A program made the position numbers and the translations under genes. Positions 1 through 49,487 of a DNA stretch of 49,487 nt are shown here, piece by piece; the first letter of the stretch is position 1; each line of letters opens with the position of its first letter. Source of the stretch: Candidatus Brocadia sp. (GTDB lineage: Bacteria > Planctomycetota > Brocadiia > Brocadiales > Brocadiaceae). Location: NCBI GenBank assembly GCA_011525665.1, contig WYAU01000018.1:1-49487 (forward strand). The letters run 5' to 3'. Below the pieces are notes generated by a model. That model did not search any database and was not told where the DNA came from. It worked only from the letters and a program-made list of their open reading frames with translations.

Positions 1-263
1 AGGTTGCCAGTGATTTGTTTTTTAGTGAGCAGGAAATAGAAGTTTTAAAACTGATCAAATACCGTGGAGAATATGCCGCAAATAAGGGGAAGAGTTTGTC
101 ATTGAGCGAGGCAATTCTTATTATTGCAACGCTTGGTGGATTTGTAAAGGGCAAGGGCAGAGAACCTGGTGTGGAAGTAATGTGGCGTGGAATACGAAGG
201 CTTGCTGATATTTTGATAGGTGTTTCTCTCACAATGCGTATACCTCAATCTGATTATGGATAA
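1..263 (+). mobile_element. IS4-type transposase, C-terminal fragment (cut by window edge)
   Basis: The frame is open from the first bases of the window to TAA at 261-263, so the start lies outside. The roughly 85 visible residues end in a segment resembling the C-terminus of IS4-superfamily DDE transposases: an 'IATLGGFVKG' helix, a short 'GREPGVEVMWRG' stretch, then 'IRRLADILIG'. The catalytic D, D and E residues would be upstream and cannot be checked, so I cannot tell whether the element is intact. The right terminal inverted repeat should lie soon after 263; I did not find a partner for it. Family assignment is from the pattern of the C-terminus alone. Confidence 0.65.
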
Positions 264-545
264 TTTGTCCAGCAAAAAAATTGTCCAACAGTAAGCAAGG
301 AGCGCGGGGTCTTCCCGCCCCTTTGTCCCTCCTTGCGAGGGCAATGTCATTGCCTTGCGAAGGAGGGGATTCAGGTGTGGTTAATTTGGTTGCGGCTTTT
401 GCTGCGCTCTGATGTTGTTGGTTGTTTCGGTGCATCCTCCTGCCGCTTTCCCCGAGACCTAAAATGCAAAGATATTTCGCTTATGCCCTTTTTGCTGCTG
501 GCTAAACAAAGAGAAATCGGAAAAGACATAAAAAAATCACGAAAT
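264..545. other. Non-coding stretch beside IS end, with imperfect inverted repeat at 327-367
   Basis: No convincing gene is present. The first part presumably holds the right end of the IS. At 327-367 an imperfect hairpin is formed by CCTCCTT ... GGCAAT and ATTGCC ... AAGGAGG arms, with a few unpaired bases between the two stem blocks and a 3-nt loop. There is no T-run after it, so it is more likely a dispersed repeat than a terminator. Confidence 0.4.
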
Positions 546-1430
546 TTAGTTCAGGGTAATTATCTCAGCCCCCTTCGGCATCGGGAGGGTAAATAGTCTT
601 GGGTCAAGGGTGCCGTTTACCGTAATATTGGAAAAAGTGATGCTCAGGGTGGTACTATGGGCTGGCCAGCGAACGTCAATCCTTTGAGGTATCCTGCACC
701 CATTGAGGGTTGTGTAATCGGTAAATACCGCTTGTAACCGTACAGAACCGTCTGAATTAAACAATTCACACCGAAAAACCTCTGCATTGACCCTGTCAAT
801 CAACAGGTTTCCTTTCAGAATTACACCTTCCTTATCCATTTTTAACATATGAACCAGCCAATAGGCAGGCCAGATTTCCAATATGGGTTTTTCCCCTTCC
901 AGGATTTCCCGATAATTGAAGAGGCTTGCCATATCACCGGGAAAAATGTTAATGCCAAGCGACTCAATCCGGTGAAAAGTGTTGGACGCACCTGTATAAA
1001 TCTTATTCTCCAGAGGAATATGCAACCAAAATTGCCTTCCGTCTGAAGACATATCAAAGAGTGTTGTGGCAAACTTGGAGCCTAGCGCCCGAAAACTCCT
1101 GGGACTCTGGTATAATATCAAGCCGGTGCAGCGGACGGGGCCTTTGACGTCTGGCGTGGTAAGTGTTAGGTCGACGTTTGCACGAAAGGTGGTAAGCGTG
1201 GAATTCTTGGAAATCAGGGAGTCTCTTATCTGTTGCAGTGAAAGATTTTGCGTCTCCCCCTGAATATTCTTCAAAATTGCCGAAGTGTCTTCCCACATCG
1301 GTTTTTGCCCAACCGGGGTCTTAAAGATCGCACAACCGGATACCAGAATTGCAAAGAGAAAAGAACTTTGAATTAAATATGAATGTGTCATTATGATTTT
1401 GCTATACTTCTGCCGTGATCTTACACGCAT
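546..1430 (-). CDS. Outer-membrane-type lipoprotein, hypothetical (LolB/LolA-like sensor of unknown role)
   Basis: The predicted protein has a basic N-terminus, a hydrophobic stretch and a lipobox (LVSGC), so it is probably lipidated at Cys33 and anchored in a membrane. The mature part is rich in beta-strand-like segments (e.g. FRANVDLTLTT, RALGSKFATTLFDM, FWLHIPLENKIYTG) and resembles, in general pattern only, LolA/LolB-like or DUF4292-like periplasmic lipoproteins. I choose the ATG at 1430 because an AGAGG motif lies about 10 nt upstream. The frame remains open to 1505, and another ATG at 1391 would give a shorter signal peptide. It is a monocistronic minus-strand gene facing away from the epimerase gene. 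No catalytic motif is seen. Confidence 0.6.
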   Translation of the reverse strand: MRVRSRQKYSKIIMTHSYLIQSSFLFAILVSGCAIFKTPVGQKPMWEDTSAILKNIQGETQNLSLQQIRDSLISKNSTLTTFRANVDLTLTTPDVKGPVRCTGLILYQSPRSFRALGSKFATTLFDMSSDGRQFWLHIPLENKIYTGASNTFHRIESLGINIFPGDMASLFNYREILEGEKPILEIWPAYWLVHMLKMDKEGVILKGNLLIDRVNAEVFRCELFNSDGSVRLQAVFTDYTTLNGCRIPQRIDVRWPAHSTTLSITFSNITVNGTLDPRLFTLPMPKGAEIITLN

Positions 1431-1969
1431 CTGAAAATGCCTCTTTTTCCTGTTGTTGGTTTTTATACAAAGTCCCATTTTAACCGGTAAAATCGGGCAT
1501 TTCAACTAACTTCACCTCTCTCGGAAAAAAGGTCACGCTTGGATAAGGGCAAGTGTAAGTCTCGGAATGCCTTCAGAGAAACCTGCAAAGGATAAATATC
1601 CTTATCTTTTTCATTAGGAACATGTCCTTTCGGTTCCATGTGCAATACATACATAAAATCCAAGAAAGTGTGCTTTTGGTCTGATAAGGACACCGGCGCG
1701 TGAGTTCCTTTACAACTTGACAGAGAGGTTGTGTTATTATAGCATGAAGAAATTACAAAGGCACAATCATGGGACTCCTTTGCGCCGTTGCGCCGAAAAA
1801 TCTGGGTAGTATTATCGTTCTTCGTAAGGGCAAGACCGACAGGTGAAATTGCGTTTGCCGGATGCGGGAAGTGAGATTGACAGGTTTGAAAAAAACATTT
1901 TCTCATTCACATAACCTTGTTCGTTTGTCTGTCTGAAGACCACAGCGGGAAGTTTTGCCTTCGGTTTCT
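1431..1969. other. Divergent intergenic region, no supported gene
   Basis: About 540 bp separate the lipoprotein gene from the plus-strand epimerase gene. A 134-codon minus-strand frame (1502-1906) exists but lacks a recognisable domain, has unusual composition rich in His, Cys and Ser, and has no convincing ribosome-binding site, so I do not call it. The region probably carries the two divergent promoters, but I could not pick one with confidence. Confidence 0.4.
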
Positions 1970-2890
1970 ATGGAAACACATGATGAATTAAATATTGTGA
2001 CAGGCGCCTTTGGCTATACGGGTAAATACATAGCCCAAAAACTCCTTTCTCTTGGGAAAAAGGTCAGGACACTTACCGGGCATCCCTCCCGCCCTAACCC
2101 TTTTGGCGACCGGGTGAGCGCTGTTCCGTTTAATTTTGATAAGCCGGGAGACCTGATCAGGAGCCTCCGGGGGGCAACCGTTCTTTATAACACCTATTGG
2201 GTTCGCTTTTCATACGGATGTGTTACCTTCGACAGGGCCGTGGAAAATACGAAGATCCTTATCAAAGCGGCGGAAGAAGCAGGTATGCGGAGGATTGTTC
2301 ATATCAGCATCACGAATGCCTCTGAGACATCGCCTTTTCCTTATTTCAGGGGAAAGGGAATTCTGGAAAAGGCCATAAGCCAGTCAGGGCTGTCCTATGC
2401 CATCATCAGACCGACTGTTCTCTTCGGACATGAGGATATTCTTATTAATAATATTGCCTGGATGCTCCGGCGATTCCCGTTATTTGTTATCATGGGATCC
2501 GGTGATTACAAAGTACAGCCGGTTTTTGTGGAAGATGTGGCCGAAATCTCAATAAAAACCGGTCAACGCGGGGATGACGTGACCGTGGATGCAGTTGGCC
2601 CGGAAATTTATTCGTTTCGTGAAATGATCGGACTTATTGCCGGGAAAATCGGTAGCAAGGCAAGGATTGTTCATCTCAGGCCGGAGATGGCGCTTTTCTT
2701 TTCAAAACTGCTTGGCTATGTTGTCAATGACGTGGTGTTAACCCGGGATGAAATCTATGGGTTGATGTCAAATCTCCTGGTCTCAGAAAAACCTCCGGCA
2801 GGATCAGTACGCCTGAGTGACTGGCTGACTCGCAATGCTGATAGTATTGGGATGGGGTATGCATCAGAACTTGGACGACACTATCGTTAA
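1970..2890 (+). CDS. NAD(P)-binding Rossmann-fold epimerase/reductase-like protein (NmrA / 39-kDa complex I subunit type)
   Basis: This is an atypical short-chain dehydrogenase/epimerase-like protein of about 306 residues. Near the N-terminus the sequence TGAFGYTGKYIA matches the GxxGxxG dinucleotide-binding loop. A segment around IVHISITNASETSPFPYFRGKGILEKAI matches the NmrA/NDUFA9-type pattern, in which the classical YxxxK catalytic pair is not strictly kept (here YFRGK). 'SYAIIRPTVLFG' and 'VQPVFVEDVAE' are the usual C-terminal family landmarks. Substrate cannot be deduced. I prefer ATG 1970; a TTG at 1955 in the same frame, closer to a GGGA motif, is an alternative that adds five residues. 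A 13-bp-stem hairpin lies about 115 nt downstream. Confidence 0.75.
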   Translation: METHDELNIVTGAFGYTGKYIAQKLLSLGKKVRTLTGHPSRPNPFGDRVSAVPFNFDKPGDLIRSLRGATVLYNTYWVRFSYGCVTFDRAVENTKILIKAAEEAGMRRIVHISITNASETSPFPYFRGKGILEKAISQSGLSYAIIRPTVLFGHEDILINNIAWMLRRFPLFVIMGSGDYKVQPVFVEDVAEISIKTGQRGDDVTVDAVGPEIYSFREMIGLIAGKIGSKARIVHLRPEMALFFSKLLGYVVNDVVLTRDEIYGLMSNLLVSEKPPAGSVRLSDWLTRNADSIGMGYASELGRHYR

Positions 2891-3003
2891 GCGGTAAAAT
2901 TATATCCCGCGAATGAGAACAGCGGCTGGCTCAAAGCGGAAAAAGAGAATCGGGATGAGGATAGCAGACCGAATGGTTGTTTGATAATTCAAAATCATAA
3001 GAC

Positions 3004-3036
3004 AAGGCGCATTCCCTTTTATGGGGAATGCGCCTT
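3004..3036. terminator. Perfect 13-bp stem hairpin between convergent genes
   Basis: The arms AAGGCGCATTCCC and GGGAATGCGCCTT are perfectly complementary around a loop of about seven bases. It sits between the convergent epimerase gene (+) and the small secreted-protein gene (-). Neither side has a long U-run, so it is best seen as a bidirectional transcript end or RNA-stabilising hairpin. Confidence 0.6.
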
Positions 3037-3067
3037 CTTGCTGCGCATTGCTTATTGGCCGTACACA

Positions 3068-3499
3068 TTATTTGCAAACGGCCATAGACCAAGTACCCCT
3101 ACCGCCGCAAATGTTTGTCCATGTCCCGGAAGCGGTCTTGCCGCTTTTGCCTGTGTGCGTCCCTGTATAGGTAAACTGTTTGCAGCATGATTGGTTGCCA
3201 GAAACATTATTTGCTATCAGTTGTACATTTACAGCGTCAAAGGTGCCGGTTGCATCCCAGACACCGCAGGTGCCGGTATCAACCTTTCCAACCAACTTGC
3301 CAGGGCCTGCTACCTGGAGCGTCCACACGTATCCGAAATTATCACATAATGATGGCAGGGTTAGTCCTTCTGATTTACCGAAGAATGTTGTGTCATCGCC
3401 AACTTGGGGTGCCGTATCGTCAGCAGGGCCTGCATAAACCGAACTTACCAATGCCATCGTAACGAACATCGCAAAGAAAAGACCTAATAACTTCTTCAT
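3068..3499 (-). CDS. Small secreted protein, cysteine-containing, unknown function
   Basis: A 143-residue protein with a classical Sec signal peptide (MKKLLGLFFAMFVTMALVSS, cleavage expected after VYA). The mature domain of about 120 residues carries five to six cysteines (LPSLCDNFG, DTGTCGVWD, NQSCCKQF, TNICGG, MAVCK) and many Gly/Thr residues, suggesting a small disulfide-bonded beta-fold in the periplasm or on the cell surface. The start is strongly supported by AAGGAGT with good spacing. I do not recognise the family. Upstream on the same strand lies another very strong Shine-Dalgarno motif followed by a tiny reading frame (3551-3583), which could be a leader. The gene is isolated, with a hairpin at its 3' end. 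Confidence 0.7.
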   Translation of the reverse strand: MKKLLGLFFAMFVTMALVSSVYAGPADDTAPQVGDDTTFFGKSEGLTLPSLCDNFGYVWTLQVAGPGKLVGKVDTGTCGVWDATGTFDAVNVQLIANNVSGNQSCCKQFTYTGTHTGKSGKTASGTWTNICGGRGTWSMAVCK

Positions 3500-3806
3500 A
3501 ATTCTTCGACTCCTTTTTCAAAAATGATTTAGTACGGTTACCATCCCATGCTACTTCTTTTTCTTTTCTTGTTCAGTTAATATGGCACCTCCTTTCCTCT
3601 GTTTTTCCCTAACTCGGGATACGCAATTTCATAAGCGTAGATACGAAGGTTGTCTTTTTCACAATTACAAGAATATATATCGGCATTGTTAGATAAAATT
3701 TTAAACGAATTTTCAAAGAAGATTTAGAACCCTTCTTGAGGGTCTTGTGCAACAAGTGCAATCTGGGGGCTGTTTTATACCCGTCGGGGAATTAAACTAT
3801 AAATCT
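3500..3806. other. Intergenic leader region with orphan Shine-Dalgarno and 10-codon frame
   Basis: On the minus strand the sequence AAAGGAGGTG (complement of about 3586-3595) is followed by ATA and a ten-codon frame ending in TAG at 3551-3553, upstream of the secreted-protein gene. No standard start codon is present for it. The rest (3600-3806) is AT-rich and I see no gene. A short ACCCT/AGGGT hairpin near 3730-3747 is weak. Confidence 0.35.
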
Positions 3807-5507
3807 TTATTTAATTCCAACAGCATTAAAAGCGGCCTGTACTGCACCGAGTTCTGATCCCCTGCCGTAAAGATCGATGGTGGCCTGTTCTACCGCATCT
3901 CTGGCGTCCACAAATTGAGAGTTTGGCGAAAGGTAGAACATGGCATAGTAATAGATCTGTTTTGCCTTTTCATCGCCAACGCTTGCATTGGTGGTAATCA
4001 GATAAGCAGCCTTATTGGGGATGCCGGAGTTTACATGTACCCCTCCGTAATCTGTCCAGGGTCTGCTTGCCGCGCGATATTGTTCAGAAGTATGTTCCGG
4101 CTGTCCCCAGCTGTTCAGTGCATCTTTCGGATTGTAGTCGTTTTCTGAATAACTATCGGTTCTAAAGGGGGGATCATCCATTCTCCTTAGCGCATAGTAG
4201 GCCTCTTTCCCGGGTGTTTTCGCGATCTTCATAATCTCCTCTGCCATCAGGTAAGGGAGGTCATCGCCGTAATCGATAGACGCAAACATTCCCATAACAT
4301 CAGACCAGGACTCATTCAGCGCCCCGGATTCTTGGCTGTATATGAGGTTGTTTATGGCCTCGGTAACACCGTGGGTGATCTCGTGGGCAACTACATCGAG
4401 CGCCCCAGAAAGGGGGAAAAATGTATTTCCACCATCGCCATATACCATCTGCGCCCCGTTCCAGAAGGCATTATCGTAAGCCGTGCCATAATGTACAGTA
4501 GATAAAAGGCCATGAGAGGTTTCGAAGCCGCTACCGATAAACCAGGAAAAATTGCTGAAGTTGTTTTTGTAGAAATCATAGACAAAGTTTCCATAAAAAT
4601 GAGCATCTACCCCGGCAGGGTCCTCCCAGTAGTTATTTGCATCGGTCAGTATTTTCCCGGGAATGATTTTTGTGTTGGTGGAGGTGTGGGTTCTTATACT
4701 GGGAGATTTGCGATTTGTTTCCGGGTTATTGCCGAGATAAAAGGTTCCGCCTTTCTCGTAGGTATCAAAGCTCTTTAAATTGCCATCCACGCCAAAACCT
4801 GAACCAACCGCCAAACCACCATGCATAACCCTGTTTTCACCAAGGATGACATCGCCATTATGCGCGTCGATATATATCCGATACCTTGATGGTTTTGGAC
4901 TCGGATTAAACGGAAAGTCTATCCTGTATGCAAGATAGAATTTTCCTTCCCAGTAAAAAACGACGAGGGTTGCTTTTTCTGCCTTTTCCGCGCCGTCTTT
5001 GTTGTGCCCGGCAATGTCCTCCGCCTCTTCCGGTGAAAGGGTCGGTTTCGTGGCAACGGGAATGTATGGCTCAAAGTGGTTTGCAACGGTAGTTATTACA
5101 CCATCATCTATCCTGACCGTAATCTTGCCACCGATCACATCCAGTCCGTCTTTTTTTTGTTTTAAACTGACGAAACGTCCCCTGGAGGTGGTATTGATGC
5201 CTTCCAGCTCTATCTCTTTTTCCGGGATTTGCACCCCGAACAATACCTTATAGTGTTTAATGAAGTCGAATGAAGACTCTTCTGCAGACATCCCGGATGT
5301 TTTGGCAAGGTGCCCTGAAATGAATTTTACAACCCCTCTCCTCTCGTCCCATGTAATACTGAAATCTCCCGAAGATGTTTTTTCTATCTCTGAAATTGCT
5401 TTCCTTTGTTCTTCATTTGTAGGGATAAGAAACTCTCCGCCTGTCGCACTGCCGCAACCAAATATCAAGAAAAAAAGAATTGCGCCGTTTATCCAATTCT
5501 TCATCAT
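3807..5507 (-). CDS. M4-family (thermolysin-like) zinc metallopeptidase, lipoprotein precursor
   Basis: A secreted neutral protease precursor of about 566 residues. The N-terminus is hydrophobic and ends in a lipobox-like LIFGC, so membrane anchoring is likely. Residues about 40-200 form the FTP/PepSY-type propeptide that assists folding and inhibits the enzyme. The catalytic domain carries HEITH at 375-379 (two zinc ligands and the general-base Glu) and the third ligand in NESWSD (Glu399). 'GGVHVNSGIPNKAAYL' near the C-terminus contains the family's transition-state His region. ATG 5507 is preferred because GAGGAG lies 10 nt upstream; an in-frame TTG two codons earlier and an ATG directly after are alternatives. 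It stands alone, divergent from the ferritin-like gene. Confidence 0.93.
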   Translation of the reverse strand: MMKNWINGAILFFLIFGCGSATGGEFLIPTNEEQRKAISEIEKTSSGDFSITWDERRGVVKFISGHLAKTSGMSAEESSFDFIKHYKVLFGVQIPEKEIELEGINTTSRGRFVSLKQKKDGLDVIGGKITVRIDDGVITTVANHFEPYIPVATKPTLSPEEAEDIAGHNKDGAEKAEKATLVVFYWEGKFYLAYRIDFPFNPSPKPSRYRIYIDAHNGDVILGENRVMHGGLAVGSGFGVDGNLKSFDTYEKGGTFYLGNNPETNRKSPSIRTHTSTNTKIIPGKILTDANNYWEDPAGVDAHFYGNFVYDFYKNNFSNFSWFIGSGFETSHGLLSTVHYGTAYDNAFWNGAQMVYGDGGNTFFPLSGALDVVAHEITHGVTEAINNLIYSQESGALNESWSDVMGMFASIDYGDDLPYLMAEEIMKIAKTPGKEAYYALRRMDDPPFRTDSYSENDYNPKDALNSWGQPEHTSEQYRAASRPWTDYGGVHVNSGIPNKAAYLITTNASVGDEKAKQIYYYAMFYLSPNSQFVDARDAVEQATIDLYGRGSELGAVQAAFNAVGIK

Positions 5508-5850
5508 TATCAATAATCTCCTCTCGTTGGTTTGTACCTGGGACTTTGCAGATACACATATTAAATTGCTCGATGAGGATTTGTCAATAAAAATATACCG
5601 GCGAATGATGGCTTTCCGGATACGATACCCTTCGATATAAGAGAGAAGGGGTGTTAAATTTGGCGCGAAACTGAGACAGAAACATCATCGTAAAAAGACA
5701 AAGCATATACAAAGGTCATACATGGCTGAGCGCCGTTTATTTATGCATGCAAAGAATAAAGAATATTGATATTTGTTGTTCTATTTGGTAAATTTGCCTT
5801 CTGCAAAAATTTATCTTACCCCTCAAACTTTGGAAAGGAAGGTATGATTA
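5508..5850. other. Divergent promoter region between protease and ferritin-like gene
   Basis: No gene is seen in these 343 bp. The right half carries a good plus-strand promoter (annotated separately). The protease promoter must also lie here on the minus strand but is not obvious. Confidence 0.4.
5766..5794 (+). promoter_or_regulatory. Sigma70-type promoter for the small ferritin-like gene
   Basis: TTGATA at 5766-5771 and TAAATT at 5789-5794 are separated by 17 bp. A transcript would start near 5801, giving a leader of about 50 nt before the AAGGAAGG ribosome-binding site of the gene at 5851. Confidence 0.5.
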
Positions 5851-6054
5851 ATGAATTTATCCCAGGCCCTCGATATGGTGGCAAAAGATGAACGTGAATT
5901 GCAGGAAAAGTATTTAAAGATAGCAGACCAGGAAACAGACCCGTTTGTAAAAGCTTTTTTTCACAGAATTGTGAAAGACGCCGTAAGGCATGAAAAGAAA
6001 GTGTATAAAAAATATGAAAAAATATTAAAGACAGTAAACAAAAAAACCTATTAG
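5851..6054 (+). CDS. Small ferritin/rubrerythrin-like helical protein
   Basis: A 67-residue, highly charged, all-helical protein. The run MVAKDERELQEKYLKIADQ followed by VKAFFHRIVKDAVRHEKKVYKKYEKIL has the spacing of a two-helix half of a ferritin-like four-helix bundle, with Glu and His residues in ExxxE and RHEK contexts. It is too short for a complete diiron site and could work only as a dimer, or be a truncated or structural relative. ATG is preceded by AAGGAAGG at proper spacing, and a strong terminator follows within 30 nt, so it is a one-gene transcript. Function unknown. Confidence 0.6.
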   Translation: MNLSQALDMVAKDERELQEKYLKIADQETDPFVKAFFHRIVKDAVRHEKKVYKKYEKILKTVNKKTY

Positions 6055-6081
6055 GCCTTTTTCTCGCTTAAAGGTAAAACA

Positions 6082-6116
6082 AAAACCCCAATATCCCTTA
6101 TAGATATTGGGGTTTT
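6082..6116 (+). terminator. Rho-independent terminator after small ferritin-like gene
   Basis: A 14-bp perfect stem, AAAACCCCAATATC paired with GATATTGGGGTTTT, around a 7-nt loop, begins about 27 nt after the stop codon. The descending arm ends in TTTT. Because the stem is flanked by A and T runs it may also work for minus-strand transcripts of the cold-shock gene. Confidence 0.8.
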
Positions 6117-6215
6117 CCTGTCGCCATTATAAATAAGTGACAACTCCATATTTTTATACACCTGTTAACGAAGATCGATTTTGCTGTAAATATAAGAGTG
6201 CGCTTGCTTTTAATA

Positions 6216-6416
6216 TTATAATTTGACGACTTTTGTGGCTTTGTAACCCTTCTGGTCTTTTATTACTTCAAACTCGACCTTATCTCCTTCTGCAAGTGTT
6301 CTAAAGCCTTCACATTGGATCGCGGTTTGATGCACAAAAACATCCTGGCCATTATCCTGGGAAATAAAGCCAAATCCCTTTTTGTCATTAAACCACTTTA
6401 CTGTTCCGGTTGCCAT
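6216..6416 (-). CDS. csp: Cold-shock domain protein (CspA family)
   Basis: A 66-residue single OB-fold nucleic-acid chaperone. It has the family landmarks [15 protein letters not shown] (RNP1) and DVFVHQ (RNP2), and ends in the usual GYKATKV segment. ATG 6416 is chosen over an upstream in-frame codon at 6428 because it gives the canonical MATGTVKWF start and is preceded by AGGGGGTGA at 8 nt. A long minus-strand leader of about 130 nt contains a strong intrinsic terminator between promoter and gene (6454-6491), which suggests expression controlled by transcript elongation, as CspA proteins are known antiterminators in Escherichia coli. That regulatory link is inference. Confidence 0.95.
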
Positions 6417-6453
6417 TTTAAAAATCACCCCCTCTCATTTTCAGGTAATTTAG

Positions 6454-6491
6454 AAAAATAAAAAAGGCTACAGGTGCTAGCACTTGTAGCC
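6454..6491 (-). terminator. Intrinsic terminator inside the cold-shock gene leader
   Basis: At 6466-6491 a 26-nt near-perfect palindrome (arms GGCTACAAGTGC and GCACCTGTAGCC on the minus strand) is followed directly on that strand by TTTTTTATTTTT. It lies downstream of the likely csp promoter and about 50 nt upstream of the csp start, so it would either end a short RNA or attenuate csp. Confidence 0.8.
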
Positions 6492-6552
6492 TTGTTATTT
6501 CCCATAAGAATTACAATACGACACTACACTGCAACCAAACCACATGAGACAA

Positions 6553-6581
6553 ATATTATCAAACAATAATTACGAAAGCAA
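6553..6581 (-). promoter_or_regulatory. Sigma70-type promoter for csp leader
   Basis: On the minus strand TTGCTT (complement of 6576-6581) and TAATAT (complement of 6553-6558) are separated by exactly 17 bp. Predicted transcription starts near 6546, placing the terminator hairpin about 55 nt into the transcript. Confidence 0.6.
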
Positions 6582-6737
6582 GGGAAAATAATAGAAATAG
6601 CATAAAATTATGTAATAAATTTTATTTGAATTTCCGATGCGTGTTTGTTAAACTCCACCATTCAAAGGTACCTAAAGTTGATATTTTGACAAAAAGATGT
6701 TTTCGTTTTTAAGAAGCAAGGGAGGCTGAATACCTGT

Positions 6738-8108
6738 ATGATGAAAGCCGCTGCTGATATTGATTTTAACAAATTGCTGGAAGGGGAAACGATATCGAGG
6801 GAAACTGTCACATACATAAAGGATCATGTGTACAGTTCTAAAGAAAATAGGGAAAAACTTGACGCAAAGATTGAATCGTTAAAGCAGGAGATAAAAAAGG
6901 AGCACGACGGCGCCAAAGTAAAGGATTTAACGCTCATATTGGGAATATGCGAGTGGATAATAGAAAGGGTAAAAGAGGCGTCCGAGCTCCTGAAAGAGGT
7001 GAAATCAAGGAAGATAGGGGCTTATTATTTGGGAAAGTGTTATCAGGAGTTAGGTGATTATCGCCAGGCTCTGGAATGTTTTGAACGCGCGAAAAAAACG
7101 GATGCAGAGGAGTTTGATATTCATATGGATATTGCCGAGACAAAAAGGATGGCCGGAGATGTCGAAGATGCCCTGGGGATTGTCAAACGTTTTTCACAAT
7201 CGCAGGGCAATAGCGCCGAATTGCATTATCAGTGGGGATATTGTCTGGATGAACTGGGCGAGTATCAGGAGGCATTCAAACATTATGAGCAGGCGCTTCA
7301 GATTGATCCAAACTACGCAAAGGCTCTTTTCCGTACGGCATTCAATTACGATATGGACGGAGAAGACGAAAAGGCGATTGAATACTACGAGAGATGTATC
7401 ACTGTGGTCCCCAATCATAAAAATGCATTTATCAATTTGGGAATATTATATGAAGATAGAGGCGATTACGATGATGCAGCCTATTGTTTTGAGACCGTTT
7501 TAGATGCTGATCCAACCAATGCGCGGGCGTCTTTATTTTTAAAAGATGCGAGGGCATCGATCTCCATGTATTATGATGAGGAGATTTCCAAGAAACAAGG
7601 GAGAGAAAGCGAAGTGCTGAACATTCCGATTTCAGACTTTGAACTCTCGGTAAGAAGTAAAAACTGCCTGGAGAAAATGAGTATCCGGACATTAAAGGAC
7701 CTTACAAGAATTACAGAGGCCGATTTGCTTTCCTTTAAAAATTTTGGGGAAACCTCACTGAATGAGATTAAGGCTATTTTAGCTCAAAAGGGATTGCGTT
7801 TGGGCCAGGCATTGGAAAGTGATGCCGAACCGGAGTTGTTTGGTAAAAAAACGACAGAAGAAGAAGATCTGGATGCCATGGAAGACATTTCTGATCTCAG
7901 GCTTTCTTCCCGCTGTAGGAATACCCTGAGCAAGGCTGGTATTGACAGGGTTGAAGACCTTATAAAAATGACTGAAATGGATTTGATTCAAAGGGGTATC
8001 AAAGGAAATTATCTGGAAGAGATAAAGGAAGGTCTCTCCGCAATTGGCCTGAATCTTAAAACCGATGACAATTCTGATGCAGAGTTGGAAAGGAACGTTA
8101 CCGAATAG
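6738..8108 (+). CDS. TPR-repeat protein fused to two RNA polymerase alpha C-terminal-like domains
   Basis: A 456-residue cytoplasmic protein. Residues about 90-265 contain at least four tetratricopeptide repeats (AYYLGKCYQELGDY, LHYQWGYCLDELGEY, ALFRTAFNYDMDGED, AFINLGILYEDRGDY). Residues about 297-357 match the alpha-CTD of RNA polymerase: LSVRSKNCL, TEADLL, KNFGETSLNEIK. The DNA-contact positions equivalent to E. coli R265, N268, C269, G296, S299 and E302 are kept, while K298 is Thr. A second, more diverged copy follows at about 383-440 (SSRCRNTL, GIKGNYLEEIK) with R265, N268, G296 and E302 equivalents. Such a fusion could bind UP-element-like DNA or transcription factors, but its role is unknown. 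It heads the ruvA-ruvB run with a 56-nt gap. ATG 6738 or 6741 may serve as start; GGGAGG lies upstream. Confidence 0.85.
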   Translation: MMKAAADIDFNKLLEGETISRETVTYIKDHVYSSKENREKLDAKIESLKQEIKKEHDGAKVKDLTLILGICEWIIERVKEASELLKEVKSRKIGAYYLGKCYQELGDYRQALECFERAKKTDAEEFDIHMDIAETKRMAGDVEDALGIVKRFSQSQGNSAELHYQWGYCLDELGEYQEAFKHYEQALQIDPNYAKALFRTAFNYDMDGEDEKAIEYYERCITVVPNHKNAFINLGILYEDRGDYDDAAYCFETVLDADPTNARASLFLKDARASISMYYDEEISKKQGRESEVLNIPISDFELSVRSKNCLEKMSIRTLKDLTRITEADLLSFKNFGETSLNEIKAILAQKGLRLGQALESDAEPELFGKKTTEEEDLDAMEDISDLRLSSRCRNTLSKAGIDRVEDLIKMTEMDLIQRGIKGNYLEEIKEGLSAIGLNLKTDDNSDAELERNVTE

Positions 8109-8164
8109 CCTATTGAAACTAAGTCCCGATGCCGTAAATGTTGTATGCTGGGGATGATGTATAC

Positions 8165-8755
8165 ATGTTAGATCGCATCAGGGGACAGGTGATTGGTAAA
8201 TCTCCTACCAAAATTATCCTGGAAGTAGCAGGCATCGGCTATCTCTTACACATTCCGCTATCTACCTTCGAGAAGATACCCAGCCATGGAGAGGTCACAA
8301 TTCTTACCCAGTTGTTTATAAGGGAAGACCAGATAAAGATATTTGGATTTGCGACAGATGAAGAAAGGGATTTGTTTCAATTGTTGCTTTCCGTGAACGG
8401 CATAGGGCCCAATACGGCAATCATGATACTGTCCGGTAGTACTGTTCAAGACATTAAGAATGCAGTCGTCCATGAAGATGCAAAGGCATTGGAAAAGATT
8501 AAAGGGATAGGCAGGAAGACTGCTGAACGGATTATCCTGGAGTTAAAGGGTGTCATAAAAGAAATAACAACGTTTCCCTCCGGTGCAGCAGACGGAGGGC
8601 AAAAAGCGCTTGTATCGGATGCCGTTATGGCCCTGGTTTCTCTGGGTTACGGACGGTCGGTGGCGGAAAACGCAGTAAGTGAGGCGCTGAGGAAATTAAG
8701 AACGGCCGAGAATGTTGAAGCGCTCGTAAGGGAAGCGCTGAAATATAAAGCCTGA
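8165..8755 (+). CDS. ruvA: Holliday junction branch migration protein RuvA
   Basis: RuvA binds four-way junctions as a tetramer and loads the RuvB motor. The 196-residue protein has the N-terminal OB fold (LDRIRGQVIGKSP, GIGYLLHIPL), the paired helix-hairpin-helix motifs (LLSVNGIGPNTAI, KIKGIGRKTAERI) and the C-terminal RuvB-contact domain (ALVSLGYGRSVAENAV). I choose ATG 8165 since the family starts close to the 'RIRG' strand and GGGGAT precedes it; an in-frame ATG at 8138 would add nine residues. ruvB follows 43 nt later. ruvC is not in the window. Confidence 0.95.
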   Translation: MLDRIRGQVIGKSPTKIILEVAGIGYLLHIPLSTFEKIPSHGEVTILTQLFIREDQIKIFGFATDEERDLFQLLLSVNGIGPNTAIMILSGSTVQDIKNAVVHEDAKALEKIKGIGRKTAERIILELKGVIKEITTFPSGAADGGQKALVSDAVMALVSLGYGRSVAENAVSEALRKLRTAENVEALVREALKYKA

Positions 8756-8798
8756 TTTACTCCCGTATGTGGTTTAAAATCAATTACAGGATGTAACT

Positions 8799-9824
8799 AT
8801 GGCGCATGAAGATATTTTATCTTCTACGGCAATTGTTGATGAGAGAAATCTGGATCTTACGCTGAGGCCAAAACGATTCAGTGATTTTATCGGGCAAAAT
8901 CGCATAAAAGAAAACCTGCTCATTTACATTGAAGCTGCAAAGAAGAGGGGAGAGCCTTTAGATCACATCTTGTTTTCCGGCCCCCCCGGTTTGGGGAAGA
9001 CAACGTTGTCGCAGATTATTGCCAATGAAATTAATACTACGATTAAAACGACGTCCGGCCCCATTTTGGATAAACCGGTAGACCTTGCAGGGATTCTTAC
9101 GAATTTGCAATACGGCGATATCCTCTTTATTGATGAAATTCATCGGCTAAACACAGCGGTAGAGGAATATCTCTATTCGGCGATGGAAGATTTTTTCATC
9201 GACATTATCATTGATCAGGGCCCTAAAGCGCGGTCGGTAAAAATCAAATTGCCGAAGTTTACGCTTGTCGGGTCGACTACGCGGGAAGGCTTGCTTACCG
9301 CTCCTCTTCGGTCACGCTTTGGCGTGCTGGAGAAGCTTGAGTTTTATCCCTGGGACGACCTCTATAAGATCGTGTGTAATTCGGCCGGTATTCTTTCCAT
9401 TCATATAGAAGAGCGGGGGGCTCAGATTATTGCAAAAAGGTCCAGGGGGACCCCCAGAATAGCCAACAGGTTTTTACGGCGGATTCGGGACGTTGCCCAG
9501 GTGCGCGGAAACGACGTTATTACTGAAGATGTGGCTAATATGGGGCTGGAGATGTTGGGCGTGGATGAAAATGGTTTGGGAGACATGGATCGTAAAATAC
9601 TGGAAACCGTCATCCGGTATGGCGGCGGTCCTGTTGGCCTGAAAACCATTGCGGTTTCGGTAAGCGAAGAAGAGGATACGATTGAGGAGGTGTATGAATC
9701 GTTTTTGATCCAGCGGGGTTATCTCGATAAGACACCCCGGGGAAGGGTGGCCACGAAGCTGGCTTATGAACATTTAGGATATCCGTATCGCGCTGAGGCC
9801 GGACTCCAGAAAAAATTATTTTGA
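8799..9824 (+). CDS. ruvB: Holliday junction DNA helicase RuvB
   Basis: AAA+ ATPase motor of the RuvAB branch-migration complex, 341 residues, normal length. Walker A is GPPGLGKT (61-68), Walker B is FIDEIHRL (around 110-117), sensor 1 is LVGSTTREG, followed by the arginine-finger region [10 protein letters not shown]. The C-terminal winged-helix domain ends with the typical [13 protein letters not shown]. The 3' end almost touches the next gene, whose ribosome-binding site GAGGAG overlaps the ruvB stop. Confidence 0.98.
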
Positions 9825-9835
9825 GGAGTCGTTTT

Positions 9836-10471
9836 ATGAATCTGCTGCTTCACATTTGCTGTGCATGTTGTTTGTGTGCGCCGCTCAATGAACTGAGAAA
9901 AGAAGGTTTCACCGTAACCGGGCTCTTTTACAATCCAAATATACATCCACTGCTTGAATTCAGGCGGAGACTGAAGGCCCTGCGCGTATTCCAGGAAAGC
10001 GATCTCATTCCGGTCATCTACTGCGGGGATTATGGATTAAGAGAATATCTGAAGAACGTCAATTATGAGGGAGACGACCGTTGTGCCGATTGTTATGTCA
10101 TGAGGCTAAAATTTACGGCCGCCTATGCGCGGGAAAACGGATTTGACGCCTTTACGTCCACAATGTTGTTTAGTGTCTATCAGAATCATGAACAATTAAA
10201 GGTGTTTTCTGGAAATGTATCGAAAGAATACGGGATTGATTTTATCTACCGTGATTACCGTTCCTTGTCTGAGTGCAGCCGCGATATGGCCAGGAAAAAA
10301 ATGATTTACCGGCAGGGATACTGTGGCTGTGTGTTCAGCGAATATGAGAGGTATAAAGACACCACCCGGGAATTGTATAAAGGCAATAACCCGCATTGCA
10401 GGGACAAGGAGAATGCCCGTAAGGGTTCTGTGGTTCATGATAGGGTGCAAGGATGCGGATGCTTCGGATAG
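9836..10471 (+). CDS. queH: Epoxyqueuosine reductase QueH
   Basis: QueH (formerly DUF208) performs the last step of queuosine synthesis, reducing epoxyqueuosine in tRNA, and replaces the cobalamin-dependent QueG in many bacteria. The 211-residue protein begins LLLHICCACC, matching the conserved HxCC..C iron-sulfur motif, and has the second cysteine set in RCADCYVMRL, plus GYCGCVFSEY. ATG 9836 is preceded by GAGGAG at 7 nt; an in-frame TTG at 9821 is unlikely. It sits between ruvB and the SpoIID gene, two genes before tgt, so two queuosine enzymes are in one operon. Confidence 0.92.
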   Translation: MNLLLHICCACCLCAPLNELRKEGFTVTGLFYNPNIHPLLEFRRRLKALRVFQESDLIPVIYCGDYGLREYLKNVNYEGDDRCADCYVMRLKFTAAYARENGFDAFTSTMLFSVYQNHEQLKVFSGNVSKEYGIDFIYRDYRSLSECSRDMARKKMIYRQGYCGCVFSEYERYKDTTRELYKGNNPHCRDKENARKGSVVHDRVQGCGCFG

Positions 10472-10503
10472 ATTTTTGGGATTAACTGTGAATACACGGC
10501 GAT

Positions 10504-11691
10504 ATGGGTAGGGCGTTACTCTTTATGATTACTACACTATTACCGGCTCTTTCCGCAGGGATACCTCTTTCGTGCCAGAGAGGCACCATCGTGGTACAGG
10601 ATGATGTCCTTGATTATGGACCCCTTCTGGATAAAACACCCGTCGTGCGCGTCCTCCTGATAAATGACAAGCGGGAAGCACAATTGGCCATCAGTGGCTG
10701 TTACCAGATTACCGGCAGCCTGATGAATATTATAGAGCAGGGGCAGGGACTGCAAAAGTGCACAATAGCAGCAAGTGATGGCGGTATCATTTTGGGAAAT
10801 AAACGGTATAACAATAGCGAACTCAGGATTACCAGCCAGCAGGACGGAGGGATTGAGTTAAATAACGTACGATATCGCGGTGAAATCAGGATATTGCAGC
10901 AATTTAATAACAAATTCTCGGTGATTGAAGAAATAAACCTTGAGGATTTTATTGCCGGTGTACTTGGCAGCGAAATGCCTCCAAGCTGGAATGAAGACGC
11001 TTTGCGGGCGCAGGCGGTAACGGCGCGGACCTACGCGATGTATAAAAAAAAGATGAGACGGGATGATGTATATCATTTGGATATGCTGGAGCTTGCATAC
11101 AAAGGCGTTGCAGGAGAAACGGCGCGGCTCAGCAAAATAGTCCGGGAAACGAAGGGTGTTGTCATGGTGTTTAACTGGAATATTTTCCCTGCCTATTTCC
11201 ACAGTACGTGTGGGGGACACACGGAAGATGTTAACCATGTATTTGGGAAAAATAGCATACCACCCCTCGGCGGGGTGACGTGTAATTATTGTAATAACTC
11301 AAAACATTCCTCCTGGAGTATTGACATCCGTAAGGCTGAAATTGAAAAAAAGTTACGGGAAGCTAATGTCTACGTTTCGAATATCAGCGCTGTTAAGGTG
11401 ATAAATCCAGGGGCCGGTGCTCATGGTTCGAAAGTCGAGATTACGTCCGCCAGCGGACGTAAGGAAATGAATGCAAATGATTTCCGGCTATTGGTTGGTC
11501 CGAATTACTTGTTTAGCACGGCCTTTGATTCCAGGAGTAACGGGAAAAGTATTACCTTTTCCGGCAAAGGGTGGGGACATGGGGTGGGGCTCTGTCAGTA
11601 CGGCGCTCAATCCATGGCCCAAAAGGGTTTTCCGTGGACTGCCATTTTAAAACATTACTATCCAAAGATAGAATTGGTTCGGGTATATTAA
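10504..11691 (+). CDS. SpoIID/LytB-domain protein, exported peptidoglycan-acting enzyme
   Basis: A 395-residue exported protein with a hydrophobic N-terminal signal ending near ALSAG. The C-terminal two-thirds is the SpoIID domain: EDFIAGVLGSEMPPSWNE contains the family's catalytic Glu, followed by ALRAQAVTARTYAMY, STCGGHTEDV and GKGWGHGVGLCQYGAQ. SpoIID is a lytic transglycosylase acting on stripped glycan strands during sporulation, and many non-sporulating bacteria carry this domain in cell-wall enzymes. This organism shows no sporulation genes here. It is co-oriented with queH (32-nt gap) and tgt (18-nt gap). Confidence 0.9.
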   Translation: MGRALLFMITTLLPALSAGIPLSCQRGTIVVQDDVLDYGPLLDKTPVVRVLLINDKREAQLAISGCYQITGSLMNIIEQGQGLQKCTIAASDGGIILGNKRYNNSELRITSQQDGGIELNNVRYRGEIRILQQFNNKFSVIEEINLEDFIAGVLGSEMPPSWNEDALRAQAVTARTYAMYKKKMRRDDVYHLDMLELAYKGVAGETARLSKIVRETKGVVMVFNWNIFPAYFHSTCGGHTEDVNHVFGKNSIPPLGGVTCNYCNNSKHSSWSIDIRKAEIEKKLREANVYVSNISAVKVINPGAGAHGSKVEITSASGRKEMNANDFRLLVGPNYLFSTAFDSRSNGKSITFSGKGWGHGVGLCQYGAQSMAQKGFPWTAILKHYYPKIELVRVY

Positions 11692-12816
<1,125 letters not shown>

Positions 12817-12892
12817 CAAGCGTTAGCACTGTCATTCAGACTGAGCAATCGTACTTTCGGGTAAAATTTTAACTAAGATTAGGAGGATTAGG

Positions 12893-13267
12893 ATGCTTTT
12901 TTTATTACAAGCGGCTGGAAAACAATCATCACCGGGTGGCATGCTGTCAATGTTGCTTCCGTTTATACTCATGTTTGTCGTGATGTATTTTTTGATACTC
13001 AGGCCTCAGAAAAAAAAGGAAAGGGAGCGCAAGGCGCTGTTGTCCAGGATCAAAAAGAACGACCGTGTTGTAACGGCAGGTGGCGTTCATGGGGTTATTA
13101 CATCCGTCAGGGAGAATGAAGTTATCCTCCGTGTGGATGATGCCAAAGACGTAAAGATCAAAGTCGACAGGAGTGCGATTGTCACGGTACTGGAGGTTTC
13201 GCATGATGAGGCGGAAGAATTAAAAGAAACCACAAAAGAGAATAAAGAAAGCGGAGAAAAAAAATAA
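12893..13267 (+). CDS. yajC: Preprotein translocase subunit YajC
   Basis: Small membrane partner of SecDF in the holo-translocon. It has one transmembrane helix (MLPFILMFVVMYFLILRP) followed by QKKKERERKALLSRIKKNDRV and the cytoplasmic beta domain VVTAGGVHGVITSV, then a charged Glu/Lys tail. Length of 124 is slightly above the usual 90-115 because of the tail. GGAGG precedes ATG by 7 nt. It is followed 67 nt later by secDF. Confidence 0.95.
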   Translation: MLFLLQAAGKQSSPGGMLSMLLPFILMFVVMYFLILRPQKKKERERKALLSRIKKNDRVVTAGGVHGVITSVRENEVILRVDDAKDVKIKVDRSAIVTVLEVSHDEAEELKETTKENKESGEKK

Positions 13268-13334
13268 TTTATATTACTTGCGGATCGGTAGGCTATCATA
13301 AAACAACGGAAAGGGAGCCTTTGAGGAGAAACAA

Positions 13335-16300
13335 ATGACTAAGAATTTAAGGTGGAGGATACCTCTCATTGCGGTAGTTATTGCTATTGGTACCATGGTT
13401 TTGTATCCACCGGCAGAAAAGGTCTTGAAGAAAGAGCGTGTCACAGAGATTGACGGCAAGGTAGTGGAAAAGACTACACGGGAAAGATCGTGGACACAGT
13501 TTTTCATAACGAATCCTGTTATCCGGGAGACAATTGTCAGCGAAGAAACGGACAAAGACGGCAGGAAAATCCGGAACAAGGAGATAGTGTATGTGTCAAA
13601 GGGTAAAATAAAGCTTGGATTGGACCTCAAAGGCGGCTCCGAATTACTGTATAAGGTAAGGGTGGATGAAAAGGAAGATCGCCCGGGCATTACAAAGGAA
13701 ATTATCGAGGTTCTCAAGAAGAGAATTGACCCTCAGGGGGTTATCGAGTACAGAATACAAGAACATGGCAGCCATCGGATACTTATTCAGGTTCCCGGCG
13801 CGACAAGGACGGAAATAGAAGGGCTGAAGAACCGAATTACGCGGCTCGGCAAGCTTGAATTCCGGCTGGCAGCCAGTAGCGACAGTCCGGAGTATAGGGA
13901 TGCCATGGAAGGGAAGTCCGTCCCCGGCTTTTATAAGCACTGGCTAAGAAGGAAAAAGGGTGAAGAGGGCGAAGCTGATAAATGGTACCTTGTTCAAAAC
14001 AAAATAGCAATTTCCGGAGAACATCTGTCCAGAATCTATGCCGACCGGAAAGGAATTGAGCCGGTTGTGGGGTTTGAGTTTGACGCTGTCGGTAAGTCCA
14101 AGTTCGGGCAGATCACAGAGCGTAATATTGGCAAACCTCTGGCGATTATCCTGGATGGCATCCTCTATTCGGCGCCTGTTATCCGCGACCGTATTCCGGG
14201 GTCAGGGATTATTGAAGGAAATTTCACGCAGGACGAAGTGAATGAACTCATCGCTATTATGCGGGCGGGAAGCCTCCCGGCAGACCTTGAGCTTGAGATG
14301 GAAACCATGGTTGGGCCAAGTCTGGGAAGGGATTCTATTGCCAGGGGGTTGTTGTCCGGCGCTATAGGCGGTATTTTTGCAATTCTTTTCATTGGTATCT
14401 ATTACCAGGGAATAGGATGGGTTGCCAACTGTGCGAATTCATTAAACATCTTTTTGGTAGTGGGGGCAATGGCGCTGCTCAACGCTACCATGACGCTTCC
14501 AGGTATTGCCGGTTTGGTGCTCATGATTGGTATGGGAATCGACGCCAACGTGCTTATTTTTGAGAGGATCCGTGAGGAAAAAGCCAGAGGGAAGCCTGTC
14601 CGGGCAGCCGTTAAGGCAGGATATGAAAAGGCATTTTCTGCTATCTTTGACTCTAATATTACCACCTTGATTACCGGGGTGATCCTTGCCGCAGTGGGTA
14701 CCGGTCCTGTAAAGGGGTTTGCCTGGACATTGATCCTTGGCCTTATTATTAACCTGTTTACCGCCATTTTTGTGACACGGGTCATTTATGAGTTGTTCAT
14801 GGATTTGGGCTGGATCAGGAATTTTTCCATGTTTAAGCTGATTGGTATCCCTCACGTCAGATTTCTTAATTACCGTTTTGTTTTGATAGCCGTTTCGGGC
14901 GTATGCATTATTGGTGGGCTCACAATATTTGCCCTTCGGGGGAATAAAAAATATGATATTGACTTTACCGGTGGAACCCTCGTGCATTTACACCTGAACA
15001 AGCCAACCCCACCGGGATTTATAAGAACTGCATTGGCAGATACGGGTTATGAAGAAGCCGAGGTACAGAGTATCTGGGCTGAGGAGAATCTGACTCAGTT
15101 CGCATCAACAGCGAACGAATTTGGTATCAGGATAAAAGAGCTCAACGAAGAAAAGATAAAACAAAAAATAACAGAAGATGTAAAAAGGGTTCTTGATAAG
15201 ACGGGTCTGTTTGCAGAAATTGATTTTATCGAACCTTTGGTTTTTCACCTGAAACTGCAAAAACCTGCAGATGAAGCGGCTATTCAAAAAAGCCTGAAAG
15301 ATGCAGGTTATAGTGAGGAAGATGTGGTGTCTATAGCGCCCGTTAATCAGCCGGCCAGAGAATATGTTGTGAATATTTTGGGTTTGGAAGACGCGAAAAA
15401 ACGCTCACAATTGGTTGGTTCGGTGGTAGATGGATTAAAAAACAATCTGGTCTTTCACGACGTCAAAATAACACTGGGTGATATTATTGAAACATTGCAG
15501 GCTGAGGATGTGAATCTGCAGACATCTAAACCTTTCCTGGATGCGGAGGCAAGTGAGCCCATAGATCCAGCTCTTCTCAGTTTTGAACTTAACAAGCGGG
15601 GGTTTAATGTTTCCGTAGCGGGACAGTCGAAAGATTCTCCTATGGCTCGGTCGGGCAAGCTGAAAATTGAAGGTTCACGAACTGTCTTGCAGGAAATAAA
15701 ACAGACCCTGGAGGAAAAGATTTCCAGCCCGAGCGTCAGCATTATGGGAAATGAAGCGATCCGGGTAGAATTGAAAGAGGGTATCCGCAAAGAAGATTTT
15801 GTGGCGATGATTTATGGGATTAAACCCGTGAAAGATACCGTAAAAAGTGTTTACTCTGTGAACGCGCCGGCGCCATTATTTGCAGTTCGTTTGGAGCCTT
15901 TGAGCGCGGAAAAAGTTCAGGAAAAGATCAAGGAAGATATCCTTAATAAATTTAAGGATAACTGGTACAAAGAAAAAGTTGATGTTGCTTTTGAGGCGAT
16001 TCGGGAAGACCTTGGAGATACGGCAGGCGTTGAAGCACTGCAAAATCAGACACAATTCCGTATGACTTTGTCGAAACCTTTGAAAAAAGAGGTTATCGAA
16101 GAGGCGCTTACCGCGGCAGGATATCCTAATATCCTTGAACAAGGTTTGGAGGAAGGGCGTGAATATCAAACTGTTAGAATTGTTCTTAACTCTGAAAACA
16201 TAGAAACCGTAGAAAAGACTATTGAAAATGCATTTGAGATACCACAGCCACTAAAAAGGATCGTGAGTATCGGTGCTGCCGTTGCGGGTGAAATGAAAGG

Positions 16301-16874
16301 CCGTGCTATCCTGGCAGTAATCTTTTCCTGTGTTGCAACGATATTTTACGTCTGGTTCCGATTCGGAGATTTTAAATTTGGTTCTGCTGCAATTATTGCC
16401 GTGATCCATGATATTCTGATTACGCTGGGCGCTGTGGCTGTTGCGGACTATTTATTCGGGAATATGAAGATCGATGGCGCTATGGTGGCGGCGTTTCTCA
16501 CTGTCGTGGGTTATTCCCTGAATGATACAATTGTGGTGTTTGACAGGATAAGAGAAAATATGGGCGGACGGGGCAAAATACTGAATCCGCAATTAGTTAA
16601 TGATAGTATCAACCAGACCCTGAGCCGTACCCTCCTGACGGGCATCACGACTATTGGCGTGCTGTGCGCCTTGTTCTTCGTTGGCGGAACCGAGATCCAC
16701 GGCTTTGCATTTGTTATGTTAGTGGGAATCATTGTGGGTACCTATTCTACAATATTTATTGCATGTCCGGTGTTGCTCAACTGGAAGGGGCTTTCTCCTG
16801 CAAGCCAAGAATTGCCGCGGCCAAATTACCCAATCCGGGGAAAGGAGACAGCGCAAAAAACACTGAAAGGATAA
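13335..16874 (+). CDS. secDF: Fused protein translocase subunit SecDF with expanded periplasmic region
   Basis: This 1179-residue membrane protein fuses SecD and SecF, the proton-driven subunits that help pull proteins through SecYEG. The SecD part has a first transmembrane helix at 6-25, the GLDLKGG motif near 94 and TM bundle with GIDANVLIFERIREE. The SecF part begins near 505 and has DFTGG near 540 and the signature region SLNDTIVVFDRIREN. A known single-chain SecDF is about 740-850 residues. The excess here lies between about 540 and 985, where a unit with pattern xLxKPxxxxxIxxxLxxxGY recurs at about 550, 637 and 908. Transmembrane helices resume at about 988. Start is supported by GAGGAG 8 nt upstream. 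Confidence 0.95.
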   Translation: MTKNLRWRIPLIAVVIAIGTMVLYPPAEKVLKKERVTEIDGKVVEKTTRERSWTQFFITNPVIRETIVSEETDKDGRKIRNKEIVYVSKGKIKLGLDLKGGSELLYKVRVDEKEDRPGITKEIIEVLKKRIDPQGVIEYRIQEHGSHRILIQVPGATRTEIEGLKNRITRLGKLEFRLAASSDSPEYRDAMEGKSVPGFYKHWLRRKKGEEGEADKWYLVQNKIAISGEHLSRIYADRKGIEPVVGFEFDAVGKSKFGQITERNIGKPLAIILDGILYSAPVIRDRIPGSGIIEGNFTQDEVNELIAIMRAGSLPADLELEMETMVGPSLGRDSIARGLLSGAIGGIFAILFIGIYYQGIGWVANCANSLNIFLVVGAMALLNATMTLPGIAGLVLMIGMGIDANVLIFERIREEKARGKPVRAAVKAGYEKAFSAIFDSNITTLITGVILAAVGTGPVKGFAWTLILGLIINLFTAIFVTRVIYELFMDLGWIRNFSMFKLIGIPHVRFLNYRFVLIAVSGVCIIGGLTIFALRGNKKYDIDFTGGTLVHLHLNKPTPPGFIRTALADTGYEEAEVQSIWAEENLTQFASTANEFGIRIKELNEEKIKQKITEDVKRVLDKTGLFAEIDFIEPLVFHLKLQKPADEAAIQKSLKDAGYSEEDVVSIAPVNQPAREYVVNILGLEDAKKRSQLVGSVVDGLKNNLVFHDVKITLGDIIETLQAEDVNLQTSKPFLDAEASEPIDPALLSFELNKRGFNVSVAGQSKDSPMARSGKLKIEGSRTVLQEIKQTLEEKISSPSVSIMGNEAIRVELKEGIRKEDFVAMIYGIKPVKDTVKSVYSVNAPAPLFAVRLEPLSAEKVQEKIKEDILNKFKDNWYKEKVDVAFEAIREDLGDTAGVEALQNQTQFRMTLSKPLKKEVIEEALTAAGYPNILEQGLEEGREYQTVRIVLNSENIETVEKTIENAFEIPQPLKRIVSIGAAVAGEMKGRAILAVIFSCVATIFYVWFRFGDFKFGSAAIIAVIHDILITLGAVAVADYLFGNMKIDGAMVAAFLTVVGYSLNDTIVVFDRIRENMGGRGKILNPQLVNDSINQTLSRTLLTGITTIGVLCALFFVGGTEIHGFAFVMLVGIIVGTYSTIFIACPVLLNWKGLSPASQELPRPNYPIRGKETAQKTLKG

Positions 16875-17026
16875 GAATCGCTAAAATTTTCCTGAGGGAA
16901 ATTATTATGTGGGATATGAATGGAATTAACCCCATGTCTGTCTGTTCACAAAATGGCATGATAATATCAGAAGTGTTTTATTTGGGTTCTTCATTCCTTT
17001 AACACCTGCGAAAGGAATAAAAAACG

Positions 17027-17893
17027 ATGAAAAGAGATGTGCAAGTTGGAGTAACGTTGGGAGTGATTATTCTGGCAATTATTGGCGTCTTTCTGAGCAC
17101 AAGAACTACTGTTCAGGAGCCGGCCATCCCGATTCCAGAAGGAGAGGAGGAAGCGCAGATTGATGCACTGAATATAAGCGACTTGCCACAAGACCCGCAA
17201 ACAGCATCTCAGGAATCTTTTCAGGGGGCAACTACTGCCTTGCAAGGTACGAATCAAAAGGCATTGGCTATTACAGGTACAGAGAAAATCGATGTGCAAC
17301 CCGCAGAAAAAGAGGATAATATTGTCGAGGGGGAATGGAAGAAGGCGCAGGAACAAAAATCGGTGGAATCAGGAAATGTTGCCGTAAACGATACAGAATC
17401 ATCAGCAATCTCAAATGCTGATGATTGGAAAGATGTTCCTTCCGGTGATCTAAAAAAGACTCCTTCAAAAGGCAGGATACACAAGGTGCAAAATAATGAC
17501 AATCTTCGGAAGATAGCAAGAAAATACTACGGGGATGAGTCCAGGTGGCTACTGATTTTCAATGCAAATCAGGATAAAATTCAGGACCGCAACAGCCTCA
17601 GGATTGGCACAGAACTTATTATACCCGAAGAAAAGGCAACCGTACAAAAGATAAAGGCCGAGATAAAGACAGAGGTTGCAACCCCCCCTCTTTCCCGGAT
17701 AGTCGAACAGGTAGATACAAAACCATCCATGCGAAATCATGTAGTTCAACAAGGTGATTCGCTCTATACCTTAGCCGTAAAGTATTACGGCGACGGCGCA
17801 AAATGGAATAAAATATTTGATGCGAACAGGAAAATCCTTAAAGATCAAAAATCCTTGAAAATCGGGCAAGAGCTGGTTATCCCCGATCTGTAA
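17027..17893 (+). CDS. Membrane-anchored protein with two LysM domains
   Basis: A 288-residue protein with an N-terminal transmembrane anchor (VGVTLGVIILAIIGVFL) and a long, low-complexity acidic linker (about 30-145). Two LysM domains follow: HKVQNNDNLRKIARKYYG...LIIP (about 150-205) and NHVVQQGDSLYTLAVKYYG...LVIP (about 235-288). LysM modules bind N-acetylglucosamine chains, so the protein probably ties the inner membrane to peptidoglycan or organises a cell-wall enzyme. No catalytic domain is present. AAAGGAA lies before ATG. The stop overlaps the frame of the next gene, so they are likely co-transcribed; the gap to secDF is 152 nt. Confidence 0.85.
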   Translation: MKRDVQVGVTLGVIILAIIGVFLSTRTTVQEPAIPIPEGEEEAQIDALNISDLPQDPQTASQESFQGATTALQGTNQKALAITGTEKIDVQPAEKEDNIVEGEWKKAQEQKSVESGNVAVNDTESSAISNADDWKDVPSGDLKKTPSKGRIHKVQNNDNLRKIARKYYGDESRWLLIFNANQDKIQDRNSLRIGTELIIPEEKATVQKIKAEIKTEVATPPLSRIVEQVDTKPSMRNHVVQQGDSLYTLAVKYYGDGAKWNKIFDANRKILKDQKSLKIGQELVIPDL

Positions 17894-17916
17894 TGCTTTG
17901 GAAGGAGCAAATAATA

Positions 17917-19059
17917 ATGAAGAAGATGAAAAGTGTTTTTTCGTGTATTGTAGCCCCCCTTTTGGCGTCGGGCATACTTTTGCTGGACGGCTCAGCGCAA
18001 ATATCCTCTGTTCATGCCCAGGGCACAGTTAATATATTTCCCTTGTACAGATCTAATTTACAAAGGACCGGTTGTGTACCATTTGCAGGTCCTTCTGACA
18101 ATAATGTGAAATGGAGCATTTCCAGCTCCGGAGAAATATGGTCGTCTCCCGTGGTGGATGCTGACGGCGTTGTATATGTGGGAAGTACCGATGGCAGTTT
18201 GTTATCCATTACCCCGAATGGGAAGGTGATATGGGCTTTTAAGAGCGGCGATGAAATCTTCGGTTCGCCGGCATTAGGAGCGGACGGCGTTGTTTATTTT
18301 GGTTCGGTTAGCGGCAGGCTTTATGCGATCAATCCTGATGGAAAGATGAAGTGGAAATTCCAGACCGCCGGGGCTATTCATTCGTCCCCGGCTGTTGATG
18401 ATAAAGGTACTGTGTATGTCGGCTCATATGATGGAAAACTTTACGCATTAGGCGCGAACGGAAAACTCTTGTGGAGTTATAAAACCGGGGCTTCTATTAT
18501 GATTTCCTCTCCTGCTGTGGGCAAGGATAATACCATTTATATCGGTTCCTGGGATAAGCATTTGTATGCCATAAACCAGGATGGAACTGTGAAGTGGAGT
18601 CTTGAAACGGAAGGGAAAATAGATTCTACACCTGCCGTTGGCAGTGACGTTGTTTATGTTGCAGACATGAACGGAAAATTATATGCCGTGAGTTTAGACG
18701 GGACGCTGAAATGGGGTTTCGACTTAGGCAGCCGCTCACACTCCTCTCCGGCTATTGACCCGGATGGGGTAGCCTATATTGGTACACAGGCAGGAAGCTT
18801 GTATGCAATAAAAAAAGACGGCACAATGAAGTGGGAATTTAAAACCGGAAATTCTATTACGGCATCGCCTGTCATCGATGCAAATGGCGTTATTTATATA
18901 GGGTCATGGGATGGAAAGTTATATGCTATAAATACGGATGGCACACAAAAATGGAGTGCAACGATCGGCGAACCGTTGCTTTCTTCCCCATCGATTGATT
19001 CAAAAAGTACGCTCTATGTCGGTTGTGTAGATTGGAGATTTTATGCCATAGGGCAATAA
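17917..19059 (+). CDS. Exported PQQ-like beta-propeller repeat protein
   Basis: After a signal peptide (cleavage expected near VHAQG) the protein consists of about eight repeats of a 40-residue unit such as 'SSPAVDADGVVYVGSxDGxLYAIxxDGxxKWxF', the outer-strand WD/PQQ propeller pattern also seen in BamB and quinoprotein dehydrogenases. No quinone-binding ring or metal-binding catalytic residues are seen, so a binding or scaffold role is more likely than an enzyme. It lacks the short signature of BamB and has no lipobox. ATG 17917 has AAGGAG 10 nt upstream; the frame is open back to 17893, where an ATG overlaps the LysM gene stop. Confidence 0.85.
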   Translation: MKKMKSVFSCIVAPLLASGILLLDGSAQISSVHAQGTVNIFPLYRSNLQRTGCVPFAGPSDNNVKWSISSSGEIWSSPVVDADGVVYVGSTDGSLLSITPNGKVIWAFKSGDEIFGSPALGADGVVYFGSVSGRLYAINPDGKMKWKFQTAGAIHSSPAVDDKGTVYVGSYDGKLYALGANGKLLWSYKTGASIMISSPAVGKDNTIYIGSWDKHLYAINQDGTVKWSLETEGKIDSTPAVGSDVVYVADMNGKLYAVSLDGTLKWGFDLGSRSHSSPAIDPDGVAYIGTQAGSLYAIKKDGTMKWEFKTGNSITASPVIDANGVIYIGSWDGKLYAINTDGTQKWSATIGEPLLSSPSIDSKSTLYVGCVDWRFYAIGQ

Positions 19060-19082
19060 GTTTATTAGAGTCGCAAAATCTT

Positions 19083-19111
19083 TTTACTTAATAATCTTTT
19101 TAGGTTATAAT
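19083..19111 (+). promoter_or_regulatory. Sigma70-type promoter for ahbC
   Basis: TTTACT at 19083-19088 and a consensus TATAAT at 19106-19111 are 17 bp apart. The leader to the ahbC start would be about 115 nt. Confidence 0.5.
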
Positions 19112-19232
19112 AAGCAAAATTATTTATCATCAAAATAGTGCCGGCGTATTTACACATTTATTATAACCGTACATGTGCTCAGTAACATCTCGTTACTTTA
19201 GCACATATACCCTGTGCAGGAGATGGAGTAAC

Positions 19233-20459
19233 ATGATTGGTATATCAAAATTATATTGTGGTACCGTAGAGCCGTCAGATGCTTTACGTTACGGCAGGGA
19301 GTCAAAGAAACTTCCCTCCCATCTGTTACAATTTTCACTAGACAAAAAACCCGTTGTTGTATGGAATGTAGGACAGCGTTGCAACTTAAAATGCATCCAT
19401 TGCTATTCGCAATCGAAGGATATGGAATATCCCAATGAACTGACCACCAATGAGGCAAAGGCAATGCTGGATGATCTTGCTGATTACGGGGCCCCTGTGA
19501 TTCTGTTTTCCGGTGGGGAACCTTTAATGAGACCCGACCTCCTGGAATTAATTGGTTATGCGAAAGCGAAGGGTTTGCGGGCGGTCATTAGTACCAATGG
19601 TACCTTAATTACGGTAGAAAAGGCCAACGAATTGAAAAAATTCGGACTTTCCTACGTAGGGATCAGTCTGGACGGTCTTAAAGAAACTAACGACCGGTTC
19701 CGGGGTATTCCTGGTGCATTTGATGCGGCCTTGTCCGGTATCAGAAACTGCATGTCTGTGGGCATTAAAGTAGGTTTGCGTTTTACGATTAATAAGAGGA
19801 ACGCTCATGATGTTCCGGGTATCTTTCAACTCATTGAAAAAGAAAATATCCCAAGGGTCTGTTTCTATCACCTGGTCTATTCAGGGAGGGGTTCCAATTT
19901 GATCGAGGAAGACCTTTCTCACAAAGAAACCCGGGAGGTTGTTGATCTAATTATCAATAAGACCAAGGAGGCGCATGACAGGGGCAGAAAAATAGAGGTA
20001 CTCACCGTCGATAATCATGCCGATGGCCCGTATGTGTATTTGCGGCTCTTGAAGGAAGATCCAAAAAGGGCAAAAGAGGTATATGAGCTCCTCCAGATGA
20101 ACGAGGGAAATAGCTCTGGTAAGGGACTTGCCTGTATAAGCTGGGATGGGGAGGTACATGCCGATCAGTTTTGGAGGCAATACTCGTTTGGAAACGTCAG
20201 AAAAAGAAAGTTTAGCGAGATATGGGAAGATACTTCCAATGAGTTAATGGCGAAACTGAAGAATAAAAACCCCTATATCAAAGGGCGTTGTGCAAAATGC
20301 AGATGGCTTACTATTTGTGGCGGAAACTTCAGAGCAAGGGCAGAGGCATATTATGGTGATATGTGGGAACATGACCCTGCTTGTTATCTCACCGATGAAG
20401 AGATTGGAATCGAATCCGGATCTCCCAAAAAAGCGAGGCAAAAGGTAACTGTCCAGTGA
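19233..20459 (+). CDS. ahbC: Radical SAM/SPASM protein, AhbC-type 12,18-didecarboxysiroheme deacetylase
   Basis: The 408-residue enzyme carries the radical SAM cluster motif CNLKCIHC (Cys50, 54, 57), a GGEP motif (FSGGEPLM), and a C-terminal SPASM-like cysteine set (ACISWDG, RCAKCRWLTICGG, HDPAC) for auxiliary clusters. The very N-terminus MIGISKLYCGTVEPSDALRYGR is, from memory, diagnostic of AhbC, which removes acetate side chains from didecarboxysiroheme to make iron-coproporphyrin III in the siroheme-dependent haem route. The sister enzyme NirJ of haem d1 synthesis is the main alternative. Start at ATG 19233 follows GGAG motifs; the longer frame from 19173 is unlikely. It has its own promoter, apart from the upstream run. 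Other ahb genes are not in the window. Confidence 0.82.
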   Translation: MIGISKLYCGTVEPSDALRYGRESKKLPSHLLQFSLDKKPVVVWNVGQRCNLKCIHCYSQSKDMEYPNELTTNEAKAMLDDLADYGAPVILFSGGEPLMRPDLLELIGYAKAKGLRAVISTNGTLITVEKANELKKFGLSYVGISLDGLKETNDRFRGIPGAFDAALSGIRNCMSVGIKVGLRFTINKRNAHDVPGIFQLIEKENIPRVCFYHLVYSGRGSNLIEEDLSHKETREVVDLIINKTKEAHDRGRKIEVLTVDNHADGPYVYLRLLKEDPKRAKEVYELLQMNEGNSSGKGLACISWDGEVHADQFWRQYSFGNVRKRKFSEIWEDTSNELMAKLKNKNPYIKGRCAKCRWLTICGGNFRARAEAYYGDMWEHDPACYLTDEEIGIESGSPKKARQKVTVQ

Positions 20460-20553
20460 TTTAATTTTAACTGTGACCCTGTTACGTTGATTTGTCTAAC
20501 ATATTTTCAGGCAGTAACCTTTCCCTGGCGTAAGGAGTTTCAAATCTGCAATT

Positions 20554-20606
20554 GTAGCGCGAACTTCAGTTCGCTTGCATCCTATGCGAACTAAAACTCG
20601 CATTAC
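20554..20606. repeat. 53-nt palindromic repeat, copy A
   Basis: Arms start GTAGCGCGAACTTCAG and end with CTCGCATTAC, imperfectly complementary, around a short spacer TTGCATCCTAT. The same layout occurs at 25986-26038, and shorter versions at 31968, 33199 and 43469. It lies between ahbC and the DUF4159 gene and could act as a transcript end for both. Confidence 0.75.
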
Positions 20607-20644
20607 ATTGAAAAAGACACGAACGCCTGATTTAAGAAGAGGCA

Positions 20645-21460
20645 TTACATCTGTCTTTTCAGGATAAAAGGCAAATGTACCTGGTCTTGTTTATAGTCGC
20701 CTGTTAAAGCATACATAATAATATTTATGCCGAGGCGGAATGCCATAGCCCTTTGTGTCTCACCGCCGGGAATTACTTCATATTCCCAACTCCCAAGAGG
20801 ATCTTTTGCCCAGGCGCCGCCGAGGTCGTTCTGCGAATAGATGATAGCCGCCCGATTTTCTATCATGACAGCTTCCAGATAAGATTTTTCCATAATCCTG
20901 CCATAGGCCTGATTCAGTAAGTAAAAAGATTTGAAGATAGTATGGTCTGCAGGCAGCCTTTCCAGGGATTTATGTGGGAATAGTCGTTTAATTTCACGCC
21001 GGACGGATGTATCAAATCCAAAATTGCTCTTTCCAATACAGTCGTCAATTAATAGCGTGCCTCCGAATTCCAGGTATAATTTCAGATTGCTGATTTCTTT
21101 CTCGCTGAAAGGTGGGAATTCCTGATCGCCGGACATATAGAGGAATGGGTATTCAAAGAGATTGACGTCACCTGCCCGAAGGATTACGGCATCGATGCGC
21201 GCCTCAACGCTGGTTCGCTTGATAAGTTCCCACATCAGACGTTTTCCCGCATTGGGCCTGGGATTCCAGTTCCCACCAGAATATTCCAATTGGGCGAAGG
21301 TAAACTTTGAAGCCTCACCCATAGCGAAAATATGGTGGGGTGAAAGTATGAAACCACAGATTGCATAGATTGCGCAGATGAAAAATCTGAGATTTTTGTG
21401 GATAGCAAACCACACAGGCTCAGAGGCACTAATATTATAAAACACGGCTATTATTCTCAT
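20645..21460 (-). CDS. Exported DUF4159-domain protein
   Basis: 271 residues with an N-terminal hydrophobic signal (FFICAIYAICGFIL). The rest matches the DUF4159 pattern: KFTFAQLEYSGGNWNPRPNAGKRLMWEL, FPFLYMSGDQEFPPFSEKEISNLKLYLEFGGTLLIDD, and a C-terminal SWEYEVIPGGETQRAMAFRLGINIIMYALTGDYK. The fold is related to glutamine-amidotransferase-like domains seen in membrane-associated MoxR/BatA-type gene sets in planctomycetes; the molecular role is unknown. It stands alone here. The start is uncertain: ATG 21460 has only a weak GGTG upstream, and a GTG about 16 codons later would still give a signal peptide. Confidence 0.8.
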   Translation of the reverse strand: MRIIAVFYNISASEPVWFAIHKNLRFFICAIYAICGFILSPHHIFAMGEASKFTFAQLEYSGGNWNPRPNAGKRLMWELIKRTSVEARIDAVILRAGDVNLFEYPFLYMSGDQEFPPFSEKEISNLKLYLEFGGTLLIDDCIGKSNFGFDTSVRREIKRLFPHKSLERLPADHTIFKSFYLLNQAYGRIMEKSYLEAVMIENRAAIIYSQNDLGGAWAKDPLGSWEYEVIPGGETQRAMAFRLGINIIMYALTGDYKQDQVHLPFILKRQM

Positions 21461-21553
21461 TAATAAATATTACACCTGAATTTCTTTTTAAGTTCGTTAT
21501 TATATTTTATCTTCTTTTTATAAATCCGCTTAAAACCCCGGTCATATGCTATT

Positions 21554-21760
21554 CTAATCGCCTTTTAGATCTTCATATAAATCTTTTGCCGTTCCTATGT
21601 TTCTCAATCCTTTCTTGAGATTAGTCACAGCATCTTTAGCGCCTTTACATTCTTAATTTTTACATTGTTTAGATTCTCTTGTTTCAAACTTAATGTCTGT
21701 CAATAGTCCATGCCCGAATTCTTGACCTTATATTGCAGTTTGCAACTTCTTTGCATAAGG
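21554..21760 (-). pseudogene. Degraded minus-strand gene remnant after the radical-SAM-like gene
   Basis: Reading on the minus strand, one frame gives protein-like sequence interrupted by stops: '...GQEFGHGLLTDIKFETRE...' then stop, then 'ECKGAKDAVTNLKKGLRN' and 'IGTAKDLYEDLKGD' before a final stop (complement of 21554-21556). The amphipathic Lys/Glu-rich tail looks like a real C-terminus. I cannot identify the family. It is AT-rich like the neighbouring tcmP pair and probably represents the 3' end of a disrupted gene. The rest of the 21461-21761 gap holds nothing else I can name. Confidence 0.35.
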
Positions 21761-21761
21761 C

Positions 21762-22547
21762 TTATAAACTATTTGTAATTGTTCCACTTTTTATAAAATA
21801 TTCTTTATTCTTTTCCTTACAAAATTCAATTACTCGTTCACTTAAATCATTAAAATATTTCTTGTAATTTGGATACTTTGATACCATTGAATTGTAATTC
21901 ATCCTTCCAAAAATAATTTTATCGACAAAAGATATCGAATTCAGAATATCTCCGATATCCTGCTTAATTATATTTGGGGTAGGATAAGGTTCGATACTTA
22001 CCCATGTTTTTCTTCCACGCTTGTGAAGCTTATAAAGACATTCTATTCTTTCATCATATGGAGCAGAAAAAGGCTCGGTTTTCTTTCTAAAATTTTCGTC
22101 TAATGAAATTAATGTAATTCCGAATTCATTATCTTCTGAAAGCTGTTCCAGTTCTGAAGGTAAACAACCTTTTGTTAATGCAGTACACTTAATTTTAGCT
22201 TCATTAAGCATTTTAATTAATTTAATACTCAACTCTTCGATTTCATTATAACCATACATAAAAGGGTCCGTGCTAAAACAAAAGTGCACGAATTTCATTC
22301 TGGTTTTGTACTTGGGAATTTCTTTCTTTAATAAATCTATAGAGTTTTCAACAATCTTCGGTTTCATCCATTCTTCATATGATTCAACTTTACCAAATCT
22401 TCTTGCCATTAACATAGCGTAGCACGGATATAAACACCCGTGAGAACAGCCCAAAACATGGTTTATTGTATAGTCTCCATATTCTACACCTGTCTTATAC
22501 AGTAAGGAATTTCTTTTGATATATTCAAGAACACTGTTTTTCAACAT
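21762..22547 (-). CDS. Radical-SAM-like 'three-Cys-motif' protein, partner of TcmP
   Basis: 261 residues. The N-terminus carries GCSHGCLYPCYA, so the three cysteines (34, 38, 42) have CX3CX3C spacing rather than the canonical radical-SAM CX3CX2C. The remainder resembles spore-photoproduct-lyase-like and phage Gp37/Gp68-type TIM barrels: FVHFCFSTDPF, MLNEAKIKCTALTKG, FGITLISLDENFRKKTEP, KRGRKTWVSIEPYPTPNI. It likely binds an iron-sulfur cluster; substrate unknown. Its ATG overlaps the end of tcmP by 7 nt, so the two are translated together. Codon use is strongly AT-rich compared with the housekeeping genes, suggesting horizontal transfer. Confidence 0.75.
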   Translation of the reverse strand: MLKNSVLEYIKRNSLLYKTGVEYGDYTINHVLGCSHGCLYPCYAMLMARRFGKVESYEEWMKPKIVENSIDLLKKEIPKYKTRMKFVHFCFSTDPFMYGYNEIEELSIKLIKMLNEAKIKCTALTKGCLPSELEQLSEDNEFGITLISLDENFRKKTEPFSAPYDERIECLYKLHKRGRKTWVSIEPYPTPNIIKQDIGDILNSISFVDKIIFGRMNYNSMVSKYPNYKKYFNDLSERVIEFCKEKNKEYFIKSGTITNSL

Positions 22548-23725
22548 TTCACACTCACAGTAATTTTATATTTTCGGTAATCTAATGCAGTAGCTTTTCT
22601 GCCTCCTTCTGTATATGCAGGTTCTCTATCTATTATTATTTGATTGCCTTCCATCTCCTTCATTTTACCTTCATATTCTTTTTTAGAAAATGCTATTCCA
22701 TATTTTTCGAATAACTTAACCAACAATTCCTGAAGAGGCAGAGATTTTTTATGCTCCTTCAAAACATTCAAAATACCTTCTTTTAAATCGAAACCAGGTT
22801 GAATTGATGAATCAGGAAATTCGCACTCAAATAACACTTTCTGACCGCATCTTTGAATATTTTTTAATTCATTCCAAATTCGGCTCATGCTATCGGCCAT
22901 AAGAATCATACCTTCTTGGTGGTTAGAACCAAAAATTAAACGATATTTAGGGATATTTCCACTTTCTAACCTAATCGGTATATTAACAACATATGTAAAC
23001 AGATTTTTAATCTGTTTCACATATTCATTTAAGAAAAGTTCTTCTGCTCTGAACATACCAATTTTATCATTTTTATAATCGTCGATGATCGACTGCCAGT
23101 ATTCTCCATGGGCAATATTATTCATGCGCTCTTTAGTATTCGCCTCGTCCAATTCGTATTCATCCCCACTTTGGTCATCACTAAAAAGACTTTCATAATT
23201 TAACTTTAGCAATCTGCAACCTTCCCGTAAGAAGCCAAAGGAATTGAAATTTAAAAGCATTTCTAAAGAGGAAAAATTTTTAGCCTTTATTCGTTCAAAC
23301 TGCTGGAAATCGAGACATTTGATCCCATAAGGATCAATATAGAGAAACAAATTACAACGTGAATTCAAAGCAAGTATTTTACCTATGTTTTCTTCAAATG
23401 TTCCCGGCAATACTTCACAATTTTCATAACCTCTTAAATTGGTCTCTAACTCTTTGGTATAGTTGCGTTCTATAAATAAACCGCGTATGTCCTTGTTTTG
23501 GTTATCGTTTGCAAGAACAGAACGTATATGATTGGCAATTATTATTGGAGAACCTGTATGGCCGTCATCGAATCTTCCTTTTCCAGCAAAACAATCAATT
23601 ATTACCAAAGGTCTACGTGTTTTAAGGATTTTGGCAATGTAAGGCACTAAGTAACGATCAAAAATCTCATCCTTTTGAAGAGACCAGCCTTTTTTTATTT
23701 TAAAAAAATCTTTTGTATGTCCCAT
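22541..23725 (-). CDS. tcmP: Three-Cys-motif partner protein TcmP
   Basis: 394 residues. The N-terminal half looks like a methyltransferase-like Rossmann domain: VIIDCFAGKGRFDDGHTGSP resembles motif I with the surrounding FAGxG, and FLYIDPYGIK resembles motif IV. The middle (FGFLREGCRLL, AHGEYWQSIIDDY, PKYRLIFGSNHQEGMILMADSM) follows the sporadically distributed TcmP family, named for being encoded next to a three-cysteine-motif protein, as is the case here. The C-terminal 90 residues look like a winged-helix DNA-binding domain (LQELLVKLFEKYGIAFSKKEYEGKMKEME). Function is not established; the neighbourhood (PLD nuclease, type I R-M) hints at mobile-element conflict. Start ATG 23725 lacks a strong ribosome-binding site. 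Confidence 0.78.
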   Translation of the reverse strand: MGHTKDFFKIKKGWSLQKDEIFDRYLVPYIAKILKTRRPLVIIDCFAGKGRFDDGHTGSPIIIANHIRSVLANDNQNKDIRGLFIERNYTKELETNLRGYENCEVLPGTFEENIGKILALNSRCNLFLYIDPYGIKCLDFQQFERIKAKNFSSLEMLLNFNSFGFLREGCRLLKLNYESLFSDDQSGDEYELDEANTKERMNNIAHGEYWQSIIDDYKNDKIGMFRAEELFLNEYVKQIKNLFTYVVNIPIRLESGNIPKYRLIFGSNHQEGMILMADSMSRIWNELKNIQRCGQKVLFECEFPDSSIQPGFDLKEGILNVLKEHKKSLPLQELLVKLFEKYGIAFSKKEYEGKMKEMEGNQIIIDREPAYTEGGRKATALDYRKYKITVSVKC

Positions 23726-23734
23726 TTTGCCTAA

Positions 23735-23829
23735 TTATAGTAAACGAAATAAACAAGTTGACATGTAATAGCCAATTTTGGTGGAATAGCTAACAATTTA
23801 TACCTATTTATTAATTGCGTTTACTATAA
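23735..23829. mobile_element. 95-bp element with perfect 12-bp terminal inverted repeats (MITE-like)
   Basis: TTATAGTAAACG at 23735-23746 is repeated as its exact complement CGTTTACTATAA at 23818-23829, with 71 bp of AT-rich sequence without coding capacity between. Each terminus carries an outward TATAA-type -10 sequence; the left one (TATAAT on the minus strand) lies about 10 nt from tcmP and may serve as its promoter. The right terminus abuts the stop of a broken gene. It could be a miniature inverted-repeat element or an operator-type palindrome. Confidence 0.55.
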
Positions 23830-23830
23830 C

Positions 23831-24007
23831 TTAATCCAAAATCATTTTTTTCAACCTCTTTTTCGCTTCTTCGATAAAAGCAATCCGCCATCTTGGGTCT
23901 TTTATATCAAGCATTTCCACTGCTTTTTCAAAAAATTTACCATAACAGGAACGTTCTTATTTTATCCTTGCTGAAGCTTCTGCTCCGAATATATAAACTA
24001 TTTTCAT
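23831..24007 (-). pseudogene. Small broken gene (one in-frame stop), unidentified
   Basis: On the minus strand an ATG (complement of 24005-24007) starts MKIVYIFGAEASARIK, meets TAA, and in the same frame continues with KFFEKAVEMLDIKDPRW, RIAFIEEAKKRLKKMILD and a final TAA at 23831-23833. The second half is convincingly protein-like (59 codons in all). I cannot assign it. Its stop codon directly borders the 95-bp inverted-repeat element, so it may have been cut or fused by that element. Confidence 0.4.
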
Positions 24008-24023
24008 TACATTAGCTACTATA

Positions 24024-24635
24024 TTATTTTGGTTGATATTTTGAAATCGTCTTGAGCTTTTCAAGAAATGCCTCTGCCACTCTGCGTGATTTTATCAAGA
24101 CGGATGCCTCATGGTTTTTCTTTAGTGCACTATACGTCCAGTTCGTACTGCCCACAATGGTGATATAGTCATCTATGACCAATATCTTACTGTGGGTAAC
24201 ACGGTCGATACTGTCGTAATACACAGGGACGCCATTCTTTTTCAGCAATTCGTATGCTTCACTACTTTTCCTTTCCGTCTTTTTCTGTTTTTCCCCCGTT
24301 TCCCAAAACATGATATTTTGATCAAAGATAACCGTTACATTTACTCCACGCCTATGTGCGTTAATGAGGTCATTGATCAGGTTATATTCCCAACCCTGTT
24401 TATATTTTGGATTAATATCGGCGATGTACATGACACACAGGATAGATTTCTTTGCGGTGGTTAAAGCCTGGTGTACCTGTGAGTAATAGTCTCCATCCAC
24501 CAAGGGTATGACATCGTCGGCAGGCAGAGCAAAGGAAGGAGGCGTGTAAGAGATGCAGAGAACAAAAATAACTATAATGGGAAATTTATTTATCATGTGT
24601 TTCAGGTATTTCATAAAATATGTTAATTTTTGCAT
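24024..24635 (-). CDS. Secreted phospholipase D-family nuclease with a single HKD motif
   Basis: 203 residues with an N-terminal signal peptide (FPIIVIFVLCISYTPPSFA). The PLD catalytic motif is HSKILVIDDYITIVGSTN (His148, Lys150, Asp155, with GSxN following), as in the bacterial Nuc endonuclease, which works as a dimer to make one active site. It should cleave DNA or phosphodiesters in the periplasm or outside. The start ATG 24635 directly follows the mtaB stop, and in-frame ATGs at 24614 and 24596 would still leave a signal peptide. Nucleotide composition is AT-rich like tcmP, unlike mtaB, so it may be an acquired rider on the mtaB transcript. Confidence 0.85.
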   Translation of the reverse strand: MQKLTYFMKYLKHMINKFPIIVIFVLCISYTPPSFALPADDVIPLVDGDYYSQVHQALTTAKKSILCVMYIADINPKYKQGWEYNLINDLINAHRRGVNVTVIFDQNIMFWETGEKQKKTERKSSEAYELLKKNGVPVYYDSIDRVTHSKILVIDDYITIVGSTNWTYSALKKNHEASVLIKSRRVAEAFLEKLKTISKYQPK

Positions 24636-25970
24636 TTATTGTAAAGTCCCCATCGCAAGCGAGGGGGAAACCTCTTCTATCCGTACCGAAACAATTGAAT
24701 TTTTGATAGTGTCCGGGCCGTCAAATAAGACCTTGATGTACCGTTCGGAGTATCCACATAATTTGTTTGTCTTAGGGTCCCTTTCCGTTTCTACCAGGAC
24801 TTCAGCACGTGTGTTTAAAAAACGTTTTTTGTAGGTAAAGGCCGAATTTTTTGCCACAGCATCCAGGAGTGTCTTTCTTTTTTTGATAGTTTGGGGTTGA
24901 CAATGGTCAGACATTTTCGCTGCCGGGGTTCCTTCCCTTGCGCTAAAAGGGAATATATGCATACGGCTAAAGCCCGCCTTTTTACACAGGTTGATGGTAT
25001 TTTCAAAGTGTTCGTCTTGTTCCCCCGGAAAACCAACTATGATGTCCGTGGTAAATGATGGTGCATCAATCTTTGAGCGGATGCCATCAAGTACCTCTAA
25101 ATATTGAGATGAGTTATATTTTCTGTTCATCCTCTTCAGGATAAAATCATCTCCACTTTGTATCGGAATATGAAAATGGGGGCATATCCGGTTTGTATGT
25201 GCAACAAGGTCGATTAATTCATGTGTTATTTCATTGATTTCAAGAGAGCTTAGCCGGAGTCTTTTTAGACCAGACAAATTACTGAGCATGTTGATAACAT
25301 CCAATAATCGGAGATTTTCCTGTGTTTCTTTACCGTAAGCCCCCAGATGAATGCCGGTCAGTATAATCTCTTTGTAACCGTTATCAATTAAACGTCGTGC
25401 TTCTTCCAGGATATCCGGTGGTCTCCGGCTCTTGATACCTCCCCGTACGTAAGGGATGATACAATAGGAACAATACAAGTCACATCCGTCTTCGATCTTG
25501 AGGAATGCCCTTGTGTGACCTGCAAAATGGCTTATCTTGAGATTGTAAATAGATTCTTTCTCGGACCCAGGAATATATGTATCATCACCCCATCCCCCCC
25601 TTTTCGAAGGGGAAGTAGGGACACGGTGCACCGTGTCCCTACTGACAATTTCTGCTAATTGTGCCTCTTCTGCCTTGGTAATCACAAAGTCTACCCCTTC
25701 CAGTTTTTTAATGGCTTCGGTATCTGACTCTGCATAACACCCGGTGACAACGACTGTTGCCGCGGGATTTTTTCTTCTAACCTTTTTGATGTATTGTCGT
25801 GATTTTTCGTCGCTGGCCGAGGTGACCGTACAGGTGTTGATTACATAAAGATCGGCAGCTTGTTCAGGAGCGGTTTCTACGAATCCTTTCGCGGCAAGGG
25901 ATTCCCGTATGGCCTGGGTCTCATACTGATTGACCTTGCATCCAAGCGTGATAAAAGCGCATGTCTTCAT
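24636..25970 (-). CDS. mtaB: tRNA t6A37 methylthiotransferase MtaB, with in-frame repeat insertion
   Basis: Radical SAM methylthiotransferase that converts t6A37 to ms2t6A37 in tRNA. The 444-residue protein has the N-terminal UPF0004 domain with its cluster cysteines (Cys11, 47, 78: LGCKVNQ, NTCTVT, TGCYA), the radical SAM motif CDLYCSYC (163, 167, 170), and a C-terminal TRAM region (RAEVLVE, YIKVLF). Between the two catalytic domains, residues about 110-129 (RDTVHRVPTSPSKRGGWGDD) are encoded by a 28-nt perfect palindrome at 25615-25642 plus an adjacent C-rich repeat, so the linker is repeat-derived. Start ATG 25970 fits the family; the open frame to 26012 is made of the intergenic repeat. 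Confidence 0.95.
   Translation of the reverse strand: MKTCAFITLGCKVNQYETQAIRESLAAKGFVETAPEQAADLYVINTCTVTSASDEKSRQYIKKVRRKNPAATVVVTGCYAESDTEAIKKLEGVDFVITKAEEAQLAEIVSRDTVHRVPTSPSKRGGWGDDTYIPGSEKESIYNLKISHFAGHTRAFLKIEDGCDLYCSYCIIPYVRGGIKSRRPPDILEEARRLIDNGYKEIILTGIHLGAYGKETQENLRLLDVINMLSNLSGLKRLRLSSLEINEITHELIDLVAHTNRICPHFHIPIQSGDDFILKRMNRKYNSSQYLEVLDGIRSKIDAPSFTTDIIVGFPGEQDEHFENTINLCKKAGFSRMHIFPFSAREGTPAAKMSDHCQPQTIKKRKTLLDAVAKNSAFTYKKRFLNTRAEVLVETERDPKTNKLCGYSERYIKVLFDGPDTIKNSIVSVRIEEVSPSLAMGTLQ
25586..25642. repeat. Repeat inserted within mtaB: C-rich element plus 28-nt perfect palindrome
   Basis: 25615-25642 reads GTAGGGACACGGTG and its exact complement without a loop. Next to it, 25586-25614 is a C-rich element with a TTCGAA centre, similar in layout to 40234-40267. 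A palindrome of the same GTAGGGxC...GxCCCTAC form lies at 37566-37593. The length is compatible with an in-frame insertion of about 57 nt. Confidence 0.75.
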
Positions 25971-25985
25971 GTTTTTGCCAGAGTT

Positions 25986-26038
25986 GTAGTACGAACTTCG
26001 GTTCGCTTGCATTCTATACGAACTAAAGTTCGTGCTAC
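25986..26038. repeat. 53-nt palindromic repeat, copy B
   Basis: Starts GTAGTACGAACTTCGG and ends AGTTCGTGCTAC, same total length and spacer (TTGCATTCTAT) as copy A at 20554-20606. It lies 16 nt upstream of the mtaB start codon and must therefore be in the mtaB leader or separate the gene from its promoter. Confidence 0.8.
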
Positions 26039-26178
26039 ATTGAATATTTGGAATTTCGAGGACAAACTTGTTTTGTCCGTGCCTAATTTTATCATTAGTA
26101 ACTTTAAAGTGAGTTCTTCAACAACACTGTGCTCAAAGAGACGCCAATTTCAAGCTGAATTAAGGAATCTGATTTAGC

Positions 26179-26206
26179 TTGACAAAAATTACCGTCTGTG
26201 TACACT
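26179..26206 (+). promoter_or_regulatory. Sigma70-type promoter for ald
   Basis: A consensus TTGACA at 26179-26184 is followed 16 bp later by TACACT at 26201-26206. The leader to ald would be about 150 nt, long enough to hold control elements, but I see no known riboswitch in it. Confidence 0.45.
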
Positions 26207-26363
26207 ACGTTTGACCGATAGGCCGAAAGAATTATTGTGCCGCGAATTGACACAAATTTCCGCGAATATTTTCCTTTCTCTCATGTTTAGTCGGGTTCGA
26301 TTCGTGGTTAAAAGTTAGGAGTGATTTTATCAGACGATACATTCTTTTTGAAGAGAAATTCAG

Positions 26364-27467
26364 ATGATCATTGGCGTACCGAAAGAGATTAAGTCAGACG
26401 AGTACCGGGTGGCTCTTATTCCTGCCGGTGTGGAGGAGATGGTGAAACACCGCCATACAGTACTTATAGAAAAGGGTGCCGGGATGGGGAGCGGTATCTC
26501 TGATCAGGAATATACAAGGGCAGGTGCAAAACTCATCGATAATTTTAAAGAGATTTATAACCAGGCACAGCTCGTGATGAAGGTCAAAGAACCCCTGCCA
26601 GAAGAATACCCTTTCCTGCGGGAAGACCAAATCGTCTTTACCTTTTTCCACTTTGCCGCCTCAAAAAAATTGACTGACGCAGTACTCAAAGCAAAGGTAA
26701 TAGCCATTGCTTACGAAACGATTCGGGACGCACACGGGCAACACCCGATCCTAACACCCATGAGTGAGGTCGCAGGGCGTATGTCCATCCAGGAGGGTGC
26801 AAAATATCTGGAGAAACCCATGCTTGGACGCGGGATACTTCTGGGCGGAGTACCGGGAGTAGCCCCTGCAGAGGTGGTTATTATCGGTGGCGGTGTGGTA
26901 GGTACCAATGCCGCCAAGGTGGCAGCGGGACTTGGTGCACGGGTTACCATCCTTGATATCAATATAGATCGGCTCAGATATCTGGATGATATCATGCCAA
27001 AAAATGTAGTTACGCTCATGTCGAATATCCAGAATATCCGGGAAAAAGTACGGGATGCCGATTTGTTCATTGGTGCCGTGCTGATTGAAGGTGCACGAGC
27101 GCCTCATGTCGTAACAAGGGAAATGGTTCAAACGATGAAACCCGGTGCAGTGATTGTCGATGTCGCCATTGACCAGGGGGGATGTGTGGAAACCAGTAAA
27201 CCCACAACCCATAGCAACCCTATTTACAGGGAATACGATATTATCCATTACTGCGTAACCAATATTCCCGGCGCTGTGGCATGTACATCAACCCATGCAC
27301 TGACTAATGTAACGCTGCCGTATGCCCTGGAGATTGCTGACAAGGGATATGAACGCGCAGCCCGGGAAAATCCTGCCACACTGAGAGGGATCAACATGGT
27401 AAAGGGAAGGCTTACCAACAAGGCAGTGGCTGATGCATTTGGAATGGATTGTAGTACACCTGAGTAA
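26364..27467 (+). CDS. ald: Alanine dehydrogenase
   Basis: NAD-dependent interconversion of L-alanine with pyruvate and ammonium; cytoplasmic. The 367-residue length is typical. MIIGVPKEIKSDEYRVAL places the substrate-binding Arg15, KVKEP carries the conserved Lys, and FFHFAAS holds the catalytic His region. The NAD-binding loop is IIGGGVVGTNAA and CVTNIPGAV is the family's C-terminal hallmark. The usual C-terminal end is present. It is transcribed alone; hsdR begins 45 nt later in the same direction but is unlikely to be functionally linked. Confidence 0.96.
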   Translation: MIIGVPKEIKSDEYRVALIPAGVEEMVKHRHTVLIEKGAGMGSGISDQEYTRAGAKLIDNFKEIYNQAQLVMKVKEPLPEEYPFLREDQIVFTFFHFAASKKLTDAVLKAKVIAIAYETIRDAHGQHPILTPMSEVAGRMSIQEGAKYLEKPMLGRGILLGGVPGVAPAEVVIIGGGVVGTNAAKVAAGLGARVTILDINIDRLRYLDDIMPKNVVTLMSNIQNIREKVRDADLFIGAVLIEGARAPHVVTREMVQTMKPGAVIVDVAIDQGGCVETSKPTTHSNPIYREYDIIHYCVTNIPGAVACTSTHALTNVTLPYALEIADKGYERAARENPATLRGINMVKGRLTNKAVADAFGMDCSTPE

Positions 27468-27512
27468 AGGTAAAAAATTCCTGATTTTTCAGTGGCATAA
27501 AAAAGGTTAGAA

Positions 27513-30272
27513 ATGACGCCATTCAGAATAAGCGAGGCCCAAACCCGTTATAATTATATTGATCCCCAACTGGAAAAAGCAGAGTGGAATCTGAATGACC
27601 ACACTCAGGTGGGTTTCGAAATCCCTGTCGATGGATATGATAAAACAACAATCGGCGGAATTACTGATTACTGTCTCTATCGTGAAAATGGCGAAGTCAT
27701 TGCGGTAGTAGAGGCAAAACGGACGTGCAGAGATGCCCGTGTCGGCAAGCAGCAGGTGTTTGACTATGTTGCAGCCATCGAGAAAAAGCAAACCTTCAGG
27801 CCTTTTGCCTTCATGGCAAATGGTGAAGATGTTTTCTTCTGGGAGACGGATTCTGGCGCCGAGCGACACGTGGCAGGTTTTTTCTCTCGCAAAAACCTCG
27901 AAAGAATCCTTTTCTTAAAACAGAACCGGCTTCCTTTAAATGCTATCCAGATAAAGTCATCAATCATAGATCGGGCTTATCAGGTAGAAGCGATACGAAG
28001 AATCTCCGAGGCCATCGAAGTAAAGAAAAGGCGAAAAGCCCTCTTGGTCATGGCTACCGGAACCGGAAAGACACGTACCATCATGGCGCTTATCGATGTA
28101 TTTCTCCGTGCACGAACTGCCCAGCAGGTACTCTTTCTTGCAGATCGGGACGCCTTAGTAGATCAAGCCTTAACGGATGGTTTTAAGGCGCATCTTCCCC
28201 ATGAATCCCGCGCGCGAATTCGAACTTACAAAATTGATAAAACGGCCAGGGTATACGTTTCTACCTTACAAACCCTGGAAATGTGTTATAACCAATTTAC
28301 TCCCGCAGATTTTGATTTAATCATCTCCGATGAATGTCACCGTTCTATCTACAATAAATATACCGATGTCCTTGCGTATTTTGACGCAATACAAATCGGA
28401 TTAACCGCCACACCTGCACAGTATATCGACCGCGACACTTTTAAATTCTTTGATTGTGATGGAATTACACCAACCTATCTGTATATCTACGAACAGGCTG
28501 TTAATGAGAAATACCTTGCCGATTATAATGTGTATGCCGCACAAACGAAATTCCAGCGCAAGGGCATTAAAGGCGTAGACCTTACTGAAGAAGATAAAGA
28601 GAATCTGCGTGCCCGTGGTATTGATCCCGATGAGATAAATTACGAAGGTACAGACCTTGAAAGGAAGGTAACAAATCAGGACACCTTGCGGCGACAGTGG
28701 GAAGAGTTTATGGACGTCTGCCAGAAAGATTCAACAGGCCAATTACCGGCAAAAACCATTGTGTTTGCCATTACCCACAACCACGCAATGAGGCTTTCAG
28801 AAACCTTCAATGAGATGTATCCGGAGCATCAGGGTAAATTGGTGCAGGTAATTGATTCCAAAATGGAGCGTGCTAAAGATTTACTAGATAATTTCAAAAA
28901 AGAGAATTTCCCGCGCATTGCAATCTCCGTAGATATGCTGGATACCGGTGTGGACATCCCGGAGGTCACTAACCTCGCATTCATGAAGCCTATAAACTCA
29001 CAGATAAAGTTCTGGCAGATGATCGGGCGTGGGACGCGAAGCCATGAGACATGTACTCATCTTGACTGGCTTCCCAATCGCAAGAAAGAAAATTTCCTTA
29101 TTGTTGATTTCTGGGAGAATTTCAGTCATTTTCAGATGATGCCCAAAGACGAAGATGGCACGAGGCAAATCCCTGTATTGGTAACCATCTTCAATACCCG
29201 TCTTAATAAAATGAGCTTATTTTTAGGAGATCAGTCATCGGAAGATGCTAAAAGAATTGCAAGGGATTTGCGTGCTGACATTGCCAAAATTCCTTTAAAA
29301 TCGTTTTCCGTAAAAAAGGTATTCAAGGAAGTCCGTGAGGCATGGGAAGACGATTTCTGGCGTTATCTGACTCAGGATAAGATTCAGTTCCTCAGACTCA
29401 AAGTGTCTCCGCTTTTACGTTATGTGCCTGGTATAAACCCAATCGAAGCATTCTTTGTAAGCAAGATGGAACGCTGCGGGCTTTCCTTCTTACAGCATAA
29501 AGAACTAACACAACATATAGAATCCATCCGTGAGGACGTTTCGCTCCTTCCATCAACGATTAAAGATGTAGAGGCGCAGCAAAAGTTAATAAACGATGTC
29601 TTATCAAATGAATTTTGGTTCAATATTTCACTCAAAAAAATTGATGATGCAAAGGAAACGCTCACGCCGCTCATGAAATACCGCCGTGAACGTCCATCAT
29701 TGGTGATAGAACTGGGGCTGGATGACATCATTGATTCACGGAAATGGGTAATCTTGCGAAAAGATACCCAGAAGGTCTATGTAGAAGAATATCGGAAGAA
29801 GGTGGAAGAAAAAATCGAGCAGATTGTCAAGGAACACCCCACCATTCAGAGACTCAAGCGTGGAGAATCAGTTAACGCAAGTGATCTGGTAAAATTAGAA
29901 GAGACCTTAGAAAACGAACTGTCTACCGAAGATATCAGCCTGGACGAGGAGAATATGCTAAAGGCGTTCGGTATCCGTGCAGGAAGCTTTGTTGATTTCC
30001 TGAAGCACGTTCTCAATATTGAGACAATGCCGACGTATGAGACAATCGTACGCAAGGCGTTTGATGCATTTATCCTGGAACACAACTACAATGCCGATCA
30101 ATCACGTTTCTTGCACGCAGTCCAAAATGTCTTCATTCATCGGCGTAAGCTGGAACTCGCTGACCTTTACGAAGAGCCGTTTACCAATTTTGGGACGAAT
30201 GCAGTGGAAAAGCTGTTTAGTAACAAAGACATTAATGAATTAATCGAGTTAACCAATAAGTTAACGGCATGA
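27513..30272 (+). CDS. hsdR: Type I restriction endonuclease subunit R
   Basis: Motor and nuclease subunit of a type I restriction-modification system. The N-terminal PD-(D/E)xK nuclease is visible as GGITDYCLY...VVEAKR (Asp52, Glu67, Lys69). The superfamily 2 translocase follows: Walker A ATGTGKT (181-187), SDECHRS (272-278), GLTATP, and motif VI-like QMIGRGTR. Residues about 620-919 form the helical part and C-terminal assembly domain. All key residues are intact, so the subunit should be active. AGG lies before ATG 27513. hsdM starts 214 nt downstream, with a truncated unrelated gene between them. Confidence 0.95.
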   Translation: MTPFRISEAQTRYNYIDPQLEKAEWNLNDHTQVGFEIPVDGYDKTTIGGITDYCLYRENGEVIAVVEAKRTCRDARVGKQQVFDYVAAIEKKQTFRPFAFMANGEDVFFWETDSGAERHVAGFFSRKNLERILFLKQNRLPLNAIQIKSSIIDRAYQVEAIRRISEAIEVKKRRKALLVMATGTGKTRTIMALIDVFLRARTAQQVLFLADRDALVDQALTDGFKAHLPHESRARIRTYKIDKTARVYVSTLQTLEMCYNQFTPADFDLIISDECHRSIYNKYTDVLAYFDAIQIGLTATPAQYIDRDTFKFFDCDGITPTYLYIYEQAVNEKYLADYNVYAAQTKFQRKGIKGVDLTEEDKENLRARGIDPDEINYEGTDLERKVTNQDTLRRQWEEFMDVCQKDSTGQLPAKTIVFAITHNHAMRLSETFNEMYPEHQGKLVQVIDSKMERAKDLLDNFKKENFPRIAISVDMLDTGVDIPEVTNLAFMKPINSQIKFWQMIGRGTRSHETCTHLDWLPNRKKENFLIVDFWENFSHFQMMPKDEDGTRQIPVLVTIFNTRLNKMSLFLGDQSSEDAKRIARDLRADIAKIPLKSFSVKKVFKEVREAWEDDFWRYLTQDKIQFLRLKVSPLLRYVPGINPIEAFFVSKMERCGLSFLQHKELTQHIESIREDVSLLPSTIKDVEAQQKLINDVLSNEFWFNISLKKIDDAKETLTPLMKYRRERPSLVIELGLDDIIDSRKWVILRKDTQKVYVEEYRKKVEEKIEQIVKEHPTIQRLKRGESVNASDLVKLEETLENELSTEDISLDEENMLKAFGIRAGSFVDFLKHVLNIETMPTYETIVRKAFDAFILEHNYNADQSRFLHAVQNVFIHRRKLELADLYEEPFTNFGTNAVEKLFSNKDINELIELTNKLTA

Positions 30273-30362
30273 TTGAATTGAGAAATAATAGATAGTCACT
30301 AACTAAAGAAAATTCTCGAAGCGATTTTTGGCATAATTCAAAAACAATTTAACGAGGAAAAA

Positions 30363-30560
30363 ATGTATCTGTGTAAATTGGAATTGAAAGACTTTCGAGG
30401 AATTAAAAAGGGTGTAATTATTTTTCCTGAACACTGTGTATTGATTGGAAGAAATATCAAATTCATAAAAAGTATAAAAAATCACAATGCTTACCAACCC
30501 AATTTTAAGATCCAAAGTAGATGCCCTCTGGGACCGTTTCTGGTCTGGAGGCATCTCTAA
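30363..30560 (+). pseudogene. Beheaded OLD-family/AAA ATPase gene: N-terminal fragment only
   Basis: A well-placed ribosome-binding site (GAGGAAAA) precedes an ATG, and the first 31 codons (MYLCKLELKDFRGIKKG, VIIFPEHCVLIGRN) match the N-terminal strands of OLD-type and AAA-15 nucleases, which continue NNxGKST in the Walker A loop. Here the sequence leaves the family exactly at that point (about 30455) and runs into the hsdM start in another frame. The fragment cannot bind ATP. It looks like the relic of a defence gene lost by deletion between hsdR and hsdM. Confidence 0.65.
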
Positions 30561-31965
30561 TCCACTTACCGCCATCGAGCAGATGTCCTATCTCATCTTT
30601 TTGAAACGTCTTGAAGATATGGACAATTCCAGGGCTGTATCCGCCAAACGAAGAGGGCAGACCCATAAATCTATTTTTAAGGGGAACGAAAAATGCCGCT
30701 GGTCGTACTGGAGTCAATTGCCCGGTGACCAGATGCTCAAACACGTGCGGGATACGGTATTCGAATTCCTGCGTTCACTCGGTGGAGAGACAAGTTCATT
30801 CACTCAGCACATGCAGGATGCCGTGTTTATTATTCCAAAGGCATCACTACTACAAGAAGCCGTGAAGATTATTGATGATTTGCACATTGCGGAACAGAAT
30901 ATTGACGTGCAGGGCGACCTTTACGAATATCTCTTATTACAGCTTACCACGGCAGGCAAAAACGGTCAGTTCAGGACGCCAAGACACATTATCCGCATGA
31001 TGGTCAAACTTGTTGATCCGAAGATCGGCGACCGCATTTGCGACCCTGCGGCAGGTACGGGCGGATTTCTCGTCAATGCCTATGAACACATCCTGGAATC
31101 CAACACCAGCCCGGATATACTTGAATATGACAATGAAGGAAAGCCACATCACCTGATTGGTGATAAGATAGCCGACAAACGACTCCTGCAGTTTCTGAAA
31201 AACCATGCTCTTACCGGTTACGACTTTGACCCGACGATGACGCGCATCGGCGCTATGAACCTGATGCTGCACGGTATAGACAATCCAAACTTCTGTCAGA
31301 CGGATACACTCTCAAAGGCATTTAAAGAAAAGGAAATATATGAAGTAGTCCTTGCAAATCCGCCCTTCACAGGTTCAATTGATAAGAGTGACATCAACGA
31401 ACGGTTTTCGGTAAAAACGACAAAAACGGAACTGCTTTTCGTGGAACTAACGTATGATCTGCTCGTAACAGGTGGTCGCTGTGGCGTGATTGTGCCTGAC
31501 GGTGTGATTTTTAGAATGAGCAATGCCCATATTAATACTCGGAAAATCCTTATGGATAAGTGCAAGCTTGAGGGCGTTATCTCCATGCCTTCTGGAGTTT
31601 TCAAACCGTATGCAGGTGCCTCTACGGCAGTATTAATCTTCCAGAAGAGTGGGACAACGGATAAGGTATGGTTCTATGATATGGAAGCGGACGGTTTTTC
31701 TCTCGACGACAAACGGCAGAAAATAGAGGCTAACGATATCCCTGATATTATAGAGAAGTGGAAAACAAAGGCAGAATCAAAGAAGTCGCTCCTTGTATCT
31801 GTGGATGAGATACGGGAAAACAAATACGACCTCTCCATCTCACGTTACAAACCAATAGAACACAAAGAAATTAAATACGAAAAGCCTGATGTGATTATGA
31901 AAAAGGTGTTGAAGCTGGAAAAGGAAATCGCACAGGATATTGAAGAAATTCAGACAATGTTGTAA
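30487..31965 (+). CDS. hsdM: Type I restriction-modification DNA methyltransferase subunit M
   Basis: N6-adenine methyltransferase of the type I system. The 492-residue protein has the helical N-terminal domain (LRSKVDALWDRFWSGG, EQMSYLIFLKRLED), S-adenosylmethionine motif I DPAAGTGGF (about 185) and the catalytic motif IV NPPF (291-294). The last residues AQDIEEIQTML are followed by a stop and a palindromic repeat, after which a second copy of the tail (TQDIEEIQETVQ) is found in another frame ending at the hsdS ATG, so the present C-terminus seems to be a rewritten one. No strong ribosome-binding site precedes ATG 30487. Confidence 0.95.
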   Translation: MLTNPILRSKVDALWDRFWSGGISNPLTAIEQMSYLIFLKRLEDMDNSRAVSAKRRGQTHKSIFKGNEKCRWSYWSQLPGDQMLKHVRDTVFEFLRSLGGETSSFTQHMQDAVFIIPKASLLQEAVKIIDDLHIAEQNIDVQGDLYEYLLLQLTTAGKNGQFRTPRHIIRMMVKLVDPKIGDRICDPAAGTGGFLVNAYEHILESNTSPDILEYDNEGKPHHLIGDKIADKRLLQFLKNHALTGYDFDPTMTRIGAMNLMLHGIDNPNFCQTDTLSKAFKEKEIYEVVLANPPFTGSIDKSDINERFSVKTTKTELLFVELTYDLLVTGGRCGVIVPDGVIFRMSNAHINTRKILMDKCKLEGVISMPSGVFKPYAGASTAVLIFQKSGTTDKVWFYDMEADGFSLDDKRQKIEANDIPDIIEKWKTKAESKKSLLVSVDEIRENKYDLSISRYKPIEHKEIKYEKPDVIMKKVLKLEKEIAQDIEEIQTML

Positions 31966-31967
31966 CT

Positions 31968-31995
31968 GTAGCGCGAGCTTCAGCTCGCTAACTAC
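31968..31995. repeat. Palindromic repeat, short copy C, between hsdM and hsdS
   Basis: A 28-nt single hairpin unit (GTAGCGCGAGCTTCAGCTCG then CTAACTAC) related to the arms of copies A, B, D and E. It starts 3 nt after the hsdM stop and is bracketed by the duplicated hsdM tail (31930-31953 and 32007-32030). Confidence 0.7.
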
Positions 31996-32041
31996 AAAAG
32001 GATTTTACGCAGGATATTGAGGAAATTCAAGAGACGGTGCA

Positions 32042-33196
32042 ATGAAGAAAAACACTCCATTGGTTCCATTACTAGAAGTTTGCCAGATAAATCCAAAGTC
32101 ACTAAATGGTTTTCAACCAAATACTGGAGTTACTTTTGTACCAATGGCAGCTGTTGATGAAAAGACAGCAAAGATTCAATACCCAGTGGTTAGAACTTAT
32201 CAAGAAGTAGCAAAAGGATTCTCAGTTTTTAAAGAAGATGATGTTCTATTTGCGAAAATTACTCCATGTATGGAAAATGGGAAATGTGCTATTGCAAGGA
32301 ATCTTTTGAATGGTTGGGGCTTTGGTTCAACAGAATTTCATGTTTTGCGCGCTTCAGATAAAATCATTCCAAGCTGGATTTTCTATTTCTTGCGGCAGGA
32401 GCAATTTCGTCAATTTGCTGCTGCGAATATGACAGGAACGGCTGGTCAACAGCGGGTGCCTAAGAGTTTCTTCGAAAAAGTAAAAATTCCTCTTCCTCCG
32501 CTTCCTGTTCAAAGGAAAATAACCGCAATATTGGAGAAAGCCGATGCTGCGCGGGAGAAGCGGAGGCAGGCAAACCAACTCACCGAACAGTTCTTGCAGT
32601 CCACCTTCCTCGAAATGATCGACGATCCTGTAACGAATCCAAAGAAATTTGAAATGAAAAAATTTGGAGATGTTGCAAGAATAAATATGGGACAATCTCC
32701 ACCTGGTGATAGTTATAATAATACAGGGGAGGGAATTCCTCTGCTTAATGGACCTACTGAATTCGGAGTTAAAAGCCCTACTGAAAAGCAATGGACAATA
32801 AAACCTACAAAACTTGCCAAGAAAGGAGAAATTCTATTTTGCGTTAGAGGTGCAACTGCTGGAAGAATGAACTGGGCTGATAAAGAATATTGTATTGGTC
32901 GTGGGTTAGCTTCTATTTCTTCATTAGATGTAGTATTAAATGAATATGTCTATTTTTTCCTTCTTAATAAATATAATTATTTTCAAAATCTGGGGCAAGG
33001 AAGTACTTTTATTAATTTGAATAGAGATTTGATTTCAGATATTAAAATCCCTGTTCCACCGCTCTCCGAGCAGCGGAAATTTGCTAAATTGGTCGAGAAG
33101 GTCGAGTCGTTGCACGCCAGGCAGCGTCAATCGGAGCAGGAACTGGAGAATCTCTTCAACAGCTTAATGCAGAGGGCATTTCGTGGAGAGTTGTAG
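32042..33196 (+). CDS. hsdS: Type I restriction-modification specificity subunit S
   Basis: DNA-recognition subunit, 384 residues, with two target-recognition domains. TRD1 covers about 1-155 and ends at the conserved KIPLPPLPVQRKI; a coiled-coil spacer rich in Lys, Arg and Glu follows (DAAREKRRQANQLTEQFLQ). TRD2 covers about 205-345 and ends at KIPVPPLSEQRKF, again followed by a coiled coil. Each TRD reads one half of a bipartite target. The target sequence cannot be predicted. The start ATG overlaps, in the ATGA arrangement, the stop of the second (relic) hsdM tail at 32043-32045, indicating an originally coupled hsdM-hsdS. Confidence 0.93.
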   Translation: MKKNTPLVPLLEVCQINPKSLNGFQPNTGVTFVPMAAVDEKTAKIQYPVVRTYQEVAKGFSVFKEDDVLFAKITPCMENGKCAIARNLLNGWGFGSTEFHVLRASDKIIPSWIFYFLRQEQFRQFAAANMTGTAGQQRVPKSFFEKVKIPLPPLPVQRKITAILEKADAAREKRRQANQLTEQFLQSTFLEMIDDPVTNPKKFEMKKFGDVARINMGQSPPGDSYNNTGEGIPLLNGPTEFGVKSPTEKQWTIKPTKLAKKGEILFCVRGATAGRMNWADKEYCIGRGLASISSLDVVLNEYVYFFLLNKYNYFQNLGQGSTFINLNRDLISDIKIPVPPLSEQRKFAKLVEKVESLHARQRQSEQELENLFNSLMQRAFRGEL

Positions 33197-33198
33197 CA

Positions 33199-33246
33199 GT
33201 AGCGCGAGATTTATCTCGCCTGCACGGCGATTTAAAATCCTGCTAC
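33199..33246. repeat. 48-nt palindromic repeat, copy D
   Basis: Starts GTAGCGCGAGATTTATCTCG and ends ATCCTGCTAC, 2 nt after the hsdS stop. The left arm is itself a short palindrome, as in the other copies. Position suggests a role as the 3' end of the hsd transcript. Confidence 0.7.
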
Positions 33247-33321
33247 AAAAAACAGCAAAAATTTAGGCACTGATCGAGGGTTGTGTACCAAGCAGCGTTA
33301 ATTGGAATAGGAACTAAAAAA

Positions 33322-34533
33322 TCATGTGTGATATTCGGCATTAATTGTCACATATTCGTGTGACAGGTCACACGTCCAGACGGTATCCTTGTAGTCTCCC
33401 AGCCCCAGTTCCAGGCGTATCTTAATGTCCCTGCCTTTCATGGAGATACCCAGTACATCCAAATCGCACGGTGTTGGCATCCCTTTGGCAAAGATCAGGA
33501 TATCGTTTAGATAGAGGTTGGTCTTTGATTCGTCCAGTTCCACGCCCGCATAGCCGGCGGCAGAGACGATGCGTCCCCAGTTAGGGTCTTCTCCGTTCAG
33601 TGCCGTCTTTACCAGGGGCGAGTCTGCGATTGACCTGGCAATCCTTGTAGCATCACTGCGCGACCTTGCTCCAACCACATCGATCTGTACAAATTTTGTT
33701 GCGCCTTCACCATCCATCACAATGGCCTTTGCCAGATAGCCGGTCACGTAATCCAGCCCTTGCTGAAAGACCTGGAGATCATGGTTTTTCGAGGAGATAT
33801 TTACCCCGGAGGCGCCATTTGCAATAATAGCAATGGTGTCGTTGGTGCTCATGTGGCCATCAATGGTGATGCGATTAAAAGAGGATTCTACAGAGTTTCT
33901 GAGGCATTCGTTAAGAAGCGATGACGGCATGGAGATATCGGTGGTAAGAAAACACAGCATGGTTGCAAGGTTTGGGGCAATCATCCCGGCCCCTTTTGTA
34001 ATCCCACCAATCGTTACATCTTTGTTGCTTATCTGTAACCTGACGGCAATGTCTTTTTGTTTCGTATCCGTCGTCATAATGGCACGCGCCATGGCATTGC
34101 CATGCTCCTGGGTGTTTCCCAAAGACGTAGCAGCGGTCTTAATACCGGTAAAAATCTTATCCATGGGGAGCGGTCTGCCAATAATTCCCGTTGAGGCGAC
34201 CAGTATCTCGTCCTCCTGAATTTTCAGGTATTTTGCCGCAATTCGTACCATCTCTTCGGCATCTTTGTAACCCTGCTCTCCGGTGCAGGCATTGGCGTTG
34301 CCGCTATTGATAACAAATGCCCGTACGCGTCCTTTTTGAACGGTTTTTCTGCTGAGCTTTACCGGTGCTGCGTAGATTTGGTTTGTGGTAAACAGGGCAG
34401 CACCCGTTGCGGGATATTCTGAAAAGATGATTCCCAAATCAAAACAGTCTTTTGCAGTTTTTATTCCACAATAGGCAGCCCCCGCCCTAAATCCCCTGGG
34501 GGCAATAATGCATCCCGTCGTTATTACTTCCAC
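33322..34533 (-). CDS. argJ: Bifunctional ornithine acetyltransferase / N-acetylglutamate synthase ArgJ
   Basis: Transfers the acetyl group of N-acetylornithine to glutamate, closing the acetyl cycle of arginine synthesis, and can also use acetyl-CoA. The precursor cleaves itself at the Ala-Thr bond of the ATMLCFLTTD motif, with Thr becoming the nucleophile. Other landmarks are APRGFRAGAAYCGIK, FVINSGNANACTG, ASTGIIG, GGITKGAGMIAPN and NDSGANPN-like EDPNWGRI. I choose GTG 34533, which gives a 403-residue protein of standard length with AAAGGA upstream. The frame is open to a TTG at 34635, but the extra N-terminus is unlike the family. A pyruvoyl arginine decarboxylase gene lies upstream. Confidence 0.93.
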   Translation of the reverse strand: MEVITTGCIIAPRGFRAGAAYCGIKTAKDCFDLGIIFSEYPATGAALFTTNQIYAAPVKLSRKTVQKGRVRAFVINSGNANACTGEQGYKDAEEMVRIAAKYLKIQEDEILVASTGIIGRPLPMDKIFTGIKTAATSLGNTQEHGNAMARAIMTTDTKQKDIAVRLQISNKDVTIGGITKGAGMIAPNLATMLCFLTTDISMPSSLLNECLRNSVESSFNRITIDGHMSTNDTIAIIANGASGVNISSKNHDLQVFQQGLDYVTGYLAKAIVMDGEGATKFVQIDVVGARSRSDATRIARSIADSPLVKTALNGEDPNWGRIVSAAGYAGVELDESKTNLYLNDILIFAKGMPTPCDLDVLGISMKGRDIKIRLELGLGDYKDTVWTCDLSHEYVTINAEYHT

Positions 34534-34690
34534 GTCACAAGATATCCTTTCCCGTGGGCCAGCTTGAATGGGGGGCATATTGATAAAACAAAAACCAAAG
34601 GAGACATGTTGCGTTGAAGATATTGGGAAAGGCAAGTAACAAACGGCTTGAGTTGTTTAAATGGCTTCTTCCGGTTAGATGAAAACATGG

Positions 34691-35236
34691 TCATAAAATA
34701 AAAACAGCCGCGGCAACTACAGTGGTCCACAAGCCATTTTTATCTCCGCGTGCTGCTTGTGTGATATTTCTGGTTTTTACAATTTTACCGCTCATTCGAT
34801 AGGTTTCCTTGCGTTCATCATAGTTTTTTGCCGGGTCGAATTCGATACCCAGTGTAGTAGCGAGCATGGTGGCGGCAAGGTCTTCCGCATAATCGCCGGA
34901 TTTTTCTTCAGTTTCACCAAAGGCATGATGTTCGCTGAGATACCCGTAATGTTCCTGTTCTGCTGGCACTGCCATACCGACAGAGGCGGAGATCATCCGG
35001 TTGGGTTCGTTGGTTGAATTTTCACTCATTACGCAAAAAATTACCTGTCCACCCTTTAACATTGCAGTGCCCTGTTCTTTCGTAACGATCTTGCAATTCG
35101 GGGGAAAGATGCTTGATACCCTTACTAAGTTGCATTTTTCTATACCTGCTTTTCGCAGGGCAAGTTCAAATGACTGTAACTTGTCTTTGTGTTTTCCAGC
35201 ACCTTTGGTAAAGAATACCAACCTCGGTATCATCAT
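34691..35236 (-). CDS. pdaD: Pyruvoyl-dependent arginine decarboxylase
   Basis: Decarboxylates arginine to agmatine, the first step of one polyamine route. The 181-residue proenzyme has the self-cleavage site VSSIFPP: cleavage between the two serines converts the second to the pyruvoyl cofactor. Other family landmarks are [31 protein letters not shown] and [13 protein letters not shown]. Two adjacent ATG codons (35236 and 35233) follow GGAG. It precedes argJ on the same strand by about 160 nt, an arginine-related neighbour pair, although one makes and the other consumes arginine. Confidence 0.93.
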
Positions 35237-35484
35237 AATTGATTGGCTCCATCAAATAGTTTTAAAAACATAATAATAAATAAATTTAAGTTTTTAAATA
35301 AAGCAAATTTTCCATTGAAATTCAATAGAATTTTGAAAAATTACATCTGCTTGTATCCGGAACCCCCCGCCACCAAAAACATCCGGGCCAAATAGGCGAG
35401 ACTACAATGGATAACCCAGCGTATGAACTAGCCGGTTATTACCGACAATTCTACAATAGTACCTACCTGTTTATGCAATACTTT

Positions 35485-36504
35485 TTACAAGGATTGCCAG
35501 CTGATTTCCATTAGCTTCATGAGCGCGCCTTTTGCATTACCGGAGCCGATGGATTGTGCGGCGATTTCCAGCCCTTCCTGAAAATCTTCTGCCAGTCCTC
35601 CGGCGATGATTGCAGCCGCTGCATTCAAAAGTACTACGTCTCTTTTGGGACTGTGAATACCATCCAATATCTCCCTGATTGCCATAGCGCTTTCATCGGG
35701 GGTATTTACGGTCAGGTCGGAAAGCTTTGATTTTTTTATACCAAAGTCTTCCGGGTTTAGATAATAACTCTTTATCTCATTTCCAACAAGTTCACAAACT
35801 TTGGTTTTGTCTGTTGTGGTGATTTCATCCAAGCCGTCCAATCCGTGCACAACAAAGGCATGGTGATCTCCAAGTATTTCCAATGCCTCTGCCAAAATGA
35901 GGGTCATGTGTTCACTATATACACCAAGGATGCGGTGGGTGGCCCCGGCAGGGTTCGCTAATGGTCCAATGATGTTGAATATGGTACGAATTCCGATTTC
36001 TTTTCTGGGGCCGATGGCGTATTTCATTGCCTGATGTAATAGGGGAGCAAAGAGGAATCCAATATTGGCCACGGCAATGCATTTTTCTACAACCTTAACA
36101 TCTGCTTCGATATTGACGCCCAACCGTTTCAGTACATCTGCACTCCCACATTGGCTGGTGGATGCTTTATTGCCGTGTTTGGCAACCTTCAGACCAGCAC
36201 CTGCAACGACAAAGGCGGATGCGGTTGAGATATTGAATGTGTTTTTAGCGTCGCCTCCTGTTCCGCAGGTATCGACGACGATACTATCCCCGGTCTTTAT
36301 TTTGACAGCCTTTTTCCGCAGGGCAATGGTACACCCCGTGATTTCATCAACAGTTTCGCCCTTTATGCGCAGGGCTGTGAGAAAAGAGGCAATCTGTGCA
36401 TCAGTGGCAGTTCCTTCCATGATTTCTGTCATTGCAGCAAGGCTTTCTTCAATGCTGAGATTTTGTTTATTTACTAGTCTGGATATGGCTTCTTTTATAG
36501 ACAT
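35485..36504 (-). CDS. trpD: Anthranilate phosphoribosyltransferase
   Basis: Second specific step of tryptophan synthesis: joins anthranilate and PRPP. The 339-residue length is typical. Landmarks are the PRPP-binding GTGGDAKNTFNISTASAFV, the KHGNKASTSQCGSADVLKRLG segment, GFLFAPLLHQAMKY, GPLANPAG, HGLDGLDEI and the terminal loops. No other trp gene is next to it. The 250-bp gap downstream towards pdaD is AT-rich near pdaD and contains no gene I can support. Confidence 0.96.
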   Translation of the reverse strand: MSIKEAISRLVNKQNLSIEESLAAMTEIMEGTATDAQIASFLTALRIKGETVDEITGCTIALRKKAVKIKTGDSIVVDTCGTGGDAKNTFNISTASAFVVAGAGLKVAKHGNKASTSQCGSADVLKRLGVNIEADVKVVEKCIAVANIGFLFAPLLHQAMKYAIGPRKEIGIRTIFNIIGPLANPAGATHRILGVYSEHMTLILAEALEILGDHHAFVVHGLDGLDEITTTDKTKVCELVGNEIKSYYLNPEDFGIKKSKLSDLTVNTPDESAMAIREILDGIHSPKRDVVLLNAAAAIIAGGLAEDFQEGLEIAAQSIGSGNAKGALMKLMEISWQSL

Positions 36505-36624
36505 AGGATTAAATGAGGGTTTTTTTCTTGACGTAGATTAAGATATAAATTACAATGGTTTTTTGAAATTTTTGTGAACAATAATACGCCGGAACACTTT
36601 AAAGAAAGGATTGATGGTTTATTT

Positions 36625-36879
36625 ATGGCAAAAATACAAATAACATCGGATGAAAACATACGGGAAGCGCTGAGAAGATTCAAGAAGATGTGTGATAAAG
36701 AAGGTATCATTAATCAGTCAAAGCGCATAGCCTATTTTGAAAAACCTTCGGAAAAAAGACGTCGTGAAGAAAGCCGAAGGATTAAAAATATCAAAAGGGC
36801 GCAAAAATTGGGCATTTCCGGGCTGGCAGGTCCTCTGCGTTCTCAAAAGAATAATTACTCTAAATATCCTTCATTTTAA
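36625..36879 (+). CDS. rpsU: 30S ribosomal protein S21
   Basis: Small basic protein that helps 16S rRNA pair with the Shine-Dalgarno sequence. MAKIQITSDENIREALRRFKKMCDKEGI and KPSEKRRREESRRIKN are characteristic. From ATG 36625 it has 84 residues, somewhat longer than the usual 60-70 because of a C-terminal tail (KLGISGLAGPLRSQKN). An AAAGGA lies about 14 nt upstream; a GTG at 36574 would add a non-family N-terminus. It converges with rsfS with only 3 nt between the stop codons. Confidence 0.9.
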   Translation: MAKIQITSDENIREALRRFKKMCDKEGIINQSKRIAYFEKPSEKRRREESRRIKNIKRAQKLGISGLAGPLRSQKNNYSKYPSF

Positions 36880-36882
36880 AAA

Positions 36883-37230
36883 TTAGTTTTTCCATGACAA
36901 CTTCCGTGCATCGCCCCACAGGAGTTCTAAGTCATAGAACTGGCGTGTATCTTTGTCAAAAAGGTGTATAATCACATCCCCATAATCCATGAGTATCCAG
37001 TGAGCGTCCTCATACCCCTCAATGCCCGCCCGACGAATGCCATAGCTGCGCAGTTTTATTTCTATCTCACGGGCAATACTCTGCAACTGCCGTTTGTTGA
37101 AGCCGCTGCAAATAACGAAGAAATCGGTAATAAAAGTTAACCCTTGCACGTTAAATATTAATATATCTTCGGCCTTTTTGTCATCAGCAATTCTTGCGCA
37201 CTGGATTGCAATCTCTTTCGGGTTTAACGT
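36883..37230 (-). CDS. rsfS: Ribosomal silencing factor RsfS with apparent ACG start
   Basis: RsfS binds L14 of the large subunit and blocks joining of subunits when nutrients are scarce. Family landmarks are IADDKKAEDILIFNV, FFVICSGFNKRQLQSIAREIE, GYEDAHWILMDYGDVIIHLF and FYDLELLWGDA. The conserved N-terminal helix is coded upstream of the first standard start (GTG 37149), and the frame up to the previous in-frame stop has no ATG, GTG or TTG. The only well-placed codon is ACG at 37228-37230, 7 nt after a perfect AGGAGGG. This gives 115 residues, a normal length. An ATT codon at 37210-37212 is a poorer candidate. The zinc-ribbon gene ends 20 nt upstream, so they form one operon. Confidence 0.85.
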   Translation of the reverse strand, partial: TLNPKEIAIQCARIADDKKAEDILIFNVQGLTFITDFFVICSGFNKRQLQSIAREIEIKLRSYGIRRAGIEGYEDAHWILMDYGDVIIHLFDKDTRQFYDLELLWGDARKLSWKN

Positions 37231-37250
37231 TTCTGTTCCCTCCTGAAAGG

Positions 37251-37511
37251 CTATCGTCGTTGTTGTACGCCGAAATTTTCGCCAAAATCCGCCTCATATT
37301 GTACAGACGGCTTGGCTTCAGATAAACTGCTCCCACAGTAGTAGCAAAATCTTGCGTATCGCGGGTTCACATCGAGACAATTTTCACACCGATGATACAA
37401 AAGCGTGCCGCAGAGGATGCAGAAATTCGCCCCTTTCACATGATTGTCGTATTGACAATTCGTATTAGGGCATATCCTTTCATCCCGTTCTGTTATTATA
37501 TTGCCGGACAT
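37251..37511 (-). CDS. Small zinc-ribbon protein
   Basis: 86 residues with a double zinc ribbon: ICPNTNCQYDNHV, FCILCG, RCENCLDVNPRYARFCYYCGSSL, giving four Cys pairs able to hold two zinc ions. The C-terminal 20 residues are acidic and disordered-looking. The start has GGGAGG at 5 nt. Such domains commonly mediate protein or nucleic-acid contact; no specific role can be assigned. It lies between hppA and rsfS on the same strand. Confidence 0.75.
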   Translation of the reverse strand: MSGNIITERDERICPNTNCQYDNHVKGANFCILCGTLLYHRCENCLDVNPRYARFCYYCGSSLSEAKPSVQYEADFGENFGVQQRR

Positions 37512-37565
37512 AACTACCTCCCGTTTTTAAGGGTATTTTCTCAAACTGTAACCACAGTCCTGCAT

Positions 37566-37593
37566 GTAGGGGCGAACGGCCGTTCGCCCCTAC
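37566..37593. repeat. 28-nt perfect palindrome after hppA
   Basis: GTAGGGGCGAACGG followed by its exact complement. It begins 10 nt beyond the hppA stop codon on the minus strand and can form a 14-bp hairpin in RNA. It shares the GTAGGG...CCCTAC ends and 28-nt length with the palindrome inside mtaB. Confidence 0.8.
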
Positions 37594-37602
37594 AATTTCT
37601 TG

Positions 37603-40035
37603 CTAATGAAGGTGCAAAAGGGCGCCTATCTTGGGTGAAAATTTAATAATAATTCCAGCAAAGACAACCGACACGATTGACATAAGCTTCAATAAAATAT
37701 TCAAAGACGGGCCTGACGTGTCTTTGAATGGGTCTCCCACCGTATCCCCTACGACAGCCGCCTTATGCGCCGGTGAACCCTTTCCACCGAATATGCCACT
37801 TTCAATGTACTTTTTCGCGTTATCCCATGCTCCGCCTGCGTTTGCCATAAAGACTGCCAGTAGGAAACCCACCGTCAAACTTCCTGCCAAAAGTCCCACG
37901 ACGCCCGCCACTCCTAATACCAATCCAGAGACAATAGGTACTAAAAGCGCCAAAAGAGAAGGGACGAACATTTCACGCTGCGCTCCTTTGGTACTGATCG
38001 CCACACAGGCTGCATAATCGGGTTTTCCCGTTCCATCCATGATACCGGTAATTTCCCTGAATTGTCTTCTGACTTCTTCCACCATGCTTCCCGCAGCGCG
38101 GCCTACGGCCTTCATCGTCATGGCGCTGAAGATGAACGCTGACAGACCACCGATAAACAAACCGATGAGTACCCTTGGATTAATTAAGGTAATATCCAGG
38201 GAGTACATGAGGTCGGATAATTTTGCATTGACCAGATTAACAGAAGTCCCGGCAACCTGGATGGTATGCACTCCTGTCCGCTCCAATCCTACTTTTATTT
38301 GTTCAACAAAGGAGGAGATCAGTGCCATGGCAGTTAGTGCAGCCGAACCAATGGCAAACCCCTTTCCGGTTGCTGCCGTTGTGTTTCCCAGCGCATCGAG
38401 TGCGTCGGTTCTTTCCCGGACGTATGGCTCCAGCCCGCTCATTTCCGCATTGCCTCCGGCATTGTCTGCAATAGGTCCGTAGGCATCCGTCGCCAGTGTC
38501 AACCCCAGCGTGGAAAGCATACCAACTGCCGCAATGGCAATTCCGTAAAGACCGAGTGAGATATTTGAGAAGCCACCTGCAAATGCGTAACTTAATAAGA
38601 TTGCTGCTGAAATAGTAACGACGGGTATAATCGTTGAGATCATGCCTGTGGCAATACCGTCAATAATCACAGTTGCGGGTCCCGTCTTTGCATGTCCGGC
38701 AATGCCCTTTGTCGGAGAGTAATTGGAAGAGGTATAGAATTCTGTGCCTTTACCGATAATAACACCTCCTATCAATCCCGTTACAATTGAACCCCAGACA
38801 CCGAAATTTTGAGGCAGCATGAACTTAATAACCACGGCAGAGGTGATCAAGATTAGTATCGAACTAAGGTTGATCCCTTTTCCCAATGCCTTCAGGAGTT
38901 CTTTCTGCGATGCCTCTTCCTTTGTTTTAACGGCATAGATACCGATAATGGAAAGTAAGATACCTATCCCTGCCAAAATCATAGGCACAACCATCCCGGC
39001 AATACCAAGGCCTGCAGTTACACCCAATGCTGCACAGGCAAGCATGGAATTATAATAGGATTCATAAAGGTCTGCACCCATACCCGCTACGTCACCGACA
39101 TTGTCTCCAACGTTATCTGCTATGGTGGCTGGATTCCGCGGGTCGTCTTCGGGAATCCCTGCCTCTACCTTACCCACCAAATCAGCCCCTACGTCGGCAG
39201 CTTTTGTGAAGATTCCACCACCCACCCTTGCAAACAAGGCCTGGGAACTGGCACCTATGCCGAAGCACGGCAGCATCATTGCCATATCGAGCAGGGAGAT
39301 ATTTGTGAATTTACGGAACACAAAGAACCACAAAGAAATATCCAGCAGCCCCATACCAACCACGACCAGTCCCATGACGGCGCCGCTTCTGAACGCGACT
39401 TGCAGCCCTTGATTCAGGGATTTCCGTGCACCTTCCGCCGTCCTCGAACTGGCGCTGGTGGCGGTCTTCATCCCCAGGAAACCGGCAAGACCTGATAAAA
39501 AACCACTGCTCAGGAATGCAAAGGGAACGACTTTGGACTGGGCATGTAACCCGAAGGAGATCAAGATGAGAACAAGAAAGGCGCCAAGAAAGAAGATGCT
39601 TACGACCTTGTATTGCTGTTTCAGATAGGCATAGGCGCCTTCCCTGACGTGACCGGCTATCGAGATCATTTTCTCGTTACCCTCAGGCGCCCGCATCACT
39701 TCTTTGTAAAATTTCCGTGCATAGAAAAGCGCAAACAACGCGCCAATCGGTGCAATCCACCATAATTTGGGTATCGTATCTGAGGTGTCTCCACCCACCC
39801 TGTGTGTCGGGCCTTCCAATTCGAATAAAGGTCTTTCTTTTTGGGTAGATTCTCCAAGCTCAAACACGGGTTTATCCGCGCTGCTTTTTAATGTATTCTG
39901 GGCATGAGCGGGGAGTGAAAATAGTCCCGATTTTGATATCCCCAGGATCAGGATCGCTAGCATTAAGAGTATTGTTACAATGCTAACCCGGTTGTTTTTA
40001 AAAATAGGCTTACACTTACGAAAAAGACTATTCAT
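37603..40035 (-). CDS. hppA: Membrane-bound proton-translocating pyrophosphatase
   Basis: Integral membrane pump coupling pyrophosphate hydrolysis to ion transport. The 810-residue protein has the M-PPase signatures: GGGIFTKAADVGADLVGK, EDDPRNPATIADNVGDNVGD and ADLYESY around 275-335, and AYGPIADNAGG. The GNTTAATGKG motif (about 548) has Ala where potassium-independent enzymes have Lys, indicating the potassium-dependent subfamily. About 90 residues at the N-terminus exceed the usual 660-770 length: a hydrophobic segment ending FSLPAHAQ resembles a signal peptide and a linker follows. Whether protons or sodium are moved cannot be told. In anammox-type cells it may energise an internal membrane; that is inference. 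Confidence 0.95.
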   Translation of the reverse strand: MNSLFRKCKPIFKNNRVSIVTILLMLAILILGISKSGLFSLPAHAQNTLKSSADKPVFELGESTQKERPLFELEGPTHRVGGDTSDTIPKLWWIAPIGALFALFYARKFYKEVMRAPEGNEKMISIAGHVREGAYAYLKQQYKVVSIFFLGAFLVLILISFGLHAQSKVVPFAFLSSGFLSGLAGFLGMKTATSASSRTAEGARKSLNQGLQVAFRSGAVMGLVVVGMGLLDISLWFFVFRKFTNISLLDMAMMLPCFGIGASSQALFARVGGGIFTKAADVGADLVGKVEAGIPEDDPRNPATIADNVGDNVGDVAGMGADLYESYYNSMLACAALGVTAGLGIAGMVVPMILAGIGILLSIIGIYAVKTKEEASQKELLKALGKGINLSSILILITSAVVIKFMLPQNFGVWGSIVTGLIGGVIIGKGTEFYTSSNYSPTKGIAGHAKTGPATVIIDGIATGMISTIIPVVTISAAILLSYAFAGGFSNISLGLYGIAIAAVGMLSTLGLTLATDAYGPIADNAGGNAEMSGLEPYVRERTDALDALGNTTAATGKGFAIGSAALTAMALISSFVEQIKVGLERTGVHTIQVAGTSVNLVNAKLSDLMYSLDITLINPRVLIGLFIGGLSAFIFSAMTMKAVGRAAGSMVEEVRRQFREITGIMDGTGKPDYAACVAISTKGAQREMFVPSLLALLVPIVSGLVLGVAGVVGLLAGSLTVGFLLAVFMANAGGAWDNAKKYIESGIFGGKGSPAHKAAVVGDTVGDPFKDTSGPSLNILLKLMSIVSVVFAGIIIKFSPKIGALLHLH

Positions 40036-40074
40036 CGACTTAAATTATTCTCCTTTCTGTTTTTTGACTTTTAC

Positions 40075-40103
40075 TATTTATGTATCAGTTGTCATACTGA
40101 CAA
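40075..40103 (-). promoter_or_regulatory. Possible sigma70-type promoter for hppA
   Basis: On the minus strand TTGTCA (complement of 40098-40103) and TAAATA (complement of 40075-40080) are 17 bp apart. The leader would be about 35 nt, with AAGGAG before the hppA start codon. Confidence 0.4.
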
Positions 40104-40233
40104 AACGAAACCTAAGAACCATAAAAATACAGCAACCCAAGGCTTTAATCGTGAAGATACATTTAAGGGATATTCAAACTTAAAAGTTTGAGTTGCAAAT
40201 TTTCGTATCAGCCGGTGTGTAAGTTTGTCAGAA

Positions 40234-40267
40234 CACCCCCTCCCTCCCCCCTCTTTTTAGAGGGAAG
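40234..40267. repeat. C-rich repeat element, second copy
   Basis: A C-rich tract beginning CACCCC, with a CTCTTTTTAGAG core and ending GGGAAG, close in layout to the element at 25586-25614 within mtaB. The core can form a short hairpin. It lies about 35 nt downstream of the TPR-like gene (minus strand gene on its right ends at 40302). Confidence 0.45.
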
Positions 40268-40301
40268 CCTAAAAGTCGCTGCCACAGTCAGCCTAATCAA
40301 A

Positions 40302-41114
40302 CTACCAGCTATTCTCCGATGATAAACCTTGGAAAAATTTCCTTTTCTTATCGAGCATACCGATGAATTCCGCTACGTTGGCCGAGGTATCCTCCGGATG
40401 ATTTGTACGATAAGTCTCCCATTCATGTATGGCCGATTCCGTATACTGAAGCGCCCTCTCAAAATTACCTTCCCTTTCAGCACAGAGCGCTGCATGCCAT
40501 AAAGCGTGACAAATCGTTCTTTCTATAGCCAAAATATTATGCAATTTAGGGTCATTTTCAAGGGACCTTCTTAGCCAGTAAACCGATGTTTCATAATTGT
40601 CTTCTCCCTCTTCTTTCTTCAATTGTTCCCTGTAATAAGGGGCATATTTGAAGATGCGTTGATCAAATAAATGCAGATACATATACCCCAGTTCAAAGAA
40701 AAGGTCTCCGCTCTTGGGATTTTTAACAGCCCCCTTTTTTGCAAAGTTTAATCCGGTGTATATCCATTTCCATTTGTTTTGTGGCGCACCCCATTCATGT
40801 GCAATATTATACGCCATATTCCATGCCTGAAAAATCCAGACCGCCGGGAAGTTTGGTTGTAATTTAGCTATCAGATTGTTGATCGTCAGTAATTCATAAT
40901 ATTTCTTTTCTTCATGCCGGGCAATGGCCCTTGCCCAGAGAAAATCTACCGCAATCCCCCGAAAGCCTCCCATGAGAAGCAATGGAATGCTTTCCGCCGG
41001 ATCATAGTGAATTGACTTATTTGCTGATGTATCACGGAAAGAGACGATACATACGTTAATAAAAAAAATAGCACAGAGCAGTGCGAATAATAAAAGGGTC
41101 CTCTTTCCAAACAT
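40302..41114 (-). CDS. Membrane-anchored TPR-like protein, hypothetical
   Basis: 270 residues with an N-terminal transmembrane or signal segment (LLLFALLCAIFFINVCIVSF). The rest is helical and resembles tetratricopeptide arrays: SIPLLLMGGFRGIAVDFLWARAIARHEEKKYYELLTINNLIAKLQPNFPAVWIF is split across several helices, followed by AALCAEREGNFERALQYTESAIHEWE. The first Asp/Trp-rich motif (VDFLWARA) is a feature of a planctomycete-type family without known function. The start follows the ABC permease stop by 7 nt, so it belongs to the ABC operon and may be its accessory membrane-associated subunit. Confidence 0.65.
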   Translation of the reverse strand: MFGKRTLLLFALLCAIFFINVCIVSFRDTSANKSIHYDPAESIPLLLMGGFRGIAVDFLWARAIARHEEKKYYELLTINNLIAKLQPNFPAVWIFQAWNMAYNIAHEWGAPQNKWKWIYTGLNFAKKGAVKNPKSGDLFFELGYMYLHLFDQRIFKYAPYYREQLKKEEGEDNYETSVYWLRRSLENDPKLHNILAIERTICHALWHAALCAEREGNFERALQYTESAIHEWETYRTNHPEDTSANVAEFIGMLDKKRKFFQGLSSENSW

Positions 41115-41121
41115 CCAATAC

Positions 41122-42405
41122 TTAAAAAAACTCTCTCTTTTTAAAGATTATAGCGGATATACAGAGGCAACTACCTGCATAGATGGCGGTATATCCCAAA
41201 GAAAACCCAAGGGTTTCCGGAGGGATGTTTATACCTTTCAAAAGAAATTTCAAGCTGTCGAACCGTTTGAAGTCCGGCAAAATAAACGAAAGCCATTCCA
41301 AGGGTTTTTTCATAAGGTAATCCATATATACCAGAAAGATATTTGGTTTTTTTAACACTGCCGGCAAGTCATGGCTATGCACGTTCTGGTGTTGCATCAG
41401 CAGAGAGAAATCCCTGATAAATTCCAATATATGTCCGCACAGAAAAACAACCAGGGCTGAAACGATACTAACAGGCGCTGAGAGATAGGTGGATCCCATC
41501 ACTGCAATAGTTACGATCAGCAAAAATTTCAAAAAGGTTATTACAATAGCCTTTGCATAATTAGAAACAAAACCTTTTTGTATGGAAAATACCGTAGCAC
41601 TATCATGTCTTACGCCGACATAATCCGCCAGATGGATGGGGAAAATGGTGACATTTATGGCGCCACCCTCCTGCACAATTTCAGCATCTAGCTTTACTGG
41701 CAACGGTTTATCTACCTTTGCGGATAAAACTTCGGTTTTACATCGGCCTGAAAGGGCATTTTCAGTTCCTATGACTAATGGGACGGTGTCAATGAACCCC
41801 TTGCCACTCTCAATCTTAAGATTTAACTCAATTTCAAAGGAAGATTTATTTTCGGACTTTTTGCACAAGTCAGAAAAACTCCAGGATGCAATACCAGTCC
41901 TCCCACCCGCAATCCATAGAATTCCTTCACGGGTATGGTGCGGGTCGCCTTTAATGGAGAACTGCGATGCCTTAAACTCCTTCCGCGCCTTTAGTATACC
42001 TTTATATTCTTCCGGCAATTTTGATGCAATCCGTTGAATGGTTGCCATGTTTAAAAGGCTTAAAATCATTAACAAAAGAGCGGATAGGAGGGCAAAACCG
42101 GCGATTTTGCCCGCAACAATCTTCAGCCGTGATACGGGTTTTGATAAAATACCATAGATCGTCCTGTCTTCTATTTCATGAGGTAACGATGTTGCAGAGA
42201 GGAAAATCACCCCGATTATACACAGAAGCATCACTACCTGGAAAAACGCCACCAGCGTTATTTTTATCCTGGCATCAGGCTCATCTGTCGTCGGGATAAG
42301 AGGCGAAACAATCAGGATGAGGACGCCAAGCCCGATTAGTACGTGTAGTGTTTTTTTCCGGATTGCCTCCCGAAAGGTATGACTGGCAATGGTTAGTATC
42401 ATCAT
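41122..42405 (-). CDS. ABC-2 type transporter permease with large extracytoplasmic domain
   Basis: 427 residues. Transmembrane helices occur near 20-40, 55-75, 100-125 and again in the C-terminal third (about 275-425, e.g. FLKFLLIVTIAVMG, IVSALVVFLCGHIL). Between them, about 125-270, is an extracytoplasmic beta-rich region. The N-terminal pattern (ASHTFREAIRKKTLHVLI, IEDRTIYGILSKPVSR) is characteristic of ABC-2 permeases of the NatB/NosY type. It pairs with the ATPase encoded 21 nt upstream. Substrate unknown. Confidence 0.85.
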   Translation of the reverse strand: MMILTIASHTFREAIRKKTLHVLIGLGVLILIVSPLIPTTDEPDARIKITLVAFFQVVMLLCIIGVIFLSATSLPHEIEDRTIYGILSKPVSRLKIVAGKIAGFALLSALLLMILSLLNMATIQRIASKLPEEYKGILKARKEFKASQFSIKGDPHHTREGILWIAGGRTGIASWSFSDLCKKSENKSSFEIELNLKIESGKGFIDTVPLVIGTENALSGRCKTEVLSAKVDKPLPVKLDAEIVQEGGAINVTIFPIHLADYVGVRHDSATVFSIQKGFVSNYAKAIVITFLKFLLIVTIAVMGSTYLSAPVSIVSALVVFLCGHILEFIRDFSLLMQHQNVHSHDLPAVLKKPNIFLVYMDYLMKKPLEWLSFILPDFKRFDSLKFLLKGINIPPETLGFSLGYTAIYAGSCLCISAIIFKKREFF

Positions 42406-42426
42406 AAACCTAAGAAAAAGAGCTAT

Positions 42427-43275
42427 CTATGAACGATGTTGAATGATATTTACAAACAGCTCTTCCAGGGTGGTGGAAGGGTGGTTGATGGATATCACAT
42501 CGCCATTCCTGTCCTTAATAAAAGCCGCAACTGCCTGAATGTCATTGCCTGAAAGATTCTTCACCATAAATTCTATAACGTTTTTTAGAGATAACAATTC
42601 TTTCACGCTGCCCATTATCTGCACAACACCCCTGTTGAAAATGGCGATCCGGTCGCAAATATCCTGCACATCAGCCAGCAGGTGGGAGCAGAGGACAACG
42701 GTCTTTCCCTGCCTTTTGAATTTCAGGATGAGGTCTTTCATCTCACGGCTGCCGATGGGATCCAGACCGCTGGTAGGCTCATCCAGTATTACCAGTTCAG
42801 GGTCATTGATGATGGCCTGTGCCAGCCCGATCCTCCGCAACATCCCTTTTGAATACTGGTGTAACGGTCGTTTGCGATGGGGATACAGTCCCACATCGTG
42901 GAGCAAAACATCGATCAGTCTTTTTCTTTCTTTTTTTGGAATATCAAAGAGCTTTGCGTAAAAATCCAGAATCTCTTCTGCATTAAGGAATTTATATAAA
43001 TACGATTCCTCGGGTAAAAAACCTATCTTGCTTTTCGTCTTTAAATCGCCTGAAGGATATCCCAGCAACCAGGATTTGCCGCTCGTGGGAAAGAGGAGGC
43101 CGAGCAATAATTTTACGGTGGTCGTCTTACCTGAGCCATTAGGACCAAGTAATCCAAATATCTCTCCCCGTTCAATAGTCAGATTAAGATTTGTTAAGGC
43201 TGAGGTACTTTTACGTCTCCAGAAATCCTTGTAGACCTTAGTAAGTCCTTCTGTTCTAACTGCGAAACTATCCAA
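42427..43275 (-). CDS. ABC transporter ATP-binding protein
   Basis: 282-residue ATPase with Walker A GPNGSGKTT, Q-loop GFLPEES, signature YSKGMLRRIGLAQ, Walker B LVILDEPTSGLDP and H-loop VVLCSHLL. The order and the C-terminal extension resemble drug/NatA-type exporters that pair with ABC-2 permeases. First gene of the three-gene minus-strand operon (ATPase, permease, TPR-like protein). It likely exports a lipid or small molecule; the substrate is not evident. Confidence 0.92.
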   Translation of the reverse strand: MDSFAVRTEGLTKVYKDFWRRKSTSALTNLNLTIERGEIFGLLGPNGSGKTTTVKLLLGLLFPTSGKSWLLGYPSGDLKTKSKIGFLPEESYLYKFLNAEEILDFYAKLFDIPKKERKRLIDVLLHDVGLYPHRKRPLHQYSKGMLRRIGLAQAIINDPELVILDEPTSGLDPIGSREMKDLILKFKRQGKTVVLCSHLLADVQDICDRIAIFNRGVVQIMGSVKELLSLKNVIEFMVKNLSGNDIQAVAAFIKDRNGDVISINHPSTTLEELFVNIIQHRS

Positions 43276-43468
43276 AATATTTTAAACTTCCCCCTTTAAT
43301 AAAAGAGATCCTATTTATTAAAAGTATGGAATAAATTTTCAACAATGTAATCAAAATTATGGGATAAGTCAAATATTATTTGGGGATTAAAACTTATCGA
43401 ACAATAATTGCAACAATTTAGTATTTTGAAAAAACAGCCTGAATCGAGCAAGTCAGGGCATGGAACAT

Positions 43469-43516
43469 GTCGCACGACATGTATGTCGCTGTCCTGCGAA
43501 CTGAAGTTCGTGCTAC
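43469..43516. repeat. 48-nt palindromic repeat, copy E
   Basis: Starts GTCGCACGACATGTATGTCG and ends GAAGTTCGTGCTAC; same total length as copy D, and its right arm is identical in form to that of copy B. Confidence 0.7.
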
Positions 43517-43682
43517 ACAGACGTCAAAACCTGGTTTTTTTCAAAAAACTAAATAGTTACAGTTGTTAAGATAGGGAGTTAATAATTCTGTATGATGTTC
43601 TCAGAATTTGTCGGGAGTTGCAAAAGAAGGGGCTTACGAGGCAAGATTTCAAGAAAATCGACAGGCTTACTTAATGGCCTGG

Positions 43683-44012
43683 TCAAATTCGTCTGATGCC
43701 ACGATTCCGAACGTAGTGCTCGGTTGTGAGGGCAGCGGCGGTGTGTTCAACGACAAATCGACGTGCCTGTTCTTTGACCGGCTGTTGGTAAGTGAGAATT
43801 GTTTGGATCCTGCTCGCTCGTGTATCCTTCGGCGAAGATTCACCCTCTAGTTTGGCTCCAATTCCAGCTACTTTTAACCCTCCGCCTCCTGATGCAGTCT
43901 TACCCTCTTCAACTGTGACGGCGATATCGAAATCCACAATCGTAGAACTAAGACCTGCCTTAATAGATACGCGGGGATGATTGGCATAAGCATGCCCGCC
44001 GATTCCACCTTT
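43683..44012 (-). pseudogene. Trypco2-like domain fragment
   Basis: In an open minus-strand frame between a TGA (complement of 44013-44015) and the stop at 43683, the segment VDFDIAVTVEEGKTASGGGG, LKVAGIGAKLEGESS and TRASRIQ (about 43808-43940) fits the trypsin-co-occurring domain 2 pattern, small beta-domains found in predicted conflict systems. Neither the N-terminal helix of the family nor a proper C-terminal strand follows, and there is no ribosome-binding site, so I read it as a truncated remnant. Confidence 0.5.
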
Positions 44013-44019
44013 TCAAAGA

Positions 44020-44520
44020 TTACGTGTGTTTTTCACGGTCTTTTGCACACTCAGTGACCGTGCCCTTGATGAGGTCAATGGTATGGGGGATGACAGGGAG
44101 GACAACGGCCAGGTTTTCTGCGACACCTTTGGGGCTCCCGGGGAGATTGATGATAAGGGTTTGTTTATAAATCCCGGCAATGGCCCTTGAGCCCATAGCC
44201 CTGGGGGTATGTTTGAGTCCCTCCGTCCGCATGGCTTCTCCGAAGCCAGGTAATTCTTTTTCTATGACTGCCCGTGTTGCCTCAGGGGTAACGTCTCTGG
44301 GGCCCACGCCCGTTCCGCCTGTGGTGACAACAAGGTCGGCTTTTCCGGCAAATTCGAAGAGTTTTTTTGTAATAACGTCCTTTTCGTCAGGGATGACTTC
44401 ATAGGCCGTTATGGTGGCATCAATTTCCTTGAGCATATTCCGGATGACCTCACCGCTCTTATCCTCCCGTTCGCCCCGTGAACCCTTGTCGCTTAGCGTT
44501 AAGATCGCCGCCCGTATCAT
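44020..44520 (-). CDS. mog: Molybdopterin adenylyltransferase (MogA/MoaB family)
   Basis: Activates molybdopterin with ATP before molybdate insertion. 166 residues with MIRAAILTLSDKGSRGEREDKSG at the N-terminus, the LVVTTGGTGVGPRDVTPEAT binding loop split across strands, and NLPGSPKGV. MogA and MoaB cannot be separated by eye. It overlaps the upstream MOSC gene in the ATGA manner, pointing to a shared role in molybdenum cofactor handling. Confidence 0.9.
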   Translation of the reverse strand: MIRAAILTLSDKGSRGEREDKSGEVIRNMLKEIDATITAYEVIPDEKDVITKKLFEFAGKADLVVTTGGTGVGPRDVTPEATRAVIEKELPGFGEAMRTEGLKHTPRAMGSRAIAGIYKQTLIINLPGSPKGVAENLAVVLPVIPHTIDLIKGTVTECAKDREKHT

Positions 44521-44978
44521 ACCTTCACTTCCACTTCAGCACCCTTTTCGAGGATTGTAATTTCATCTCCTGTTTTAATGGTGCCGCCGGTAAGAATTTC
44601 AGCAAAAACACCTTCCCGTGGCATGATACAGTCGCCGGCCTTATAATAAATAGCGCAACGGTCATGGCACAGCTTGCCGATTTGCGTTACCCGAATGATT
44701 ATGTCTTTACCAATTTTTAAAATAGTTCCAATGGGGAGGGATTTGAGTTCGATAGCTTCCGTTACAATGTTTTCACCAAAATCGCCATCCCTGATATTTA
44801 ATCCCTTTTCGCGCATAATGTCGGCGCTTTCTCTTGCCAGCAAACTGACCTGACGATGCCACTTTCCCGCATGGGCATCCCCTTCCAGTCCAAAATGCTC
44901 AATCAGCTTGCACGTGCCGACATCCCGTTTTTGAGTGCCCTTTTTTTTGCTTATGCAGACGGCAACAACCTTTCCCAT
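44517..44978 (-). CDS. MOSC-domain protein
   Basis: About 153 residues forming a single MOSC domain, the beta-domain of molybdenum-cofactor sulfurases: HFGLEGDAHAGKWHRQVSLL, GDFGENIVTEA, and the conserved cysteine in KLCHDRCAIY. Stand-alone MOSC proteins are thought to carry sulfur or cofactor to molybdoenzymes. ATG 44978 has GGTGGG just upstream; a GTG at 44987 in frame is the alternative. It is the first gene of the MOSC-mog pair. Confidence 0.88.
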   Translation of the reverse strand: MGKVVAVCISKKKGTQKRDVGTCKLIEHFGLEGDAHAGKWHRQVSLLARESADIMREKGLNIRDGDFGENIVTEAIELKSLPIGTILKIGKDIIIRVTQIGKLCHDRCAIYYKAGDCIMPREGVFAEILTGGTIKTGDEITILEKGAEVEVKV

Positions 44979-45294
44979 AATACCCACCCATGTTCAGGAA
45001 TTTTCATAGGAGCGAAGTGGCTCTTCTCCCCCGCTGATTTTCTTTAAAAATTGCTGTGTGTTCCAAAAATTCGCCAAAGGCCTTATTTAGATTGAAGTTT
45101 AGCATGTGGTATGTATGGTGTCAAGCACGAACCATTATCCTGACATGCTTATAAATTACTTGTTTTTTTGCATCAATATGATTAAAATGATTTACTTACT
45201 ACAGAGAAACAGTCTGTATTTGTTTGAGCCAAAGTGCGGCGAACCGCGCCGGATTTTCTATCTTCCGACTATGTTAGAGAAAGGTAAAATTTTC

Positions 45295-46641
45295 ATGACC
45301 AGCGAGCATATAGATTTGGCAATTATTAATCGGGCAAAAGAAGACAATGTAAAACTTGTCCAACTGCAATTTACCGATATAAACGGAAATATCAAGGCCG
45401 TTACGATACCGATAGAGAGGTTCCCGGAATCCATCGAAAAGGGGATCTGGTTTGATGGTTCGTCCATCGAGGGGTTTACACGAATTTGCGAAAGCGATAT
45501 GTATCTGAAGCCTGATACAAGCACGTATGCCTTGCTTCCCTGGGAGACGGAAGAAATAACGGCAAGACTCTTTTGTGACGTCTACATGCCGGATGGAGCC
45601 CCTTTCGAAGGTGATCCCCGGTATATCTTGAAAAGGGCAATTAAGAATGCGCGGGAAATGAACTTTGAATATAATGTGGGGCCCGAACTGGAATTCTTCT
45701 TGTTTAAACCCAGGAGCAATGGACAGGTGGAGCCCACACCGCATGATGTGGGTAGTTATTTTGACTTTTCGCCGAGAGACCTTGCGGGGAATGTGAGAAG
45801 GGATATTATTTTTACTCTGGAGAAGATGGGGCTTAACGTCGAGATGAGCCATCATGAGGTCGCTCCTGGCCAGCATGAGATTGACTTTAGATATGCCGAG
45901 GCATTAAAGACGGCAGAAAATGCCTTGACGTTTAAACAGGTAGTAAAGTCCATTGCGCACCAGCACGATTTATATGCCACCTTTATGCCGAAACCTATTT
46001 TTGGGGTATGTGGCAGCGGAATGCACTGCCATCAAAGTTTTTTTGATATCAGGACGCGAAAGAATGTGTTCTTCGATGATAAGGATCAATATAAGCTCAG
46101 TAAGGTGGCGAAACAGTTTATTGCGGGACAACTCCAGCATGTCCGCGCGATGAGCGCTATTTTATCTCCCACGGTAAATTCCTATAAGAGGCTGGTGCCT
46201 GGGTATGAGGCGCCGGTGTATATCTGCTGGGGGCAAAAGAATCGTTCTGCCCTCATACGAATTCCCAGATTCTCCCACGGGAGGGAGCAGGCAACACGGG
46301 CGGAGTTGAGATGCCCTGACCCCAGTAATAATCCATACCTTGCCCTCGCCGTAATGCTGGAGGCAGGGCTCGATGGTATCAGAAGGGGTGTTACGCCTCC
46401 TCACCCCGTGGAAGAGAATGTCTATGAGTTTGATAAGGATGAATTGGCATACCGCAATATTGCTACCCTCCCGGGTTCCCTGGGTGAAGCAATTGAGGAA
46501 TTGAAGAAGAGCAAATTGATGGAAACGGCATTGGGTTCACATACGTACCAGGTATATATCCATGCAAAAATGGCCGAGTGGGATGAATACCGGATACAGG
46601 TAACAGACTGGGAACATAAAAAATATTTCGAGACGACGTAA
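45295..46641 (+). CDS. glnA: Glutamine synthetase type I
   Basis: ATP-dependent ligation of ammonium to glutamate, dodecameric. Landmarks are LQFTDINGNIK, WFDGSSIEGFTRICESDMYL (Asp50-type latch region), GPELEFFLF, SHHEVAPGQHEIDFRYA, MPKPIFGVCGSGMHCHQS, NSYKRLVPGYEAPVYICW and SRA-like RNRSALIRIPR. At 448 residues and without the NLYDLP-type adenylylation loop it fits the shorter GSI-alpha form, so control by adenylylation is unlikely. ATG 45295 has GAAAGG upstream; the frame open to 45106 lacks family similarity. Confidence 0.95.
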   Translation: MTSEHIDLAIINRAKEDNVKLVQLQFTDINGNIKAVTIPIERFPESIEKGIWFDGSSIEGFTRICESDMYLKPDTSTYALLPWETEEITARLFCDVYMPDGAPFEGDPRYILKRAIKNAREMNFEYNVGPELEFFLFKPRSNGQVEPTPHDVGSYFDFSPRDLAGNVRRDIIFTLEKMGLNVEMSHHEVAPGQHEIDFRYAEALKTAENALTFKQVVKSIAHQHDLYATFMPKPIFGVCGSGMHCHQSFFDIRTRKNVFFDDKDQYKLSKVAKQFIAGQLQHVRAMSAILSPTVNSYKRLVPGYEAPVYICWGQKNRSALIRIPRFSHGREQATRAELRCPDPSNNPYLALAVMLEAGLDGIRRGVTPPHPVEENVYEFDKDELAYRNIATLPGSLGEAIEELKKSKLMETALGSHTYQVYIHAKMAEWDEYRIQVTDWEHKKYFETT

Positions 46642-46797
46642 CAGAATGAAAAAAATATATTAAAGATGTACGTTCTTTAACCGTCAGGCGCTGTTTTTTT
46701 GAATTGCTGATTGCATGTGCGGAAAAAGGCTTTATTACGTTTAAAGCGTACAGAACTTTAATATATATGAATGTTTTAATTCTGTTAAGGAGGAGAT

Positions 46798-47589
46798 ATG
46801 GAAGTTGGAAATATTTTTCGGCATTTGCTCATCCACAATGAGGCGTTTGTAAAAAACACAGAAGAGACGAAGTTCTTAGCGTATGCTACACACCAGACTC
46901 CGTATATTACCTTGCTTACGTGTGCCGATTCCCGGGTTCAGGGCGATATCCTGGGACGGGACATCTTTAACAAGGTGTTTATTGTCCGGAATGCCGGTAA
47001 CCAGTTTGCAGTAAACAGAGGTTCCATAGAATATTCACTCTTTGTCCTTAATACCCCTGTCATGCTTGTGTTGGGGCATACCGAATGTGGCGCGGTAAAA
47101 TTTGCCACCCATGCCTGTATAACGCAGTCCAAAGAGATTATTAATCTGGCAAAGTCCTTTGATAAGCTCATGAAGACGGATTATTCAACAATTAGTCGCG
47201 AAATAAAGTCTGAAATGCTTCCTTTGACCATTCCCATAGAGCGGGGGATACCGGACTTGAGAAAGATTCAAAATGAAATGAAGGAACTTGCCTATCTGAG
47301 TCAAATTAATGTGGACTATCAGATAGAAAAGGTACTGAAATATTACGGCGGCAGGGTAAAAGAAGGCAAATTGACGATTATTGGCGGGGTATATGATTTT
47401 GTCGGCGCCTATTCAAAAGATCTTGGCAGAATTTTGATTACCAATATTAACGGCATCATTAACCCCATAGATCTTCAGGATAATGCAAGAGGAATTGTGA
47501 GAAAAATTCCAAATTACGATGAAAAGGGTGAGGGATATAAGATCGTGAGTAAATTAATTGATGAAAAGGTGACTCGTATAACGGCATAG
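46798..47589 (+). CDS. Beta-class carbonic anhydrase
   Basis: Interconverts CO2 and bicarbonate. 263 residues. The zinc site is CADSRVQGD (first Cys and Asp-Arg dyad) and GHTECGAV (His and second Cys). FIVRNAGNQ and GSIEYSL are the usual linking segments. A long insert between about 105 and 165 (KSFDKLMKTDYS, EMLPLTIPIERG) makes it longer than most bacterial enzymes (about 200-220). There is no signal peptide, so cytoplasmic. AAGGAGGAG lies 3-6 nt before ATG. The gene may be co-transcribed with the next two. Confidence 0.92.
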   Translation: MEVGNIFRHLLIHNEAFVKNTEETKFLAYATHQTPYITLLTCADSRVQGDILGRDIFNKVFIVRNAGNQFAVNRGSIEYSLFVLNTPVMLVLGHTECGAVKFATHACITQSKEIINLAKSFDKLMKTDYSTISREIKSEMLPLTIPIERGIPDLRKIQNEMKELAYLSQINVDYQIEKVLKYYGGRVKEGKLTIIGGVYDFVGAYSKDLGRILITNINGIINPIDLQDNARGIVRKIPNYDEKGEGYKIVSKLIDEKVTRITA

Positions 47590-47595
47590 GATTTT

Positions 47596-48411
47596 ATGAG
47601 TGCCATGCGCCCGATAGATAATAATCATGGCAATATAACTTTTGCGGAAAATGAATGTTCGGACGGGATGTGCTGTTTTACCTGCGTCATTCCGTCAAAC
47701 AACGGACATATTGGTTTTTTAAAGTCCCTGTGGAAAAATGGCACCGGTTACCCTTACGTGAAGTTATTGGTTACCAGCGAAGGGTACAGAAGTGAATTGT
47801 ATGATTCCTGTAAATTTCTGAATGTCACTGTTTTTGCGAGTCAAACAGATCCAGGTCTGAAAATGGACCTGCGTTGCAGCATTTATAAATATCGTCCCTG
47901 GCAATGTAAGGGTTATCCTGATGAAGCGGGTGAATCTTTATATGAGAAAATGAGCGGCCCGTGCATATTGAATGAGTATGCCGCCTCCGGTACATATAAA
48001 GAACTTGTATACAAGAGGGAGTGGAAGGCTTTTTTTGCAATCAGGGACGATCGGATGGCGATGCGGAATATATTTGTCAGCGATAATGATGTGTCCGTTG
48101 TAAGAGAGAAAATATTAAAAGCAAAGGACGTTTGCCTTGCAACGTTAGCAGGGAATGATACGGAGGATTTGGAGTATATTTTGATACCGGTACCCCGGCA
48201 AACCCACAACATCCTGTATTTGTCAGAAAAGCATCAACCTATCGGAACGATAAAGCAGGCATATCATAACTGGCAAAAAAAGATACAGAAAAATCTCGAA
48301 AACCATTATGGGCCGGAGTGGGAAACGAAACTCAAAAACGCCATAGAAACGGAGGAAAAAGATGCTTGTAAAAGATGTAATGAAGACACAGCTGGTAACC
48401 TTGAATGCTGA
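47596..48411 (+). CDS. YkgJ-type cysteine-cluster protein
   Basis: 271 residues. The N-terminal part has a cysteine pattern CSDGMCCFTC, a later CKFLN, and the diagnostic RCSIYKYRPWQCKGYP followed by GPCIL, as in YkgJ-family proteins that hold a zinc or iron-sulfur centre. The C-terminal half is helical and ends in DACKRCNEDTAGNLEC, i.e. three further cysteines. It begins 6 nt after the carbonic anhydrase stop and its last 50 nt overlap the start of the CBS-pair gene in another frame, so expression is tightly coupled. Function unknown. Confidence 0.75.
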   Translation: MSAMRPIDNNHGNITFAENECSDGMCCFTCVIPSNNGHIGFLKSLWKNGTGYPYVKLLVTSEGYRSELYDSCKFLNVTVFASQTDPGLKMDLRCSIYKYRPWQCKGYPDEAGESLYEKMSGPCILNEYAASGTYKELVYKREWKAFFAIRDDRMAMRNIFVSDNDVSVVREKILKAKDVCLATLAGNDTEDLEYILIPVPRQTHNILYLSEKHQPIGTIKQAYHNWQKKIQKNLENHYGPEWETKLKNAIETEEKDACKRCNEDTAGNLEC

Positions 48412-48778
48412 TTCCAAACTCGGCTTTGCAAACGACATCATGTATTTGGGGAGGATACGGCATTTGCCCGTTGTGAAAGGAGAGAATATTGTTGGCATCC
48501 TGACACAGAGGGACCTCTATCGTGCATCTTTGACGTCTATCCTTACAAACTGGAAGGAAAATAAGGAATTTTTGGATTCCGTTAAGGTTTCAGAAGTAAT
48601 GACGAAAAATGTGATTACCGTTTCTCCCGATGCCTCGGTCGAGGAAGCCGCCCAGATTATGATCGACAAGAAGGTAGGAGGGCTCCCTGTAGTAAAAGAC
48701 AAAAATAAGCTGGTTGGTTTAATTACCGAAACTGATGTATTGCAGTATTTTGTGGATGAGAGTAGAAAGAAGAAATAA
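48362..48778 (+). CDS. CBS-domain pair protein
   Basis: 138 residues made almost wholly of two CBS motifs: KDVMKTQLVTLNADSKL...RIRHLPVVKGENIVGILTQRDL and VSEVMTKNVITVSPDASV...KKVGGLPVVKDKNKLVGLITETDVL. Such pairs bind adenosine nucleotides and act as sensor modules, usually with a partner protein. The likely partner is the overlapping YkgJ-type protein or the carbonic anhydrase upstream. GGAGG lies before ATG 48362 inside the previous gene. Confidence 0.9.
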   Translation: MLVKDVMKTQLVTLNADSKLGFANDIMYLGRIRHLPVVKGENIVGILTQRDLYRASLTSILTNWKENKEFLDSVKVSEVMTKNVITVSPDASVEEAAQIMIDKKVGGLPVVKDKNKLVGLITETDVLQYFVDESRKKK

Positions 48779-48803
48779 GTTTTAAGGCGAGAAGGAGAAT
48801 TTC

Positions 48804-49028
48804 ATGTGTGACGTTGGCGGTCATATAAGTAGTGACATGATTACGTGGCAGTGCGCATGTTGTGGCGCGGCAATACAGGATTCACACGGCGCAACCGAAG
48901 GTCTTTGTGATCTCGGGATATGTGTGTCCTGCCGTAACACCCCTGAAGACTGGAGAGAGTTTGTCAGGGAAGAATGGGAAGAAGGTATCTGTATGGATTG
49001 TCCGTCACCCTGTGATCTGAAACGATGA
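48804..49028 (+). CDS. Small cysteine-rich protein, hypothetical
   Basis: 74 residues with cysteines in WQCACCGAAI, GLCDLGICVSCRN and GICMDCPSPCDLKR, suggesting one or two metal sites (zinc or iron-sulfur). Not recognised. GAGAAGGAG precedes the ATG at 6-8 nt. It lies 25 nt after the CBS gene and is probably the last gene of the carbonic anhydrase operon. Confidence 0.65.
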   Translation: MCDVGGHISSDMITWQCACCGAAIQDSHGATEGLCDLGICVSCRNTPEDWREFVREEWEEGICMDCPSPCDLKR

Positions 49029-49454
49029 TGTCGGGTAATGGCGGAAGATGCACAAAAGATTCAGCCATCGATGGAGGGAAAATACAACATTTGCCTTTTC
49101 AAGCAGACCCGCTGGCCGATAATTTTTTGACATGCCGCGCCGGATGTCATGATACCTTCCGATTCAATGCAGGAACGGCAAAGTTTCTTCGTTCTGCGCT
49201 CGATGCGGACGACCACCATGCTGGCATATTCGGCAGCGTTGACATCAAGACGCAAACCGATGACGGAAAAGGGAATTCCATAAAACACACCTCAACGGGG
49301 AGCAGCCAATCTGGAAATGTTTCGGGGAAGATGAGATGGACTGTGCCCTCTCACGGCGGTCTAACCCGGATTTCTCACCGAAGAGATAGAAATCCCCTGT
49401 TGTTTATGGTATAAGATGTTTGTAAAGAACAGATTATACACAACAGGAGGAGGG
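49029..49454. other. Uncertain region, likely non-coding or mobile-element flank
   Basis: Two frames overlap on opposite strands (plus 49025-49414, minus 49061-49288). Neither has a domain I recognise or a reasonable ribosome-binding site, so I call neither. The right part (49396-49447) forms an imperfect inverted repeat: CCTGTTGT...GTATAA paired with TTATAC...ACAACAGG. Confidence 0.4.
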
Positions 49455-49460
49455 TTGAAG

Positions 49461-49487
49461 GTGAAAACAGGGTGTAAAGATGCAATA
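49461..49487 (+). CDS. Start of an unidentified gene, cut by the window edge
   Basis: A strong AGGAGGAGG at about 49445-49453 precedes GTG 49461 (or TTG 49455 in the same frame). Only nine codons (MKTGCKDAI) are visible. The inverted repeat at 49396-49447 overlaps the Shine-Dalgarno sequence, an arrangement typical of insertion-sequence transposase leaders, but the identity is unknown. Confidence 0.35.

Follow-up and report, generated by a model that had tools for sequence, protein, structure and literature searches.

A mobile pair of genes, encoding a TcmP protein and a radical-SAM protein with three cysteines spaced CX3CX3C, was found at a chromosomal cargo site in the 49,487-nt stretch of DNA of an anammox-type bacterium analysed here (the window), and among relatives of the pair TcmP is an exchanged cassette, swapped whole beside a nearly constant radical-SAM gene, as is clear in three independent groups of loci. 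The explanation tentatively preferred, which is given somewhat less than an even chance, is that the pair is a mobile two-subunit nucleic-acid-modifying system, directed most likely against phages or other elements, in which TcmP would be the exchangeable specificity subunit. The features of the locus are listed in Table 1.

Table 1 Features of the TcmP and radical-SAM locus and its surroundings in the window
Feature	Positions	Strand	Remarks
TcmP gene	22541..23725	minus	394 aa; profile match and predicted model
Methyltransferase-fold part of TcmP, aa 13-291	22853..23689	minus	K18, D44-x-F-A-G-x-G (motif I), D131-P-Y-G (motif IV), R167
C-terminal tail of TcmP, aa 314-392	22550..22786	minus	predicted winged-helix-like
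Radical-SAM gene	21762..22547	minus	261 aa; profile match and predicted model
C34-X3-C38-X3-C42 codons	22422..22448	minus	motif GCSHGCLYPCYA
Transferred unit, pair and short upstream stretch	21755..23871	minus	86.5% DNA identity with locus L039 over only this stretch
89-bp MITE	23738..23826	.	termini TAGTAAACG...CGTTTACTA; TA target duplication; ends at 23736 and 23828
HsdR	27513-30272	+	type I R-M
HsdM	30487-31965	+	type I R-M
HsdS	32042-33196	+	type I R-M

The original prediction described two AT-rich genes overlapping by 7 nt, and both points hold, with exact coordinates: the end of TcmP and the start of the radical-SAM gene have 22541-22547 in common on the minus strand, and the GC content of the pair is 0.319 within a window of 0.436. 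Translational coupling through the overlap is likely from the sequence, and in relatives the distance between the two genes is mostly -53 to +55 nt. A promoter and terminator scan gave nothing above chance level, and Rfam and tRNA scans of the whole window gave zero matches. Gene remnants had been predicted on both sides of the pair; upstream this is plausible, as the last codons of a reading frame ending in IAFIEEAKKRLKKMILD before its stop codon match a decayed gene 5' of the pair in a distant planctomycete (locus L039), whereas downstream, at 21470-21760, no recognisable remnant was seen.

Structure prediction of both proteins, which had been proposed as a check, gave an RlmJ-like TcmP and a partner resembling spore photoproduct lyase (SPL). 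The identity of TcmP was confirmed by family TIGR04474 (113.8 bits, curated cut-off 53), and like other members it adjoins a three-cysteine protein, as the family name states; it differs in being a divergent branch, about 21-28% identical to other planctomycete TcmPs, with a C-terminal extension. The methyltransferase-like motifs noticed earlier are present and are backed by the predicted model (28-sequence alignment, pLDDT 85), for which the 23S rRNA m6A2030 methyltransferase RlmJ is the best fold match (Z 16.9, rmsd 3.0, 211 aligned) and tRNA Trm1 the second (Z 13.4). At a median pairwise identity of 19%, K18, Y25, D44, G50, D131, P132 and R167 are conserved in 91-93 of the 94 TcmPs, with the N-terminal lysine K18 kept in 92/94 and the motif IV aspartate D131 in 93/94. 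RlmJ catalysis requires K18 and D164 (PMC3814359), which K18 and D131 of the modelled TcmP recall by position and fold, not by residue-by-residue superposition. Motif IV departs from the RlmJ type, DPP(Y/F), in that TcmP has DPYG and most relatives have DP[YF]x, with G, A or N in the last position; as DPP(Y/F) is the form found in N6-adenine methyltransferases, this could indicate another reaction, or the binding of AdoMet only. TcmP is further set apart from RlmJ by its C-terminal tail and by being mobile, exchanged and paired. The winged helix proposed for this tail agrees with the secondary structure of the model (helices 314-325, 331-342 and 348-358, strands 363-368 and 387-392), although the window TcmP has no Pfam match for it and the GMT-wHTH match of one relative (PF22560, 21.9 bits) lies under the cut-off of 27.

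The partner protein matches Radical_SAM (PF04055) at 49.1 bits, above the cut-off of 29.5, and DUF5131 (PF07505) at only 23.2 bits, below the gathering cut-off of 28.9. The predicted CX3CX3C spacing is present here and in 110/110 dereplicated radical-SAM relatives, in place of the canonical CX3CX2C; the protein had been called unlike canonical radical SAM, which is right for the spacing, but by Pfam and fold it still lies inside radical SAM. A signature, WxSxEPYPTPNxxxQ, is kept together with the three cysteines in nearly all relatives, and catalytic-type residues are retained in both TcmP and the radical-SAM protein. The predicted partner model (57-sequence alignment, pLDDT 92) is closest in fold to SPL (Z 19.5, rmsd 3.1, 240/261 residues aligned), followed by PFL-activating enzyme as the next family (Z 15.6). 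Prokaryotic viperins are radical-SAM proteins of antiviral defence which produce modified NTPs without requiring a TcmP; their structures score 14.8 against the partner model, well below SPL. The cysteine and TSDP/STDP regions of the partner can be aligned with those of SPL, and in a profile alignment with a low probability score the extra residue falls between the second and third cysteines. A possible counterpart of the radical-transfer cysteine of SPL, C90 (89/94), lies near the stretch aligned with TSD, where the register is only approximate and the six aligned SPL homologues have no cysteine. Besides this extra residue, the partner differs from SPL in being about 80 residues shorter and paired with TcmP, and the SPL profile PF20903, which does detect SPLs in other genomes, is not among its Pfam matches at E 0.1. 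The resemblance to SPL is carried by the predicted fold and not by the low-probability profile alignment, and Pfam and fold together place the partner within radical SAM, nearest to SPL. A PDB sequence search with either TcmP or the partner gave no credible relatives.

A search with seven radical-SAM relatives gave 274 matching stretches in a collection of species-level genomes, of which 80 were kept, and a further 30 loci on viral contigs; the matches come from the Planctomycetota, Nitrospirota, Spirochaetes, Clostridia, Alphaproteobacteria, Endomicrobia, Actinobacteria, Cloacimonadota and other groups. Pairing of TcmP with the CX3CX3C radical-SAM gene is near-obligate: TcmP lies directly upstream in 104 of the 109 loci that have a same-strand upstream gene (a few loci repeat a contig). 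A scan of viral sequences with TcmP alone gave no match, and a scan with the radical-SAM partner gave many. In 27 of 30 sampled other planctomycete TcmP loci the neighbour is of the DUF5131 type, with CX6CX2C. TcmP is therefore found with radical-SAM-like partners of two or more kinds, and among planctomycetes the CX3CX3C partner of the window is the rarer kind.

The mobility of the pair is evident from its distribution and its surroundings. Ten same-genus genomes had no close relative of the radical-SAM gene, and eight same-genus genomes in the phylum search had no TcmP match. Three of the same-genus genomes have the gene order rSAM(19173)-DUF4159-gap-PLD-MtaB-AlaDH but lack the pair, and in two of these three the gap holds other cargo, a HEPN-like gene with DUF7718/DUF5647 in one, and DUF433/DUF5615 (PIN-like), HEPN and nucleotidyltransferase genes in the other. 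The gap between DUF4159 and PLD (window 21460-24024; L194-L196) is therefore a cargo site in the genus, at which toxin-antitoxin or HEPN-type genes vary by species, and the PLD gene is ancestral. In the distant planctomycete a 2.1-kb unit stands among unrelated genes, and because its match to the window is bounded in different surroundings, what moved was the pair with a little upstream DNA.

Three neighbouring features had been put forward in support of a mobile module. The inverted-repeat element near the promoter is real: it is a MITE that sits 10-12 nt ahead of the start codon of TcmP, beside which it brings a TATAAT, and it belongs to a family with TAGTAAACG termini that occurs in the genome at 89, about 127 and 183 bp (outside the window at L151 and L152). 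As a sign of the module's mobility, and as the mover of the pair, it is ruled out by an exact empty site in L039 (CCTAAT-TA-ACTT, versus CCTAAT-TA-[89 bp]-TA-ACTT here), and it is a later insertion inside the transferred unit and outside the module. The PLD nuclease lends no support either, and is ruled out as a third component, being an ancestral neighbour kept in the three sister genomes that are without the pair. The complete-looking type I R-M system (27513-33196, plus strand) lies between AlaDH and ArgJ, which are adjacent in sister genome G138; it is a separate insertion, is ruled out as part of the insertion of the pair, and is withdrawn as support for the module.

A clue to a division of labour comes from the unequal divergence of the two genes. 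Among 94 pairs, radical-SAM proteins have a median pairwise identity of 64%, with a range narrowed by the way relatives were found, and TcmPs one of 19%, and clustering gave 11 clusters of TcmP at 33% versus one of the radical-SAM protein at 50%. Two comparisons are free of this search-imposed narrowing: where radical-SAM proteins are at least 90% identical, TcmP falls below 50% in 10/24 pairs, and where TcmPs are at least 80% identical, the radical-SAM protein falls below 70% in only 1/22. The ten exchange pairs form three groups (L091/L092; L064/L077; and L066/L073/L080/L096 versus L076/L099), in which TcmPs 14-45% identical stand beside radical-SAM proteins 93-98% identical; the respective radical-SAM and TcmP identities are 96% and 14% for L091/L092, 96% and 18% for L080/L076, 96% and 17% for L073/L099, and 98% and 45% for L064/L077. 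Between L091 and L092 TcmP alone was replaced, as the DNA is 92.6% identical for 3,474 bp starting at codon 5 of the radical-SAM gene and, upstream of TcmP, 90.7% identical over the adjoining 161 bp and about 80% over 3.3 kb beyond. The DNA breakpoints of L080/L076 and L073/L099 fall at nearly the same places, the ends of TcmP.

In relatives the surroundings of the pair are clearly richer in R-M, Abi, integrase and phage genes than matched control DNA, which agrees with the proposed link to defence. For 19 loci, the genes lying up to 5 kb from the pair were set against those in 10-kb control stretches taken 40 kb or more away on the same contigs (17 contigs), and at E 1e-15 there were 192 PADLOC family matches from 149 near genes versus 20 from 145 control genes, counts which are of families, not genes, and give the direction but no exact odds ratio. 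The near set contains type I, IIG and III R-M, AbiEi/ii and SoFic, none of which occurs in the control set, and a Pfam comparison of the same near and control genes agrees. Recurrent neighbours across the 110 loci are a DNA N6/N4 methylase family (15 loci, including L110:8985-9713), serine recombinases (15), ImmA/IrrE (13), HsdM (10), ResIII (7) and phage repressors, and the R-M families of the neighbour clustering are present in at least 25/110 loci. Ten of the N6/N4 methylase genes lie directly 3' of the radical-SAM gene, and in some lineages the methylase might be a third component.

The PADLOC candidates PDC-M30 and PDC-M41 have the same two-gene layout, and in each of them TcmP matches the A model while the radical-SAM protein matches the B model. 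Both matches are weak and cover only part of the length (47.2 bits over residues 16-147 for A, 24 bits over 18-94 for B), full-length recognition of both the A and B proteins was not obtained, and the partner in those candidates is DUF5131-like, whereas here it is not DUF5131 and has CX3CX3C instead of CX6CX2C. Among 100 P. aeruginosa strains, 32 were predicted to have PDC-M30, and 68.8% of these were phage-resistant (PMC10855318); in S. meliloti a TcmP gene was grouped with the Hna defence gene (PMC12445080). Together with the neighbourhood and the cargo site, the PDC-M30/M41 layout, the P. aeruginosa correlation and the Hna grouping favour defence. Against it counts the failure to find an activity, a complex or a phage phenotype for any TcmP pair; a literature search reaching few subscription papers or preprints gave no study on the function of TcmP or of DUF5131. 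The view of the pair as a mobile, possibly defensive module with no described function held for mobility and defence neighbourhood, given the empty syntenic sites, the L039 copy and the control, but the association had not gone unnoticed: a TcmP beside a three-cysteine protein is known from the family name, and a TcmP-type and DUF5131-like pair is a listed PADLOC candidate. What is new is that the SPL-like CX3CX3C variant forms a broad subfamily, that there are empty sites, and that TcmP is exchanged as a cassette.

A modification system with a target set by TcmP is preferred because a constant enzyme is combined with an exchanged, still catalytic-looking partner, in analogy to HsdS of type I restriction, where likewise one gene is replaced and its partners stay constant. 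There is no homology between HsdS and TcmP; by this analogy TcmP is probably the specificity subunit, and we infer a change of target on its exchange. The radical-SAM subunit would supply the constant chemistry, an SPL-like reaction in which a [4Fe-4S] cluster and AdoMet generate a radical acting on a base, while TcmP, in complex with it, would pick the target with its probable nucleic-acid-binding tail and probably methylate the same target, which judged by fold would more likely be RNA than DNA. Replacement of TcmP under the same promoter and beside the same radical-SAM gene would then give a new target. The enzymes matched in fold, SPL (a radical SAM enzyme of DNA lesions) and RlmJ (an RNA m6A methyltransferase), were counted in favour of this explanation, as were the near-obligate pairing, the tandem TcmPs, the exchange, the retained catalytic-type residues and the neighbourhood. 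On the other side stand the DPYG form of motif IV, the loci that have the radical-SAM gene without TcmP (L040, L060, L103 and L107), and the fact that toxin-antitoxin and counter-defence genes also sit in defence islands. The fuller proposal, that a constant SPL-like enzyme is aimed by exchangeable TcmPs at varied nucleic-acid targets as a form of modular immunity, and that a base is thereby modified by radical chemistry in a way not known from defence systems, is regarded as rather doubtful.

The same islands could be explained by counter-defence, where a pair carried on prophages or integrative elements would modify the DNA of the element, or tRNA or rRNA, so that host restriction or tRNA cutting fails, and TcmP would be exchanged to match local defences. 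Relatives do occur on viral contigs beside repressors, ImmA/IrrE, recombinases and terminase, the radical-SAM gene is found in a phage-type locus (L107) with ThyX and replication-type genes, and in L032 (MT836112) the pair comes after integrases; the window copy and many others, however, are chromosomal with no phage genes near, and the R-M system beside the pair is often complete, rather than an opponent, which leaves this a fairly unlikely explanation. An abortive or toxin-antitoxin-like unit, in which one subunit would harm the cell (for example by tRNA or rRNA modification) once TcmP senses infection, with TcmP varying as sensor or immunity part, would suit the DUF433/DUF5615 (PIN-like), HEPN/nucleotidyltransferase and HEPN-like cargo at the same site in sister species, the AbiE and Fic genes near the pair in relatives and the gene overlap, which is typical of such pairs. 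It is considered unlikely in view of the full enzyme motifs in both proteins, the tandem TcmPs with a single radical-SAM gene, and the usual joint divergence of toxin and antitoxin, where here one partner is constant.

That the pair is an accessory arm of R-M, adding to DNA a modification that the restriction systems nearby would recognise or ignore, is suggested by the N6/N4 methylase, HsdM and ResIII genes counted above and by R-M genes flanking even loci without an intact TcmP (Dam-type and HNH in L042, ResIII in L044, Eco57I and a PLD helicase in L103), yet the R-M system in the window was inserted separately and the lower bound for R-M families is only 25 of the 110 loci, and we hold this to be quite improbable. 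A role in DNA repair or metabolism, with an SPL-like repair enzyme and a helper methyltransferase, would account for SPL as the closest fold of the partner; it is hard to credit, since the exchange of TcmP, the patchy spread and the neighbouring defence genes would not be expected of a repair pathway, the Pfam SPL family has no match and the cysteine spacing differs.

TcmP is an annotated NCBIfam family, for which the exchange gives a concrete indication of how labour may be divided between the subunits, and natural allele pairs (L091/L092, L076/L080 and L064/L077) are supplied with which to ask if the choice of target depends on TcmP. Should the pair prove to modify nucleic acid, the known defence repertoire would gain radical chemistry on nucleic acids.

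A few loci depart from the simple two-gene arrangement. The Brocadiaceae locus L040 (L040:7355-12723) has a radical-SAM relative (78%) without TcmP, flanked by a GrpE gene on one side and by Hsp70 and DnaJ-PDZ genes on the other, and its DNA match to the window ends about 20 nt inside the 3' end of TcmP. L117 and L129 have a TcmP broken into two ORFs, decayed or misassembled, beside an intact radical-SAM gene. Four loci (L124, L141, L143 and L144) carry the tandem order TcmP-TcmP-radical-SAM, and comparison of L102 with L143 suggests that a second TcmP was inserted behind the first.
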